A stretch of DNA of 54,916 bases from Porphyromonas sp. (lineage in GTDB: Bacteria > Bacteroidota > Bacteroidia > Bacteroidales > Porphyromonadaceae), in the NCBI GenBank assembly GCA_030529525.1, contig JAUMWS010000002.1, forward strand, positions 1-54,916. Reading direction: 5' to 3'. A model generated the notes under the pieces. It ran no database searches, was not told the DNA's origin, and was given only the letters and a program-made list of their open reading frames with translations. Both the position numbers and the translations under genes were made by a program. Below, one piece after another: positions 1-54,916 of this stretch; the first letter of the stretch is position 1; each line of letters begins with the position of its first letter.

Positions 1-164
1 AGAATATGCTCGTTTATCGTTTTTGCTTAACAGGCATGAAAATTTGTGTTAATAAAACCACCCTGATTTAACAGTTCGCTTACCCTCTCAAAATCATATC
101 TCGGGACAAAATAGAGAGAGGGTAAAAGAAGACCACTTTCGGTATGGAATATATAAAAATAAAG
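1..164 (-). repeat. Dispersed ~160-bp intergenic repeat, copy 1 (cut by window start)
   Basis: The reverse complement of this stretch aligns over its whole length with 25287-25449 on the plus strand. Shared blocks include ATTTTTATATATTCCAT, CTCTCTATTTTGT, GAGAGGGTAA, AACTGTTAAATC, TTTTATTAACAC and TTAAGCAAAAAC, separated by short diverged stretches and small indels. Inside this copy TTACCCTCTC (about 80-89) and GAGAGGGTAA (about 115-124) can pair as a hairpin; the pairing is only partly kept in the other copy. There is no ORF in it. The repeat may continue beyond the window edge. Its nature (miniature transposon, recombination scar or regulatory element) is unknown. Confidence 0.7.
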
Positions 165-203
165 GAGCCAACGAGTTTTGATTTTTCAACAAAATTTCAG
201 AGT

Positions 204-234
204 TTGCACGACAAAAAAATAATACCTAAATTTA
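204..234 (+). promoter_or_regulatory. Candidate tnaA promoter
   Basis: TTG at 204-206, a 20-nt spacer and TAAATTTA at 227-234 fit the Bacteroidota -33/-7 form except for the last base. The start site would lie near 241, leaving a leader of about 130 nt before tnaA. No leader peptide with tryptophan codons like TnaC is visible; the only short ORF seen near the start is four codons at 343. Confidence 0.5.
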
Positions 235-369
235 TCCCGATTTTAGGAGACGGATACCCTCCGATTCGGTAAAAATCACGATCAAAACCGAAAAAGAGGG
301 CGAGCCTCCCGAAAAGAACCCTAATATTGATTTATGTACCATATTTAACAGATATAACACAAGTAAGTT

Positions 370-1746
370 ATGGAAATACCATTTGCAGAATCTTATCGCA
401 TCAAAATGGTCGAGCCTATTCACAGATCGACTCGTGAAGAACGCGAACAATGGATCAAAGAGGCAAAGTATAACCTCTTTAAGCTAAGCAGTAAACATGT
501 TTTCATAGACCTTTTGACCGACTCCGGTACCGGCGCCATGAGCAACCGCCAATGGTCTGCCATGATGATGGGAGACGAAAGCTATGCAGGAGCAGAAAGC
601 TATTTCGAGCTGAAGAAGGCTATCGAGGATATACTCGGATTCCCATACTTCCTTCCGACACACCAAGGACGTGCTGCGGAGAACGTTCTATTCTCCACAA
701 TAGTGAAAGAAGGCGACTATCTTCCGGGAAACTCTCACTTCGATACGACCAAAGGACACATAGAATATCGTAGAGCTCATGCAGTAGACTGCACGATAGA
801 TGCTGCATCGCAAACAGAATTGGAGCTTCCTTTCAAAGGCGAGGTAGACTTGGTTAAGCTTGAAAAAGTATTGTCGAGCCATCCGAAAGAAAAAATCCCT
901 TGCGTGGTGCTTACGGTAACCAACAACACGGCAGGTGGTCAGCCCGTATCTATGAAAAATATACGTGATGTACACAACCTCTGCCGCAAGTATGATATTC
1001 CGTTGCTATTGGACTCTGCCCGCTTTGCCGAAAACGCCTACTTCATCAAAAAGAGAGAAGAGGGCTATGCAGACAAGAGCATCAAAGAGATTGTACGTGA
1101 GATGTTCTCTTACGCAGATATGATGACCATGTCCAGCAAGAAAGATGCTATCGTGAACATGGGTGGATTCGTAGCGTTCAAGAATGAGGAACTCTGGAAA
1201 AGATGCCAAATGTTCTGTATCATGAACGAAGGATACATCACTTACGGCGGTATGAGCGGACGAGATATGGCTGCTTTGGCTGTAGGTTTGGACGAAGGCA
1301 CTCAGTTCGATACTTTGGACACAAGAATACGCCAAGTGGAATATCTTGCTGCGAAACTCGATGAGTATGGCATACCATACCAACGCCCTGCAGGCGGACA
1401 CGCCATCTTCCTCGACGCAAAGAAGATTCTTCCTCAACTTCCTCGTGAGGAGTTCGTAGCCCAAACATTGGGTGTGGAGCTCTATCTGGAAGCAGGTGTA
1501 CGCGGTGTGGAGATAGGTGCTATCCTTGCAGACCGTGATCCCGAAACCAAAGAGAACAGATATCCGGAGCTTGAACTGCTTCGTCTGGCTATCCCTCGCC
1601 GTACATATACCAACAACCATATGGATGTGATTGCGGCTGCAGTGAAAAATGTATACGACCGCAGAGAAAGCATCACAAAGGGATATGAGATAACTTTCGA
1701 GCAACCGGTAATGCGCCACTTCACAGTGGAACTTAAAAAGCTCTAA
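370..1746 (+). CDS. tnaA: Tryptophanase (tryptophan indole-lyase)
   Basis: This PLP enzyme splits L-tryptophan to indole, pyruvate and ammonia in the cytoplasm. The 458-residue product is of usual length and collinear with the tryptophanase/tyrosine phenol-lyase family. It has the N-terminal DLLTDSGTGAMS stretch, THQGRAAE, the PLP-phosphate region LLLDSARFAENA and MSSKKDA, whose lysine near residue 257 forms the Schiff base. Family members split between Trp and Tyr substrates; overall similarity favours tryptophan, but this is not proven by eye. It is monocistronic: a candidate promoter lies at 204-234 and a strong hairpin terminator follows at 1784-1830. Indole formation fits an amino-acid-fermenting anaerobe. 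Confidence 0.93.
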   Translation: MEIPFAESYRIKMVEPIHRSTREEREQWIKEAKYNLFKLSSKHVFIDLLTDSGTGAMSNRQWSAMMMGDESYAGAESYFELKKAIEDILGFPYFLPTHQGRAAENVLFSTIVKEGDYLPGNSHFDTTKGHIEYRRAHAVDCTIDAASQTELELPFKGEVDLVKLEKVLSSHPKEKIPCVVLTVTNNTAGGQPVSMKNIRDVHNLCRKYDIPLLLDSARFAENAYFIKKREEGYADKSIKEIVREMFSYADMMTMSSKKDAIVNMGGFVAFKNEELWKRCQMFCIMNEGYITYGGMSGRDMAALAVGLDEGTQFDTLDTRIRQVEYLAAKLDEYGIPYQRPAGGHAIFLDAKKILPQLPREEFVAQTLGVELYLEAGVRGVEIGAILADRDPETKENRYPELELLRLAIPRRTYTNNHMDVIAAAVKNVYDRRESITKGYEITFEQPVMRHFTVELKKL

Positions 1747-1783
1747 AGTGAAATCTTTTCCAAGATACTTGTGAAATGAAACG

Positions 1784-1830
1784 TTCGGCGAGTCTCACCC
1801 TCTTTTGAGTGAGACTCGCCGAATGACTTT
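1784..1830 (+). terminator. Rho-independent terminator of tnaA
   Basis: TTCGGCGAGTCTCAC pairs with GTGAGACTCGCCGAA around a short loop, giving a stem of at least 15 bp, followed by GACTTTTTTAG. Confidence 0.9.
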
Positions 1831-1911
1831 TTTAGACTGTAAACAGAAAAAAAGAGGAACTATTTTTTGAGTTTTATACATCTGCTAACAGGTTTAGACC
1901 CTCTCAAAAAA

Positions 1912-1942
1912 TTGTCCTAATAAAGATAATGTTCTATATTTG
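1912..1942 (+). promoter_or_regulatory. Promoter of the methylmalonyl-CoA decarboxylase operon
   Basis: TTG at 1912-1914, 20-nt spacer, TATATTTG at 1935-1942. Transcription should begin near 1949. This puts the TTG codon at 1940 inside the promoter and makes ATG 1997 the start of the first gene. Confidence 0.8.
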
Positions 1943-1996
1943 CACAGTAGAATAAAGCAAGTAAAACTTATACACAAACACTTATACACTTTTATT

Positions 1997-2410
1997 ATGA
2001 ACATTTCTCACATTGAACACTTGGGTATTGCCGTTAAGAGCATCGAAGATTCTCTACCTTACTATGAAGGAATCTTGGGATTGAAGTGCTACAATATCGA
2101 AGTAGTAGAAGACCAAAAGGTAAAGACAGCATTCTTTAAGGTAGGACAAACCAAGATAGAACTACTTGAGCCGACATCGGAAGACAGCACTATTGCGAAG
2201 TTCATAGAGAAAAAAGGAGAAGGGATCCACCACATCGCATTCTCTGTGGCAGATGTAAATGCAGAGCTGCCTGTATTGGAAGAAAAAGGTGTTCAGCTTA
2301 TCGATAAAAAGGCACGCAAAGGAGCAGAAGGACTAAACATCGCTTTCCTCCATCCAAAAAGCACAAGAGGTGTTCTGACAGAGCTTTGCTGCTCTTGCGA
2401 ACAGTCTTAA
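1997..2410 (+). CDS. mce: Methylmalonyl-CoA epimerase
   Basis: It interconverts (R)- and (S)-methylmalonyl-CoA, linking the B12-dependent mutase to the decarboxylase encoded downstream in the succinate-to-propionate route. The 137-residue product is a vicinal-oxygen-chelate (glyoxalase-fold) protein. It begins with HIEHLGIAVKSIEDS and has FKVGQTKIELLEP and the second metal motif GEGIHHIAFSV; the metal ligands expected in this family (His near the N terminus, Glu in ELLEP, His in HHIAF) are present. The reading frame is open from a TTG at 1940, but that codon lies in the -7 box, so ATG 1997 is chosen. It is the first gene of the operon, 59 nt before mmdA. Confidence 0.93.
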   Translation: MNISHIEHLGIAVKSIEDSLPYYEGILGLKCYNIEVVEDQKVKTAFFKVGQTKIELLEPTSEDSTIAKFIEKKGEGIHHIAFSVADVNAELPVLEEKGVQLIDKKARKGAEGLNIAFLHPKSTRGVLTELCCSCEQS

Positions 2411-2469
2411 AAGAAAAGACCAAAACTCTCGTAATCAAAAGATAACTATAACAAATACAAAAATTTAGA

Positions 2470-4023
2470 ATGAGTACTCAATTAGACAAGATAAGAGAGC
2501 TTATCGAGAAAAGGAATACAGCTCGCTTGGGCGGTGGCGAAAAGCGTATCGAAAGCCAGCACGCTCGTGGTAAATACACTGCTCGCGAACGGATAGCAAT
2601 GCTTTTGGACGAAAATAGTTTCGAAGAGTTCGATATGTTTGTTCAGCACAGATGTACGAACTTCGGTATAGATAAAACAAAATTTCTCGGCGATGGCGTT
2701 GTTGTGGGTTCCGGTACTATAGACGGCAGACTCGTTTACGTTTTCGCTCAAGACTTTACAGTATTCGGAGGGGCGCTATCTGAAATGCTCGCCGCTAAGA
2801 TTTGTAAAGTAATGGACATGGCTATGAAGATGGGAGCGCCTGTTATCGGTCTTAACGACTCGGGTGGTGCTCGTATTCAGGAAGGCGTTAACGCCCTTGC
2901 CGGATACGCAGAGATCTTCCAACGCAATATCCTTGCCTCGGGTGTGGTACCTCAAATCTCTGCAATCTTTGGCCCTTGTGCCGGTGGAGCTGTTTACTCT
3001 CCTGCTCTTACAGACTTCAATATCATGTGCCGTGGAACAAGCTACATGTTCCTCACAGGACCTAAGGTGGTGAAGACCGTAACATACGAAGATGTAACAC
3101 AAGAAGAGCTTGGTGGTGCAGATGTTCACACAACCAAGTCCGGAGTAGCTCACTTCGCAGTGGATACAGAAGAGGAAGGATTGAACCTTATCCGTCATCT
3201 TCTCAGCTTTATGCCTCAAAATAACATGGAAGATGCTCCTGCCATCGAATGTACAGACCCTGTAAACAGAATGGAAGATGCATTGAATCATATCATTCCG
3301 GACTCTCCAAACCGTGCATACGATATGTATGACGTGATCGGAGCAGTAGTGGATAACGGAGAATTCCTCGAAGTACACAAAGACTACGCACAGAATATTA
3401 TTGTAGGTTTTGCTCGCTTTGGCGGTCAGAGCGTCGGTATCATCGCTAACCAACCAAAGGTTATGGCGGGTAGTTTGGACTGTAACGCTTCTCGTAAGGG
3501 AGCACGTTTCGTTCGTTTCTGCGATGCCTTCAACATTCCTCTTGTAACGCTTGTGGATGTTCCGGGATTCCTTCCGGGTACAGGACAAGAGTATAACGGT
3601 GTTATCTCTCATGGCGCTAAGATCCTTTACGCATACGGAGAAGCTACTGTTCCTAAGATTACAATCATTCTTCGTAAGGCTTATGGTGGTGCTTACATTG
3701 TGATGAGCTCCAAGCACTTGCGCGGTGATATCAACTACGCTTGGCCTTCTGCCGAAATTGCGGTAATGGGTCCATCCGGAGCGGTAGAGGTAATCTTCGC
3801 AAAAGAAGTAGCGGCAGCAAGCGATCCTGCGGCAGCAGCTTTGGAAAAAGAAGCAGAATACCGCAATGCCTTTGCAAACCCATACAGTGCAGCTTCTTAC
3901 GGATACATTGACGATGTTATCGAGCCTGCAAATACTCGCTTCCGCATTGTTAGAGCGTTGAAGCAGCTACAGACAAAGAAAGTATACAACCCGGCGAAAA
4001 AACATGACAATATACCGCTATAA
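2470..4023 (+). CDS. mmdA: Methylmalonyl-CoA decarboxylase alpha subunit (carboxyltransferase)
   Basis: This cytoplasmic subunit moves the carboxyl group of (S)-methylmalonyl-CoA to the biotin carrier, releasing propionyl-CoA. The 517-residue product belongs to the acyl-CoA carboxyltransferase family, with both crotonase-like halves. Seen are [15 protein letters not shown], the acyl-CoA-site glycines [11 protein letters not shown] and [13 protein letters not shown] in the N half, and [28 protein letters not shown] and [13 protein letters not shown] in the C half. The same family includes propionyl-CoA carboxylase beta. The following OadG-like, biotin-carrier and membrane beta subunits identify the sodium-pumping decarboxylase instead. 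Confidence 0.93.
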
Positions 4024-4040
4024 GGTATCTTTCTTCAGAC

Positions 4041-4952
4041 ATGAATTCTTGCAAGATGAATAAGCTTTTCATTAGGAGGATGCTCCTTCTCCTATGTTTT
4101 ATCTCTCCTGTAACGATATGGGCTCAGAGTGCCAAGTCGCTACGCCTGAATGAGGTGTTGGTGATAAATGAAACCAACTTTGTAGACGACTACGGCAACA
4201 GAAGTGCCTGGATAGAGATATATAATAACTCGGCAGGAACGGTAAACATAGGAGGTTGCTTTCTTACTGATGAACATAGCAATCCAAAGAAATATCCCAT
4301 TCCAAGAGGCGATGTGAAAACGAAGATAGCTCCGTTCCAACACACTCTCTTCTGGGCAGACAGCTCTCCGGAGAAAGGGACATTTCATGTCAACTTCTCA
4401 TTAAAAGCAGACCAACCGAACTACCTCGCTCTGTATGATGCAGATGGTAAAACACTCATAGACGAAGTGGTGATACCTGCCGGACAAAAAGCGGATATCA
4501 GCTACGGCCGTGAGATTGATGGTAAAATCGGATGGACTGAACTTAAAAAAACAACCCCGGACACCAATAACGTCACTCTGGATAGTAATACCAAGGTGGA
4601 GAACTTAAAGGTCAATGACCCTTACGGTGTCGCAATAATAGTAATATCTATGTTAGTAGTATTTTTAGCACTTATAGTCTTCTTCTTGGTATTCAGACCT
4701 GTTGGCAAGTCTTTTTCGCGCAATCAGGAGGGGAAAAGAAGAGATGTCAAAGACATGTCTGATGCGGGTATCAAACCGGCATCACGCAGAAAAGGATCGG
4801 ATGATGCTGTTTACGCTGCAATAGCAATGGCAATGTATGAACACTTCGAATCGGGCTACGAAAAGAGTGGACACATCACTATCACCCCCGCAAAGAGAGC
4901 TTACTCTCCTTGGAGTTCGAAGATACAAACCATGAGACAGTATCCAAGATAA
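4041..4952 (+). CDS. Lamin-tail domain/OadG-type small membrane subunit of the decarboxylase
   Basis: The 303-residue product is probably the delta/gamma-type subunit that anchors and assembles the sodium pump. It starts with a signal peptide (hydrophobic LLLLCFISPVTIWA, about residues 15-28). A lamin-tail-type beta domain follows at about 35-160 (LRLNEVLVINETNF, RSAWIEIYNNS, GGCFLTDEHSNPKKY, PAGQKADISYGRE). A single membrane helix lies at about 197-218. The C-terminal OadG signature has AVYAAIAMAMYEHF and the end motif SPWSSKIQTMRQ, which in this family contacts the carboxyltransferase. Topology implied: the lamin-tail domain outside the inner membrane, the tail in the cytoplasm. OadG proteins are usually only about 80-120 residues, so the large outer domain is notable. 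A second ATG at 4056 could be the start. It lies 17 nt after mmdA. Confidence 0.82.
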   Translation: MNSCKMNKLFIRRMLLLLCFISPVTIWAQSAKSLRLNEVLVINETNFVDDYGNRSAWIEIYNNSAGTVNIGGCFLTDEHSNPKKYPIPRGDVKTKIAPFQHTLFWADSSPEKGTFHVNFSLKADQPNYLALYDADGKTLIDEVVIPAGQKADISYGREIDGKIGWTELKKTTPDTNNVTLDSNTKVENLKVNDPYGVAIIVISMLVVFLALIVFFLVFRPVGKSFSRNQEGKRRDVKDMSDAGIKPASRRKGSDDAVYAAIAMAMYEHFESGYEKSGHITITPAKRAYSPWSSKIQTMRQYPR

Positions 4953-5016
4953 AAAGAGGACTCAGGAAAATTCCCCTATACATTAAAGTACATTTACACA
5001 CAAAGAATACACAACA

Positions 5017-5487
5017 ATGCAAACGTACAAATACACCATCAATGGTAAAGAATACGAAGTAACCATTGGAGAGAGCAAAGGTAACGAAGTAGCCGTTAGT
5101 GTAAACGGCACACCATACACCGTAACTAAAGAGAGCAAGCAAGTAGCAGCTCCGGCACCTCAACAAGCAGCAGCTCCGGCGCCTGCTCCTAAAGCGGCAA
5201 CTCCGGCTCCTGCAGCAGCTCCGGCTCCTCAGCCAAAACCGGCAGCAGCTCCGGCTCCTGCGGCAGGCGGTGCAGCTCACGCCGTTAAATCGCCTCTTCC
5301 GGGGGTTATATTGGACATAACTTGCAACGTTGGAGATGCAGTAAAGAAAGGACAAAAGCTTCTTGTGTTGGAGGCAATGAAGATGGAGAACGACATCAAA
5401 GCAGACAAAGATGGTGTTGTAGCATCTATCAATGTAGCTAAAGGCGAAAGCATTCAAGAAGGTCATACACTCGTTACCATATCATAA
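5017..5487 (+). CDS. mmdC: Biotin carboxyl carrier subunit of methylmalonyl-CoA decarboxylase
   Basis: The 156-residue biotin carrier shuttles the carboxyl group from the alpha to the beta subunit. It has a small N-terminal domain (about 1-45), an Ala-Pro-rich flexible linker (about 46-85, repeated APAPxxAA) and a C-terminal biotinyl domain (about 86-156). The biotin site is EAMKMEND with Lys122. SPLPGVILDI and GDAVKKGQKLLVLEAMK are typical of the fold. It lies between the OadG-like gene and mmdB, with only 9 nt before mmdB. The linker DNA is a run of GCT/CCG-type codons, which makes it repetitive and prone to length change. Confidence 0.95.
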   Translation: MQTYKYTINGKEYEVTIGESKGNEVAVSVNGTPYTVTKESKQVAAPAPQQAAAPAPAPKAATPAPAAAPAPQPKPAAAPAPAAGGAAHAVKSPLPGVILDITCNVGDAVKKGQKLLVLEAMKMENDIKADKDGVVASINVAKGESIQEGHTLVTIS

Positions 5488-5496
5488 TAGACTCCT

Positions 5497-6660
5497 ATGT
5501 TTGAAGCATTCTTAGATGTGCTCAAAAGCAGCCTCGATATGTTCGTAAGTAACACGGGGTTTGCCAACGCCACATGGCAACATTTTGTAATGTTGTCATT
5601 CGGATTGCTTTTCATCTTCTTGGGTATAAAATATGAGTGGGAACCTCTCCTGCTTATTCCTATCGGTTTCGGTATGCTCATTGGAAATATCCCTTTCAAT
5701 GAGGAGGCGGCTTTACAGATAGGTATCTACGAAGAGGGTTCTGTGCTCAACATACTCTATCAAGGGGTACGGCAGGGATGGTATCCTCCGCTTATCTTCT
5801 TGGGAATTGGTGCAATGACGGACTTTTCCGCACTTATTTCCAATCCTAAGCTTATCCTTATTGGAGCCGCTGCTCAGTTTGGTATTTTCGGAGCGTATGC
5901 GTTGGCATTGGCATTCGGATTTGAACCAAATCAAGCGGGAGCGATAGGTATTATCGGAGGAGCGGACGGACCTACAGCCATCTTCTTGGCTTCTAAGCTG
6001 GCTCCCAATCTTCTTGGGGCTATTGCCGTTTCGGCATACTCTTACATGGCTTTGGTTCCTCTTATCCAACCTCCTTTCATGCGTTTGCTTACAACGCCAA
6101 AGGAGCGACTCATACGGATGAAACCTCCACGCCAAGTTTCTCATACGGAAAAAGTACTTTTCCCTATCATTGGTCTTCTACTCACTACTTTTATTGTTCC
6201 GTCCGGACTTCCTTTGTTGGGAATGCTCTTCTTCGGAAATCTTCTGAAAGAGAGTGGTGTTACCAGAAGACTTGCAGAGACAGCACGTGGTCCGCTTATT
6301 GATGTTATCACCATCCTTCTTGGTGTTACGGTGGGAGCATCTACACAAGCATCTCAGTTCCTATCTACTCAGTCTGTACTGATCTTTGGGCTTGGAGCAT
6401 TTTCATTTGTCCTTGCGACCTGTGCAGGTATCCTGTTTGTGAAACTCTTTAACCTCTTCTTGAAGGGAGAAGATAAGATCAATCCGCTTATCGGCAATGC
6501 AGGTGTATCTGCCGTTCCGGACTCTGCGCGCATTTCAAATCACGTCGGTTTGGGATACGACGAAAGCAACTATCTTCTCATGCATGCCATGGGACCAAAT
6601 GTTGCGGGAGTGATTGGCTCGGCTGTTGCAGCGGGTATTTTGCTTGGATTCTTAGGATAA
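5497..6660 (+). CDS. mmdB: Methylmalonyl-CoA decarboxylase beta subunit (sodium pump)
   Basis: The integral membrane subunit decarboxylates carboxybiotin and exports sodium ions. The 387-residue product is polytopic with multiple hydrophobic helices. It carries the family's conserved GAIGIIGGADGPTAIF stretch, whose Asp and neighbours are implicated in sodium and proton movement in oxaloacetate decarboxylase beta, and the C-terminal GNAGVSAVPDSARISN motif ending in a long membrane stretch. Oxaloacetate, glutaconyl-CoA and methylmalonyl-CoA decarboxylases share this subunit; the epimerase and mmdA context points to methylmalonyl-CoA. It is the last gene of the operon and is followed by a terminator at 6694-6728. 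Confidence 0.93.
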   Translation: MFEAFLDVLKSSLDMFVSNTGFANATWQHFVMLSFGLLFIFLGIKYEWEPLLLIPIGFGMLIGNIPFNEEAALQIGIYEEGSVLNILYQGVRQGWYPPLIFLGIGAMTDFSALISNPKLILIGAAAQFGIFGAYALALAFGFEPNQAGAIGIIGGADGPTAIFLASKLAPNLLGAIAVSAYSYMALVPLIQPPFMRLLTTPKERLIRMKPPRQVSHTEKVLFPIIGLLLTTFIVPSGLPLLGMLFFGNLLKESGVTRRLAETARGPLIDVITILLGVTVGASTQASQFLSTQSVLIFGLGAFSFVLATCAGILFVKLFNLFLKGEDKINPLIGNAGVSAVPDSARISNHVGLGYDESNYLLMHAMGPNVAGVIGSAVAAGILLGFLG

Positions 6661-6693
6661 TAAGGATAGAGATATTCCATATAAAACATAAAA

Positions 6694-6728
6694 GGATAAG
6701 ATTTCATCGGGAAATCTTATCCTTTTTG
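6694..6728 (+). terminator. Terminator of the methylmalonyl-CoA decarboxylase operon
   Basis: GGATAAGATTTC and GAAATCTTATCC form a 12-bp stem around a short loop, followed by TTTTTG. Confidence 0.88.
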
Positions 6729-6820
6729 TTTTGTCTGAAAAGGAACACTCATCAGAACCGGTCTTTTAGCCGGGAACAGCTTCCTTAATGGAAGCAGATA
6801 TAACAAGACTCAGTGCGCAA

Positions 6821-7594
6821 CTATTCTTCATTTCTCTCTTTTCTAAGCTCATCAAGATAGCTTGCCGTAATCACTCCGGAAGGCAATGCAATAATAGCCA
6901 CTCCAAGCAGAGAAGACAACATACTTATAGCCCTTCCCATTTCCGTTACAGGACAAAGATCTCCATAACCCACCGTTGTAAGAGTAACGGTAGCCCAGTA
7001 AAGAGCATCAAAGAAAGAGTTAAATGTAGGCACTCCGGTATTCGGATTGATATAAGGCTCGGTATTGAACATCACCAAAGCGGTAAGGAAGATGTAGAAG
7101 AGTGCTATTACCAAGACAGAGAGCAAGACTTTTCTCTCCTTTTTCAGCACGTTCAGAAATATGGCAATCTTGTCCGTATATCTGAAAAACTTAAACAATC
7201 GTGCTATCCGTACCGTGCGGGAGAGCCTGAAAATCTTGAAAGCTGGAGAGAATGCACCGAGCACGGGAAGGATAGAAAGGAGGTCTACAATTGCCATAAT
7301 CGTAAAAGGATAAATTAGAAACGACCATCCTTTTCGCTTCAACTTCAGATCGGCTGTAACCCAACGTAAAATATAGTCTACAATAAAAATAGAAACGGTT
7401 ACCAGTTCCATGCGATCAAAAGCAGGATGAGTCGTCATAAACATAAGTGGAACGATGCTCACTATAATAGCCATGATCATAAAGATGTCATAGGCGTAGC
7501 TCCGGACATTATCACGGTGTCCTTTTTCTATGATGACAAATATGCGTTCTCTCATTGATATTGAACGATTGCTCTCTGTATTGTTCTGTTTCAT
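6821..7594 (-). CDS. Voltage-gated-type potassium channel
   Basis: The inner-membrane ion channel has about 257 residues from the chosen start. It has six hydrophobic segments, an S4-like helix with regularly spaced arginines (FRLSRTVRIARLFKFFR) and a pore loop with the potassium selectivity filter TTVGYGD, followed by the last helix. This is the KvAP/Ion_trans class without a cytoplasmic RCK domain. The frame is open to 7687, but the upstream residues are unlike the family. A -7-like TAACTTTA lies on the minus strand at about 7628-7635, which would place transcription start inside that stretch, so ATG 7594 (MKQNNTESN) is preferred. Convergent with the mmd operon. Confidence 0.88.
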   Translation of the reverse strand: MKQNNTESNRSISMRERIFVIIEKGHRDNVRSYAYDIFMIMAIIVSIVPLMFMTTHPAFDRMELVTVSIFIVDYILRWVTADLKLKRKGWSFLIYPFTIMAIVDLLSILPVLGAFSPAFKIFRLSRTVRIARLFKFFRYTDKIAIFLNVLKKERKVLLSVLVIALFYIFLTALVMFNTEPYINPNTGVPTFNSFFDALYWATVTLTTVGYGDLCPVTEMGRAISMLSSLLGVAIIALPSGVITASYLDELRKERNEE

Positions 7595-7752
7595 TACGGC
7601 TTTTAAAGTTTTTATTGATTTCAAGACTAAAGTTACAAGTTTGACTAAAAAAAAACAGCCCTTCATTTCTCCTAAATCATCTTTCAAAGAGGGTTAGATG
7701 GAAAATCCAAAGTCTCTCAAAACCTCCAAAAGAAAGCGAAAAAGCCCACTTA

Positions 7753-7785
7753 TTAAGGGATTATTACTTGTTTTTCCTATCTTTG
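7753..7785 (+). promoter_or_regulatory. Candidate promoter of the RIC-like/LuxR gene pair
   Basis: TATCTTTG at 7778-7785 is a perfect -7 box; the -33 element is weak (TTA 7753-7755, 22-nt spacing). Transcription from about 7792 would exclude the upstream ATG at 7698. Confidence 0.5.
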
Positions 7786-7823
7786 GAGAAGGTATAATGC
7801 CGTTTAACGCTAAAAACGAACCG

Positions 7824-8540
7824 ATGACTACAACACTCATACAGGAGAACAGTATGCTTAGCTGCGTGGTAAGACAACATGTCGTACTACTGCCCATGCT
7901 CAACCGATTTGGGATACGTCTCGGTCTGGGAGATAAAAGCATAAGGGCTATATGCGAAGAAAAAGGAATAGATATAGAGTCCTTTCTTCACATCGCCAAT
8001 AGTTACGTGGATCCTTCATACTTGAAGCGGGTAAGGCTTTCGCCCTTTTATCCCAAGATGGTGGCAGACTATCTTGAAAGGACGAATGCTTTCTATATCA
8101 ATGCTCAAATCCCCAACATAGAAGTGCACATGGCACCGCTATTGCGGGACAGTGGAGACAATCCTTCGCTGAAGCTTTTGGCAAGATTTCTCGGAGAGTT
8201 CAAAGAGCTGCTTCTAAAGCGTATTGCTCACGATACAGATGTGCTTCTGCCCCACTTCCGAGCTCTTCAAGAGAAATTGGGACAGGACATAAAGCGTATC
8301 ACATTGGGCACTCCATCAGAAGAGATCACCGACAAAAGCGAAGAGCTTATCTCGGACATCCAAGGTGTGATGATAAAACACCTGTCCGGAGAGTTCGATG
8401 ATAATCTCTGTTATGCCGTACTGTTCAGCCTTGTGATGATCGAAAAAGATTTGGCTTGTAACAACAGGCTCCGAAATCGTCTCTTCTTCCCCATGTTGAG
8501 AGCTATGGAAGAGGAGTTGGGTATAGAGCCTGTAAAATAA
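7824..8540 (+). CDS. Hemerythrin/RIC-like protein paired with a LuxR regulator
   Basis: Product of about 238 residues from ATG 7824 (MTTTLIQENS); ATG 7797 is possible, and the frame is open back to 7698, upstream of a candidate promoter. The N-terminal part (LPMLNRFGIRLGLGDKSIRAICEEKGIDIESFL) resembles the DUF542/ScdA-type domain of iron-sulfur repair di-iron (RIC) proteins. However, the cysteine pair that usually follows FGI(D/C)YCC is missing. The C-terminal two thirds is helical with spaced His and Glu (KRIAHDTDVLLPHFRAL), as in hemerythrin-like bundles, though not all five His are evident. It lies 13 nt before the LuxR-type gene. A sensor or partner role for that regulator is inferred from position only. 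Confidence 0.6.
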   Translation: MTTTLIQENSMLSCVVRQHVVLLPMLNRFGIRLGLGDKSIRAICEEKGIDIESFLHIANSYVDPSYLKRVRLSPFYPKMVADYLERTNAFYINAQIPNIEVHMAPLLRDSGDNPSLKLLARFLGEFKELLLKRIAHDTDVLLPHFRALQEKLGQDIKRITLGTPSEEITDKSEELISDIQGVMIKHLSGEFDDNLCYAVLFSLVMIEKDLACNNRLRNRLFFPMLRAMEEELGIEPVK

Positions 8541-8553
8541 CTGCACAGCTTAT

Positions 8554-9150
8554 ATGGCATCTTCAAGAACACATATTGCGATAGTGATTTCCGAGACCCT
8601 CCGGCGGGCAGGATTGGAATTTATCTTACGCTCTGTGGGAGAAAGATGCTTGATAGATACGTTCGACAGCTTTCAGATCTTCTCTGCTTCCGATACGGAG
8701 AGGTACAATATCGTTTACATGGAAGATACTCTTATCCTACTGAACGAGGAGGCACTCAGAGGCAGAAAGTTTCGGATAGTTCCAATCTATACAAACAGAC
8801 TACCCTACCCCGATTCTACGGAAGATGTACAAGGCATCTGTACCCAGTGGGATGCGGGAGTGATAAGAGAGATACTGGCTCAGACCCTCAAGAAGAAAGC
8901 GTATTCTCCAAGTATGGCGAAGGATCTTTCTCTCCGTGAGATAGAGGTATTGAAAGAGGTTTCTCTCGGACGAACCAACAAAGAGATAGCGGATCTCTTG
9001 GATATTAGTATGAATACGGTGATGACTCACCGTAAGAACATAACAACCAAACTCGGCATAAAGACCGTATCCGGACTCACATTCTACGCCCTAATGAATG
9101 GTATCCTATCTTCCGAAGAGGTGGAGAGTGTCGTAGGCGGAGAGGTTTAG
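8554..9150 (+). CDS. LuxR-type response-regulator-like transcription factor
   Basis: The 198-residue protein has a poorly conserved N-terminal receiver-like half (about 1-120) and a clear C-terminal LuxR/FixJ helix-turn-helix. The HTH runs from LSLREIEVLKEVSLG through NKEIADLLDISMNTV to HRKNITTKLGI. The N half lacks an obvious acidic pocket and phosphorylatable Asp in the expected context, so phospho-control is doubtful. It is translated just after the RIC-like gene. A similar pair is known to me in Porphyromonas gingivalis, where a LuxR-type regulator (CdhR) affects hemin uptake and community genes; orthology to that protein is inference from memory. Confidence 0.82.
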   Translation: MASSRTHIAIVISETLRRAGLEFILRSVGERCLIDTFDSFQIFSASDTERYNIVYMEDTLILLNEEALRGRKFRIVPIYTNRLPYPDSTEDVQGICTQWDAGVIREILAQTLKKKAYSPSMAKDLSLREIEVLKEVSLGRTNKEIADLLDISMNTVMTHRKNITTKLGIKTVSGLTFYALMNGILSSEEVESVVGGEV

Positions 9151-9200
9151 CCGAATAACTTAAAGTAGAATTATCTAACCCTAAAACAACCTTATTTATC

Positions 9201-9821
9201 ATGAAGAAAAGATTATTTGCTCTTGTAGCACTACTTGCATTCGCTCTTCCTGTGGCAGCATCTGCACAGATAGACATTTTCGTGAAAGCCGGAGCTAACC
9301 TATCTCAGTTTCCGAATAAACCATTAGACATTAAGGCACAAGATATCCTCTCCGCTCATGCAGGTTTGGGTATCGAGGTAGGAGTACCGTTCTTGCCTTT
9401 GTATGCAGATGCAGCACTTCTTTACTCAAGAAAGGGAGCCAACATCTTCGATAAGAATAAGGACACAACCGAAAAGCTTCGTGAAGATCTTTTGATCATT
9501 CCTATCAATGCAAAGCTAAAAGTACCTTTCTTTGAGAGCTTCGGCGTGGTACTGTTCGCAGGCCCGAACTTTGCGTACTCCATCAACAACAACTTCGATA
9601 AGTTCAAAAACCAATCGTTCAACGAGGTTAAGTTCAGCAAAGCGAGCTTCGGATTCCAAGCCGGTTTGGGTATAGAGTTGTTTGAAAAGCTACAGATCAC
9701 AGCCCAATATGAGGCTCCGTTCAAGAGCGACTACAAGTACACCGGAACCAGTGCACTTATAGAAAACTTCTATAACAACAAAAACAAGACTATCACTCTG
9801 TCTGCGGCATATCTGTTCTGA
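9201..9821 (+). CDS. Secreted outer-membrane beta-barrel protein (PorT/OMP_b-brl-like)
   Basis: The 206-residue product has a clear signal peptide (LFALVALLAFALPVAASA) followed by a barrel of alternating strands typical of the 8-stranded outer-membrane family. It starts with FVKAGANLSQF, repeats aromatic-terminated strands (FGFQAGLGIELF, ITAQYEAPF) and ends in ITLSAAYLF with the terminal aromatic residue used for BAM recognition. The exact role is unknown; no catalytic motif is seen. It is followed by an inverted repeat at 9844-9879. Confidence 0.82.
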   Translation: MKKRLFALVALLAFALPVAASAQIDIFVKAGANLSQFPNKPLDIKAQDILSAHAGLGIEVGVPFLPLYADAALLYSRKGANIFDKNKDTTEKLREDLLIIPINAKLKVPFFESFGVVLFAGPNFAYSINNNFDKFKNQSFNEVKFSKASFGFQAGLGIELFEKLQITAQYEAPFKSDYKYTGTSALIENFYNNKNKTITLSAAYLF

Positions 9822-9843
9822 TACTGGGACATTCATAGATTGG

Positions 9844-9879
9844 GAGGCTGTGTCAAGATGAATATCTCGGCACAGCCTC
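9844..9879 (+). terminator. Inverted repeat after the barrel gene
   Basis: AGGCTGTG (9845-9852) pairs with CACAGCCT (9871-9878); the flanking G and C extend it by one pair. The loop is long and there is no T-run, so it is a weak terminator or processing hairpin. The rest of the gap to 10354 holds the 21-bp repeat element and a -7-like TATCTTTC at 10329-10336, which could serve the next gene. Confidence 0.5.
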
Positions 9880-10039
9880 TTAAATATGAGAGCTCGTTGG
9901 AGCAGAGGTCTTTCGCTCGCTTTCTCTTTAGCTTCTCCAAGATATCCGAAGACAAACAGCTCTCCGTGCATCCGTATCGTTCACACAAAAGAAGAAGAAA
10001 CAGCAGAGAGAAGAAAAGGAGCGGTCTCTTTGGATTCTC

Positions 10040-10240
10040 CTTTTTATGAGTATTTCAAACCCATCAAAAACTTTCTTTATACCGGGATAAATGTTCCTCT
10101 AAACACGAAAAATTCTCGAAATCAAAGCATGATTTGTAGCATTCAAGGTTTGACTTACACTTTTCAAGGCTTAAATAGTACAAAACAAAGGCTGATTTCC
10201 GGTTTTTATCATGTTCGGAGAGAAAAAGAGACAGGATAAA
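10040..10240 (+). repeat. 21-bp tandem-unit intergenic element, copy A
   Basis: Four units of exactly 21 bp lie at 10120-10140, 10141-10161, 10162-10182 and 10183-10203. Each follows a degenerate consensus close to nnTCAAGGCTTGATTTG with a 5-base tail. Forty-one bp before the first unit (10079) is a box ATACCGGGATA, matching the GAACAGGTTTA box of copies B and D at the same distance. GACAGGATAAA at 10230-10240 recurs after copy B. The stretch TGATTTGTAGCATTCAA is identical in copy C. It lies between two plus-strand genes. The start of the element is approximate. Confidence 0.75.
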
Positions 10241-10354
10241 GCAATCTTTTGAAAGGCTATATATCATCTTCCCTCCATCCGATAACGATAAAAATGCACC
10301 AATTAGTGTTCGCATCCGATACCGGCTCTATCTTTCACTAAAAACTTACACCCG

Positions 10355-13006
10355 ATGACCAACTTCTTAGTAGATAAATTTGCAGACATTCTTATCTTAC
10401 GTTATGATGTGAATGGCTTTGAGAAGCTATCTCGCAGACGCCAGATGTATCTCTACTTCCTATCCGAAGCTACACTGCGAGGGAGAGATATTCTTTTCGA
10501 TCAACATCATCCCAATAACCTGTTTCTTCGAGAAGCTCTTTCGGAAATGATTGCCGTGGCAGACCCTCAAAAAGAGAGTTCCGAATACGAGGCACTGCTC
10601 TGCTTCTACAAGCAGGTACTTTTCACTTCCGGCATTCATCATCACTACAGTGAGAAGAAACACGAACCGCTATTCCGCCCCGAATATATCTCCGATCTGT
10701 GGGAAAAGATTTCGGAAGAGAGCCTCAGCAGATGGAAAGAGAGCGGATTCGACAAAGATCTTCTGCTCGACTTTATCTATAACAAAGAGTGCGCTCCGAT
10801 AAGGACTGCGGAAAGCGTAGAAGAGTCTTCGGTCAACTTCTACGACCGAAACATTACCACGGAAGAAGTGGATGCTTTCTACTCTAAACTTTCTAAAGAC
10901 TCGGAACTATCGCCGGGACTACAAAGCAAACTCCGAAAAGATGCAGAAAACAATCTTTACGAAGAGATATACAGCACATCCGGCAGGTACGCTCCTGCTC
11001 TGAAACGCATATCATCCGCCCTGAAAGCGGCATATTTCTATGCAGACAGCGATGAAGAGAGACGCATCATAGAGCTTCTTGTCTCCTACTATAAAAGCGG
11101 AGCGGACGAAGATTTCAGATCCTACTCTTTGGCTTGGTTGAAGCACAATCCGGCAGATACGGGGGCGGACTTCATCAACGGCTTTATAGAGACCTACCAA
11201 GACCCATTGGGAAGAAAAGGGACATGGGAAGGGCTGGTACAACTTTATGATACAGACGCTTCGAAACGCACGAAACTATTGGCAGATAATGCTCAGTGGT
11301 TTGAGGATCGCAGCCCGGTAAATCCGAACCATCGCAAGCCCGAAGTCAAAGGCATTCAGGCTTCGGTCATAGAAGCTCTGATGTTGGGAGGAGATTGTTA
11401 TCCTGCCTCTCCCCTCGGCATAAACCTGCCCAATAATAATGTGATTCGGGAAAGATACGGCTCTAAGTCGGTTACCCTCTCCAATATTTCCCATGCAGTA
11501 GATACAACGCTCTACTCCGATGAATACCTCAAAAGTTTCTTTCTGAAAGAGGAAGTACGTACAGCCATAAAGACTTTCGGATGCCAAACCAACGATCTAC
11601 ACACGGATCTTCACGAATGTCTCGGGCACGGATCGGGAAGATTGGAGCCGGGAGTATCCGAAGATGCCCTTAAGGAGTGGAACTCTACGATAGAAGAGGC
11701 TCGGGCAGACCTCTATGCTCTCTACTATGTTGCAGACCCGAAACTGGTGGAGATGGGGCTTCTTCCGGCTGATGCCTATAAGGCGCAATACGATCTGTAC
11801 ATTACAAACGGAGCTATTATTCAGCTTGCCCGACTCAAAGAAGGCGAGACCATTCAGGAGTCTCACATGAGAAACAGAGCCCTCATAGCAAGATACCTGC
11901 TGGAGAAGTGCGGAAAAGAGTGTATAGAGCTCAAACTCGATGAAGGAGACTTCTTTATAGAGATTTACTCCTATACGCAACTGCGAGAGGAGATAGGGCA
12001 TCTGCTCTACAAAATACAGGAGATCAAGAGCAAGGGATTGTACAAAGAGGCGGAGAAGCTGATCCGTCTGTATGCTACGGAAGTACCGGCAGAGATATAC
12101 AAATCGGCTAAAAGACGATTCGATGCACTCCGTCTGTCTCCATTCAAAGGTTTTATCAACCCAAGAATGAATCCGGAATATGCTCCGGATGGTAGCATAA
12201 AGGGCTTTACACTGGATATGTCCGAAAGCTATCTGGAACAGATGAGCAGATACAATGAAACCTACAAAACACTTCCGCTATGTAACGATGACCCCAATAG
12301 TGCCAAGAGTAAGGTATTGGAGCTTGGCACATTGCATGAGACATTCAAGCATCTTCGCAGAAGACTCCATAACGCCATGGACGGGATGGTAGCCGAAAGC
12401 ATGAGAAAAGGAGGAGTGGAACACAGAACCAATTTTGGTGTAACGCTTTTCAGGCTGAAAGAGATAGCCAAAACAATGGATGCGGACGAGAAACTTATAG
12501 AAGCCCTCAGGTATCAGAAAGAGGTGCGAGAGTTCCCTCTGCTATCCATCTATCTATCACAAGATAAAGAGCCGGACTACCTGCAAGCAATAGAGAGATG
12601 CGGCGAGGTGGAGACGTTGGAAGAGGCAGAGCAACTGGTACGAGAACTGCTGCTCAAACAGTCTTACGCTTACACCCTTGCGGAAGATATCTTGTATCCA
12701 CCGCATCACAATAGTTTTGTAGCAGCAATACCTCATCTCTTACTCGCACAGGCAAGCACGCAGAAACGTACCTCTCCCCCATCGTCCACGCTTCAAAGCT
12801 GGATGGACAGGGTGGAGTATGCTCTCTCTTCCAATGCTGTTTCAAGCACCGAACAGGTACTCATCTTGCGCTGTCTGGAAAAGATTTTGGAGGTGAACCC
12901 CTCATTAACAAATGAGTGCCACACTCGCTTTGGCAAGTATCTTCTTGAGAAAAATCCGTTTGCCTCAGAGATAGAATCTATTCTTAGTTTCTTTGAGGAA
13001 GAATAG
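10355..13006 (+). CDS. Dipeptidyl-peptidase III-type metallopeptidase (M49 family)
   Basis: The 883-residue zinc peptidase of the DPP III family removes dipeptides from the N terminus of short peptides. It has the family's six-residue zinc motif HECLGH at about 420-425 and the second motif EEARAD at about 447-452, which gives the third zinc ligand. Length is typical of Bacteroidota M49 proteins, which carry a long C-terminal extension compared with the roughly 700-residue eukaryotic enzyme. No signal peptide is evident, so it is probably cytoplasmic, as would suit terminal peptide breakdown in a peptide-fermenting cell. The database name dihydrofolate reductase sometimes given to these proteins is wrong. 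purA follows, with its own -7 box overlapping the end of this gene. Confidence 0.9.
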   Translation: MTNFLVDKFADILILRYDVNGFEKLSRRRQMYLYFLSEATLRGRDILFDQHHPNNLFLREALSEMIAVADPQKESSEYEALLCFYKQVLFTSGIHHHYSEKKHEPLFRPEYISDLWEKISEESLSRWKESGFDKDLLLDFIYNKECAPIRTAESVEESSVNFYDRNITTEEVDAFYSKLSKDSELSPGLQSKLRKDAENNLYEEIYSTSGRYAPALKRISSALKAAYFYADSDEERRIIELLVSYYKSGADEDFRSYSLAWLKHNPADTGADFINGFIETYQDPLGRKGTWEGLVQLYDTDASKRTKLLADNAQWFEDRSPVNPNHRKPEVKGIQASVIEALMLGGDCYPASPLGINLPNNNVIRERYGSKSVTLSNISHAVDTTLYSDEYLKSFFLKEEVRTAIKTFGCQTNDLHTDLHECLGHGSGRLEPGVSEDALKEWNSTIEEARADLYALYYVADPKLVEMGLLPADAYKAQYDLYITNGAIIQLARLKEGETIQESHMRNRALIARYLLEKCGKECIELKLDEGDFFIEIYSYTQLREEIGHLLYKIQEIKSKGLYKEAEKLIRLYATEVPAEIYKSAKRRFDALRLSPFKGFINPRMNPEYAPDGSIKGFTLDMSESYLEQMSRYNETYKTLPLCNDDPNSAKSKVLELGTLHETFKHLRRRLHNAMDGMVAESMRKGGVEHRTNFGVTLFRLKEIAKTMDADEKLIEALRYQKEVREFPLLSIYLSQDKEPDYLQAIERCGEVETLEEAEQLVRELLLKQSYAYTLAEDILYPPHHNSFVAAIPHLLLAQASTQKRTSPPSSTLQSWMDRVEYALSSNAVSSTEQVLILRCLEKILEVNPSLTNECHTRFGKYLLEKNPFASEIESILSFFEEE

Positions 13007-13007
13007 T

Positions 13008-13015
13008 TATATTTG
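13008..13015 (+). promoter_or_regulatory. -7 box of purA
   Basis: TATATTTG directly after the stop codon of the M49 gene is a perfect Bacteroidota -7 box; no good TTG is seen 20 nt upstream. It puts transcription start near 13022, so purA begins at ATG 13046. Confidence 0.6.
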
Positions 13016-13045
13016 TATCACAATACGAATAACTTCAAATACGTT

Positions 13046-14335
13046 ATGCAGCAAGTAGACGTTCTTTTAGGTCTCCAATGGGGAGACGAAGGAAAAGGTA
13101 AGATAGTAGATGTTCTTACACCCAATTATGATTTGGTAGCACGCTTTCAAGGAGGGCCCAATGCGGGACACACTTTAGAGTTTGAAGGCAAGAAATATGT
13201 TCTACGCTCTATTCCTTCCGGAATATTTCAAGGCAACAAGATCAATATTATAGGGAATGGTGTGGTATTGGATCCAATATTGTTCAAGCAGGAAGCAGAA
13301 GCACTGATGGAGTCCGGGCACGATATACGGGAATGTTTGTACATATCGCGCAAAGCTCACCTTATTCTTCCCACTCATCGTCTCCTCGATCAGGCGAGAG
13401 AGGTAGCTAAAGGAGCAGGGAAAATCGGTACCACAGGTAAAGGTATCGGCCCTACTTATACGGATAAGATAAGTCGTAACGGACTGCGTGTGGGAGATAT
13501 CGAACTTGATATAAAAGCGAAATACGAACAAATCAAAAGCGATCACTTCAAAATCTTGGCGGCATTGCACTATGTTCAAGATACGGCTGCTATGGATAAG
13601 GAGTGGTTCGATGCTATAGAGTATCTTAAAACTTTCCGCTTTATAGACAGCGAGTACTTTATCAATAATGCTTTAGCAAGCGATAAAGCAATACTGGCAG
13701 AAGGAGCTCAAGGTACGTTGCTGGATATAGACTTCGGCTCTTATCCTTTTGTTACTTCCTCTAATACCGTATCTGCAGGCGCTTGTACGGGCTTGGGAAT
13801 CTCGCCAAAAAGAATCGGTAAAGTCTTCGGAATATTCAAAGCATACTGTACACGTGTGGGCAGTGGCCCATTCCCAACAGAACTTCACGATGAAACTGGA
13901 GAAGAGATGTGCCGAAAAGGAAACGAGTTTGGCTCTGTAACAGGAAGAAAAAGACGTTGCGGATGGATAGACCTTGTGGCACTCCGCTACTCCGTGATGC
14001 TAAATGGCGTAACAGACTTAATCATGATGAAAAGTGATGTTCTGGATATGTTCGAGGAGATCAATGTGTGCACCTCCTATATCATAGACGGAAAAGAGAC
14101 AGACCGGTTCCCATTTGCGACAGAGTTGGATATAACCCCGGTGTACAAGACTTTCGAGGGATGGCAAAAGGATATGACCAAAGTAGAGAAAGAAGAGGAG
14201 TTCCCTGCGGCATTCAATACCTATCTCCGCTTTGTAGAGGAGTACTTGGGTGTTCCCATCTCTATCGTTTCGGTCGGGCCGGATCGTTGTCAAACCATTT
14301 TCAGGAATGGCTTCACACCGGGAAAGCACGTCTGA
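13046..14335 (+). CDS. purA: Adenylosuccinate synthetase
   Basis: It catalyses the GTP-dependent joining of IMP and aspartate, the first committed step to AMP. The 429-residue product has all family signatures: GLQWGDEGKGKIVD at the N terminus (catalytic Asp, P-loop-like glycines), FQGGPNAGHT, the IMP-binding region KIGTTGKGIGPTYTDK, LAEGAQGTLLDIDFG and the C-terminal GSVTGRKRRCGWID. The frame is open from 13013 (a TTG that lies inside the promoter), but family alignment and the promoter favour ATG 13046 (MQQVDVLLG). No other purine genes are adjacent. Confidence 0.96.
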   Translation: MQQVDVLLGLQWGDEGKGKIVDVLTPNYDLVARFQGGPNAGHTLEFEGKKYVLRSIPSGIFQGNKINIIGNGVVLDPILFKQEAEALMESGHDIRECLYISRKAHLILPTHRLLDQAREVAKGAGKIGTTGKGIGPTYTDKISRNGLRVGDIELDIKAKYEQIKSDHFKILAALHYVQDTAAMDKEWFDAIEYLKTFRFIDSEYFINNALASDKAILAEGAQGTLLDIDFGSYPFVTSSNTVSAGACTGLGISPKRIGKVFGIFKAYCTRVGSGPFPTELHDETGEEMCRKGNEFGSVTGRKRRCGWIDLVALRYSVMLNGVTDLIMMKSDVLDMFEEINVCTSYIIDGKETDRFPFATELDITPVYKTFEGWQKDMTKVEKEEEFPAAFNTYLRFVEEYLGVPISIVSVGPDRCQTIFRNGFTPGKHV

Positions 14336-14347
14336 TCGGTAAAACCC

Positions 14348-14378
14348 TTGCATATATCGGCAACTATATCTAACTTTG
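14348..14378 (+). promoter_or_regulatory. Promoter of the TonB-family gene
   Basis: TTG 14348-14350, 20-nt spacer, TAACTTTG 14371-14378: a full match to the -33/-7 form. Start of transcription about 14385, 60 nt before the gene. Confidence 0.8.
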
Positions 14379-14444
14379 GGCAGAGCACGCGAGAGGTGCT
14401 TTTAGTGATAGGAAAATACAAATAACAATTTAGATACAAGTACT

Positions 14445-15146
14445 ATGGAACAAAAGAAAACGCCTCGTGCGAATCTTGAGAACCGGAAGTCGACTTTCTT
14501 CCTGATGGGGCTTGTGGTAGCACTTTCAGCTGTTTTTACAGCATTTGAATGGGGAAAAAGCGACCTTGTTTTCAATGAGATTGCTACTGTAAATGTCTTC
14601 ACAGAGGAAGAGGAGATTGAGATTACGCCTCCCGATGAAACACCACTACCCGAATTGCCACCACCCGACACAAAAGTGGTTGCCGACATTTTGAACGTTG
14701 TTGAAGACGAAGTAAAAGTGGAAAAGCAAGAACTTCTTAGTGTGGATGATGCTTTGAATAAAGTTCAAGAGGTTACATTTACACCTCCTCCTCCATCTGT
14801 TCGTAAAGTAGAACAAGCAAGCGAAGAGATCCACGACTTCGTGGAAGAGGATCCTGAATTCCCGGGTGGTAACAATAAGATTCGCCCTTGGTTGGTAAGC
14901 AAGTTGGTTTATCCGCAAATTGCTGCAGACAATAACATACAAGGACGTGTTCGTGTAGGATTCGTTGTAAACAAAGACGGATCTATCGTGGATGTTCATA
15001 TCGTTACCGGTATTGAGCCTTCTTTGGATAAAGAGGCTATGCGCGTGGTAAAAATGATGCCTAAGTGGAAACCGGGTAAGCAAGCAGGTCTTCCTGTTCG
15101 CTGTCGCTACGAAGTAACGGTAATATTCCAGTTGCAAACAAGCTAA
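14445..15146 (+). CDS. tonB: TonB-family energy-transducing protein
   Basis: The 233-residue protein would carry proton-motive force from the inner membrane to outer-membrane receptors. A short basic cytoplasmic tail precedes one membrane helix (about 20-42, FFLMGLVVALSAVFTAF). A periplasmic Pro/Glu-rich spacer follows (ITPPDETPLPELPPPDT). The C-terminal TonB domain (about 145-231) has YPQIAADNNIQGRVRVGF, KDGSIVDVHIVTGIE, MMPKWKPGKQAGLPV and the closing RYEVTVIFQL strand. ExbB and ExbD are not adjacent, and several TonB proteins per genome are normal in this phylum. It has its own promoter and terminator. Confidence 0.92.
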   Translation: MEQKKTPRANLENRKSTFFLMGLVVALSAVFTAFEWGKSDLVFNEIATVNVFTEEEEIEITPPDETPLPELPPPDTKVVADILNVVEDEVKVEKQELLSVDDALNKVQEVTFTPPPPSVRKVEQASEEIHDFVEEDPEFPGGNNKIRPWLVSKLVYPQIAADNNIQGRVRVGFVVNKDGSIVDVHIVTGIEPSLDKEAMRVVKMMPKWKPGKQAGLPVRCRYEVTVIFQLQTS

Positions 15147-15171
15147 GATAATTAGCTCAGATATAAGAAAG

Positions 15172-15210
15172 CACAGCCGTCGGATTCAAATCCGATGGCT
15201 GTGTTTCTAT
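15172..15210 (+). terminator. Terminator of the TonB-family gene
   Basis: CACAGCC and GGCTGTG with inner TCGGATT and AATCCGA form a long stem with one mismatch, followed by TTTCTAT. Confidence 0.85.
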
Positions 15211-15235
15211 ATATAGGCCGTAAAGCAGAAAGAAG

Positions 15236-15266
15236 TTATAAAATTTCTCCTTTTTTATTATCTTTG
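15236..15266 (+). promoter_or_regulatory. Promoter of mscL
   Basis: TTA 15236-15238, 20-nt spacer, TATCTTTG 15259-15266. Start near 15273 leaves an unusually long 5' leader of about 140 nt before mscL. CAGAAG (15320-15325) and CTTCTG (about 15351-15356) could pair in that leader. Confidence 0.65.
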
Positions 15267-15415
15267 CTTTCGCAGGGGGTCTTTAAAGGAGATAAAACAT
15301 AAATAGAATAGCTCAATACAGAAGATTCTCAAAAGAGTTTAGGTGTCTGCTTCTGAAAGGATATAAAAGCAACAACGAAGCGACAAGTATTAATATCAAA
15401 AAACACAAAATCGAG

Positions 15416-15838
15416 ATGGGTTTAATTAAAGAATTCAAAGAGTTTGCCATAAAGGGTAATGTGGTAGACATGGCCGTGGGTATCATCATTGGAGGAGCTT
15501 TCGGTAAGATTGTATCTTCACTTGTAAATGACATCATTATGCCTCCAATAGGAAAACTACTCGGAGGGGTGAACTTTACAGACTTGAAAGCTGTAATTTC
15601 CGAAGCTGTAATGGAAGGAGATAAAGTAATTACCGAAGAAGTTGCCATCAGATATGGTTCCTTTATCCAAACAGTGGTAGACTTCCTTATCATAGCTATC
15701 GCAATCTTCTTGATGATTAAGGGTATGAACTCTCTTCGTAAGAAAGAAGAACCGGCTCCAGCAGAAGCTCCGGCTCCTCCGGCAGACATTCAACTCCTTA
15801 CTGAGATCAGAGATCTTCTTCGCAAAGAAAACCGCTAA
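15416..15838 (+). CDS. mscL: Large-conductance mechanosensitive channel MscL
   Basis: This homopentameric inner-membrane safety valve opens under membrane tension to release solutes on hypo-osmotic shock. The 140-residue product is typical. The N-terminal amphipathic helix ([20 protein letters not shown]) runs into TM1 with the gate glycines and alanines ([19 protein letters not shown]). A periplasmic loop follows, then TM2 ([17 protein letters not shown]) and a charged C-terminal bundle ([13 protein letters not shown]). An Ala-Pro-rich linker before the bundle resembles that of the biotin carrier upstream. The gene stands alone with a promoter and a bidirectional terminator. Confidence 0.96.
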
Positions 15839-15883
15839 GACAACAGAGAGTGATATCATAGTATATCATCTGATATAAATATC

Positions 15884-15925
15884 AAAAAGAGTGCTCGAAT
15901 AAATATTTATTCGAGCACTCTTTTT
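15884..15925. terminator. Bidirectional terminator between convergent transcripts
   Basis: AAAAAGAGTGCTCGAATAAA is followed directly by its perfect reverse complement. A-runs and T-runs on both sides let it act for mscL on the plus strand and for the long minus-strand operon ending at 15993. Confidence 0.92.
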
Positions 15926-15992
15926 AATATTACGACAAATCTACAGGAAGTTGTTCCGGTATGAATAGCTTCTCAAATGACAAAAGGAGAAA

Positions 15993-17519
15993 TTAGCAAT
16001 AGTTTTGAATTTTCTTGAAGTGTTTGAATACAACCGGAATATACTCTATAATATCCGAAGCCAAAAGACTTTCCTGACAATTTGTTTCAGCATATCTGTC
16101 TCCGGCATATCCGTGGATGAATACGGCAAAAACGGCAGAGGTTAAAGAGTCGAAGCCTTGTCCCAAAAAACTTAAAATCATTCCGGTAAGCACATCACCG
16201 GAACCGGCAGTAGCCATACCGGGATTTCCAGTCTGATTGAAAATAATAACCCCCTGAGGAAGACAAGTTGCCGTATACGCTCCTTTTACCACGACATAAA
16301 CCTTATACTTCTGAGCAAATTCAGAGGCTTTTCGTAAACGCTCGTAATCTGAATTGGACTCTCCCACAAGTCTGTCCAATTCTCTTTTATGAGGCGTCAA
16401 TATAGAATCGGGAGTAAGAAGAGAAAGCAATGTAGGGTTGCTTGCCAAAATATTTATGGCATCCGCATCTATCACTATCGGCTTTTTGTACTGATTCAGA
16501 AGACTCTCCATTGCAGCTGCACTCTCAAACTGTGTTCCCAAACCCGGACCTATAGCTATGGCAGAATACTTACTGACATTTCGTACTTCGGTAAAATGGG
16601 TAGGACTCTTATCTGTCTCTACAATGGCTTCAGGGATGGCAATATGAATAAGATTATCCTTTCCTTGGGGTACATGTACAGTGATAAGTCCACTACCTGT
16701 TCGCATACAAGCTTTAGCAGCAAGAAGAGCAGCACCCATCATACCTTGAGAACCGGCAATAAGAGCTACATGACCAAAATCTCTTTTGTCGGAAAATGTA
16801 CCTCTCGGATCAAGATTATTATCTAAGTCTGAAGTAGTAAAGATAAAGTTCTTGATGTTTTTTTGAGGGTGGTCTTCTTCTAATCCACAGTTAATAATGC
16901 GCCATTGACCCACGTAGCATTCATTGTCCGAAAGAAGCAAAGATAACTTTGCCCCATGGAAAGTGAACGTGTGGTGAGCACGAATAACATTCTCCGGATT
17001 GTTATGCGTATTGTCTTCCGGGAATAATCCGGAAGGCATATCTACCGAAACAATCGTATGTGCCTTGCTATTGATATAGTGTACCACATGTTCCATATCA
17101 CCTTCTATAGGAACTTCCAACTCCGCACCGAACAGGCCGTCTATAACAATATCATTTTCGGTAAGTCTTGGCGGACGGAAAGAGGAGCTAAACTCCATAA
17201 AGTAGCATCCGCACTGTTGAAGTTTAGTCTTATTTATCATCACCTCCTCACTAAGAGAAAGTCCCGGATTGAGCAAAAAGGCATCCACACTCCTATTCAT
17301 ACTGAAAAGAATACGTGCAATAGCAAGTGCAATGGCTCCATTTTGAGATGGTCCGGCAAATACAATTACCCTGCGCTGGTCGTTAAACATTCTGTTAAAC
17401 TGATTACAGAATGCATTACCCATTGTTTCATACAGGGTACTGGTAGAGATTATCTTGGAGCCCGTTCTGGCATTTTCCTCTATATTACGGATATGTGCTC
17501 TGTCAAATATCTTTAGCAT
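15993..17519 (-). CDS. nnr: Bifunctional NAD(P)H-hydrate repair enzyme (epimerase and dehydratase)
   Basis: It repairs hydrated NAD(P)H. The N-terminal domain (about 1-215, YjeF_N type) epimerises R- to S-NAD(P)HX; the C-terminal ribokinase-like domain (about 230-505) dehydrates S-NADPHX using ADP. Seen are FAGPSQNGAIALAIARIL and VIDGLFGAELEVPIEG in the N domain, and IAGSQGMMGAALLAAKACMRTGSGL, AIGPGLGT, VIDADAINIL, LTPHKRELDRL and the catalytic NPGMATAGSGDVLTGMI in the C domain. Length 508 is normal for the fusion. It is the last gene of the minus-strand operon, 3 nt after the antiporter gene. Confidence 0.94.
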   Translation of the reverse strand: MLKIFDRAHIRNIEENARTGSKIISTSTLYETMGNAFCNQFNRMFNDQRRVIVFAGPSQNGAIALAIARILFSMNRSVDAFLLNPGLSLSEEVMINKTKLQQCGCYFMEFSSSFRPPRLTENDIVIDGLFGAELEVPIEGDMEHVVHYINSKAHTIVSVDMPSGLFPEDNTHNNPENVIRAHHTFTFHGAKLSLLLSDNECYVGQWRIINCGLEEDHPQKNIKNFIFTTSDLDNNLDPRGTFSDKRDFGHVALIAGSQGMMGAALLAAKACMRTGSGLITVHVPQGKDNLIHIAIPEAIVETDKSPTHFTEVRNVSKYSAIAIGPGLGTQFESAAAMESLLNQYKKPIVIDADAINILASNPTLLSLLTPDSILTPHKRELDRLVGESNSDYERLRKASEFAQKYKVYVVVKGAYTATCLPQGVIIFNQTGNPGMATAGSGDVLTGMILSFLGQGFDSLTSAVFAVFIHGYAGDRYAETNCQESLLASDIIEYIPVVFKHFKKIQNYC

Positions 17520-17522
17520 GGC

Positions 17523-19748
17523 TTATTGTACGTCTGATTTGGGATATAAAATAAGAGTGGTGGGTAGCTGTTGGATCAGATTTGGAGCCGATTCGAAATG
17601 TTTTTCCCAAGTAGTCTGCGAGAGAACCACAAGGTCGTACCCGCCAAGCTCAATACCGTCTGCCCCTATGGCTGAAAATTCTACTGCAGATTCAACAAAA
17701 CTTGGATCCACAAGAGCAGATAGGAGATGTTTATAAAGTGTGTGGGTATGCTTTGGAGCTTCCGGACTTTCCTGAATGATAAGAATACGATCCGAGATAG
17801 CTCTAAAACCTTTATCCATTAAAACTCCAATATTGCCCTCGTGCTCTTTGATAAAGATGGAGGTCTTTTCCCTAAGCAACTGTGTATTGAAAAGAGCCGT
17901 AAGGATAGGAGAGCCAAGCTTGAATTTTGCTTTGTACTTATGCTCCAAGTATCTTACCTGTTCATCATCCGGATGGGCGGAAAGATTATGCCCGACTCCG
18001 ACAAGAAGCAGTTGCGCTTCACTCTCCTTGGATAACTTTAGTATTGTTTTCACCGGAGAGTCCGTTACTTCATAGAGCTCTTCAATCTTGATTCCATTCT
18101 CACTACTATACTTATTGAGTTCTCTAAAGCTCGCCTCCTTGAATGCACTTGCCTGTATAGGGTTTATATCGCTTCCGACTGTCATGTGCAGAGCCATAAT
18201 ATCTGCATTATGTACTTTTCTCTTCATGAGGCTATGCAGCGTATGTATCATAGCCATACCGGTTTCTGTCCGTCCAAATGAGAAGAATATACGAAGTACT
18301 CCATGAGCTCTTTTTTGCTTTACTTTCTCAATGCGCTTATAGATTGCATCAACCAAAGAAACGGTTGGTGTCGTCATAAAGGTAGTTACCAGCGTCATCA
18401 AAACAAGCATAGCAAAGACAACCGGAGGGATAATTCCCAACTCCAATCCCATGGTAAGTACGACAAGTTCCATAAGTCCACGAGTGTTCATCAATATCCC
18501 GAGATAGAGACTATCCTTGACATTTTCTCCAACAACTCTCGCTGCAATATAAGAACCTCCCAATTTGCCTAAAACAGCCACAAGAATAAGAAGAAGGGTT
18601 ACAAGCCAGAGCTCCCAACTGTTGAGAAGCCCAATTTCTGTCCGAAGTCCGGATACCACAAAAAACAGAGGAAGAAAGATCGAGTGTGCAACATCCTCCA
18701 CCTTTTCCGTGATAATTCGACGAAACTTATGATCTTCGGGCATAATCACTCCGGCAATAAATGCTCCAAAAAGAGCATGAAGCCCTAATAACTCCGTAAA
18801 ATAGGCAGAGACAAGCATCGTGAGGAAGAGCAAAGATACCACTCCTTTACCGACAATCTCGGTATTGGTGTAGGCATTTCCTACGACTTTGAATAGAGGC
18901 TTTACAAGCAGAAACATTGCCAAGAGATAGAGTGAGGCAAATAGCAGCGTAAAGATGATACTTGCAGCAGAGCCCGCTTGAGATATTGCTAAAATCATTG
19001 CAAGAAGACACCATGCCGTTATATCTCCATTTGCAGCACTGGCAAGCGTGATGATTCCAAGATTACTCTTCATCTCCCCTCTCTCCTGAAGGATTCGGGC
19101 AAGAACGGGAAACGCCGTAATGCTCATCGAAATACCGATAAAAAGAACAAAAGGAAGCAGTGGAGCATCTGCCGGAGCATACTTGCCGTATAACCAGATG
19201 GCGGCTATTGCCCCGAGTATAAAAGGTATTATGATGCCCGCATGAGATATTACGACCGTCTGCCTGAATCTCTTTTTTATCTCAGACAGATCCAACTCCA
19301 TTCCTATGACGAACATGAAAAGAATAAGTCCGAACTGACTTAAAAGCCCGATGCTGTCTATACTTTCCACCGGGAAAAGCTTGGCAAAGATACCGGGAGC
19401 TATAAGTCCTAAGATAGAAGGACCTAAAGCGATACCTGCAATGATCTCTCCAATAACAGCAGGCTGCCCAACTTTGGTAAAAATCCAGGCAAATCCTCGG
19501 GCCACAACCAGAATAACGATAATCTGGAGTAGCATCAGACCAAAATCCGAAGCCGCATGATGCTTCACAAAACCGGTAAAAACAGAAAACGCACTTTCTT
19601 GACCTTGGGATGCCTCTACAGTTTGAGACAAACTTGTATCCGTATACTTGCTCATCCAGCCAAATAGCAAAACTGTAGCAAGAATAAGTGTGATGTAGAA
19701 TATGCTTTCCTTTCGGTACGCTTTCAGTTTGTTCGTTTTTTTCGTCAT
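17523..19748 (-). CDS. CPA2-type cation/proton antiporter with C-terminal USP-like domain
   Basis: The 741-residue inner-membrane protein has an N-terminal hydrophobic helix, then the twelve or so helices of the Na_H_Exchanger (CPA2/KefB) domain (about 75-460). The domain has PAVIGEIIAGIALGPSILG, FVIGMELDLSEIKKR, SMSITAFPVLARIL, GDITAWCLLA and LYLGILMNTRGLMELVVL. The rest (about 490-741) is soluble and resembles paired universal-stress-type nucleotide-binding folds rather than an RCK/TrkA_N domain. The transported cation cannot be told from sequence. It sits between the acyltransferase and NAD(P)HX-repair genes in the minus-strand operon. Confidence 0.88.
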   Translation of the reverse strand: MTKKTNKLKAYRKESIFYITLILATVLLFGWMSKYTDTSLSQTVEASQGQESAFSVFTGFVKHHAASDFGLMLLQIIVILVVARGFAWIFTKVGQPAVIGEIIAGIALGPSILGLIAPGIFAKLFPVESIDSIGLLSQFGLILFMFVIGMELDLSEIKKRFRQTVVISHAGIIIPFILGAIAAIWLYGKYAPADAPLLPFVLFIGISMSITAFPVLARILQERGEMKSNLGIITLASAANGDITAWCLLAMILAISQAGSAASIIFTLLFASLYLLAMFLLVKPLFKVVGNAYTNTEIVGKGVVSLLFLTMLVSAYFTELLGLHALFGAFIAGVIMPEDHKFRRIITEKVEDVAHSIFLPLFFVVSGLRTEIGLLNSWELWLVTLLLILVAVLGKLGGSYIAARVVGENVKDSLYLGILMNTRGLMELVVLTMGLELGIIPPVVFAMLVLMTLVTTFMTTPTVSLVDAIYKRIEKVKQKRAHGVLRIFFSFGRTETGMAMIHTLHSLMKRKVHNADIMALHMTVGSDINPIQASAFKEASFRELNKYSSENGIKIEELYEVTDSPVKTILKLSKESEAQLLLVGVGHNLSAHPDDEQVRYLEHKYKAKFKLGSPILTALFNTQLLREKTSIFIKEHEGNIGVLMDKGFRAISDRILIIQESPEAPKHTHTLYKHLLSALVDPSFVESAVEFSAIGADGIELGGYDLVVLSQTTWEKHFESAPNLIQQLPTTLILYPKSDVQ

Positions 19749-19768
19749 GCGGGTTTAGGTGTTATAAA

Positions 19769-20617
19769 TTATGTAGAGGAGAGTACGGTTTTATCGTGGA
19801 AAAATTTTGCAAGTTCGATATCGCTTTCTATGTGCTGCCATTCCGATGGCTGTATTATCGGACGGATATGTATAGGGATTGTCTTTCCCTTTTTATTAAA
19901 AATCTCACAAGGGATTCTGACAACCTGCATCTTCAGATTGACAGTACCAAAGATATTATACAATAAAGAGTTGCGTCCCTCGAAGTAGACAGGAAGCACC
20001 GGTACATTCGCTGCACGTATCAGGCGGATGGCGCTTGGTTTCCAAAGCTGCTCAACGATTTGGAACTTTTTCCAAGACCATCTGGAAATACCTCCAGCCG
20101 GGAATAGCCCGATCGGATGCCCCTCTGCAATTCTCGATTTTACCTGCATCACTCCACTGATATTTCTGGATGGATCGTATTTGTCCTCCCTGTGCCTCAT
20201 ACGAGGATGCGTAGGAATAAAACTATCATTCATTGCCCCGATTTTACTCAGAAAGCTATTGACAAGCATCTTGTAATCGGGTCTTTTTTGTCCGATTATA
20301 TCCAAAAGCATTATCCCATCCAGTCCACCGAATGGGTGGTTCGATACCGAAAAGAAAGCTCCATCGGGGATCGTATTCAGATGTTCAGCTCCATAAAGCT
20401 TGTAGCTGACATTTATATCCTCATCTTTGAGGATGGCATGCGCAAATTCCGGTCCTCTCAAATGGCAGTTGCGCGCATGAACATCATTGATCTTATTAAT
20501 CTTAAGGGTAGACATCAGACGAGGAGTAAGCCACTTGGCAGAATGGTGCGTAACCACTTCCTGCAGCATCTCTTCTATCTCTTCACAGTGTAAGACTATA
20601 GGGTCAATTTCTTTCAT
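19769..20617 (-). CDS. Lysophospholipid acyltransferase-family protein (PlsC-like)
   Basis: The 282-residue product is probably a membrane-associated O-acyltransferase. It has the NHx4D catalytic motif as SNHPFGGLDGIML (about residues 92-104) and the later FPAGGISRW and VPVLPVYFEGRNSL blocks of this family. The NHPFGGLDG form is closer to the OlsA/GlsA-type acyltransferases, which finish amino-acid lipids, than to classic PlsC, but the acceptor cannot be read from sequence. It overlaps the CDP-alcohol phosphotransferase gene by 14 nt, which implies coupled translation and a joint role in making a polar lipid. Confidence 0.8.
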   Translation of the reverse strand: MKEIDPIVLHCEEIEEMLQEVVTHHSAKWLTPRLMSTLKINKINDVHARNCHLRGPEFAHAILKDEDINVSYKLYGAEHLNTIPDGAFFSVSNHPFGGLDGIMLLDIIGQKRPDYKMLVNSFLSKIGAMNDSFIPTHPRMRHREDKYDPSRNISGVMQVKSRIAEGHPIGLFPAGGISRWSWKKFQIVEQLWKPSAIRLIRAANVPVLPVYFEGRNSLLYNIFGTVNLKMQVVRIPCEIFNKKGKTIPIHIRPIIQPSEWQHIESDIELAKFFHDKTVLSST

Positions 20618-21563
20618 CCTTGTATTTCTTTTCTATATACTCAGTATAGAACTCGCAAAGTGTTTCGTGTTGAAGACGACTGACAAATAAAACAATATTC
20701 AGAACGATTATCTCGTAAGCAAGATAGATCCAAAGCCGTTGGAGTAAGATTGAAATAAAAAGGGCTATAGAACGCCCGTTAAACGTAAGCAGATCTACAA
20801 GCTTCATTACCATGATACTTCCTCTGCGGAATTGCAAGCTCTCCTCTTCGGGAAGGCGGAAACCCTTGAAATATTTCCGTACCACACCAACCATCTTTTG
20901 AAGGTTAGGTGTCGCCATCATTTGAGCAGTGGTGTAGTATCTGTAAAACCAGAAAAAGAGTTTGTTCAGCCCCGGCTCCATCGCTTCATATTTCTTGTTA
21001 ATGCTCTCAATATCATCAAACTCGGCTCCTTTCTCCGGGCTGATAAAGAGAAGGTGAAGCGTTTTGTAGTAATCCGTCAGACCGGCTTGAGAAAGGTGAG
21101 AAACCAAAGACAGTAGCGCAAAGATGTAAAATACTGAAGTATGATACTCCGACACCAGTCTCATGGATATACCGGCATATATAGAAAGGAACCAGAGATC
21201 TCCTGCCATTCCGTCAAGAATACGGCCGATATTACTCTTCTTTCCTGTAAGACGAGAAAGTTGTCCGTCCACACAGTCAAGAATATTCGCAACGACAAGA
21301 CAGGCTATCCCCAATATCCCCCAAATGTAGTTCGCTGATGAAAAGTATATCATAGGGCCTGTCAGAACACCTATAATGATACTGATTATCGTAACAGTAT
21401 TTGGAGACACGCCGGTAGGCACGAGTGCTACAGCTATCTTATATCCTACCTTGCGATAGAATACTCTATCTATTTTGTTCTCTGTCTCTATAGATTTCAG
21501 AGAAGCAAGATACTCCTCTTTGGTTGTACCTGAAGGGATATCCTCTTTTTCAATATCTAACAT
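20604..21563 (-). CDS. CDP-alcohol phosphotransferase-family membrane enzyme
   Basis: This 319-residue enzyme would move a phospho-alcohol or phosphatidyl group from a CDP-activated donor. The motif region reads DCVDGQLSRL then KKSNIGRILDGMAGD (about residues 90-117). It matches Dx2DGx2(A/S)Rx8Gx3D, but the last Asp is four residues on rather than three. Membrane helices surround it (VTIISIIIGVLTGPMIYF, WIYLAYEIIVLNIVLFV). The N-terminal 35 residues are a soluble extension, and a large segment lies between the motif and the last helices. It is flanked by a TagD-like cytidylyltransferase and an SDR that may supply its CDP-alcohol. Substrate unknown. Confidence 0.82.
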   Translation of the reverse strand: MLDIEKEDIPSGTTKEEYLASLKSIETENKIDRVFYRKVGYKIAVALVPTGVSPNTVTIISIIIGVLTGPMIYFSSANYIWGILGIACLVVANILDCVDGQLSRLTGKKSNIGRILDGMAGDLWFLSIYAGISMRLVSEYHTSVFYIFALLSLVSHLSQAGLTDYYKTLHLLFISPEKGAEFDDIESINKKYEAMEPGLNKLFFWFYRYYTTAQMMATPNLQKMVGVVRKYFKGFRLPEEESLQFRRGSIMVMKLVDLLTFNGRSIALFISILLQRLWIYLAYEIIVLNIVLFVSRLQHETLCEFYTEYIEKKYKDERN

Positions 21564-21578
21564 AATGCTTCATTTTAA

Positions 21579-22316
21579 TTATCGGTAGCTGTATCCGCCA
21601 TCTACCACTATAAGTTCTCCGTTAAGATAAGCTGTCTCTACAAGCATTTTGTAGATGTCTGCTATCTCTTCGGGGGATGCGAACCTCTGCAAAGCAATCT
21701 TGCTCTCTATGCTTCGTCTCACTTCGAGAGGTTTATTTTTCTGCCACTCGGTATCTATAAATCCGGGAATTACACCATTGATTCGGATTCCCAGTGGAGA
21801 AAGCTCTTTCACCATATTCTTAACCAAAGCATGCAAGCTGCTCTTGGATACTCCGTAGGGAATAGAAACCGAGTGAGGATGAAGCCCCATGAGTGAACCT
21901 GTAGCTACAAAGCAGGAGCCCTGCGGCATAATCTTTCCAAGGTGACGGATAAGCATGATATTGTAGAGCAGATTTCCCTGCAATACTTTTATCCAATCCT
22001 CTTCTTCTATCTCCCAAAAGGATTTTCTATTGGTTACTCCGGCATTGAGGATGACCACATCGGGAACAAAACCCAAGTCTGCCAATTTATCCGCCAAAAC
22101 CGAAGCAGAACCGTGAGCTTCTATATCGCTCGGAACGATGATAAGCTCTTTCAGATGAGGATGAACAGACTCCAGCTCTGCTTTTACGGCTTCTGCCCTT
22201 GCCACATCCGTACCATAAGTGAGTATCATCCGTTCTGCAGAAGGGAGCAGAGCACGAGCAACAGCAAGCCCGATACCTTTGGTCCCTCCCGTAATCAGTA
22301 TACTCTTCATACTCAA
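21579..22316 (-). CDS. Short-chain dehydrogenase/reductase
   Basis: The 245-residue product is a classical SDR with a Rossmann fold. The cofactor motif is TGGTKGIGLAVA at about 8-19, NAG is in VVILNAGVTN, the catalytic Ser is in ATGSLMG and the YxxxK pair is in YGVSKSSLHA. The C terminus has PGFIDTEW and VDGGYSYR. Such enzymes use NAD(P)H on many alcohols and ketones. Its position 6 nt after the cytidylyltransferase gene and just before the CDP-alcohol phosphotransferase suggests that it makes or alters the alcohol headgroup, as TarJ-type reductases do in other pathways; that is inference. Confidence 0.88.
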   Translation of the reverse strand: MSMKSILITGGTKGIGLAVARALLPSAERMILTYGTDVARAEAVKAELESVHPHLKELIIVPSDIEAHGSASVLADKLADLGFVPDVVILNAGVTNRKSFWEIEEEDWIKVLQGNLLYNIMLIRHLGKIMPQGSCFVATGSLMGLHPHSVSIPYGVSKSSLHALVKNMVKELSPLGIRINGVIPGFIDTEWQKNKPLEVRRSIESKIALQRFASPEEIADIYKMLVETAYLNGELIVVDGGYSYR

Positions 22317-22322
22317 ATGCTT

Positions 22323-22781
22323 TTATCCTTTATTTATCTTCTCAGGCTTGTGTTGTCTTGCCGTATTCAGACTTGCCTCGTAAGATTGTTGTATAGACTG
22401 TTTGATGCTTGTGGAAGAGACACCCGTACCGTATGGAAAATAGAATACCTGTACGCCAAGATCTCGAAGATAGTCATACTTCCCTGTCCAGTCGTCTCCC
22501 ACAACAAAAGCGTCTATATTCAGCTTTTTTACCAGTTCCGTATGGTCCAACGAGTGTTGCGGTATGACAATATCCGGAGTTTTCAATGCTTCGATGATCT
22601 GCATCCGTTCGTTAAACGGGATTACAGGAGGCGCTTTATAGCTTTTTACCAGTTCGTCCGTACTGACACCTACTATCAGAATATCAGCAAGAGCCCTGGC
22701 ATAGTTTATCATGCGCAGGTGATTGTAGTGGAACATATCAAATGTTCCGGACGTGTACACGATGTTCTTGTTCTTAAACAT
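22323..22781 (-). CDS. TagD-like cytidylyltransferase
   Basis: The 152-residue nucleotidyltransferase activates a phospho-alcohol with CTP. It has the HxGH-family start as SGTFDMFHYNHLRMI (HYNH in place of HxGH), ILIVGVSTDELV, the middle PFNERMQIIEAL, DAFVVGDDWTGKYDYL and the C-terminal GTGVSSTSIKQSI. The last three blocks closely follow Bacillus TagD (glycerol-3-phosphate cytidylyltransferase) as I recall it, so CDP-glycerol is the likeliest product. A related CDP-alcohol cannot be excluded. The Gly of HxGH is Asn here, which is worth noting. It is the first of the four lipid-type genes after pdxA. Confidence 0.82.
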   Translation of the reverse strand: MFKNKNIVYTSGTFDMFHYNHLRMINYARALADILIVGVSTDELVKSYKAPPVIPFNERMQIIEALKTPDIVIPQHSLDHTELVKKLNIDAFVVGDDWTGKYDYLRDLGVQVFYFPYGTGVSSTSIKQSIQQSYEASLNTARQHKPEKINKG

Positions 22782-22834
22782 AACTCTTATACTTTAGAGG
22801 TTAACTGATGGATTCTATCTTCGGGAGGATACTT

Positions 22835-23956
22835 CTATTCATCATCCTCCATTTTGGTTGGCAAATCTTCCAATCCGATGTCCTTTCCTTTATCGTAGAA
22901 GGTTTTTCTAAGTGGGTTACGGACAGCTTCATCGAACCTGTTTCTGTTATGATAGACATCTATGGCAAGATAAAGAGCGTTTCTGAATGAGGTTTCATCT
23001 GCCGTTCCGCTTCCTGCGATATCGTAGGCGGTGCCGTGATCGGGCGAAGTACGCACGATGTTCAGCCCGGATGTAAAGTTCACACCTTCCTGCATGTGGT
23101 TTATCTTGAAAGGAATCAGTGCCTGATCATGATACATGCAGAGTGTAGCATCAAACTTTTCATTCATGCTGTTGCCCCAGTATCCGTCCGGAGAGAACGG
23201 CCCGAAAGCGTGTATCTGATGCTCGTTGAAGAGTACATCTATGGCAGGTCGGATGATATCTATCTCCTCTCTACCAAGCAGACCATTCTCGCCTGCATGA
23301 GGGTTTAGAGCCAGAATTGCTATCTGTGGCTTCACTATCCCAAAGTCTCGTCTCAGTGCCAGATCCAGCAATATACACTTCTCCACGATAAGGTTTATCG
23401 AAAGAGCTTCGGGAACCAAACGCAAAGGAATATGATTTGTAACAGGTGCCACGATACTGTCTCCTGCCACCATGAGCATAAGAGACTTATTCTCAATCGT
23501 AGAGAAATGCGTAGTGAGAAACTCCGTATGCCCTTTGAATGGGAATGCTTCGTGATGAGCCGTGTACTTATCTATAGGTCCCGTTACCACACACTTTATG
23601 TATCCGGCATCGAGATCCCGCTTAGCGGCAAGCAGAGAAGCCACTGCAAAAGAGCCGGCAGCAATATCGGCAGAACCCGGATTTACCCGAAAATTATCAT
23701 CCCCTTCTCCGGAAGTCGGCACAATGTTCACGATATGTGGTTCGGCTTCTTCTGCCGACTGTACAAGGTGATACTGAATGAGATTATCCGGATCCAAGCT
23801 CTTCTTATAGAATGAAAATATCTTGGGATTAGCGTAAAGGATAGGCGTGTGCAGGTCTAATATAGAAGTATCTAAAAGTGTCTTTATGATTACCTCGTAG
23901 CCTACACCATTGGGGTCGCCCGGAGTAATCCCTATTTTTATCTTGTTATTGCTCAT
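22835..23956 (-). CDS. pdxA: 4-hydroxythreonine-4-phosphate dehydrogenase
   Basis: It oxidises 4-phospho-hydroxythreonine in the DXP-dependent route to pyridoxal phosphate. The 373-residue product has the family start KIGITPGDPNGVGYEVI and the metal-site motifs KGHTEFLTTHF, LNPHAGENGLLG and MYHDQALIPFKI, plus TSPDHGTAYDIAGSGTAD near the C terminus. It is a little longer than the usual 330 residues, with an acidic C-terminal tail. The next gene upstream in the operon encodes a DUF4837 lipoprotein. No other pyridoxal genes are near. Confidence 0.95.
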   Translation of the reverse strand: MSNNKIKIGITPGDPNGVGYEVIIKTLLDTSILDLHTPILYANPKIFSFYKKSLDPDNLIQYHLVQSAEEAEPHIVNIVPTSGEGDDNFRVNPGSADIAAGSFAVASLLAAKRDLDAGYIKCVVTGPIDKYTAHHEAFPFKGHTEFLTTHFSTIENKSLMLMVAGDSIVAPVTNHIPLRLVPEALSINLIVEKCILLDLALRRDFGIVKPQIAILALNPHAGENGLLGREEIDIIRPAIDVLFNEHQIHAFGPFSPDGYWGNSMNEKFDATLCMYHDQALIPFKINHMQEGVNFTSGLNIVRTSPDHGTAYDIAGSGTADETSFRNALYLAIDVYHNRNRFDEAVRNPLRKTFYDKGKDIGLEDLPTKMEDDE

Positions 23957-23986
23957 TGCGTTGTACTTGAAACGTGTATGTCTAAA

Positions 23987-25099
23987 CTACTTCTCCCCTG
24001 TCTCGTTCTCTTCGGATGCCTCTTCACTCTCTCCATAGGAGGTTATGACAGGCACTTTAGGGAATAGTTTGGAATATTCTATTTTATTGCCAGCCGGTCT
24101 CAACGTATAAAGCGCCGACTCGTCCAGCAGCATCAATCTCTTTTTTCTCACTTCCGGTGCGTAGACAAAAGCTTCTGCCACCAGCACTTCATGACCATTC
24201 GGGTGCACCATTGCGTGCATTACAAAAGGGCCCCCCATCATATCTCCGTGCATATTCCAAAGACCTCGAATGATCATTCGGGGCGATCCTCCCACTTCAC
24301 CCTTTACCGCCATAGGCTCTGCACGATGTTCTGTTTTCATGTAAGAGCCTTCATACTCTCCGGGCATCCATTTCCGCATGATGGAGTCTCTTTTATGAAT
24401 GAGGTATGCAGCCTCGAAAGTGTTTGGGTCTGTGTATGGGAATGTGTAGACAACCATATCCATCCGTCCGCGATTGCCCACTCCCTGATCCGTAGCCCAG
24501 ACAAATCCTTTGTTTACCCGTGTCCACTTCATGGCTACCGGGATGTTTATCGTAACCTCACCGATATTTTTTTCTACCTCTTTGGCGAACTTACTGCTGT
24601 ATGTTCTCTCAAGATCCGTAACGTGTCTGAGGACATCCGAGCGATAAATCTCTTCCATAATTTTGGGTGCTTGCAGTCTGACAAGAGCTTTTGCCGTGGC
24701 AATGTCGGGACTCTGTGCCGTATAGACGTTTTGCCCCTTAGCCCAAACATTTCTCGACAGACGGAGTGTTCCTTGCGTATATCTGCCGGGATCTATATCG
24801 TAGATGAGAATGTTGCGATATGCCTTGAAGATGGTCGTGAAGTTGTTCTCCTTCGTAAAGGAAAGGTCTACCGATGGTTCCGGTTGGGGAAGCATCGGTA
24901 CGGGTTCGTCGAAAACCTCTCGGCTGAAACTCTTAAGGTCTTCTCCTTCGGTGTCATTCACAGGAACCACAACAATCATCTCTCGAGACTTTCCCGCAGA
25001 GTCGAATGGAGACTGTTTGATGTCAGAGCAAGAGGATAAGCCCAATACCATCAGGAAAGCTATGGATAGGCAGAGGAGGCGACCAATGTTTCTTTTCAT
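23987..25099 (-). CDS. DUF4837-family lipoprotein
   Basis: The 370-residue product has a lipoprotein signal peptide whose lipobox ends in LGLSSC (about Cys24), followed by SDIKQSPFDSAGKSREMIVVV. The rest fits the Bacteroidota DUF4837 family: FTKENNFTTIFKAYRNIL, VYTAQSPDIA, PVAMKWTRVNKGFVWATDQG and GLWNMHGDMMGGPFV. The function is unknown. It heads the 9-kb minus-strand operon. A stretch of acidic residues (SEEASEENETGEK) forms the C terminus. Confidence 0.85.
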   Translation of the reverse strand: MKRNIGRLLCLSIAFLMVLGLSSCSDIKQSPFDSAGKSREMIVVVPVNDTEGEDLKSFSREVFDEPVPMLPQPEPSVDLSFTKENNFTTIFKAYRNILIYDIDPGRYTQGTLRLSRNVWAKGQNVYTAQSPDIATAKALVRLQAPKIMEEIYRSDVLRHVTDLERTYSSKFAKEVEKNIGEVTINIPVAMKWTRVNKGFVWATDQGVGNRGRMDMVVYTFPYTDPNTFEAAYLIHKRDSIMRKWMPGEYEGSYMKTEHRAEPMAVKGEVGGSPRMIIRGLWNMHGDMMGGPFVMHAMVHPNGHEVLVAEAFVYAPEVRKKRLMLLDESALYTLRPAGNKIEYSKLFPKVPVITSYGESEEASEENETGEK

Positions 25100-25163
25100 T
25101 TCTGAATTTTGAGGTTTTCTATGGTTATGTAATCTCTTTAACCCAAGCCCGAAGGCTTCTCTA

Positions 25164-25194
25164 CAAAGATACTATTTTTTGTTGATGAGTGTAA
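25164..25194 (-). promoter_or_regulatory. Promoter of the 9-kb minus-strand operon
   Basis: Read on the minus strand: TTA at 25194-25192, 20-nt spacer, TATCTTTG at 25171-25164. The start would be near 25157, about 58 nt before the DUF4837 gene. Confidence 0.65.
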
Positions 25195-25286
25195 GCGTTT
25201 ACTTAGCGCTTTCACCCCTTGAAAGGGGCGCGAAGATTGATTTCGGACTTTCATCTTTTGAGTGATTGCTTATCGCCCTCTTTCGG

Positions 25287-25449
25287 AGCTCCATTTTTAT
25301 ATATTCCATCCCACAAAGGCGGTTTGTTTTTTCCGTCTCTCTATTTTGTTCACTATGGCTGTTCGGAGAGGGTAACCAAACTGTTAAATCCACCCTGTTT
25401 TATTAACACTAATTTCAAATCCTATTAAGCAAAAACAGTAAACGAATAT
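25287..25449 (+). repeat. Dispersed ~160-bp intergenic repeat, copy 2
   Basis: Plus-strand partner of the minus-strand copy at 1-164. Identical blocks include ATTTTTATATATTCCAT, TCTCTCTATTTTGT, GAGAGGGTAA, AACTGTTAAATC and TTAAGCAAAAAC. It lies just upstream of the DUF4837 operon promoter, as copy 1 lies upstream of tnaA. Confidence 0.7.
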
Positions 25450-25462
25450 ATTTTTTCGGCTT

Positions 25463-25538
25463 AACGGGTTTAATTTTTCAATGAACCCGTTTATCGATTT
25501 CATTTAACACGTTAACCTGATTCACTAAACGTGTTAAA
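25463..25538. repeat. Two adjacent hairpins built on GTTAA-type arms
   Basis: AACGGGTT (25463-25470) pairs with AACCCGTT (25484-25491). TTTAACACGTT (25503-25513) pairs perfectly with AACGTGTTAAA (25528-25538). They lie in non-coding DNA directly after repeat copy 2. A 12-bp perfect palindrome TCCCTTAAGGGA follows further on at 25839-25850. Between these, 25539-25838 is AT-rich with no convincing ORF. Confidence 0.6.
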
Positions 25539-25903
25539 CTTTTCACCTCAAACTATTGACTATTAGCAATTTATCGTTTTTCGCCATAAAAAGTGCATTT
25601 TAGGGAGAATTTCTCTATTTGGAATTATTCACACTTATGGGTGTTAAATTTTATAGTTATTAACTCAAAAACAGCCCTTAAAATCGGATAGGAGGAGAAA
25701 AAATCGAGAAATCGGAAAAATCATAGACCGCTAATTATCAATAACATATAAGACAAGATCAAAAATGCGTAAGAGATAAGAGAAGAAAAAAAGAGCATTT
25801 CAGAGCCTGATTTTAGAACTCTATTTTTATATAAAAGTTCCCTTAAGGGAGATTTCAAGACAAGAGAAATCGCTTTCAATAGACGAGAAAAACAAGAGAA
25901 ATT

Positions 25904-25978
25904 ACAACCAATATCGGTTGTATTTTAAGATTACAACCAAAAACGGTTGTTTCTAAAAATACAACCGGAAATGGTTGT
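25904..25978. promoter_or_regulatory. Three tandem palindromic operators ACAACC-N6-GGTTGT
   Basis: Three copies with identical arms lie at 25904-25921, 25933-25950 and 25961-25978, with centres 29 and 28 nt apart. Only the six central bases differ. The third copy contains the TTG of the promoter that drives the SatD-family gene. A dimeric DNA-binding protein is implied; the HTH-like C terminus of the SatD product is the nearest candidate. Confidence 0.8.
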
Positions 25979-26005
25979 TTTTATAGCTAGTTAAAGTTAT
26001 CTTTG
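25975..26005 (+). promoter_or_regulatory. Promoter of the SatD-DUF3307 operon
   Basis: TTG 25975-25977 (inside operator 3), 20-nt spacer, TATCTTTG 25998-26005: a full match. Start near 26012, 22 nt before the gene. Confidence 0.82.
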
Positions 26006-26033
26006 TGATACTATTCACCATAAAGCGTAGCGT

Positions 26034-26678
26034 ATGGATATAAGAGGAGTCATAACGGGCGATATTGTCGCTTCCTCGGCTATACGGGCAGAGTATCGGG
26101 ATATCCTGCCGGGAGGAATTGAAGAGATTGTCCAAAAGCTGAGCGCAGTGCTATCTCCTGCAAAGATGGAGGTTTTCAGAGGCGACAGCTTTCAGATTGT
26201 TGTGGAGCGTCCGGAAGAGACAGTACGGATGGCGGTGCTTCTTCGTGCCGGCATTAAAGGGAAAACTCCCGAAGAGGTAAAGCGACCATGGGACGTAAGA
26301 TTGGCGATAGGAATAGGCGAAATATCCTATCTGTCGGACAAAGTGGTGCTGTCCGATGGCGAGGCATTTCACCTTTCGGGCAGAGAATTGGACGACATAG
26401 GGAAACGCCGCCTTACGGTACGCACCAGATGGGAGGAGCTAAACGAAGAACTGGAAGTAAGCACAGCTTTTGCAGACGATATCATCTCTCGATGGACTGT
26501 ATCCCAAGCTAAAGTTCTCTACGAAGCTCTACTCCATGGCACAACCCAAAAAGAGATGGGGCTGAATATGGGAATGAGCTCCCAAAATGTGGGGAAACTG
26601 CTGAGAGCAGGCAAGGAAAACCTTATAGCTCTCTACCTGAACCGAACCCGCAAAATCATAAAAAACAGACTGGTATGA
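26034..26678 (+). CDS. SatD-family protein with C-terminal HTH
   Basis: The 214-residue product starts with the SatD hallmark ITGDIVASS. It continues with a cyclase/nucleotide-binding-like alpha-beta domain (FRGDSFQIVVERPEE, VRLAIGIGEISYL, GEAFHLSGRELDDI) to about residue 145. The C-terminal 60 residues are helical and HTH-like (TVSQAKVLYEALLHG, TQKEMGLNMGMSSQNVGKLLRAGKENL). SatD function is not well established. The HTH and the three operators over its promoter suggest autoregulation. Its stop overlaps the start of the DUF3307 gene (ATGA), so the two are translationally coupled. Confidence 0.8.
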   Translation: MDIRGVITGDIVASSAIRAEYRDILPGGIEEIVQKLSAVLSPAKMEVFRGDSFQIVVERPEETVRMAVLLRAGIKGKTPEEVKRPWDVRLAIGIGEISYLSDKVVLSDGEAFHLSGRELDDIGKRRLTVRTRWEELNEELEVSTAFADDIISRWTVSQAKVLYEALLHGTTQKEMGLNMGMSSQNVGKLLRAGKENLIALYLNRTRKIIKNRLV

Positions 26679-27409
26679 GTTGGGATATTCTTTTAAAGCT
26701 GCTTTTGGCGCATCTTCTTGCAGACTTTGCACTCCAGCCAAAGAAGATTTGCGAAGGGAAAAGAGCTCCCGGAGCCGGGAAGTGGAGCTACCTGCTTCTT
26801 CATTCTTTCATACATGCCGTAGTCGTCTATCTCCTATTGCAAGATTGGAGTGGCTGGCTGGTACCCGCCATAATCTTTGTTTCCCATTTGGGTATAGACT
26901 ACTTCAAATCCACCTGCATGAGGGAAAATGCAACATCATTCCTGATAGATCAGGCATTGCACGTGATAGTGTTGATGCTGATATGGGGGTTCCTATTCGG
27001 CGGAACGGATATTTTCAGCGAATGGCTGGGAGAGTACGAGATGCCTTCCGGCTTTTGGATTGTAGCCATAGCTTATGTACTGGTGCTTAAACCTACTTCA
27101 CTCGTGTTGAGTATGTTTTTCAAGAGATGGAATAAAGGAACAGAAGAGATGAGTCTTCAGAAAGAAGATGAGAGCCTGCCCAAAGCAGGAGAGTGGATAG
27201 GCTATCTGGAACGCGTGCTTATACTTACGTTCATCTTTACGGGACATATAGAGGGAGTGGGATTTCTGCTTGCAGCAAAGTCTGTATTTCGATTTGGAGA
27301 CCTAAGCAAGGCGAAAGATATCAAAATAACAGAGTATGTTCTTATAGGAACATTGGGTAGCTTTACCATTGCCATAATAGTAGGTTTTATCTCTTTGGCT
27401 ATAATATAA
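26675..27409 (+). CDS. DUF3307-family membrane protein
   Basis: The 244-residue inner-membrane protein starts with the DUF3307 signature LLLAHLLADFALQP. It has a conserved HSFIHAVVVYLLL and SHLGIDYFKS in the N half and about six membrane helices overall, with a soluble stretch at about 150-170 (RWNKGTEEMSLQKEDES). Conserved His and Asp residues in the first helices recall a membrane metal site, but no activity is known. It overlaps the SatD-family gene by 4 nt; this pairing recurs in other bacteria as far as I recall. Confidence 0.82.
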   Translation: MSWDILLKLLLAHLLADFALQPKKICEGKRAPGAGKWSYLLLHSFIHAVVVYLLLQDWSGWLVPAIIFVSHLGIDYFKSTCMRENATSFLIDQALHVIVLMLIWGFLFGGTDIFSEWLGEYEMPSGFWIVAIAYVLVLKPTSLVLSMFFKRWNKGTEEMSLQKEDESLPKAGEWIGYLERVLILTFIFTGHIEGVGFLLAAKSVFRFGDLSKAKDIKITEYVLIGTLGSFTIAIIVGFISLAII

Positions 27410-27437
27410 CAGCGACTGGAAGAGTTGATATAAAAAT

Positions 27438-27475
27438 AAAAGTCTGCATCTCCGAAGATGCAGACTTTTATTTTG
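27438..27475. terminator. Bidirectional terminator
   Basis: AAAAGTCTGCATCT and AGATGCAGACTTTT form a 14-bp perfect stem with a 4-base loop, followed by ATTTTG. It serves the SatD operon on the plus strand and the signal peptidase pair on the minus strand, whose last stop is at 27480. Confidence 0.93.
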
Positions 27476-27479
27476 TCCG

Positions 27480-27908
27480 TTAGAAATGGATCGACGCCAC
27501 GGCTTTACCCAGAATATGCGAAGGCGGACACCACCAAAGCTGTCGGGAAGATTGGGTTTCGTCAGATTGCTTTATCTCATTTGAAATGCCGTAATAGAGG
27601 ATTTCGGGATGTTGAGGATCGTGCTTTATCTCTACAATTCGTCCGTAAAGTCTATCACCCGAAGGCGATTCGACCGGACTGAATACCACAACATCTCCCC
27701 TCTTTAGCGGGCTATAAAATCTTTTCTGAATAAGCACCCAAGCCCTTTCCGAATGCTCTCCTTTCTCTATATTATTATGGACACGCACAGGCTCCCATAG
27801 GAAAACCCTTATAAGCAGAAGCACAAACAGCAAGAGAAGAACCCCGATAGAGATCTTGACCGTCCTACGTTTGGGTGATCTGTCTTTCTGCTTTCCGCTC
27901 TGAGCCAT
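27480..27908 (-). CDS. Degenerate S26 signal-peptidase-like protein
   Basis: The 142-residue protein has one N-terminal membrane helix (about 20-40) and an S26-like beta domain. VWEP-type entry, FYSPLKRGDVVVFSPVES and the final WWCPPSHILGKAVASIHF follow the LepB box order. The catalytic residues look lost. In place of the S-M/L-x-P-T-L nucleophile motif it has NNIEKGEHSERAW, and in place of the YVKR lysine motif it has LYGRIVEI. It is probably inactive and may partner or regulate the intact LepB, whose gene lies 15 nt upstream in the same operon. The alternative, active with shifted residues, seems unlikely. Confidence 0.75.
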   Translation of the reverse strand: MAQSGKQKDRSPKRRTVKISIGVLLLLFVLLLIRVFLWEPVRVHNNIEKGEHSERAWVLIQKRFYSPLKRGDVVVFSPVESPSGDRLYGRIVEIKHDPQHPEILYYGISNEIKQSDETQSSRQLWWCPPSHILGKAVASIHF

Positions 27909-27923
27909 ATACTATCTTGTTGC

Positions 27924-29336
27924 TTATTCTATCTTGGAAGATGGCAGAAGAAGCCTGTTCCAGCGAATCTTTCCACTAAATAGCTTTTTGTCTTTGTTGA
28001 GTGAAAGCCAAACCCAAACAGGTGAACCGACAATATGATCCTCAGGAACGAAGCCCCACGAACGGGAGTCGGCACTGCGATGTCTGTTGTCCCCCATCAT
28101 AAAGTAGTAGTCCATCTCGAAGGTATAGCTGTCCGAAGGCGTACCATCAATATATATCCGATCCTCTTTTACCTCTACTGTGTGCCCTTCAAAGTTCCTT
28201 ATACAGCGTATATATACAGGAAGATTCTCCGGAGTGAGTGTTATGGTTGCTCCTTTTTTAGGTATCCAGATAGGACCGTAGTTGTCTCTACTCCAAGACT
28301 TCTTCATGTCTACAGGATAAGTAGGATCGTCTTCCGCAGACGGAGAGGGCTCTACAACAACATTCTTAACGGATGATATAGCTTTGATCTTCCCGAGCAT
28401 ATCCTGAGTTAAAGGAAGTTGATAGACCACGCCATAGCTTCCATTAGGCAAGGTATCCAGCTGTAAGTAACGGAAGAAAGGCGCTAAATCGCTCACCAAA
28501 ACCTTTCGGTCGTCCATTGCAATCTCCAAATCGTCAAGCTGTTGATCGGGTAAAGGTCTGCCGTCTGTCTGTACATAATAGGTGTATTGCAGATTCTTTG
28601 GGTCTTTAATCCTTTGACCATTAATATATACGTCATTGCTTCTCACTTCAAGCGAATCTCCGGGAAGCCCTATACACCTCTTTACGTAATGTTCACGCTT
28701 ATCCACCGGTCTGTAGATAATGTCTCCAAAGCGCTCTTTATTCTCCCAGACGTGCTTCCTGCCGTGGATATTCACAAGGGTATAGTAGTCCGGATTTTGT
28801 TCTCGGAGTGCTACGGTGTCTCCCGCAGGGAAATTAAAAACGACAATATCATTTCTTTTTACCGACCCGAACCCTTTCAGACGACGATATTCACACTGCG
28901 GCTTATCCAAGTAACTCTTTCCTCCCCATGGAAAAGTATTATGCAAGAGAGGGAAAGATATTGGAGTTTGTGGCATTCGAGGGCCATAACTCATCTTGGA
29001 AACGAATAGAAAATCTCCGACAAGGTAGCTCTTCTCCAGTGAAGAGGTGGGAATCTGGTAGTTTTGAAAGAAAAACAGGAAAAAGATCTGTACCGAGAAG
29101 ACCACAACAACGATATCTTCCAACAGCTTCATAGCACTTACCACCTTTGGATTCTTGGAAGACTTCCACCAACGCCAGTTGATTTTCTTTGTAATGTAGC
29201 CATCTATGATAAGTGGTACACCGAGCCAAAACCAAATCGAACCCACCCAAATACAAAAGGCGATGTATAGAGTGAGAACGATGATAAACTTAATCCACGT
29301 TTTTATAGGTTTATTTTTTAGTATCTCTTTGTTCAT
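27924..29336 (-). CDS. lepB: Signal peptidase I
   Basis: It removes signal peptides from secreted and outer-membrane proteins at the periplasmic face of the inner membrane. The 470-residue product is long, as in other Bacteroidota, because of insertions in the catalytic domain. It has two N-terminal membrane segments (about 14-44 and 74-91), the nucleophile motif YQIPTSSLEKSYLVGD (Ser99), the general-base lysine in EHYVKRCIGLPGDSL and the C-terminal MMGDNRHRSADSRSWGFVP. A -7 box lies upstream at 29455-29448 on the minus strand. It forms a two-gene operon with the degenerate paralogue. Confidence 0.94.
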   Translation of the reverse strand: MNKEILKNKPIKTWIKFIIVLTLYIAFCIWVGSIWFWLGVPLIIDGYITKKINWRWWKSSKNPKVVSAMKLLEDIVVVVFSVQIFFLFFFQNYQIPTSSLEKSYLVGDFLFVSKMSYGPRMPQTPISFPLLHNTFPWGGKSYLDKPQCEYRRLKGFGSVKRNDIVVFNFPAGDTVALREQNPDYYTLVNIHGRKHVWENKERFGDIIYRPVDKREHYVKRCIGLPGDSLEVRSNDVYINGQRIKDPKNLQYTYYVQTDGRPLPDQQLDDLEIAMDDRKVLVSDLAPFFRYLQLDTLPNGSYGVVYQLPLTQDMLGKIKAISSVKNVVVEPSPSAEDDPTYPVDMKKSWSRDNYGPIWIPKKGATITLTPENLPVYIRCIRNFEGHTVEVKEDRIYIDGTPSDSYTFEMDYYFMMGDNRHRSADSRSWGFVPEDHIVGSPVWVWLSLNKDKKLFSGKIRWNRLLLPSSKIE

Positions 29337-29447
29337 TGTTGCTGTTCTAAGTCTGTATATTCCAGTCCAAAAACTCTATCCTGAGGCATCTAAACTGCCT
29401 TGTTCCCAATAGGAACCCACTATATAGAGCTTTTGTATAAGTCCTCC

Positions 29448-29455
29448 CAAAGGTA
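29448..29455 (-). promoter_or_regulatory. -7 box of the lepB operon
   Basis: TACCTTTG on the minus strand; no clear TTG at the expected distance. A palindrome GTTCCTATTGGGAAC lies in the predicted leader (29402-29416). Confidence 0.5.
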
Positions 29456-29509
29456 CATAAATATTTGCAATTTGTCTTGGATACTCCTGACTGTGATAAG
29501 AATAGAGAA

Positions 29510-29546
29510 AAAGAGGCTACCCGAGATAGTCCCGAGCAGCCTCTTT
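29510..29546 (-). terminator. Terminator of secDF
   Basis: On the minus strand AAAGAGGCT (29546-29538) pairs with AGCCTCTTT (29518-29510), followed by TTCTCTATTC. A CCCGAG/CTCGGG-type inner pairing strengthens it. Confidence 0.82.
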
Positions 29547-29592
29547 ATGTATTACTTTTTCTCCGCAAAGGGAGTCAAAGTTAGAGTTCTAT

Positions 29593-32500
29593 TTACTTCT
29601 CTTCTCTGTTTTTCTCTTTTCTGCTTGCAATCATGTAAGCTATCGGAGAAGCCACAAAGAGTGTACTGATAGTACCTATCACGACTCCAAGAATCATTGC
29701 AAACGTAAAGCTTCGGATTGTTGGACCTCCAAGGATGAAGATTACAATGATAGTGATAAGAGTTGTAAGAGATGTATTGATTGTACGAGCAAGAGTAGAG
29801 TTCAATGCGTTATTGAATACATCTTTCTTATTCTTGTTCGGATAGATACCCGATACCTCACGGATACGGTCGAATACCACCACGGTGTCGTTGATAGAGT
29901 AACCGATAATAGCAAGCAAGGCGGCTATGAACGTTGTATCAACCTCCATAGAGAATGGCATGATCTTCCAAAGAATAGCATATAGAGCTATAATAGAGAA
30001 TGTATTCAACGTTACGGATACAAATGCTCCTACCGAGAAGGCGATATCACGGAAACGTATAAGGATATAAAGAGCCATGAAGATAAGAGAGATTGTTACA
30101 GCAATAAGAGCGTCTCTCTGAATATCGTCTGCCATGGTTGCTCCCACTTTTTGCGAGCTTTGTACATACTTATCTACAAATGTATCGAAAGAAGTACCGG
30201 CAGGCAACAAGCTCTTCACGCCTTCAAATACAAGCTTTTCAACATCTTCATCCGTATTCGGATCTGTATCTGTTATACGATAGTTGGTAGAGATACGAAC
30301 TTGGTCGGGAGTACCGATGTTGATTACACGGACATTGCCTTCGAGTTCGTCGCTCAACATAGAAGCCACTTCTACGGTAGATACGTTCTGATCGAACTTA
30401 ACGATATAGTTGCGACCACCGGTGAAGTCGATACCGGCATTTAGCTTAACAGTGAACAGAGCCACAATACCTATGGCAAGAAGAGCACCGAATGCCGAGA
30501 ACGAAATCTTTTTCTTGCCTAAGAAGTTTACTGCCGGATTCTTAAGGAAGTTCTTTGAGATACCTGTTGTGAAGGTAATCTTATCCATCTTTCCTTTCTT
30601 CGCCATTGATTCGAAGATAAGACGAGTAATGAACACCGCTGTGATGAACGAACAGATAAGACCTACAACAAGTGTAGTGGCGAAACCACGAATAGGACCT
30701 GTACCGAACATAAACAGGATAATACCTGTAATGATAGTAGTAACGTTCGAGTCTATAATCGCGGAGAAAGCATTGCCGTAACCATCCTTGATGGCTCTTT
30801 GCATATTCTTACCTGCTGCAAGCTCTTCCTTGATACGCTCGAAGATAAGCACGTTGGCATCCACCGCCATAGCAAGCGTAAGCACAAGACCGGCAATACC
30901 TGCAAGTGTAAGTACGGCATGCAAAGAAGCCAAGATACCGAGCGTAAAGAAGAAGTTGAGCACAAGAGCAAGATTCACAACCATACCCGGAAGCAGACCG
31001 TAAACCAAGCACATGTACAACATAAGGATAACAAGAGCAATGATAAATGAGATCACCCCTGCCTTGATAGCCTCTTTACCAAGAGACGGACCAATAATAT
31101 CTTCCTGAACGATATCTACAGATGCTGCCATCTTACCACTTTTAAGAGTGTTGGCAAGGTCATTTGCTTCGTCCATTGAGAAGTTACCGGTGATACTTGA
31201 TACACCGTTAGGAATTTCACCATTTACCACAGGAGCGGAGTAAACAAGACCATCAAGAACGATAGCCACCTGCTTTCCTACGTTGTCTCGAGTGATACGA
31301 GCCCACTGCTTAGCACCTTCATTGTTCATGTGCATAGATACTCCGACATCGCTTCTACCTACGTGGTTATTAACTTCCGCACGAGCTTCGGTTACAACCT
31401 CACCGGATAGAGCGGCAGAGCCATCTCTTTTAGAACTCTTAAGTGCATATAGAGCATATACTTTTCCTTCTTCGGAATAAGGTTTTGCAGACCACTTAAG
31501 ATAGATATTACGTGGGAGCTGAGCCTTCACTTCCGGGATAGAAAGAAGAGAGTCTATCACTGCCATATCCGCAGCTTGAGCGTAACCAACGATAGCTCCC
31601 GGAGCAGCTTCTCCATTGACGCTTGCGTTTAGAGAAAGAATAGAAAGGAGAGGATTGTCTCTCTTTTGCTCTTCTGAAGATACTTCAGGTTCTGTTCCTG
31701 CTTGAGCTTGCACCTGTTGGCTAAGATCTGTGCTGTCTGCTTCTGCAACGGCCTTTTCTGTCTCAACCGAAGGAGTTTCCTCTTCTGCTGCCGGAGTTTC
31801 TTCTGCCACAGCAATCTCTGTTTCTTGTAGAGAGCTACGTCTGTTAAGGGTAGCAAGAGCATCGTTTGCATTTAGAAGAGGGCGGAACACCTCAGACATA
31901 TCTGCTGTTTCCCAGAACTCAAGGTTCGCAGCTCCTTGTAGAAGCTTACGTACACGTTCGGGTTCTTTGATACCCGGTAGCTCTATAAGGATACGGCTGT
32001 TGTTTTCCAATCTTTGAATGTTTGGAGCCACAACCCCAAAGCGGTCTATACGGTTACGAAGCACTTTGAAAGAGCTGTCAATAGCTTCGTTCACTTCGCT
32101 TCTAAGTACTTTTTCTACGTCTGAATCGGATGCAGTAGTGGAGATTCTGTCCTTTAGTTCGAGCGTGCTGAAGATTGCTGCAAGTCTCGCACCCGGATCT
32201 GCCTTATGAAACTCTTCGATAAAGAGAGTTACGAAATCCTTTTGGCTTTGAGTCTTTTTCTTGTTGGCCTCTTCGATTGCCTTCAGGAAGTTTGGATCCT
32301 GACTGTTACCGGAAAGAGAGCGCAATACGTCTGCCTGATTGAGCTCAAGCACTACGTTCATACCCCCCTTAAGGTCGAGACCCAATCCGATCTCTTGAGC
32401 ACGTACTTCTTTTAGTGTGTATCCGAACCACACTGTCTTGTTAGAGAGCGAATCCAGGTATCTGATCTCCTTCATTGGATCGCCTTGAGCATACTCCTTA

Positions 32501-32604
32501 GCAGCCGACGTATATCTGCTCGAAACGAAAGAGAACGAGAGATACCACGCACTAAGCACCACCATAAGGAGAGCTACAATCTTGACTAAACCTTTGTTTT
32601 GCAT
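29593..32604 (-). CDS. secDF: Protein translocase SecDF fusion
   Basis: This proton-driven accessory of the Sec translocon pulls exported proteins into the periplasm. The 1003-residue product joins SecD (about 1-640) and SecF (about 680-1003), the fused form usual in Bacteroidota. SecD has GLDLKGGMNVVLE, DRFGVVAPNIQRL, the P1 beta domain and the helix motif DANVLIFERIKEEL. SecF has AGIDFTGGRNYIVKF, GATMADDIQRDALIAV and NDTVVVFDRIREV. A Glu/Ala/Thr-rich low-complexity insert sits in the SecD periplasmic part (about 250-320). It is transcribed alone, with a -7 box at 32702-32695 and a terminator at 29510-29546. Confidence 0.97.
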   Translation of the reverse strand: MQNKGLVKIVALLMVVLSAWYLSFSFVSSRYTSAAKEYAQGDPMKEIRYLDSLSNKTVWFGYTLKEVRAQEIGLGLDLKGGMNVVLELNQADVLRSLSGNSQDPNFLKAIEEANKKKTQSQKDFVTLFIEEFHKADPGARLAAIFSTLELKDRISTTASDSDVEKVLRSEVNEAIDSSFKVLRNRIDRFGVVAPNIQRLENNSRILIELPGIKEPERVRKLLQGAANLEFWETADMSEVFRPLLNANDALATLNRRSSLQETEIAVAEETPAAEEETPSVETEKAVAEADSTDLSQQVQAQAGTEPEVSSEEQKRDNPLLSILSLNASVNGEAAPGAIVGYAQAADMAVIDSLLSIPEVKAQLPRNIYLKWSAKPYSEEGKVYALYALKSSKRDGSAALSGEVVTEARAEVNNHVGRSDVGVSMHMNNEGAKQWARITRDNVGKQVAIVLDGLVYSAPVVNGEIPNGVSSITGNFSMDEANDLANTLKSGKMAASVDIVQEDIIGPSLGKEAIKAGVISFIIALVILMLYMCLVYGLLPGMVVNLALVLNFFFTLGILASLHAVLTLAGIAGLVLTLAMAVDANVLIFERIKEELAAGKNMQRAIKDGYGNAFSAIIDSNVTTIITGIILFMFGTGPIRGFATTLVVGLICSFITAVFITRLIFESMAKKGKMDKITFTTGISKNFLKNPAVNFLGKKKISFSAFGALLAIGIVALFTVKLNAGIDFTGGRNYIVKFDQNVSTVEVASMLSDELEGNVRVINIGTPDQVRISTNYRITDTDPNTDEDVEKLVFEGVKSLLPAGTSFDTFVDKYVQSSQKVGATMADDIQRDALIAVTISLIFMALYILIRFRDIAFSVGAFVSVTLNTFSIIALYAILWKIMPFSMEVDTTFIAALLAIIGYSINDTVVVFDRIREVSGIYPNKNKKDVFNNALNSTLARTINTSLTTLITIIVIFILGGPTIRSFTFAMILGVVIGTISTLFVASPIAYMIASRKEKNREEK

Positions 32605-32694
32605 CTGTTTGTGATTATGTTATTAAATTTTATTTCGTTTGTTCAATCTGCTTCAGACGTGTGCCCAAGTTTGACACTAAGACACTTTGATTGG

Positions 32695-32702
32695 CAAAGA
32701 TA
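32695..32702 (-). promoter_or_regulatory. -7 box of secDF
   Basis: TATCTTTG on the minus strand, start near 32688, leader of about 84 nt. No clear TTG at -33. Confidence 0.5.
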
Positions 32703-32887
32703 CAATTTTTTACTATTAAAAATCATATCTCCAAGCTACTTTGTTCATAAAAATGAGCTCTTTGCATGGTCTGCTTTGTATCCGGATTGCTTTCCCCTTC
32801 TGCTCTTGAGATATTTATCCGGCATCGCCTCCGAAATTCTCTTGTTTCCATCTCTTTTTGGAGGTCGAAAATAGCGGTTTTCAACAC

Positions 32888-33076
32888 CCGAAAGAGCCTT
32901 AAAAGAGTTCACATTAACCGATTTGAAAAACTTATCGAACAGGTTTATTACTCTCTCTAAACCGACCAAAAACTTAAAATCAAGCTTTGATTTTGAGTAT
33001 TCAAAAGTCGATTTGCAGAAAACACGCTTTGACTTGCACCATTCAGGCTTTGATTCCCAACTCTTGACAGGATAAA
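32888..33076 (+). repeat. 21-bp tandem-unit intergenic element, copy B
   Basis: Units of exactly 21 bp lie at 32978-32998, 32999-33019, 33020-33040 and 33041-33061. GAACAGGTTTA begins at 32937, 41 bp before the first unit, and is identical to the box of copy D at the same distance. CCGAAAGAGCC at 32888-32898 recurs about 90 bp before copy C. GACAGGATAAA follows at 33066-33076, as after copy A. This element fills most of the 640-bp gap between secDF and the GNAT gene. The remainder (32703-32887, 33077-33246) shows no gene; a 115-codon antisense frame through it is judged chance. Confidence 0.78.
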
Positions 33077-33246
33077 ATGAACCTTTATCCACGTCCGAAA
33101 GAGTTTGTAGACGTACTGATTGAATTTTCTCAAAAGATGCGGAAAAGTTTAGGCCGACTATACCACTCTAAGCAGAAAAGAAGAAACAAAATGGCAAGCA
33201 AGAGAAAGGAAACGATCCATCAACACGCAGAGAAATAAAAAACCTC

Positions 33247-33906
33247 TCACAACAGAGGATTCTGAAGGAGAGGTGTGCAAGATGAATCTGTATGAGGGTC
33301 GGGCAAAAACATCGGATAAGAGAGCGGAGCGTGTTCTTCCGAATCCCCGTCCGAAAGTTGCTGCTGCTCTTCCCACGCTTGATATTCCAAGACCAAAGGA
33401 TGAGGAGAAAGTGTCTGAGGGTCAAAAGCAAACAGATCTGCGCTCTGCTGCCAAGCTGTACCGAGAAGTCGGAACCCTCTCTTACTATAATAAGGTATAA
33501 GCTCCTCGGTGGCAGGAATAAGAATGGCTTCTCCACGCCCCCACTCCTTACGCCAAGCATCCAGTGCAAAGTCGATAAGCCTGCTCATCACTCCTTGTGC
33601 ACGATAATCGGAATCTGTCACCAAGGCATAAAGATAAGCCACAGGAGGGGCATCTGCAGGAGTGGAGTAAATATATGGAACGGCTTGCAGAGCAGCCACA
33701 ACCCTATCGCTCTCCCTATCCATAGCCAGAAAAGAGGTTCTTAACGGGATAGCGACACTCTCCACAAAGCGAGAAAAAAGCAGTTCATAAGGACCAAAGG
33801 CTTCCACCATAAGCCCGAGCATCTCTCTGCAATGCGAATGACCAATCCAAACAGTATCTTGTGGAATACGATAGAGATATGGTATGAAAAAGTCCGAATC
33901 AGTCAT
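33247..33906 (-). CDS. GNAT-family N-acetyltransferase
   Basis: The 219-residue product has a GNAT core at about 50-165: YLYALVTDSDYRAQGVMSRLIDFAL carries the acetyl-CoA pyrophosphate loop (Q/R-x-x-G-x-A/M), and IPATEELIPYYSKRGFRLL is the C-terminal motif. The last 45 residues are a low-complexity acidic tail (EEQQQLSDGDSEE). The substrate is unknown. It overlaps the upstream DUF2156 gene by 8 nt, so both are in one operon and may act on related substrates. Confidence 0.82.
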   Translation of the reverse strand: MTDSDFFIPYLYRIPQDTVWIGHSHCREMLGLMVEAFGPYELLFSRFVESVAIPLRTSFLAMDRESDRVVAALQAVPYIYSTPADAPPVAYLYALVTDSDYRAQGVMSRLIDFALDAWRKEWGRGEAILIPATEELIPYYSKRGFRLLGTAWQQSADLFAFDPQTLSPHPLVLEYQAWEEQQQLSDGDSEEHAPLSYPMFLPDPHTDSSCTPLLQNPLL

Positions 33907-34804
33907 CGGTATTGATTATTACAATATTCTTTTCCAACAATATATCGGGCTTGTAAGAGAGTTTAGCCTTTCGCAAACCCTCCACGCCAAGATCCTCTTC
34001 CCTATTTATATATGTATACTGTTCCGGTATATGACGAGCAAACTCCCGGTTGATCATCGCAAAAGCTTCCGGAATGGCAGGATCCGCCTTTTCGATACTC
34101 ACATCAAAGGTGTTTCCGTTAATAGGCATCCCCATACTGAAAGCCACGATGTTTCCATCCACTCGAATGGCTCCGCCGGTAAGACCTATAGCCTCCCTCT
34201 GTTTCAAAGAGCGGCAGATAATCTCCCTTTCTGCGTTAATCTCCTCCGTCTCACCCCTGAGAGCAAACCACCTGTTCTCTATCTCCATACACTCCATGGC
34301 ATTGGAGTCCGTAATGGATTCATAGGTATAGTTCGGATAAGAACGTTCAAATTTGTTGATATGATTGCGTTTGGACTGCAACTTCTTGCCGGACAAAGTA
34401 CAGAGTTTTTCCCTTTCGTATATATAGTCGTAGTAGTCCCTATTCGGAAGAAGGCGATATCTGTTGGGCAGTATCTTATCCAAAAGCTGTAAAGAAGGCT
34501 CGGTAATACTCATGAGAAGAAGGTTTTCTCCGTTGGTACAACAGTCGCACATCATATCGGCAAAGACATCTTTCAGCTGTTCAACCTCTCCTATCGGCAT
34601 GAGATACGCAGGGCGAGTGCCATTGTCCGTCATAAACCGAACCACCATAGCACCTTTATGAAAAGCGATTTGAGTTTTGTAATGACTGCTCCAATTGTAC
34701 AAGTTGGAAAAACTAAGGTCACAATTTTGATATGGAGACTCCAATACAAACTGCTGTATACTCTCTTTATCTTGTAGTGTTATGGGGCGAAAAGCAATCT
34801 TCAT
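33899..34804 (-). CDS. DUF2156-family (GNAT-fold) protein
   Basis: The 301-residue product matches the DUF2156 family, related to the C-terminal aminoacyl-transferase fold of MprF and to FemX-like enzymes. Marks are NCDLSFSNLYNWSSHY at the N terminus, the central YDYIYEREKLCTLSGKKLQSKRNHINKFE and the C-terminal YTYINREEDLGVEGLRKAKLSYKP. There are no membrane helices. Aminoacyl or acyl transfer is likely; the target is unknown. It is transcribed from a promoter that overlaps the divergent rpmB promoter. Confidence 0.82.
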   Translation of the reverse strand: MKIAFRPITLQDKESIQQFVLESPYQNCDLSFSNLYNWSSHYKTQIAFHKGAMVVRFMTDNGTRPAYLMPIGEVEQLKDVFADMMCDCCTNGENLLLMSITEPSLQLLDKILPNRYRLLPNRDYYDYIYEREKLCTLSGKKLQSKRNHINKFERSYPNYTYESITDSNAMECMEIENRWFALRGETEEINAEREIICRSLKQREAIGLTGGAIRVDGNIVAFSMGMPINGNTFDVSIEKADPAIPEAFAMINREFARHIPEQYTYINREEDLGVEGLRKAKLSYKPDILLEKNIVIINTDD

Positions 34805-34842
34805 TAGCTATCTTTTTATGGAAGAACTTTCAAAATCAGGCA

Positions 34843-34873
34843 CAAAGATAGCGGTTATTATTGCCTTATCCAA
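34843..34873 (-). promoter_or_regulatory. Promoter of the DUF2156-GNAT operon
   Basis: Minus strand: TTG 34873-34871, 20-nt spacer, TATCTTTG 34850-34843. Perfect match; overlaps the rpmB promoter by 13 bp. Confidence 0.82.
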
Positions 34874-34891
34874 CAATATTTTGTACCTTTG
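34861..34891 (+). promoter_or_regulatory. rpmB operon promoter P1
   Basis: TTG 34861-34863, 20-nt spacer, TACCTTTG 34884-34891. Start near 34898, leader about 150 nt. Confidence 0.82.
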
Positions 34892-34961
34892 CGCCGTTAC
34901 GCTAAAAACAAATATTCCACATCTAAAACCTCTAAATGAGGTGAGTGTAAGGACGTAAAGT

Positions 34962-34992
34962 TTGCAGAAGTCAGAAAAAATAGCTTACTTTG
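34962..34992 (+). promoter_or_regulatory. rpmB operon promoter P2
   Basis: TTG 34962-34964, 20-nt spacer, TTACTTTG 34985-34992 (one mismatch in the TA). A second start near 34999 would give a 50-nt leader. Confidence 0.55.
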
Positions 34993-35048
34993 CGCTCCCA
35001 AATGCACGCAATTGATTTATTTTAGTAACAACAATAACGATAGCAACG

Positions 35049-35300
35049 ATGTCAAAAATTTGTCAAATAACCGGGAAAAGAGCGATGGTGGGAAATAACG
35101 TTTCTCACTCTAAGAGACGCACTAAACGAGTATTCGATGCGAACCTCTTCGACAGAAAGTTCTACTGGGTGGAAGAAGACTGCTGGATCCGTATCAAAGT
35201 ATCTGCAGCAGGTTTGAGACTGATCAATAAAATCGGTTTGGATGCCGCTCTTCGCAGAGCAGCAGAAAACGGTACTCTTAGAAAGTACACTCTACTCTAA
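35049..35300 (+). CDS. rpmB: 50S ribosomal protein L28
   Basis: The 83-residue large-subunit protein begins [20 protein letters not shown], followed by [18 protein letters not shown] and a C-terminal [16 protein letters not shown]. These match L28 along its length. First gene of the L28-L33-DUF4295 operon, with two candidate promoters. Confidence 0.97.
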
Positions 35301-35338
35301 TTTTTCTAATCTATTCACTTTAATCCCGAAAATTACTT

Positions 35339-35527
35339 ATGGCTAAGAAAGCAAAAGGTAATAGAATCCAAGTGATCCTTGAGTGTACCGAACACAAAGA
35401 GAGTGGAATGCCAGGTACTTCAAGATACATTACCACGAAAAACAGAAAGAATACAACACAGAGACTTGAGCTTAAGAAGTACAATCCTATCCTTAAGCGC
35501 ATGACTCTTCACAAAGAAATTAAATAA
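35339..35527 (+). CDS. rpmG: 50S ribosomal protein L33
   Basis: The 62-residue protein has [23 protein letters not shown] and the C-terminal [16 protein letters not shown] of L33. Only one cysteine is present, so this is the zinc-free (C-minus) form that lacks the two CxxC pairs. It lies between rpmB and the DUF4295 gene. Confidence 0.97.
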
Positions 35528-35541
35528 CACACGTATAAACT

Positions 35542-35697
35542 ATGGCAAAAAAAGCAGTGGCGTCCTTCAAAACGGGTGACGGGCGTACATACTCCAAGGT
35601 TATTCGCATGGTGAAATCTCCTAAAACAGGTGCTTATGTATTTGAAGAGGAGATGGTTCCTAACGATAACGTAAAGGAAGCTCTTGCTAAGAAGTAA
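35542..35697 (+). CDS. DUF4295-family small protein
   Basis: The 51-residue basic protein starts MAKKAVASFKTGDGRTYSKV and ends EEEMVPNDNVKEALAKK. It lies 14 nt after rpmG. DUF4295 proteins are found after L28 and L33 throughout Bacteroidota and are probably ribosome-associated, though their exact role is not known to me. The start ATG and stop TAA at 35695 are clear. Confidence 0.9.
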   Translation: MAKKAVASFKTGDGRTYSKVIRMVKSPKTGAYVFEEEMVPNDNVKEALAKK

Positions 35698-35782
35698 CCC
35701 TCTTTATCCCAATACAAAATCGGATAAGTAAAGGGAAGAAAGGCAAGACTGCTTCACCCTACCGCTTAAGAAGAATGTAGTG

Positions 35783-35819
35783 GTAAAGCTTCCGAAAGCT
35801 GACCGAGGCTTTACATTTG
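35783..35819 (+). promoter_or_regulatory. rpsO upstream hairpin and -7 box
   Basis: GTAAAGC (35783-35789) pairs with GCTTTAC (35808-35814), with AGCTT/AAGCT inside. This recalls S15-binding leader structures. However, TACATTTG at 35812-35819 is also a perfect -7 box (no TTG at -33), which would place transcription start after the hairpin. The two readings conflict unless transcription enters from the L28 operon. Confidence 0.35.
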
Positions 35820-35872
35820 AATTAAGCAAACTATATACATCAAGAAACAACAAAACAAAACATTAGAAAGAC

Positions 35873-36142
35873 ATGTATTTAGATTCAGCTAAAAAAACTG
35901 AGCTTTTCGAGAAATACGGCAAAGGCACAAACGATACAGGCTCACCAGAAAGCCAAATCGCTCTGTTCACTTTTAGAATATCACACCTAACAGAGCACTT
36001 GAAACGCAACCGCAAGGACTTCAATACAGAACGCTCTCTAAAGAGACTTGTTGGTAAGCGTCGTCGTCTTCTCGATTACCTCACCAGAGTTGACATTGAA
36101 AGATATCGTGCTATAATTAAGGAACTTGGCATCCGTAGATAA
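35873..36142 (+). CDS. rpsO: 30S ribosomal protein S15
   Basis: The 89-residue protein binds the 16S central domain early in assembly. Seen are TGSPESQIALFTFRISHLTEHL, a four-helix pattern and LVGKRRRLLDYL near the end, as in all S15. It is separated from the L28 operon by 175 nt and is followed by a strong terminator. Confidence 0.97.
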   Translation: MYLDSAKKTELFEKYGKGTNDTGSPESQIALFTFRISHLTEHLKRNRKDFNTERSLKRLVGKRRRLLDYLTRVDIERYRAIIKELGIRR

Positions 36143-36211
36143 TAACAATCTATATCTGAGACAAAAGGTTTCCTTAAGAAAAATATGGCAGTTGATAGCT
36201 GCCTGAATACA

Positions 36212-36256
36212 AAGAGGGTGAGTCAAATATTCAGTTTTTGATTCACCCTCTTCCTT
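36212..36256 (+). terminator. Terminator of rpsO
   Basis: AAGAGGGTGAGTCAAA pairs with TTTTGATTCACCCTCTT (one mismatch), followed by CCTTT. Confidence 0.85.
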
Positions 36257-36299
36257 TACTCCAAATAGGATATAAGAGTTCACAACAACACCCGACAAT

Positions 36300-36857
36300 A
36301 TGCAAATGTTATCCCTGACAACTCCATCTCTTCTTTTCAGTGCAATTTCCCTCATACTTTTGGCATTCACCAACAGATTTTTATCCTATGCATCTGTGGT
36401 TCGGAACCTTCAGGAGCAGGCAGAAAGACACCCCGAGCAGAATCACATACCCCAGATACAAAACCTATACAAAAGACTTAAGCTGGTAAGGATAATGCAA
36501 AATCTGGGGACGGCAAGCTTTCTGATGTGCGTGGTATCCATGCTCGCCATATTCATGAGTCTGGATGACATGGCAACCTATACCTTCTTTTTGGCCCTCG
36601 TACTACTTGCTGTCTCTCTCGTCGTATGCCTTTGGGAGATTCAGATATCCATAAAAGCACTCCAAATCAATCTGGATCGCCTGTTCCTCTCAGAGAAGAG
36701 AAGGAAACAGAGAAATATGGATAACAAAACCGTCGAAACCCTTGCAAAAAGAAGGCGCAGACCTGCTAAAAATGGCACAAAGCAGGAAATAGAACAACTT
36801 CTCAACAAGGACAAAGAAAATATTGTTCAAAAAAGCAGGAAGGGTTTGCAGGATTAA
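36300..36857 (+). CDS. DUF2721-family membrane protein
   Basis: The 185-residue inner-membrane protein has three hydrophobic helices: about 9-28 (SLLFSAISLILLAFTNRF), 70-90 and 94-113. The pattern NRFLSYASVVRNL, then ...NLYKRLKLVRIMQN, matches DUF2721. The last 60 residues are a soluble basic tail with KRRRRPAKNG that may bind nucleic acid or lipid. ATG 36306 is an equal start candidate. The function is unknown. Its 3' end contains the promoter of the following tRNA-rpsT unit. Confidence 0.8.
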   Translation: MQMLSLTTPSLLFSAISLILLAFTNRFLSYASVVRNLQEQAERHPEQNHIPQIQNLYKRLKLVRIMQNLGTASFLMCVVSMLAIFMSLDDMATYTFFLALVLLAVSLVVCLWEIQISIKALQINLDRLFLSEKRRKQRNMDNKTVETLAKRRRRPAKNGTKQEIEQLLNKDKENIVQKSRKGLQD

Positions 36858-36876
36858 AAAAAAGTCTCTATCTTTG
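36846..36876 (+). promoter_or_regulatory. Promoter of the tRNA-Glu/rpsT/tRNA-Glu unit
   Basis: TTG 36846-36848, 20-nt spacer, TATCTTTG 36869-36876. The -33 element lies in the last codons of the DUF2721 gene. Start near 36883. Confidence 0.85.
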
Positions 36877-36915
36877 CATTCGCTAAACCTCCAAAGGAGA
36901 ACAGCATAGAGCCTT

Positions 36916-36987
36916 GGCCCATTCGTCTATCGGTTAGGACGCAAGATTTTCATTCTTGAAAGAGGGGTTCGATTCCCCTATGGGCTA
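36916..36987 (+). tRNA. tRNA-Glu (UUC), copy 1
   Basis: The 72-nt cloverleaf has a 7-bp acceptor stem (GGCCCAT/ATGGGCT with a G-T end pair), D arm with GGTTAGGAC, anticodon arm CAAGA-TTTTCAT-TCTTG with anticodon TTC, and T arm GGGG-TTCGATT-CCCC. The CCA end is not encoded. Identical to copy 2. Confidence 0.97.
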
Positions 36988-37030
36988 CTAAAGAAAATAA
37001 ACTAAAGATTATTAGATAGAAAATTTAGAC

Positions 37031-37282
37031 ATGGCAAATCATAAGTCTGCACTTAAAAGAATAAGACAATCCAGAGCACGTCGCTTGCGCAATCGCTACT
37101 ATGCTCGTACTATGCGTTCATCTGTTCGCAAGTTTAGAGCTCTAACAGATAAAGCTGTTGCATTAGAGAGACTTCCGGAAGTGGTTTCAATGCTCGACAG
37201 AATGGCTGGCAAAAGACGCATTCACAAGAATAAAGCGGCCAATCTTAAGTCTAAGCTGACTCGCTTCGCAAATAGCCTATAA
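37031..37282 (+). CDS. rpsT: 30S ribosomal protein S20
   Basis: The 83-residue basic protein starts [20 protein letters not shown] and ends [20 protein letters not shown], as S20 does. It lies between two identical tRNA-Glu genes and is probably processed from a tRNA-mRNA-tRNA transcript. Confidence 0.96.
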
Positions 37283-37310
37283 CAGTATCAAGTAAGAAGA
37301 TCGACTTCTT

Positions 37311-37382
37311 GGCCCATTCGTCTATCGGTTAGGACGCAAGATTTTCATTCTTGAAAGAGGGGTTCGATTCCCCTATGGGCTA
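37311..37382 (+). tRNA. tRNA-Glu (UUC), copy 2
   Basis: Identical in all 72 nt to copy 1, with a few identical flanking bases (CTT before, CTAAA after). Followed by a terminator. Confidence 0.97.
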
Positions 37383-37399
37383 CTAAAATAAGACAAAAC

Positions 37400-37440
37400 A
37401 AAGGCTTGTTCTCTCATTTGGGAGAATAAGCCTTTTTGTT
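37400..37440 (+). terminator. Terminator of the tRNA-rpsT unit
   Basis: AAAGGCTTGTTCTC and GAGAATAAGCCTTT form a stem with one mismatch, followed by TTGTTTT. Confidence 0.87.
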
Positions 37441-37492
37441 TTAATATAGTTCAGTTAAGAAAGAAACAGAACCACGCTACAAGAGAAAGCTT

Positions 37493-38050
37493 ATGGTATT
37501 TCTTTGGCAACTATTCCGCACATTCTTCATAATAGGAGGCTTCACATTCGGAGGCGGTCATGCCATGCTACCTATCATACAAGAAGAGATTGTAAACAAG
37601 AAAAAATGGCTCACAGATAAGGAGTTCATAGATCTTTTTGCTGTAGCCCAATCTCTACCCGGAGTATTTGCCGTGAACATGTCTATCTTTATAGGTTACA
37701 AGCTTAGAGGCCCGATCGGTGCTGTTGCTTGTGCTCTTGGAGCCACCTTACCCTCATTCCTTATTATTCTTATCCTTGCTCTCTTCTTCTCCCAAATTAG
37801 AGAGAATGAGTATGTGGAGAGAGTATTCAAAGGTCTTCGCCCGATTGTTGTGGCAATGATAGCCGCTCCGGTTTTTCAGACATGGAAAAAGCTTCATCTT
37901 CCAAATACGAGTATATGGATTCCCGTTGCGGTAGCCATTGCCGTTTGGTACTTTGGAATATCTCCCATTGCCGTCATTATAGTGGCAGGTGCTCTTGGTT
38001 ACATTTACACAGAACACATTAGAAAAAGACTTCATTCCGAGCAAAAATAA
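37493..38050 (+). CDS. chrA: Chromate transporter half, N-type (ChrA family)
   Basis: The 185-residue membrane protein is half of a split short-chain CHR transporter. It has GGFTFGGGHAMLPIIQEEIV near the N terminus, the conserved SLPGVFAVNMSIFIGYKL and about six helices. Short CHR pairs act together as heterodimers in export of chromate or related anions; whether this one moves chromate is unknown. The second half starts 5 nt downstream. Confidence 0.88.
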   Translation: MVFLWQLFRTFFIIGGFTFGGGHAMLPIIQEEIVNKKKWLTDKEFIDLFAVAQSLPGVFAVNMSIFIGYKLRGPIGAVACALGATLPSFLIILILALFFSQIRENEYVERVFKGLRPIVVAMIAAPVFQTWKKLHLPNTSIWIPVAVAIAVWYFGISPIAVIIVAGALGYIYTEHIRKRLHSEQK

Positions 38051-38055
38051 CCGCC

Positions 38056-38589
38056 ATGATCTACTTAGAACTCTTTTACGTCTATCTCAAACTGGGCTTC
38101 TTTGGCTTTGGCGGAGGCTACGCAATGCTCTCTCTCATACAGGACGAAGTGGTAGTGAAACATCAGTGGCTCACTTCACAAGAGTTCACGGACATTGTTG
38201 CCATCTCTCAAATGACACCCGGACCTATCGGCATCAACAGTGCCACGTATATAGGCTATGTTGTTACCGGCTCTGTTTGGGGCAGTCTTCTCGCCACGGT
38301 TTCTGTGATGCTACCGTCGTTTCTTCTGGTTTTTATCATCTCCTACTCTTTTTCCAAGTTTGCCAACAACAGGCATGTAGAAGCGGTTTTTAAGGGTATC
38401 AGACCTGCAGCTATCGGGCTTATAGCCTCTGCGGCGCTGCTTCTCTGCAATAGCGACAACTTCATAGACTATAAAAGCATTCTCTTTTTCGGCATTGCTC
38501 TCTGGGTAACTCTTAAGAAACTTTTGCATCCTATCCTCACAATCATCTTAGGTGGGATAGTCAGTTTTATTGTCTACTCCATCTGGTAA
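38056..38589 (+). CDS. chrA: Chromate transporter half, C-type (ChrA family)
   Basis: The 177-residue partner of the preceding gene has the same block order: GFFGFGGGYAMLSLIQDEVV, then QMTPGPIGINSATYIGYVV, then further helices ending in LTIILGGIVSFIVYS. The two are divergent paralogues, as usual for antiparallel CHR halves. Followed by a separately promoted Cys-rich lipoprotein gene. Confidence 0.88.
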   Translation: MIYLELFYVYLKLGFFGFGGGYAMLSLIQDEVVVKHQWLTSQEFTDIVAISQMTPGPIGINSATYIGYVVTGSVWGSLLATVSVMLPSFLLVFIISYSFSKFANNRHVEAVFKGIRPAAIGLIASAALLLCNSDNFIDYKSILFFGIALWVTLKKLLHPILTIILGGIVSFIVYSIW

Positions 38590-38665
38590 ATTTGCTCATA
38601 ATCGCCCTTTATTGTAGAAAAAGCAGCGATTTTATGGGTATCAATAAAAATAAATTGCCAAATCT

Positions 38666-38696
38666 TTGGCGCAATGAATATATTGAACTAATTTTG
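38666..38696 (+). promoter_or_regulatory. Promoter of the Cys-repeat lipoprotein gene
   Basis: TTG 38666-38668, 20-nt spacer, TAATTTTG 38689-38696. Start near 38703, so ATG 38742 is used rather than upstream in-frame codons. Confidence 0.82.
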
Positions 38697-38741
38697 CAGG
38701 GAAAGAAGTATTGTTCAATATATAACTCTCAAAAAAAAGTT

Positions 38742-38999
38742 ATGAAAGCAAAAATTTTCAAATTCGCCTTGGCTACTGTTTTCACTCTTGCTTTGGCTTC
38801 TTGTTCAGGTAACAAGTCTGCAGAAACTACAACTGAAGAAACAGTTGCTCCTGTAGAAATAGTAGAAGTAGTAGAAGAAACTCCAACTGACAGCCTATCT
38901 TGCGAAGGTAAGGAAGGTTGCGAGCACAAAGAAAACTGCGAAAACAAGGAAGGTTGCGAGCACAAAGAAGGTGGCGAATGCGCTAAAGATAAAGCATAA
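38742..38999 (+). CDS. Small Cys/Glu-rich lipoprotein
   Basis: The 85-residue product has a lipoprotein signal peptide (FALATVFTLALASC, lipid Cys about 21), then an acidic Thr/Glu/Val stretch and a C-terminal repeat region of about 30 residues. In that region KEGCEHKE occurs twice and four cysteines are spaced exactly C-x5-C-x5-C-x5-C, followed by one more Cys; His occurs in each EHKE. The pattern suggests metal binding or disulfides, but I know no family for it. It has its own promoter and two hairpins after it. The frame is open from 38592, upstream of the promoter, which is why the later ATG is chosen. Confidence 0.78.
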   Translation: MKAKIFKFALATVFTLALASCSGNKSAETTTEETVAPVEIVEVVEETPTDSLSCEGKEGCEHKENCENKEGCEHKEGGECAKDKA

Positions 39000-39011
39000 G
39001 GCGAAATAGAG

Positions 39012-39098
39012 TAAGACAGAAAGAAGATACATCTGGTATCTGTCTTAGAAAAAGTAAAAAGCGGAACAAGGCAAAAAGCCTGTTCCGCTTTTCTTTTT
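39012..39098 (+). terminator. Tandem hairpins, second a strong terminator
   Basis: First hairpin: TAAGACA (39012-39018) with TGTCTTA (39041-39047) and inner GATAC/GTATC. Second: AAAAGCGGAACAAGGC (39057-39072) with GCC-TGTTCCGCTTTT (39078-39092), followed by CTTTTTG. Confidence 0.87.
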
Positions 39099-39221
39099 GC
39101 CTTAACGTTTATCTTTGATACGATCTATCATCCCCTAAGAGAGCGATGCGATAATGGGCAGATACTCAATATGATTTTATCCCATATAGAAGATTAAATA
39201 TCACAGATTAGGCATCAGGTT

Positions 39222-39418
39222 CCGAAAGAGCCCAAATCAAAACAGCTTTGAATGCCTTTCGTAAAACGTCTGTACAGGAACATAAATCTCTTCAATGCCT
39301 TTAAAATATCGCCTTCAAGATTCGACTTCTAAAAATCAAGGGGTGATTTGTAGCATTCAAAGCTTGCTTCCTCACAATTGAGCTCTGATTACAAACTCTA
39401 AATCTGTTTGGGGATAAA
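39222..39418 (+). repeat. 21-bp tandem-unit intergenic element, copy C
   Basis: Units lie at 39313-39333, 39334-39354, 39355-39375 and 39376-39396. The upstream box GTACAGGAACA begins at 39272, again 41 bp before the first unit. CCGAAAGAGCC at 39222-39232 matches copy B at nearly the same distance. TGATTTGTAGCATTCAA is identical to copy A. GGATAAA follows at 39412. In-frame stops break the heptad reading frame seen in the other copies, which argues that the element is not coding. The rest of the 39099-39606 gap shows no gene. Confidence 0.75.
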
Positions 39419-39606
39419 AAAGAACTCTATCAGACAACTTTGCAAACACGGTTACGAGATAATTGAAACAAACAGGAGGGAGAATATTTTCCCTTTAGAA
39501 GAATAGAGTCGGAACCTCAAGCAAAAGATTTTAGCAGATTGCTGTGAAAATATAGAGACAAAAACAGTACCTTAGCTACCGGCTAAATGGAAAACAAAAT
39601 GAAAAT

Positions 39607-39951
39607 ATGAGAAAAATAATCTTGATATTGGCTCTCTGCCTGGCTTCGTTTTACGGACATGCACAATCGGATCCGAAAGTGAACAAACAGGTACAAGCTG
39701 TCCGAATGGCATACAATAAAGCGGGTCAAAGTGCAGAACAAGCATCAAAAGCGAAAGAGAAAGAAAACTATATGGCTCTCACCATGTCCCGAAATATGCC
39801 GGGCAATGGTCTCTGCTATCTGACATCCGAATTTTTCTTTCTTCCCGGCTCTGATGAAGACCGTCCACTCAGCGATCTCTATCTTGTACGGACATCATGG
39901 AACTATGCGACACGCAAATTTTACCGAGAGTTCTTGTTTTATGTAGAGTAA
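39607..39951 (+). pseudogene. Secreted protein gene cut at its 3' end by the RIT element
   Basis: The frame encodes 114 residues with a signal peptide (IILILALCLASFYGHA) and a mature part of unknown family (SDPKVNKQVQAVRMAYNKAG, LVRTSWNYATRKFYREFLF). The last residues FYVE and the stop codon are encoded by the element's left inverted repeat (from 39937). The natural C terminus was therefore probably replaced by insertion. The sequence right of the element does not continue it. It may still be expressed as a shortened secreted protein. No family was recognised. Confidence 0.6.
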
Positions 39952-39969
39952 ATCTTTATGTAAAGTATA
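39937..39969 (+). repeat. Left terminal inverted repeat of the RIT element
   Basis: 33 bp, perfect complement of 43470-43502. It consists of two 13-bp direct repeats, TTTATGTAGAGTA and TTTATGTAAAGTA, separated by four bases: a likely pair of recombinase-binding sites. It carries TATGTAGAGTAA, which ends open frames that run into the element. Confidence 0.92.
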
Positions 39970-40005
39970 GTTTTATTTACTGATATATCATTCTATTACT
40001 TAAGT

Positions 40006-40067
40006 AATTGCCTATATAACTTTTCATAAACTCTTTCCATAAATATATTTGTATTACATAGGCAATT
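40006..40067. promoter_or_regulatory. RIT promoter region with flanking inverted repeat
   Basis: AATTGCCTAT (40006-40015) and ATAGGCAATT (40058-40067) are perfect inverted arms. Between them TATATTTG at 40044-40051 is a perfect -7 box. The arms could be a recombinase or repressor site controlling the trio. Confidence 0.6.
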
Positions 40068-40091
40068 TAGCCGGCATTAAAACAATATTTT

Positions 40092-41324
40092 ATGGAAAGA
40101 GATATTAATCAACTTGTTTCGGAGTGTTACCAATTTTTGGTTAAGAACAATTATACTCCCAGCACACTGTTTCAGTACAAATCATTATGGAATCGTGGCA
40201 TTCTTTCATACATGGAAACTAAAGGGGAAACTATTTATTCTGAAAAGTTAGGAAGTGACTTTATCGTAGATTGCTATCCAGATACGGATAATAGCCCGAC
40301 TGCAACATCCATGTCAAGAAGCATTCGTTTTCTAAATGACTACCTTAAGCTTGGGTATGTGAGAGAAAAAGCATTCCAACCTATAGATTATCCTTTGTGT
40401 GGAGAAATCGGTTCCTACATGGAATTGTTTATTTCTCATTTACAAGAAAATAGGAGAAGCCCAATTACAATAGGTGGATACAGGAGAGGATTATACCGTT
40501 TTTTGACCTATCTTACAAAACAAGGGGTAACCACTGTAAATTCAATAAAAGAGCATCACATATTACAGTTCATCTCAACTTGGGAAAATTCAAAATCAAT
40601 CATAGTCGGCTACTTGCATGTATTATTTCATTTTTGGTATGAGAATCATATTACCGCAAGTAATTATGAGGAAATTTTGAAAGCATACCGATGGCGTAGG
40701 AAAGAACGTATTCCCTCTTTTTTCAACAAGGAAGAGCTCATGTGCATTGAGCATTCCATTGACAGGGGCGGTAGTGTAGGGAAACGGGACTATGTCATGT
40801 TTCTGCTGGCAAGCCGTCTTGGGCTTAGGGCTTCCGATATTGCAAAACTCAAGTTTGCGAACATAGACTGGGAAAAGAATGAGATAACCATCATTCAATA
40901 CAAGACGGGCAAAAAAATAATATTGCCGCTATTGACAGACATTGGCAATGCCATCATCGACTATCTTCAATATGGGCGTCCAAAATCCACTTCTCAACAA
41001 ATCTTCATATCGTCCAGAGCACCATATAAACCAGCCACATCCAGTATCGTATGTGGAGCAATTAGGAAAATAATCTAAGAATCTGATATTGCAGTAGGAA
41101 ACAGACATCACGGAGCACATTCCTTACGGCATAGTTTGGCAAGTTGTCTTATAAACTATGAAACCCCGATACCCGTCATCACCGGTATTTTGGGACATGA
41201 AAGCAGCACCACTACCATGACATATTTACATCTGGATATCAATTCGTTACTTAAATGTTCACTTCCAGTTCCAGCAGTTGATGATAATTTTTACACACAA
41301 AGAGGAGGGGCTTTCTATGAGTAG
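40092..41324 (+). pseudogene. ritA: First RIT tyrosine recombinase, interrupted by an in-frame stop
   Basis: The frame would give 410 residues but has a TAA at 41076-41078 (codon 329). The first part holds the SAM-like core-binding domain and the first catalytic Arg (SRLGLRASDIAKL). After the stop the same frame continues without shift (ESDIAVGNRHHGAHSLRHS, TGILGHESSTTTMTYLHLD) and supplies the HxLRH box and the nucleophile Tyr. The lesion is thus one nonsense codon, not an indel. The truncated product lacks the active-site Tyr and should be inactive unless the stop is read through. No ATG before 41136 restarts it; a fragment from 41136 would lack the box II Arg. Confidence 0.85.
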
Positions 41325-42306
41325 GAAAATAGAATATAAAAGCGTATTGTCTTTCTATATCGAAAGATTTGTGGCATTAAAAGAAGCTGTAGGATATAAT
41401 ACACGTGGAATCAAGTATAAAATGTTTGAAATAGACAATTTCTATGTTGAGAATGACATCAAAACGCCTGTCATCACAAGGGAAATCATAGATAAATGGC
41501 GCAGTACCAGAATAAATGACAGTATCGGTACTTTACATGGAAAATATTCCACATGGGCCCAATTAGCCCGATTCATGAGTAGAAACGGATGCGAATGCTA
41601 CATTCCCCAACTACCACGTTATACACGCAGTATGAGGGATGGATATGCCCCTTATATATTCACACATGAACAAATGAAGAATATCTTTGCCTGTAGCGAG
41701 AGACTGAATTTGCGTAATAATGACGTGAGGAACACCTTATTTTGCGTTCCCGCAGTTATTCGCTTGCTTTATAGCACAGGCATTCGGATTTCCGAAGCCT
41801 TATCCATAAGGAATGAAGACATTAATATGAATGACAGATATATCCATATCCGCAAAAGCAAAAACGGATGTGAACGTCTTGTTCCGATAAACAATGAACT
41901 CAAGTCGGTTATGGAACAATACCGGCACTATCGAGATAAGATGCCATTGAAGGATATCAACAAATCAGATAAGCAGTTTTTCATAAAACCTGATGGAACG
42001 GCGTGCCAACAACAGGCAATCTATAAATGGTTTCGGAAAATTTTACGCAAGTGTGGCATACCATATACAGAGAATAATCAAGGACCACGTCTTCATGACT
42101 TGCGCCATACAATGGCAGTACATGCGTTAGAGCAGATGGTTCGTAACGGCATGGATTTATATGTTTCCATGCCGATTATATCCGCATGTCTGGGACACAA
42201 ATCTCTTTCCGCCACCGGACAATACGTCAGATTAGCTCACGAAATGTTTCCGGAATTAGCCGAACAGTGCTCGCTCCTCACCTCATTCGTATATCCTAAT
42301 ATATAA
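41317..42306 (+). CDS. ritB: Second RIT tyrosine recombinase
   Basis: The 329-residue tyrosine recombinase starts at ATG 41317, preceded by a purine-rich AGAGGAGGGG ribosome site; the frame is open from 41278 without better support. An N-terminal core-binding domain occupies about 1-100. The catalytic Arg is in LLYSTGIRISEALSI, box II is HDLRHTMAVHAL and the nucleophile is in LGHKSLSATGQYVRL. It overlaps the first recombinase frame by 8 nt, a coupling that supports the original three-gene operon. Confidence 0.88.
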   Translation: MSRKIEYKSVLSFYIERFVALKEAVGYNTRGIKYKMFEIDNFYVENDIKTPVITREIIDKWRSTRINDSIGTLHGKYSTWAQLARFMSRNGCECYIPQLPRYTRSMRDGYAPYIFTHEQMKNIFACSERLNLRNNDVRNTLFCVPAVIRLLYSTGIRISEALSIRNEDINMNDRYIHIRKSKNGCERLVPINNELKSVMEQYRHYRDKMPLKDINKSDKQFFIKPDGTACQQQAIYKWFRKILRKCGIPYTENNQGPRLHDLRHTMAVHALEQMVRNGMDLYVSMPIISACLGHKSLSATGQYVRLAHEMFPELAEQCSLLTSFVYPNI

Positions 42307-42310
42307 GCCT

Positions 42311-43357
42311 ATGAAAACAAGCACGGACTTTGCAATACATTTAAGTCGCTTTTTATCGGAATATCTTCCCCATGAAAGGGGTATGAGCCATCATACGGTA
42401 CTTGCATACAGAGACACATTCATGCAATTTATCCGTTATATGAAAGCAGAGAAAAAGATATCGGTTGAAAAATTGACATTAGATAAGTTGTCAAAGGAAG
42501 TTGTTACTGATTTCCTTGAATGGGTACAAAATGAACGTAATTGTAGTACATCTACTCGCAATTATCGGTTGGCAGCAATACATTCTTTCGTATCATATCT
42601 TCAATATGAAGATATTGCACAACTTGACAGATGGCAAAAAATATTGTCCATTAAAATGAAAAAGGTGGAACAAAAAACAATTAATTTCCTTACGGTAGAT
42701 GCCATAAAACTTCTATTGGAACAGCCTGATAGAACGACACCGAAAGGGAGAAGGAATTTAGCCCTGTTAGCTCTGATGTATGATACTGGGGCAAGAGTTC
42801 AGGAAATTATAAATCTGACACCGGAAGCTGTCAATATAGCAAGTACGCCATACACTGTACGTTTGTTTGGAAAAGGGCAAAAGTATAGAGTTGTTCCGTT
42901 AATGGAAGCGCAAGTTCTACTATTGAAAAAATATATGGAGGAAAACCATTTGATGGAAACATGCCATTTGAAACATCCACTGTTTTTTAATAGCAGAAAA
43001 GAAAAATTGACACGGGCAGGCATTGCATATATCTTGAATACCTATGTGGAAATGGCAAGAACAATCAATCCTCAAATTATCCCGGATTCAATCAGTTGCC
43101 ATTCCCTCCGGCACAGTAAAGCGATGCATCTGCTTCAAGCCGGAGTTAATTTGGTTTATATCCGTGACATTTTAGGACATGTTTCTGTACAAACAACGGA
43201 GGTGTATGCTAATGCCGATTCCCAACAAAAAAGGGAAGCTCTCGAAAAGAACTATATAAAATTGATACCGGAAACTGAAACAACCCGACAATGGGACAAC
43301 AACCGGAATTTGCTGGAATGGTTAAAGAACTTTGGTAAGTATTCATTGAAAGAATGA
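42311..43357 (+). CDS. ritC: Third RIT tyrosine recombinase
   Basis: The 348-residue XerC/D-like recombinase is complete. The N-terminal SAM-like domain has HHTVLAYRDTFMQFIRYM and TSTRNYRLAAIHSFVSYLQ. The catalytic Arg is in LMYDTGARVQEIINL, the Lys is in FGKGQKYRVVPL, box II is HSLRHSKAMHLLQ and the nucleophile is in LGHVSVQTTEVYANA. It starts 4 nt after the second gene. The 112 nt from its stop to the right inverted repeat are non-coding. Confidence 0.9.
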   Translation: MKTSTDFAIHLSRFLSEYLPHERGMSHHTVLAYRDTFMQFIRYMKAEKKISVEKLTLDKLSKEVVTDFLEWVQNERNCSTSTRNYRLAAIHSFVSYLQYEDIAQLDRWQKILSIKMKKVEQKTINFLTVDAIKLLLEQPDRTTPKGRRNLALLALMYDTGARVQEIINLTPEAVNIASTPYTVRLFGKGQKYRVVPLMEAQVLLLKKYMEENHLMETCHLKHPLFFNSRKEKLTRAGIAYILNTYVEMARTINPQIIPDSISCHSLRHSKAMHLLQAGVNLVYIRDILGHVSVQTTEVYANADSQQKREALEKNYIKLIPETETTRQWDNNRNLLEWLKNFGKYSLKE

Positions 43358-43469
43358 GAATCTGGCAATCCAACAGGAAAGTCAAACTCTCATTCTTTGT
43401 TCTAATTTTATGCTAAGTCGTATTGTAAAGTGTTTATATAATCAATTGAATATCAATGGCAATTATAAT

Positions 43470-43502
43470 TATACTTTACATAAAGATTTACTCTACATAA
43501 AA
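43470..43502 (-). repeat. Right terminal inverted repeat of the RIT element
   Basis: 33 bp, perfect reverse complement of 39937-39969, with the same two internal 13-bp direct repeats. On the minus strand it supplies FYVE-stop to the end of the traQ-like fragment. Confidence 0.92.
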
Positions 43503-43740
43503 GGCAAAGGTTAGTTGTTGGACTTTTCCGAAGTTGTCCTTGATGTACAATCAATGGTCTGGCTAACTGCCGACTGTGAAGTGTAATACAAGCGAAACTC
43601 CTCCCTCATTAGCGGATAGCGGTCGTTGGGCTTGAATACCAAGCTATCGTCCATTTTTAGGATGCCCTTGCCTTCGGGTTTGAAGTATCGGAGGGTGTAT
43701 TGGGTATTGGCAAAATCACCCAAATTGCAGCTATCATCAT
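43488..43740 (-). pseudogene. 3' fragment of a traQ-like (DUF3872) conjugative-transposon gene
   Basis: Read on the minus strand, the open frame gives CNLGDFANTQYTLRYFKPEG, then KGILKMDDSLVFKPNDRYPL and MREEFRLYYTSQSAVSQTID. This closely recalls TraQ of CTnDOT-type elements. A one-base frameshift follows; the next frame continues YIKDNFGKVQQLTFAF and ends FYVE-stop in the RIT inverted repeat. The N-terminal half of TraQ is absent; upstream to about 43850 the same frame has residues unlike TraQ and no start codon. Family assignment is from memory. Confidence 0.6.
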
Positions 43741-43867
43741 CTACTTCATCCCAATTTTCCTCATCACTTATATTGCCAATACGGCTTGTTGCAATGAAGT
43801 TTACATAATTGTCTATCTTTAAGCAATAGTCTTAACATCAAGTTTCGGATATTATATTGTGTAGAAT

Positions 43868-45199
43868 ATGAAAAGTATATTGACCTCCGCACTGAGAGCA
43901 ACTTTTGTGATTGTGGGACTTATCTTACTGATCCCAAACCTGCAAGCGCAGCAAGGTTATCAACCCACAGCTGACAATTTGAAGGCACGTGAGCAGTTCA
44001 GAGACAAAGGTTTCGGAATCTTTCTCCATTGGGGGCTATACAGTATGTTCGCCCAAGGCGAGTGGTATATGACCAATGCCAATATCAACCATAAGGAGTA
44101 CGCTAAAGCTGCCGCAGGGTTCTATCCTTCTAAGTTCAACGCTGCCGAATGGGTAGCTACGATTAAAGCCTCCGGAGCAGGTTATCTGACTATTACTTCT
44201 CGGCATCATGATGGTTTCTCTCTCTGGAATACGAAGTACAGCGACTACAACATCGTCAAAGCGACACCGTTTGGACGTGATGTCCTCGCCGAGCTGCGAG
44301 ATGAATGCCGTAAGCAAGGGCTGAGATTTCATATCTACTACTCTATACTCGACTGGCATCGTGAGGATTACTATCCTATCGGACGTACAGGGCGAGGGAC
44401 AGGACGTACCCAACACGGCAAGTGGCAGGAGTACGACGATTTTATGAATAATCAACTCTCCGAACTCGTACGCGACTATGATGCCGATGCCATTTGGTTG
44501 GACGGCTGGTGGGATCAGAATATCCATCCCGACTTCGACTGGAATTTGGGGCGCATGTATAGCAACATTCATCGGATCAAACCCGGTTGCCTTGTAGGGA
44601 ATAACCATCACCAGACTCCTTTTGAGGGAGAAGATTTTCAGATGTTCGAGCGTGATGTTCCGGGGGCCAATACCGCCGGTTTTTCCGGTCAGGATATCAG
44701 CCATCTGCCACTGGAGACCTGCCAAACGATGAATGGCATGTGGGGCTATAAGATCGTCGATCAGAACTATAAGTCCGATAGCACGCTCATTCGCCTACTC
44801 GTGCAGACCGCCGGACGCAATGCCAATCTTCTGCTCAACATAGGCCCGGAAGCTTCCGGTGCACTGCCCGACTTGGCACTGGACAGACTCGCCAAAATCG
44901 GTCATTGGATGCAGACGTATGGTAAGACCGTCAAGGATGGTGTGCGCGGGGGAATCGTTCCTCCTCAGGAATGGGGCGTAACGACACAGCGTGGTAAGAC
45001 GCTCTACCTGCATATCCTCGACTGGAGAAGCCGTGTGCTTTCGCTCCCTTTAGTGGAGCCTGTATGTAGTGTTAAAGTTTTCGACAGCGGTCGGCCCGTG
45101 CCTTTTCGGCAGACCAAGGCAGGACTAACTCTCACTTTCGATAAGGCACCCTCAGAAGTCAATCCGATTGACTACATCGTAGAAGTAACGCTCAAGTAG
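43868..45199 (+). CDS. Secreted alpha-L-fucosidase (GH29)
   Basis: The 443-residue glycosidase removes terminal L-fucose from host glycans. A signal peptide (FVIVGLILLIPNLQAQ) is followed by the GH29 barrel: FGIFLHWGLYSMFAQGEWY, SRHHDGFSLW, LRFHIYYSILDWH and DADAIWLDGWWDQ, whose Asp near residue 212 is the expected nucleophile. The barrel ends at about 360 and a small beta domain closes the protein. The gene is richer in G+C (CGT/GAC/GCC codons) than its neighbours. With the sulfatase nearby it suggests mucin or host glycan use, and possible transfer. Confidence 0.92.
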   Translation: MKSILTSALRATFVIVGLILLIPNLQAQQGYQPTADNLKAREQFRDKGFGIFLHWGLYSMFAQGEWYMTNANINHKEYAKAAAGFYPSKFNAAEWVATIKASGAGYLTITSRHHDGFSLWNTKYSDYNIVKATPFGRDVLAELRDECRKQGLRFHIYYSILDWHREDYYPIGRTGRGTGRTQHGKWQEYDDFMNNQLSELVRDYDADAIWLDGWWDQNIHPDFDWNLGRMYSNIHRIKPGCLVGNNHHQTPFEGEDFQMFERDVPGANTAGFSGQDISHLPLETCQTMNGMWGYKIVDQNYKSDSTLIRLLVQTAGRNANLLLNIGPEASGALPDLALDRLAKIGHWMQTYGKTVKDGVRGGIVPPQEWGVTTQRGKTLYLHILDWRSRVLSLPLVEPVCSVKVFDSGRPVPFRQTKAGLTLTFDKAPSEVNPIDYIVEVTLK

Positions 45200-45379
45200 A
45201 TGCTACGGCATATAGGATAGGGAACTATCCAAACTATCGCCATCTTTCAGGAGAAATCAATGCATCTATAAAGGTATTACAAAAAGAGAGACAAATCCAC
45301 AGAAAAATACCCTTTTCACGATAAACCTGAATACAAAAAGAGATAAATGTATTTGGAAGTTGCTCTAAAGCCGTCTAAA

Positions 45380-45530
45380 GAGGGAAATCGAGCCTTGAAC
45401 AGGAGAAATCGCATCTTGACGTCCACAAGTCAAACCTTGACACCTGCAAATCGTGCCCTGATTTGAATCTCCGAACACGTCCAAATAAAATGGTAAACCT
45501 GTTCACCATATTTTGTTTTCAGGAATAAAG
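45380..45530 (-). repeat. 21-bp tandem-unit intergenic element, copy D
   Basis: Minus-strand orientation. Units of exactly 21 bp lie at 45463-45443, 45442-45422, 45421-45401 and 45400-45380. The box GAACAGGTTTA starts at 45504, 41 bp before the first unit, identical to copy B. It lies in the 372-bp gap between the convergent fucosidase and HD-domain genes; nothing else is seen there. The outer end is approximate. Confidence 0.76.
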
Positions 45531-45571
45531 GGTCCGCTTATATTTGTATCTTCTGTTGTCAAACAAAAAGG

Positions 45572-46051
45572 TTACTTCTCTTGGCTAAGATATGCGTACT
45601 CCTCCTTATACCTTTCAAGACGCTGATAATCTTTTTCGGACGGATTCGACAACCGTTGAATGTCCATATTATGAGTCAAATCGTTGAGTTTTACAGCCCT
45701 TGCCAACGGATGTTTTCCTATGTTGCGAATATAGCAGGCTCTATCATCTGCCGAATGATGGTTGAGTAGATGCAGAGCTTGTCCTATCTCGGCTTTGTCC
45801 TCTACTTGCATGGGTGTCCCGACCTCTTGCTCCAGCAGACTCAAAGCCTGCTCTACTGTGTAAGGAGTATCTTCACTTGCATCGTGAAGATAGCCTACTA
45901 CTTTCTCCTGCCAAGTCTTTCCCAAGGATGCGACAAAACAGAGATGTCCACTGAAATATTCTACTCCTGCTTTGTCCTGCTGTCCTTGATGTAGCCGGTG
46001 AGCCACTCTTGCCGCAGCATCAATCCATTTTTCTTGCATAGCTATACTCAC
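45572..46051 (-). CDS. HD-domain hydrolase, possibly a small alarmone hydrolase
   Basis: The 159-residue product resembles the HD domain of RelA/SpoT and Mesh1-type enzymes. AARVAHRLHQGQQDKAG at the N terminus, a His in YFSGHLCFVA, the metal pair in VVGYLHDASEDTPYT and the last Asp in ARAVKLNDLTHNMDIQRL give the H...HD...D ligand set. No synthetase or TGS/ACT domain is present. ppGpp hydrolysis is plausible, but other nucleotides are possible. ATG 46039 is an alternative start. It lies 17 nt after the sulfatase gene in the same operon. Confidence 0.75.
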   Translation of the reverse strand: MSIAMQEKWIDAAARVAHRLHQGQQDKAGVEYFSGHLCFVASLGKTWQEKVVGYLHDASEDTPYTVEQALSLLEQEVGTPMQVEDKAEIGQALHLLNHHSADDRACYIRNIGKHPLARAVKLNDLTHNMDIQRLSNPSEKDYQRLERYKEEYAYLSQEK

Positions 46052-46068
46052 TTCTTTGATGCTTGTAT

Positions 46069-47622
46069 CTACAAATCCTTTCCGTTTTTCATCACTACCT
46101 GAGTAAGTTTTCGCTCTTTCTGTAGTATTTCTTGCATCTTTCGAACAATATCAGGATGCTCCTCTGCCACATTATTTCGCTCTTCAGGATCGGACGAAAG
46201 GTGGTAGAGTTGTGGACGAGGCAGATAGCCCGTCTCTATTTTAGGCCCCCATGTAATCATTGGAGCTCCATTGGATGGTTCTATATATTTCCATTCGGGA
46301 GTACGAACAGAGAGAGTTTTATTGGCAGCTTGACTTATAATATAATCGCGATGTGGAGCTTTGCGCTTTCCTAACCATGCGGACAGAGAGGGATAACTAT
46401 CGGGAGCCGCTCCGTGAGGAAGTTTAATATTTAAAAGTTCGGCAAAGGTTGCCATCCAATCCGCTTGACTCACCAGACGATCGGAGTTTCCACGTCTTTT
46501 TTGTCCTTTTGGCCATGAAAGAATGGCAGGGACACGAGTTCCTCCTTCAAAGGCACTATACTTAAAACTACGCAAAGCTCCGGAAGGTTTATGCTCTCCA
46601 AGGAGTTCTTCGGCTCTATCCTCGTAGCCATCGTCCACAACCGCTCCATTGTCACTGGAAAGCAAAACGATCGTATTCTCTCTGATACCAAGTTCGTCAA
46701 GCGTGCGAAGTAACTCCCCTACTGCCCAATCGAACTGTACAATAGCATCTCCCCTCAAACCCATGCTGCTTTTTCCTCGAAAACGGGGATGAGAAAAGCG
46801 AGGGACATGTACGTCGTTCGTGGCATAGTACATAAAGAATGGCTGATCCTTGTGTTCTCGAATGAACTGCACGGCTTTAGCCGTAATACTATCGGCAATA
46901 TTCTCATCTTTCCACAAAGCCCTACCTCCGCCACGACTATAACCGATGCGCCCTATTCCATTGACAATAGCCATATCGTGCCCATGCGAAGAACGCAGTT
47001 GCAAAAGTTCCGGATGAGTCCGCCCCAAAGGCTCTCCATCGAAAGGTTTTTCGTAGCTCACTTCAATGGGAGAAGATGGATCGTAGTTCGCCACACTGTC
47101 CTGCTCAATAAAAACACAAGGCGTCCGGTCTGCGGTGGCAGCCATGATATAATGGTAGTCGAAGCCCAAATCTTTCAGTCCGACGGGAAGAGGTTTGTTC
47201 CAGTCTTGCTTGCCCGTTTCCGCTCCCAAGCCAAGATGCCACTTCCCAATGGCTGCCGTTGCATATCCGGCCTGCTTGAAGAGATCCGGGAGTGTAAACT
47301 GCTCTGGCTTGATAATCATTCCGGCATTGCCCGCAGCCACATCTGTTCCGGGCTTTCTCCAAGCGTATTCTCCGGTAAGCATTCCATATCGGCTTGGTGT
47401 ACTCGTTGCTGCCATGGCGTAGGCATTGGTAAAACGAATCCCTTCCTGTGCCAACTTATCAATATTGGGTGTAGCCACACCTTTGGCTCCATAACAACCG
47501 AGATCGCCGTAACCAAGATCATCGGCATATATAATCAGAACATTGGGACGACTTTTCCCCTGTCCTAACATCATTGCAGGGAAGGTTAGAAAAATCGAAC
47601 CGAGGAGATACTTTTTATTCAT
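46069..47622 (-). CDS. Secreted sulfatase (S1 family, Ser-type)
   Basis: The 517-residue sulfatase has a signal peptide (YLLGSIFLTFPAMMLG) and the S1 fold. The metal-binding start is NVLIIYADDLGYGDLG (Asp34, Asp35). The active-site motif ATSTPSRYGMLTG has Ser74 as the residue converted to formylglycine, so an anaerobic radical-SAM sulfatase-maturating enzyme is needed. Later marks are AIGKWHLG, FFMYYATNDVHVPRF and VLLSSDNGAVVDD. The substrate is not readable; similar enzymes act on sulfated N-acetylgalactosamine or other glycosaminoglycan or mucin sugars. The fucosidase is nearby but separately transcribed. Confidence 0.9.
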   Translation of the reverse strand: MNKKYLLGSIFLTFPAMMLGQGKSRPNVLIIYADDLGYGDLGCYGAKGVATPNIDKLAQEGIRFTNAYAMAATSTPSRYGMLTGEYAWRKPGTDVAAGNAGMIIKPEQFTLPDLFKQAGYATAAIGKWHLGLGAETGKQDWNKPLPVGLKDLGFDYHYIMAATADRTPCVFIEQDSVANYDPSSPIEVSYEKPFDGEPLGRTHPELLQLRSSHGHDMAIVNGIGRIGYSRGGGRALWKDENIADSITAKAVQFIREHKDQPFFMYYATNDVHVPRFSHPRFRGKSSMGLRGDAIVQFDWAVGELLRTLDELGIRENTIVLLSSDNGAVVDDGYEDRAEELLGEHKPSGALRSFKYSAFEGGTRVPAILSWPKGQKRRGNSDRLVSQADWMATFAELLNIKLPHGAAPDSYPSLSAWLGKRKAPHRDYIISQAANKTLSVRTPEWKYIEPSNGAPMITWGPKIETGYLPRPQLYHLSSDPEERNNVAEEHPDIVRKMQEILQKERKLTQVVMKNGKDL

Positions 47623-48308
47623 AAATAAAGTTTTATACCGCTGTGTTTATTTCCATCTATTATAAAGACTCCACCTTGAAATGCTCTTTCATCATAACGA
47701 TTCATCAAAAGGGAAAATCTTCTGTCAAACAATATTTATACAGACAACAGACCAAACAAACCATCTTATTCTTCTCGTAAAAATAGCTTTTTCTACCATA
47801 AAGGAGAAGAGCAGAGTGAAGTTCGTCCGAAGAGAAGGCTTTCTATGTTCCCTCTTTTTATCTCAGTCTTTGATACATTCTATCTTTAATACCAAATACG
47901 ATAAGATCTAAAATAATCCCGCTTCTACGCTTTCCTTCGATTTATTTTAATAATAAAAAAGCACATAATACAAAAGCCACGAAATTTCACAATAAGGCAC
48001 AATGAAAAATCAATAAGTTGAATTTCAATCAAACAATATTATAAGAAAAACTACAAAAACAACATACATATTAAAAAAATAGAGCTATCTTTGTGCAAAG
48101 ATAAGAGGTATAGTAAAAGTGGATTTTGAAAATACAGAATAAAAAAAATGCAATATCTGCTTTTAGACTGAGGACTTATTTCAAAATACATCTTTATACT
48201 TTTACTTTTAAACTACCGCTAATTCATAAAAAAAGAATTAACCCCCTATATTCCGACATATAGGTTTTTGTTAATGGAGTTTTTCCGTATCGATTATACA
48301 ATTTCAAC
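47623..48308. other. AT-rich intergenic region before the surface operon
   Basis: No ORF is supported. TATCTTTG at 48086-48093 is a -7-like box with no TTG at -33; it overlaps a 16-bp hairpin ATCTTTG-TG-CAAAGAT (48088-48103). If used, the surface operon would have a leader of about 210 nt. No invertible repeats of the kind that switch Bacteroides surface promoters were found by eye. Confidence 0.45.
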
Positions 48309-49574
48309 ATGAAAAGATATCCACTCCTATTTTTTTTACTACTTATTAATACACTAGTGGTGAAAGCTCAAAGTCAAAATGACCACAGCTTGACACAAAG
48401 TGACTCTCTTCTATTAGAGGCCTATAAATGGTATCCTAAATACGTCACATTTTTACCTTCGAATAAAATTGACTCTGTATTATCATACTCCTATACAGAG
48501 ATTATTCCCATAATTTTTGAGGTAAATAGGGCGGTCTTAAAAGAGAACGACGAACTAAGAAATATAGTGTCTACAATAAATAGGCTAAAAAAAGACAAGC
48601 GTGTCAAAATTTCATATGTTTGGATTGGAGGTAGCGCCTCTCCGGAAGGCTCGATCGAAAACAACAGAAAATTGGGTGAGAGCCGAAGCAAAATCCTCTG
48701 CGAATACCTAAAAAGAGAAACGAGTCTGACAAATGAAGAAATCCGAGTAGAAAACCTTTGGGAAGATTGGGCACTTCTCGTCCATATACTCCGGGATAAA
48801 AACATTCCCAATAAAGACAAGATTATAGAAATCATTTCTAATGAAAAAGATTGGGAACAGAGGAAAAATCAAATCAAGAATCTTGACAATGGTAAGATAT
48901 GGAGCACTCTTGTACAAGAGATGTTTCCTCTTCTTCGGAATGCTCGATTGGTTATCGTTTGCTCTGTTGAAGACATACAGGATTTAAGAAAAGAACTCTC
49001 TCCACCTTTGAAGGAAACTTCGGCTAAAACCGTACCGCCTACTACACCCTTTGTTGATGATATTGTTATAGAAAATCGTTTTTGGGCGATTAAGACTAAT
49101 GCACTTTACTTGGGAGCATTGATAGCAAATATTGGGTTCGAGATAGAACTTGGAGAAAAATGGAGTTTAGATCTTCCTGTTTGGTACTCCCCATACGACT
49201 ATACCCCAACCAGAAAAATACGCTTATTAGCGACTCAACCTGAATTACGTTTCTGGTTGAAAAATGCCGGAGAAGGAAACTTCTTTGGGTTACACTCACA
49301 TATCGTCGGTTTTAATGTAGCTATCAATGATAATGGACGCTATCAAGACCCTAATCGCGCTCTGTGGGGATTGGGATTGAGCTACGGATATGCCATGCAT
49401 TTAGACAAAAAGAAGAGGTGGTCACTTGAATTTAATATCGGTGCCGGATTTGCAAAATATGATTACGATGTATATCGTAACTGGATCAACGGCCCAAAGT
49501 TTAAGTCCGGCAACAATTTATACTGGGGAATTACAAGAGCCGGAATATCTTTTTCTTATAAGTTCTATAATTAA
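48309..49574 (+). CDS. DUF3575-type outer-membrane protein of a fimbria-like operon
   Basis: The 421-residue product has a signal peptide (YPLLFFLLLINTLVVKA). An OmpA-like periplasmic part lies at about 60-230 (IPIIFEVNRAVLKENDELRN, SYVWIGGSASPEGSIENNRKLGESRS). The C-terminal DUF3575 barrel lies at about 255-421 (FWAIKTNALYLGALIANIGFEIEL, LDLPVWYSPYDY, ending in SFSYKFYN). In Bacteroidota this architecture often precedes fimbrillin-type lipoprotein genes and is thought to serve as their outer-membrane partner or anchor. First gene of a four-gene operon. Confidence 0.8.
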   Translation: MKRYPLLFFLLLINTLVVKAQSQNDHSLTQSDSLLLEAYKWYPKYVTFLPSNKIDSVLSYSYTEIIPIIFEVNRAVLKENDELRNIVSTINRLKKDKRVKISYVWIGGSASPEGSIENNRKLGESRSKILCEYLKRETSLTNEEIRVENLWEDWALLVHILRDKNIPNKDKIIEIISNEKDWEQRKNQIKNLDNGKIWSTLVQEMFPLLRNARLVIVCSVEDIQDLRKELSPPLKETSAKTVPPTTPFVDDIVIENRFWAIKTNALYLGALIANIGFEIELGEKWSLDLPVWYSPYDYTPTRKIRLLATQPELRFWLKNAGEGNFFGLHSHIVGFNVAINDNGRYQDPNRALWGLGLSYGYAMHLDKKKRWSLEFNIGAGFAKYDYDVYRNWINGPKFKSGNNLYWGITRAGISFSYKFYN

Positions 49575-49597
49575 AGAAACAAATAAGACCACTATCT

Positions 49598-50689
49598 ATG
49601 TACAAAAAACATCATATCCTCTCAATCCTTTTACTAAGCTTTATAGCATTAGTCACTTCTTGTGATCCAACTATACACGAGTACCCCCATCCCGTAAAGT
49701 CTCATGTTTTCATCAGACCACACATAGACCGGACTCCGCCCTTACTCTATAAAGAGGTTGTGTATGATGAGAAGTGGAGACGTTCGGTAAATCTTCTTGA
49801 ACCTCTTCCTGCCGCTCCTTATCTATCCAATGAAGGACATTCCGTAAGACTTATCCTTGATATCTACAAGTGTAGTTCTCTGAGAACGACGGCATCTATG
49901 CGTCATGAAAAATTGGTGGAAAGAAAAGTGGTCGAACTGAAAAACGATGCACATTCCTATCAAGAAGATTTAAGAGCAGACCTATACGATGGCAACTATT
50001 GTGTTTTAGCGTGGGCAGATTATACCAGACGAGGAAACTTAAAAAATACCTACTATAATGCCAATACATTATTAAAGATACTCTCTATCATTCCTCAATA
50101 TCCATCTGATATACACCTGCGAGATGCTGCCACGGGGCAACAATCTTTTACACTTGATTTCAACCTGGGTCCGGAACACTATCCTGTGCTACCCGGCATT
50201 GGACTACAATCTTCTCGTGTTATTCCTGTAATGCTATCGCGTCCTATGGCTCGTTACAAAATAATAGCTTCAGACTACAAGGCTTTTATAGAAGATGGAG
50301 GAAAACTTGAAGGCGGCACTGTTAAAGTCGTTTACAAACAGTACATAAGTGTAGGATACGATGTTTCCACACAAGAGCCTAATGAATTCATCAGTACTTA
50401 TACGTTCAGCACCGATATATTACAAGAAAAGACCAATAAGGAGGGTGAAATTCTCCTCATTGGAGACTACCTTTTTACCAGTTTTGATAAAGAAGACACC
50501 GTCATTGCGGACTTCTTCTTCTTCGACTCCAATGGGTTAGAAATCAATCGCTGTTCCAATATTGAGATCCCCTTGAAGCGCAATCACGAAACCATCGTCA
50601 AAGCCCTTTTCTTAACCAAGAAGATTGATAATGGAGGACAAGTTTCAATAGATGAAAACTTTGAAGGAGAACATGTAGTAGAAGTATAA
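49598..50689 (+). CDS. Fimbrial anchor/minor subunit-like lipoprotein
   Basis: The 363-residue lipoprotein has a lipobox ending in ALVTSC (about Cys22). It has two beta-rich domains of the FimB/Mfa2 or DUF5119 kind. VRLILDIYKC leads to YCVLAWADYTRRG and YYNANTLLKILSI in the first; RPMARYKIIASD opens the second; the end VSIDENFEGEHVVEV closes it. The same marks (VWADF, HYNTS, RPFAKxRIIATDW, IDENF) occur in the two larger proteins downstream, so all three share one N-terminal module. A role in anchoring or length control is inferred. Confidence 0.72.
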   Translation: MYKKHHILSILLLSFIALVTSCDPTIHEYPHPVKSHVFIRPHIDRTPPLLYKEVVYDEKWRRSVNLLEPLPAAPYLSNEGHSVRLILDIYKCSSLRTTASMRHEKLVERKVVELKNDAHSYQEDLRADLYDGNYCVLAWADYTRRGNLKNTYYNANTLLKILSIIPQYPSDIHLRDAATGQQSFTLDFNLGPEHYPVLPGIGLQSSRVIPVMLSRPMARYKIIASDYKAFIEDGGKLEGGTVKVVYKQYISVGYDVSTQEPNEFISTYTFSTDILQEKTNKEGEILLIGDYLFTSFDKEDTVIADFFFFDSNGLEINRCSNIEIPLKRNHETIVKALFLTKKIDNGGQVSIDENFEGEHVVEV

Positions 50690-50841
50690 TTCCTTCCCGT
50701 CTTGGAAACTTTTATGGAGAGAATCTAATCATACAATACGAACGAAAGATCAGTCTTCTAATATGACACAATTTACCAATGCTTTGTAGAAGGCATCCCA
50801 ATAAAAATCGAATATTAATCAACTAATATGTTTATACTGCA

Positions 50842-52845
50842 ATGAAGAAAAAAGCGATCTATTTTATTTTCTCATTACTTCTTTTAGTATCCTGTCACGA
50901 CAAAGATTTGTCTATCATTGACAAGCAGGTTCCGAATGGGAGCAAAGAAGCAAATGTAAACTTCACATTTACACTTCCTGAAGATGCAGAGCTACAAGGA
51001 ATGAGATCTGCTCTTTATGGAGAAAACAGCAGTAGTGCAGCAGGAGGAATAACCAATGTGAATCTCGGCAATGAGTATGATCTCCGCTATCAATTGGCTA
51101 TCTATCGCATAGACCCCTCCGGGCCTATAATTGAAGCAATAGCTCCGATCAAAAAGGTTGTAGATAGCTATCAACCCGTATCTTTTGCTTTACGCTTGAC
51201 GCCGAATCGTACCTATAAAGCCGTAGTGTGGGCAGATTTTGTAGCACAAGGTACCAATACAGACTTGCACTACAATACTTCTGACTTCAAGAATATAACC
51301 TACAACGATCCTAATAAAACGGATATTTTGAATCAGGAAAGTCGTGATGCATACTTTATCGTCAAAGAATTTACTCTGAATGATCAAGATATTACCGAGA
51401 ATCTGATTTTGAAACGTCCTTTCGCAAAGGTACGAGTAGTGACTACAGATTGGGGGCTATACGATTTAGAAAAAGCGGACAACTTCAAAGTCACCTATTA
51501 TGGTTGTAAACGTTTTACCGGCATTAATACAATAACAGGAGAAGCAACAGCCGAAGAGCTTCCAATTCCCGGAACTGTAACCTATACCGGCCAAATAGAT
51601 AAAACCACAAAAGAGTACTCTCTCAGCTATGACTTGAGCGAGAATAATAGGACTCTGACTGTAGACTATCTCATGACAGACCCAACAGAACAGACACCTA
51701 TTCATATGGTATTTGAGGCACTCAGTGGAGATACCAGAATTGCCAAGCACGATCTAAAGACGAATATCCCTATCCAACGCAACTGGCTAACGACAATTAT
51801 GGGAAATGTTTTGACAACAGACGCCTCATTCACCATAACGATTGATGAAAACTTTATCAACAATTGGGTTGTAGCTGAGGTGTGGTGGAATCCTGCTACT
51901 CTTAATCCAAAAGAGCCTCCTTTTGATGCAGCAACAAATACCTACACCATTAGTACTCGTGATGAATTCGCTTGGCTTCCAAACAATACGAACAAGATAA
52001 ACAATAAGAAGGTTGTCCTAATCAGTGATATTGACATGACCGGAGTTGAGTGGAAACCAATACATGATGTAACCTTTGATTTCGATGGACAAGGTCATAC
52101 ATTGAGAAACTTCTCTCTTAATGGCAAACACAGCACACTATACACTTACTCAGCCCTTGGAGGATGGCTCTCCTATAAGGTAATGGCTTACACCGGAGTG
52201 TTTGGAATCTACAATGGAAACATGAGTAATGTAACCTTTGAAAACATCACGATAAATGGTCGTGCTGATGATGCTGTGCACACAGATGAGGGAGGAAATC
52301 CTATCAATCACGACAACGAGCCTGCCTACTTTGCAGGTTGTATTGCCTACTCCGGTCGAAATTGGAGTACCACAGCCAACTTCATAAATGTGCATGCGAA
52401 ACACATAGACATCAAAGCCTCTTCCGCCACAAGAGCATATACACAAAATATAGGAGGTTTATTAGGATGGCTTGGAATAGGAGGAGGAAATACCTCTCTT
52501 CAAAACTGTTCCGTGCAGGATGTGTATGTGATTTGTAAAAGTGCTCTCTTTGATGGAGAAGTAGGAGGGCTGATTGGAGAAATCCTTGGAGGACGTGGAG
52601 CCATAATTCGAAATTGTATCTCTGACAGAGTAACTATCAGAATGACCGGTACCTCAAAAGGCAAAAGTGCATTTATCGGCAATATAAAAGATGGATCAGG
52701 TCTCATCTTGGATAAAAATCCACTACCGACCAATGTCCAATATATTAATCACAGGACGGGAGCCCCTATTAACTATACTCCGGAACATCCTCTTTATGGA
52801 AAGGTAGATAAAAATGATAATCTAATTGTGATCAACGAACCTTGA
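50842..52845 (+). CDS. Large surface lipoprotein 1: fimbrillin-like module plus beta-helix repeats
   Basis: The 667-residue lipoprotein has a lipobox ending in LLLVSC (about Cys18). Two fimbrillin-like domains fill about 35-350: VNFTFTLPEDAE, YDLRYQLAIYRID, NRTYKAVVWADFVAQGTN, LKRPFAKVRVVTTDWGLYDL and TDASFTITIDENFINNWVV. From about 370 a GLUG-like right-handed beta-helix region follows (VVLISDIDMTGVEWKPI, FDFDGQGHTLRNFSLNG, NVTFENITINGRADDAVH, QNIGGLLGWLG, GEVGGLIGEILGGRG). This suggests an adhesin or tip protein. The 152-nt gap before it may hold a processing or regulatory site. It is a close paralogue of the next gene. Confidence 0.75.
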   Translation: MKKKAIYFIFSLLLLVSCHDKDLSIIDKQVPNGSKEANVNFTFTLPEDAELQGMRSALYGENSSSAAGGITNVNLGNEYDLRYQLAIYRIDPSGPIIEAIAPIKKVVDSYQPVSFALRLTPNRTYKAVVWADFVAQGTNTDLHYNTSDFKNITYNDPNKTDILNQESRDAYFIVKEFTLNDQDITENLILKRPFAKVRVVTTDWGLYDLEKADNFKVTYYGCKRFTGINTITGEATAEELPIPGTVTYTGQIDKTTKEYSLSYDLSENNRTLTVDYLMTDPTEQTPIHMVFEALSGDTRIAKHDLKTNIPIQRNWLTTIMGNVLTTDASFTITIDENFINNWVVAEVWWNPATLNPKEPPFDAATNTYTISTRDEFAWLPNNTNKINNKKVVLISDIDMTGVEWKPIHDVTFDFDGQGHTLRNFSLNGKHSTLYTYSALGGWLSYKVMAYTGVFGIYNGNMSNVTFENITINGRADDAVHTDEGGNPINHDNEPAYFAGCIAYSGRNWSTTANFINVHAKHIDIKASSATRAYTQNIGGLLGWLGIGGGNTSLQNCSVQDVYVICKSALFDGEVGGLIGEILGGRGAIIRNCISDRVTIRMTGTSKGKSAFIGNIKDGSGLILDKNPLPTNVQYINHRTGAPINYTPEHPLYGKVDKNDNLIVINEP

Positions 52846-52901
52846 TTCCATAGTGAATAATCTTACCAATGTATTACAAAGAAATTAATAGTTTTAAAAT
52901 A

Positions 52902-54842
52902 ATGAGAAAACTTGCATTATACCTCAGTGGTCTCTGCTTGCTTTTTACAGCTTGCCAGGACAAAATAGACCAAGAAATAATAGGAAAGACAGAAGAAAGC
53001 AATGTAAATTTCACTCTTAGTCTTCCTGTTGATGGAGAGATAAACACCCGTGCAGCCCTTTACGGAGAAAACAGTAATAGTGCGGCAGGAGGTATTACCA
53101 ACGTTGATATGACAACATACGATCTCCGCTATCAACTTGCTATTTATCGTGTCGATGGAGCAGAAACTCTTGTGGCTGTGGCTCCCATTAAAAAGATTGT
53201 CGACAGTTACCAGCCTGTTACCTACTCTCTACGGTTAACTCCAAACCGGACTTATAAAGCCGTTGTATGGGCAGACTTCGTACGTCAAGGTACAGATGAG
53301 GATTTACACTACAACACCTCTAACTTCAAGTCTATCACCTACACAAACCCTGACGAGCACAGAGTCTTGAACGATGAAAGTCGCGATGCTTATTTTGTTA
53401 CTCAGGAGTTCCAGATAGGAGATACCGGAATTAATCAGACTCTTGTTCTGAAACGTCCTTTTGCAAAGTTGCGCATAATTGCAACCGACTGGGGACTTCA
53501 CAATCTTGAAATGGCAGATAACTATAAAATAACTTACTACAACTGTAAGCGTTTCAAGAATATCAATGCCGTGACGGGAGAGTCCGAAAGCGACGACCTT
53601 CCAGCAACGGAAACAATGTTCTACACCGGCTCTATAAACAAAGCTCAAAAGGAATATGCTCTCAATTATGACCTTAGTGCCAATAACCGTACCGTTGTTG
53701 TAGACTACCTTATGACTGACTTGAGCAACCAGACTCCTATTCATATAAAGTTTGAAGCATCCGATGGAACAACCCCTGTGGCAGCTTACAACTTTAAAAC
53801 CAACATACCTATTCAGCGTAATTGGCTCACAACCATCATAGGAAATCTTTTAACTCACAATGCTACCTTTAATATCTCTATTGAAGAAAGCTTTGCCAAC
53901 GAGTGGGTTGTGGCAGGAGAATGGTGGCAAGCACAAGGTATCACTCCCAAAGTTCCTGCTTATGATGACGAGACACAAACCTATACAATAAAGACACGAG
54001 AAGAATTTGTATGGATGTCCGGAAATGAAGCTCAACTCGTTGGAAAGAACATTGTCCTTGAAAACGATATTGATATGAGCGGTGTTAACTGGAAGCCTAT
54101 TGTCAATACCGGAACTTATACCTTCGATGGTAAAGGACATAGACTGAGAAATATCTCTATCAATGGTAAATTTGCATTAGAGGGATATAAGGAAGGCGTA
54201 AATGCCTTTACAGGAGTTTGGGCAAAGTTTACAGGAACAATGAAGAATGTAACCTTCGAAAACATTACCATAAACGGACGTGCCGATGATGCCGTACATA
54301 CAGAAGGCGGTGCTCCTGTCGATCATAGTAATGAACAGGCTTACTTTGCAGGTTGTATCGGCTATGCGGGGGCCAATCATAGTGTTCTTGCAGAATTCGA
54401 CAACGTTCATGTCAGACATATTATTATCAAATCATCCAAAGGCAAAGTTGTTCAAAACATTGGAGGTCTGTTAGGATGGTTAGGAGCAGGTCCTCACACC
54501 ATGCAAAACTGCTCCGTACTTGATGCCAATCTTGTAAGTGGAAATATCAAGGGAGAAGTCGGCGGACTCATCGGAGAGATTCTTGGTGGACGCGGTATTA
54601 CTATCAAGAACTGTCAAACAGATAGAATAACTATAAGAATGGGTACAACAACATTCCAGGATCGTTCCGGATTTGTGGGTAAAATCACAAATGGAAAGGG
54701 TACAAAGTTTGAAGGTTGTACGGCTCCGACTGTTGTAAAATACATCAACGAGGCAGGAGAGCCGATTACAGATTATGCTCCGGCTCATCCTTTATATGGT
54801 CGTTGTGAAAACAATCCGGACGAGCTGCTTGTAACTCCATAA
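52902..54842 (+). CDS. Large surface lipoprotein 2, tandem paralogue
   Basis: The 646-residue lipoprotein starts at ATG 52902 (MRKLALYLSGLCLLFTAC); the frame is open from 52869, but the signal peptide fits the later start. Domain order is the same as in the preceding protein. Long near-identical stretches include AALYGENSNSAAGGITNV, APIKKIVDSYQPVTYSLRLT, NVTFENITINGRADDAVH and GEVGGLIGEILGGRG. Divergence is concentrated in the signal peptide and in loops of the beta-helix. Last gene of the operon, followed by a strong terminator. A lipid-anchored surface adhesin role is inferred. Confidence 0.75.
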   Translation: MRKLALYLSGLCLLFTACQDKIDQEIIGKTEESNVNFTLSLPVDGEINTRAALYGENSNSAAGGITNVDMTTYDLRYQLAIYRVDGAETLVAVAPIKKIVDSYQPVTYSLRLTPNRTYKAVVWADFVRQGTDEDLHYNTSNFKSITYTNPDEHRVLNDESRDAYFVTQEFQIGDTGINQTLVLKRPFAKLRIIATDWGLHNLEMADNYKITYYNCKRFKNINAVTGESESDDLPATETMFYTGSINKAQKEYALNYDLSANNRTVVVDYLMTDLSNQTPIHIKFEASDGTTPVAAYNFKTNIPIQRNWLTTIIGNLLTHNATFNISIEESFANEWVVAGEWWQAQGITPKVPAYDDETQTYTIKTREEFVWMSGNEAQLVGKNIVLENDIDMSGVNWKPIVNTGTYTFDGKGHRLRNISINGKFALEGYKEGVNAFTGVWAKFTGTMKNVTFENITINGRADDAVHTEGGAPVDHSNEQAYFAGCIGYAGANHSVLAEFDNVHVRHIIIKSSKGKVVQNIGGLLGWLGAGPHTMQNCSVLDANLVSGNIKGEVGGLIGEILGGRGITIKNCQTDRITIRMGTTTFQDRSGFVGKITNGKGTKFEGCTAPTVVKYINEAGEPITDYAPAHPLYGRCENNPDELLVTP

Positions 54843-54861
54843 TCTATCATTATCTCAAAGC

Positions 54862-54902
54862 AAGGGGCTGTGGCAAAATTCGATTTTGCCCGGCCCCTTT
54901 TT
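54862..54902 (+). terminator. Terminator of the surface operon
   Basis: AAGGGGC and GCCCCTT with inner GGCAAAAT/ATTTTGCC form a long stem around TCG, followed by TTTTT. It shows that the operon is complete in the window. Confidence 0.9.
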
Positions 54903-54916
54903 AGGTGTCTCAGAAT

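Follow-up and report, generated by a model that had tools for sequence, protein, structure and literature searches.

The promoter of a satD-DUF3307 gene pair in Porphyromonas sp. is overlapped by an array of three inverted repeats (dyads) with identical arms, and dyad arrays with a pitch of 28 or 29 nt precede most satD genes analysed, their letters varying together with the recognition helix of SatD. Most probably, the palindromes are SatD operators of an operon repressed by its own product, with the palm domain of SatD as the likely switch and the DUF3307 membrane protein as the likely effector. The SatD and DUF3307 families, neither of which has an assigned function, occur together across phyla and on small plasmids; the only functional hints found for the pair were an acid-tolerance name and a transposon screen, and the literature searched yielded nothing on how SatD is regulated or what DUF3307 does. 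The array supplies a regulatory logic for the pair, a putative DNA-binding role for SatD and a residue-to-base code.

Dyad array and promoter of the Porphyromonas locus

The window (the whole stretch of DNA analysed, 54,916 nt) belongs to a Porphyromonas close to P. canoris. Three perfect dyads upstream of satD carry the arms ACAACC and GGTTGT around the spacers AATATC (operator O1, 25904–25921), AAAAAC (O2, 25933–25950) and GGAAAT (O3, 25961–25978), with centres 29 nt (O1 to O2) and 28 nt (O2 to O3) apart, exactly as described in an earlier reading made from the sequence only (the sequence-only reading). O3 spans the -33 element of a Bacteroidota-type promoter, the TTG core of which (25975–25977, + strand) lies inside the dyad, as had also been recognised; the -7 element TATCTTTG (TAnnTTTG; 25998–26005, + strand) follows 20 nt after this TTG. 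The same reading had called the promoter perfect, which holds for TAnnTTTG and for the TTG core and fails for the -33 element, where GTTG is found instead of TTTG and the consensus is matched at the TTG core only. It had also placed the promoter 22 nt before the satD gene, a figure that suits a start point ~6 nt downstream of the -7 element and not the end of that element, 28 nt upstream of the satD ATG (26034). With the HTH protein SatD encoded directly downstream of dyads that overlap the promoter, the locus has the layout of an autoregulated operon. Between a DUF4837 gene and the array there are ~800 bp (25100–25900) without an assigned gene.

Within its own assembly (1.87 Mb, 89% complete), no ACAACC-N6-GGTTGT sites with up to one mismatch were found besides O1 to O3. 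Elsewhere in the genus, the P. canoris-type genome has three exact copies, all before its SatD gene, and one other Porphyromonas genome has a single copy. More generally, the arms hardly occur outside the satD promoter in the genomes tested; a search for single sites had been proposed to define a regulon, but few lie outside this promoter in the tested genomes, and no wider regulon was seen.

satD is present in 5 of 38 genomes of the family. P. canoris, with a SatD 81% identical to that of the window, carries a matching array of three dyads with the window's arms, 28 and 28 nt apart, in the equivalent position. Of three more distant Porphyromonas orthologs, two are preceded by arrays of different arms (TTGATT type) at a 28-nt pitch; the remaining one shows a single clear site next to its promoter, with a weaker site 28 nt upstream of that. 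The flanking genes of the window are shared by P. canoris; at the other three loci no ORF near satD and DUF3307, beyond the pair itself, matches the window, which suggests that satD and DUF3307 travel together.

Fixed-pitch arrays upstream of satD genes

Arrays were scored in the 250 bp upstream of satD as a pair of mutually repeated dyads with a lag of 24 to 36, with significance taken from 200 dinucleotide shuffles per stretch (threshold p ≤ 0.05; lowest possible p 0.005). The first set comprised 69 SatD loci of the order Bacteroidales, with three control stretches per locus, and the held-out set 45 SatD loci outside Bacteroidales in the same class. An array was found at 53/69 loci of the first set (controls 1/68, 2/69 and 3/69), with 47/69 at p 0.005 and a best lag of 28 or 29 in 51 of the 53. 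Among 49 well-scored arrays of this set, 35 have three sites, 11 have two and three have four. The held-out set gave an array at 42/45 loci, all 42 with a lag of 28 or 29 (controls 3, 2 and 0 of 45). Both sets together yield a repeated dyad array at 95 of 114 SatD genes versus 11 of 341 control stretches, with 93 of these 95 arrays having 28 or 29 as their best spacing.

Palindromes, the absence of which before orthologous operons had been named as one argument against the sequence-only reading, are present at most of them, in Bacteroidota and in several Proteobacteria. Conservation of the arm sequence across orthologs, which had been expected, was rejected: spacing and dyad symmetry are kept, while the letters vary and change with the protein.

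The longest array, in one genome (G755), has 13 copies at an exact 29-bp pitch and ends ~45 nt before satD; another genome has six copies at 28 bp. The 29-bp palindromic unit of the former (L133, G755:C17:70469-70845) contains a -7-like TATATTTG in most of its 13 tandem copies, and the array superficially resembles a CRISPR but lacks spacers. Among plasmid loci, those in Vibrio, Salinivibrio and Pseudoalteromonas have arrays with lag 28 (p 0.003 to 0.01), an E. coli plasmid has a weaker one (lag 28, p 0.03) and an Enterobacter plasmid has two clear CAACC/GGTTG dyads (lag 29, p 0.16). A Segatella plasmid has only a direct repeat (lag 31) far upstream, and no array was found in the upstream stretch scored for a Sphingomonas plasmid.

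The 19 of 114 SatD genes without a significant array include most of an EttA-like group and most satD genes that stand alone; SatD is therefore not always in the dyad-array arrangement, and such genes may be controlled from another promoter. In the former group (L016, L023, L024, L026, L030 and L035), the upstream DNA resembles the end of an EttA-like ABC-F gene, there is mostly no array at the start of satD itself, and DUF3307 begins 120–230 nt after satD. Another subgroup (L041, L045, L046, L048 and L050) has neither a DUF3307 neighbour nor a 28–29 nt array.

In genomes other than that of the window, the last operator often covers or abuts the -7 element (centre to TAnnTTTG 6–8 nt). Distances from the last-operator centre to TAnnTTTG appear to fall into clusters near 6–8, 16–18, 23–28 and 37–38 nt, about one helical turn apart.

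SatD and DUF3307 proteins

SatD (26034–26678, + strand; 214 aa) belongs to PF16264 (31.4 bits, cut-off 29, residues 7–207). In the AF2 model (pLDDT 97), a class III cyclase/GGDEF-type palm domain (residues 1–150; 26034–26483, + strand) is followed by a C-terminal HTH (residues 156–192; 26499–26609, + strand), predicted with high confidence, in line with the HTH-like C terminus noticed previously. The recognition helix comprises residues 183–192 (26580–26609, + strand), of which 183, 185 and 188 co-vary with operator bases.

The palm/cyclase fold is seen both in structure comparisons (Foldseek E 2.9e-5 to guanylyl cyclase 3et6; VIA Z about 11 over 125–150 residues) and by sequence, where a profile search reaches cyclases from SatD (3mr7, E 8.5e-6). 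The metal-site aspartates Asp10 and Asp51 (motif RGDSFQ) both align with cyclase motifs in the profile alignments and are kept in 108/114 and 113/114 SatD, respectively. At the transition-state positions, residue 113 varies, Asn being absent from the six residues most often found there in the 114 SatD, and Arg117 is found in only 52/114, including the window protein; SatD is therefore regarded as a relative by fold and not classed as a cyclase. Given the fold and the two aspartates, nucleotide binding by SatD is likely.

The partner gene (26675–27409, + strand) encodes a 244-aa membrane protein belonging to DUF3307 (PF11750; 84.6 bits, cut-off 23). Its start and the satD stop share 4 nt, an overlap that is predicted to couple translation of the two. 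DUF3307 follows satD at 106 of 114 loci, with the 4-nt overlap most frequent, and of the eight satD genes without DUF3307 one has an array. Conversely, among 35 full-length DUF3307 matches in 247 Bacteroidales genomes, 34 adjoin a full satD and one a satD remnant. Invariant His and Asp residues in the helices of DUF3307 (H13, D17, H71, D75, D92 and H96) are hints of a membrane metal-dependent enzyme. YdjM was weakly matched by one of 60 DUF3307 members, and a structure search found no useful solved structure resembling DUF3307.

Co-variation of operator letters with the SatD recognition helix

As the arms differ by lineage, operator letters could be compared with the protein. With the N-domain controlled, operator distance tracks HTH distance in the first set (r 0.258, p 0.0002) and in the held-out set (r 0.243, p 0.0003), although these p-values and the others of this section, permutation and Fisher alike, overstate independence since the loci are related, and are guides only. 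The correlation along SatD windows peaks over residues 181–200 in both sets; in the held-out set, residues ~91–120 nearly match this peak and a residual correlation between N-domain and operator persists (r 0.21, p 0.009). For the recognition helix alone, with N-domain and DUF3307 held constant, the correlation is r 0.36 (p 0.0005). With N-domain and HTH held constant, DUF3307 distance shows no correlation with the operator (r -0.06, p 0.86); it adds nothing, and the idea that the array is tied to DUF3307 instead of SatD was rejected.

Residue-to-base pairs were computed on half-sites in dyad-fixed registers. Gln at residue 183, the start of the recognition helix in the AF2 model (pLDDT 97), occurs with A8 in 74/76 loci and with T9 in 75/76, each of these bases being present in 4/15 loci without Gln; the Fisher values (2e-9 and 3e-10, respectively) are descriptive, the rules for residues 183 and 185 having been spotted by inspecting the first set and then all loci. 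Parsimony on an N-domain tree gives six changes of Q183, and G8 also accompanies V183 at one locus in a separate clade. Residue 188 pairs with operator position 5 and residue 185 with position 6. Within the NQH-type group, CTTATA arms accompany A, G or S at 185, and CGATA arms are found where this residue is T or V. The residue-185/position-6 signal was repeated in the held-out set, where only three loci lack Gln183. This co-variation strongly suggests that SatD itself binds the array directly, and lends support to the earlier suggestion that it does so through its C-terminal HTH.

Mobility and genomic neighbourhood

The satD-DUF3307 pair has a patchy distribution and is sometimes plasmid-borne. 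E. coli pEC34A (L125, NC_019077; 3770 bp) consists of the pair, rop, mobA and one small ORF, and this 3.77-kb plasmid is seen in E. coli and Klebsiella; as rop is present, its replication is probably ColE1-like. On a Sphingomonas insulae plasmid (L131:1-6570) the pair adjoins Pycsar-type cyclase/effector, TIR and ImmA/IrrE genes, and this stretch is likely a defence island. Neither SatD nor DUF3307 was matched by any PADLOC family at E ≤ 1, Pycsar included. A tblastn search of a phage collection with SatD and DUF3307 found no phage-borne copies, and two SatD queries gave no matches in IMG/VR.

The name satD comes from the sat locus of Streptococcus, sat standing for secretion and acid tolerance (PMC11323703). 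In a transposon screen of S. pyogenes it was the sole accessory gene (178/249 genomes) in the top essentiality quarter (PMC11323703).

Probable autorepression and alternative explanations

SatD dimers would bind each dyad, and the fixed pitch of 28–29 nt would let adjacent dimers assemble side by side. Bound at the promoter-proximal site, which covers the -33 element in the window and the -7 element in other genomes, SatD would block RNA polymerase and so repress its own synthesis. The palm domain, with its two metal-site aspartates, may bind or make a nucleotide and is the likely switch that would relieve repression; release would raise SatD together with the translationally coupled DUF3307, the likely effector.

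Autorepression, which the sequence-only reading had also proposed, is the simplest explanation because O3 covers the -33 element and the last site covers or abuts the -7 element elsewhere, the sign of control being judged only from the positions of the sites. SatD could instead bind the array and activate the operon, as an activator beside the -33 element (positive autoregulation). An array plus an HTH suits either sign, and two of the three sites in the window lie upstream of the -33 element; coverage of -33 by the last site here, and of or up to -7 in many genomes, nevertheless favours blocking, and a repressor of a harmful partner would better explain why satD, an accessory gene, is essential in S. 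pyogenes (PMC11323703), making activation unlikely.

It is considerably less likely that another host regulator binds the array, with SatD merely its regulated target. Such a regulator would have to account for operator letters that, in both sets of loci, change with individual residues of the SatD recognition helix, with the remainder of SatD and DUF3307 controlled, and for an array that accompanies satD across phyla and on plasmids. Tandem arrays of fixed pitch, with up to 13 copies, upstream of a protein with a nucleotide-type domain and an HTH, on plasmids and chromosomes alike, also recall iterons or centromere-like sites, for which SatD would be a segregation- or replication-type protein that also regulates itself. 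This is highly improbable: there are usually two to three copies, of which the last is linked to the promoter, SatD is partnered by a membrane protein, and the 3.77-kb plasmid has rop and so a probably ColE1-like replication. A role of the repeats as RNA or single-stranded-DNA hairpins, or as a terminator, can practically be dismissed, since the dyads, although inverted repeats, lie upstream of the promoter and of the expected transcription start, so would be untranscribed from the satD promoter, and have a conserved spacing that hairpins do not need and arms that track a protein helix.

The best model is that of a mobile, potentially harmful effector module autorepressed by SatD. Plasmid carriage, neighbouring defence genes and essentiality in S. 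pyogenes are in keeping with a mobile module in which a harmful partner is repressed, and satD holding down such a partner may explain why it is essential in the S. pyogenes strains that carry it and absent from others. More tentatively, and with the balance tipped slightly against it, the pair may be an undescribed mobile defence or addiction module in which a nucleotide-sensing or nucleotide-making SatD uses its HTH and a cooperative array of 28–29-bp pitch to control itself and a membrane effector, with a residue-to-base code rewritten several times in different phyla.

Comparison with known systems

A cyclase-fold domain and an HTH in one polypeptide, as in SatD, are also found in mycobacterial cyclase-HTH proteins (LuxR type), which are much larger and have an ATPase domain, the likeness being one of description only. 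Streptococcus satD is the name-giving member of the family and is accessory yet essential in S. pyogenes (PMC11323703). Pycsar (pyrimidine cyclase plus PycTM or PycTIR effector; PMC11224242) resembles SatD-DUF3307 in placing a protein of class III cyclase fold beside a membrane protein, and on the Sphingomonas plasmid the pair neighbours a gene annotated as a Pycsar effector; unlike Pycsar, SatD has an operator array and an HTH but not the canonical transition-state Asn, and DUF3307 differs from PycTM. In Panoptes/mCpol (PMC12657218, PMC12657230), a small Cas10-like palm-domain nucleotide enzyme is reported to work with an effector, a resemblance to SatD by description only; the abstracts mention neither an HTH nor an operator array. 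CapW, a CBASS regulator with a WYL domain (PMC9122588), is reported as a transcription factor tied to a self-contained and potentially harmful module, whereas SatD is of a different family and combines regulator and nucleotide-type domain in one protein.
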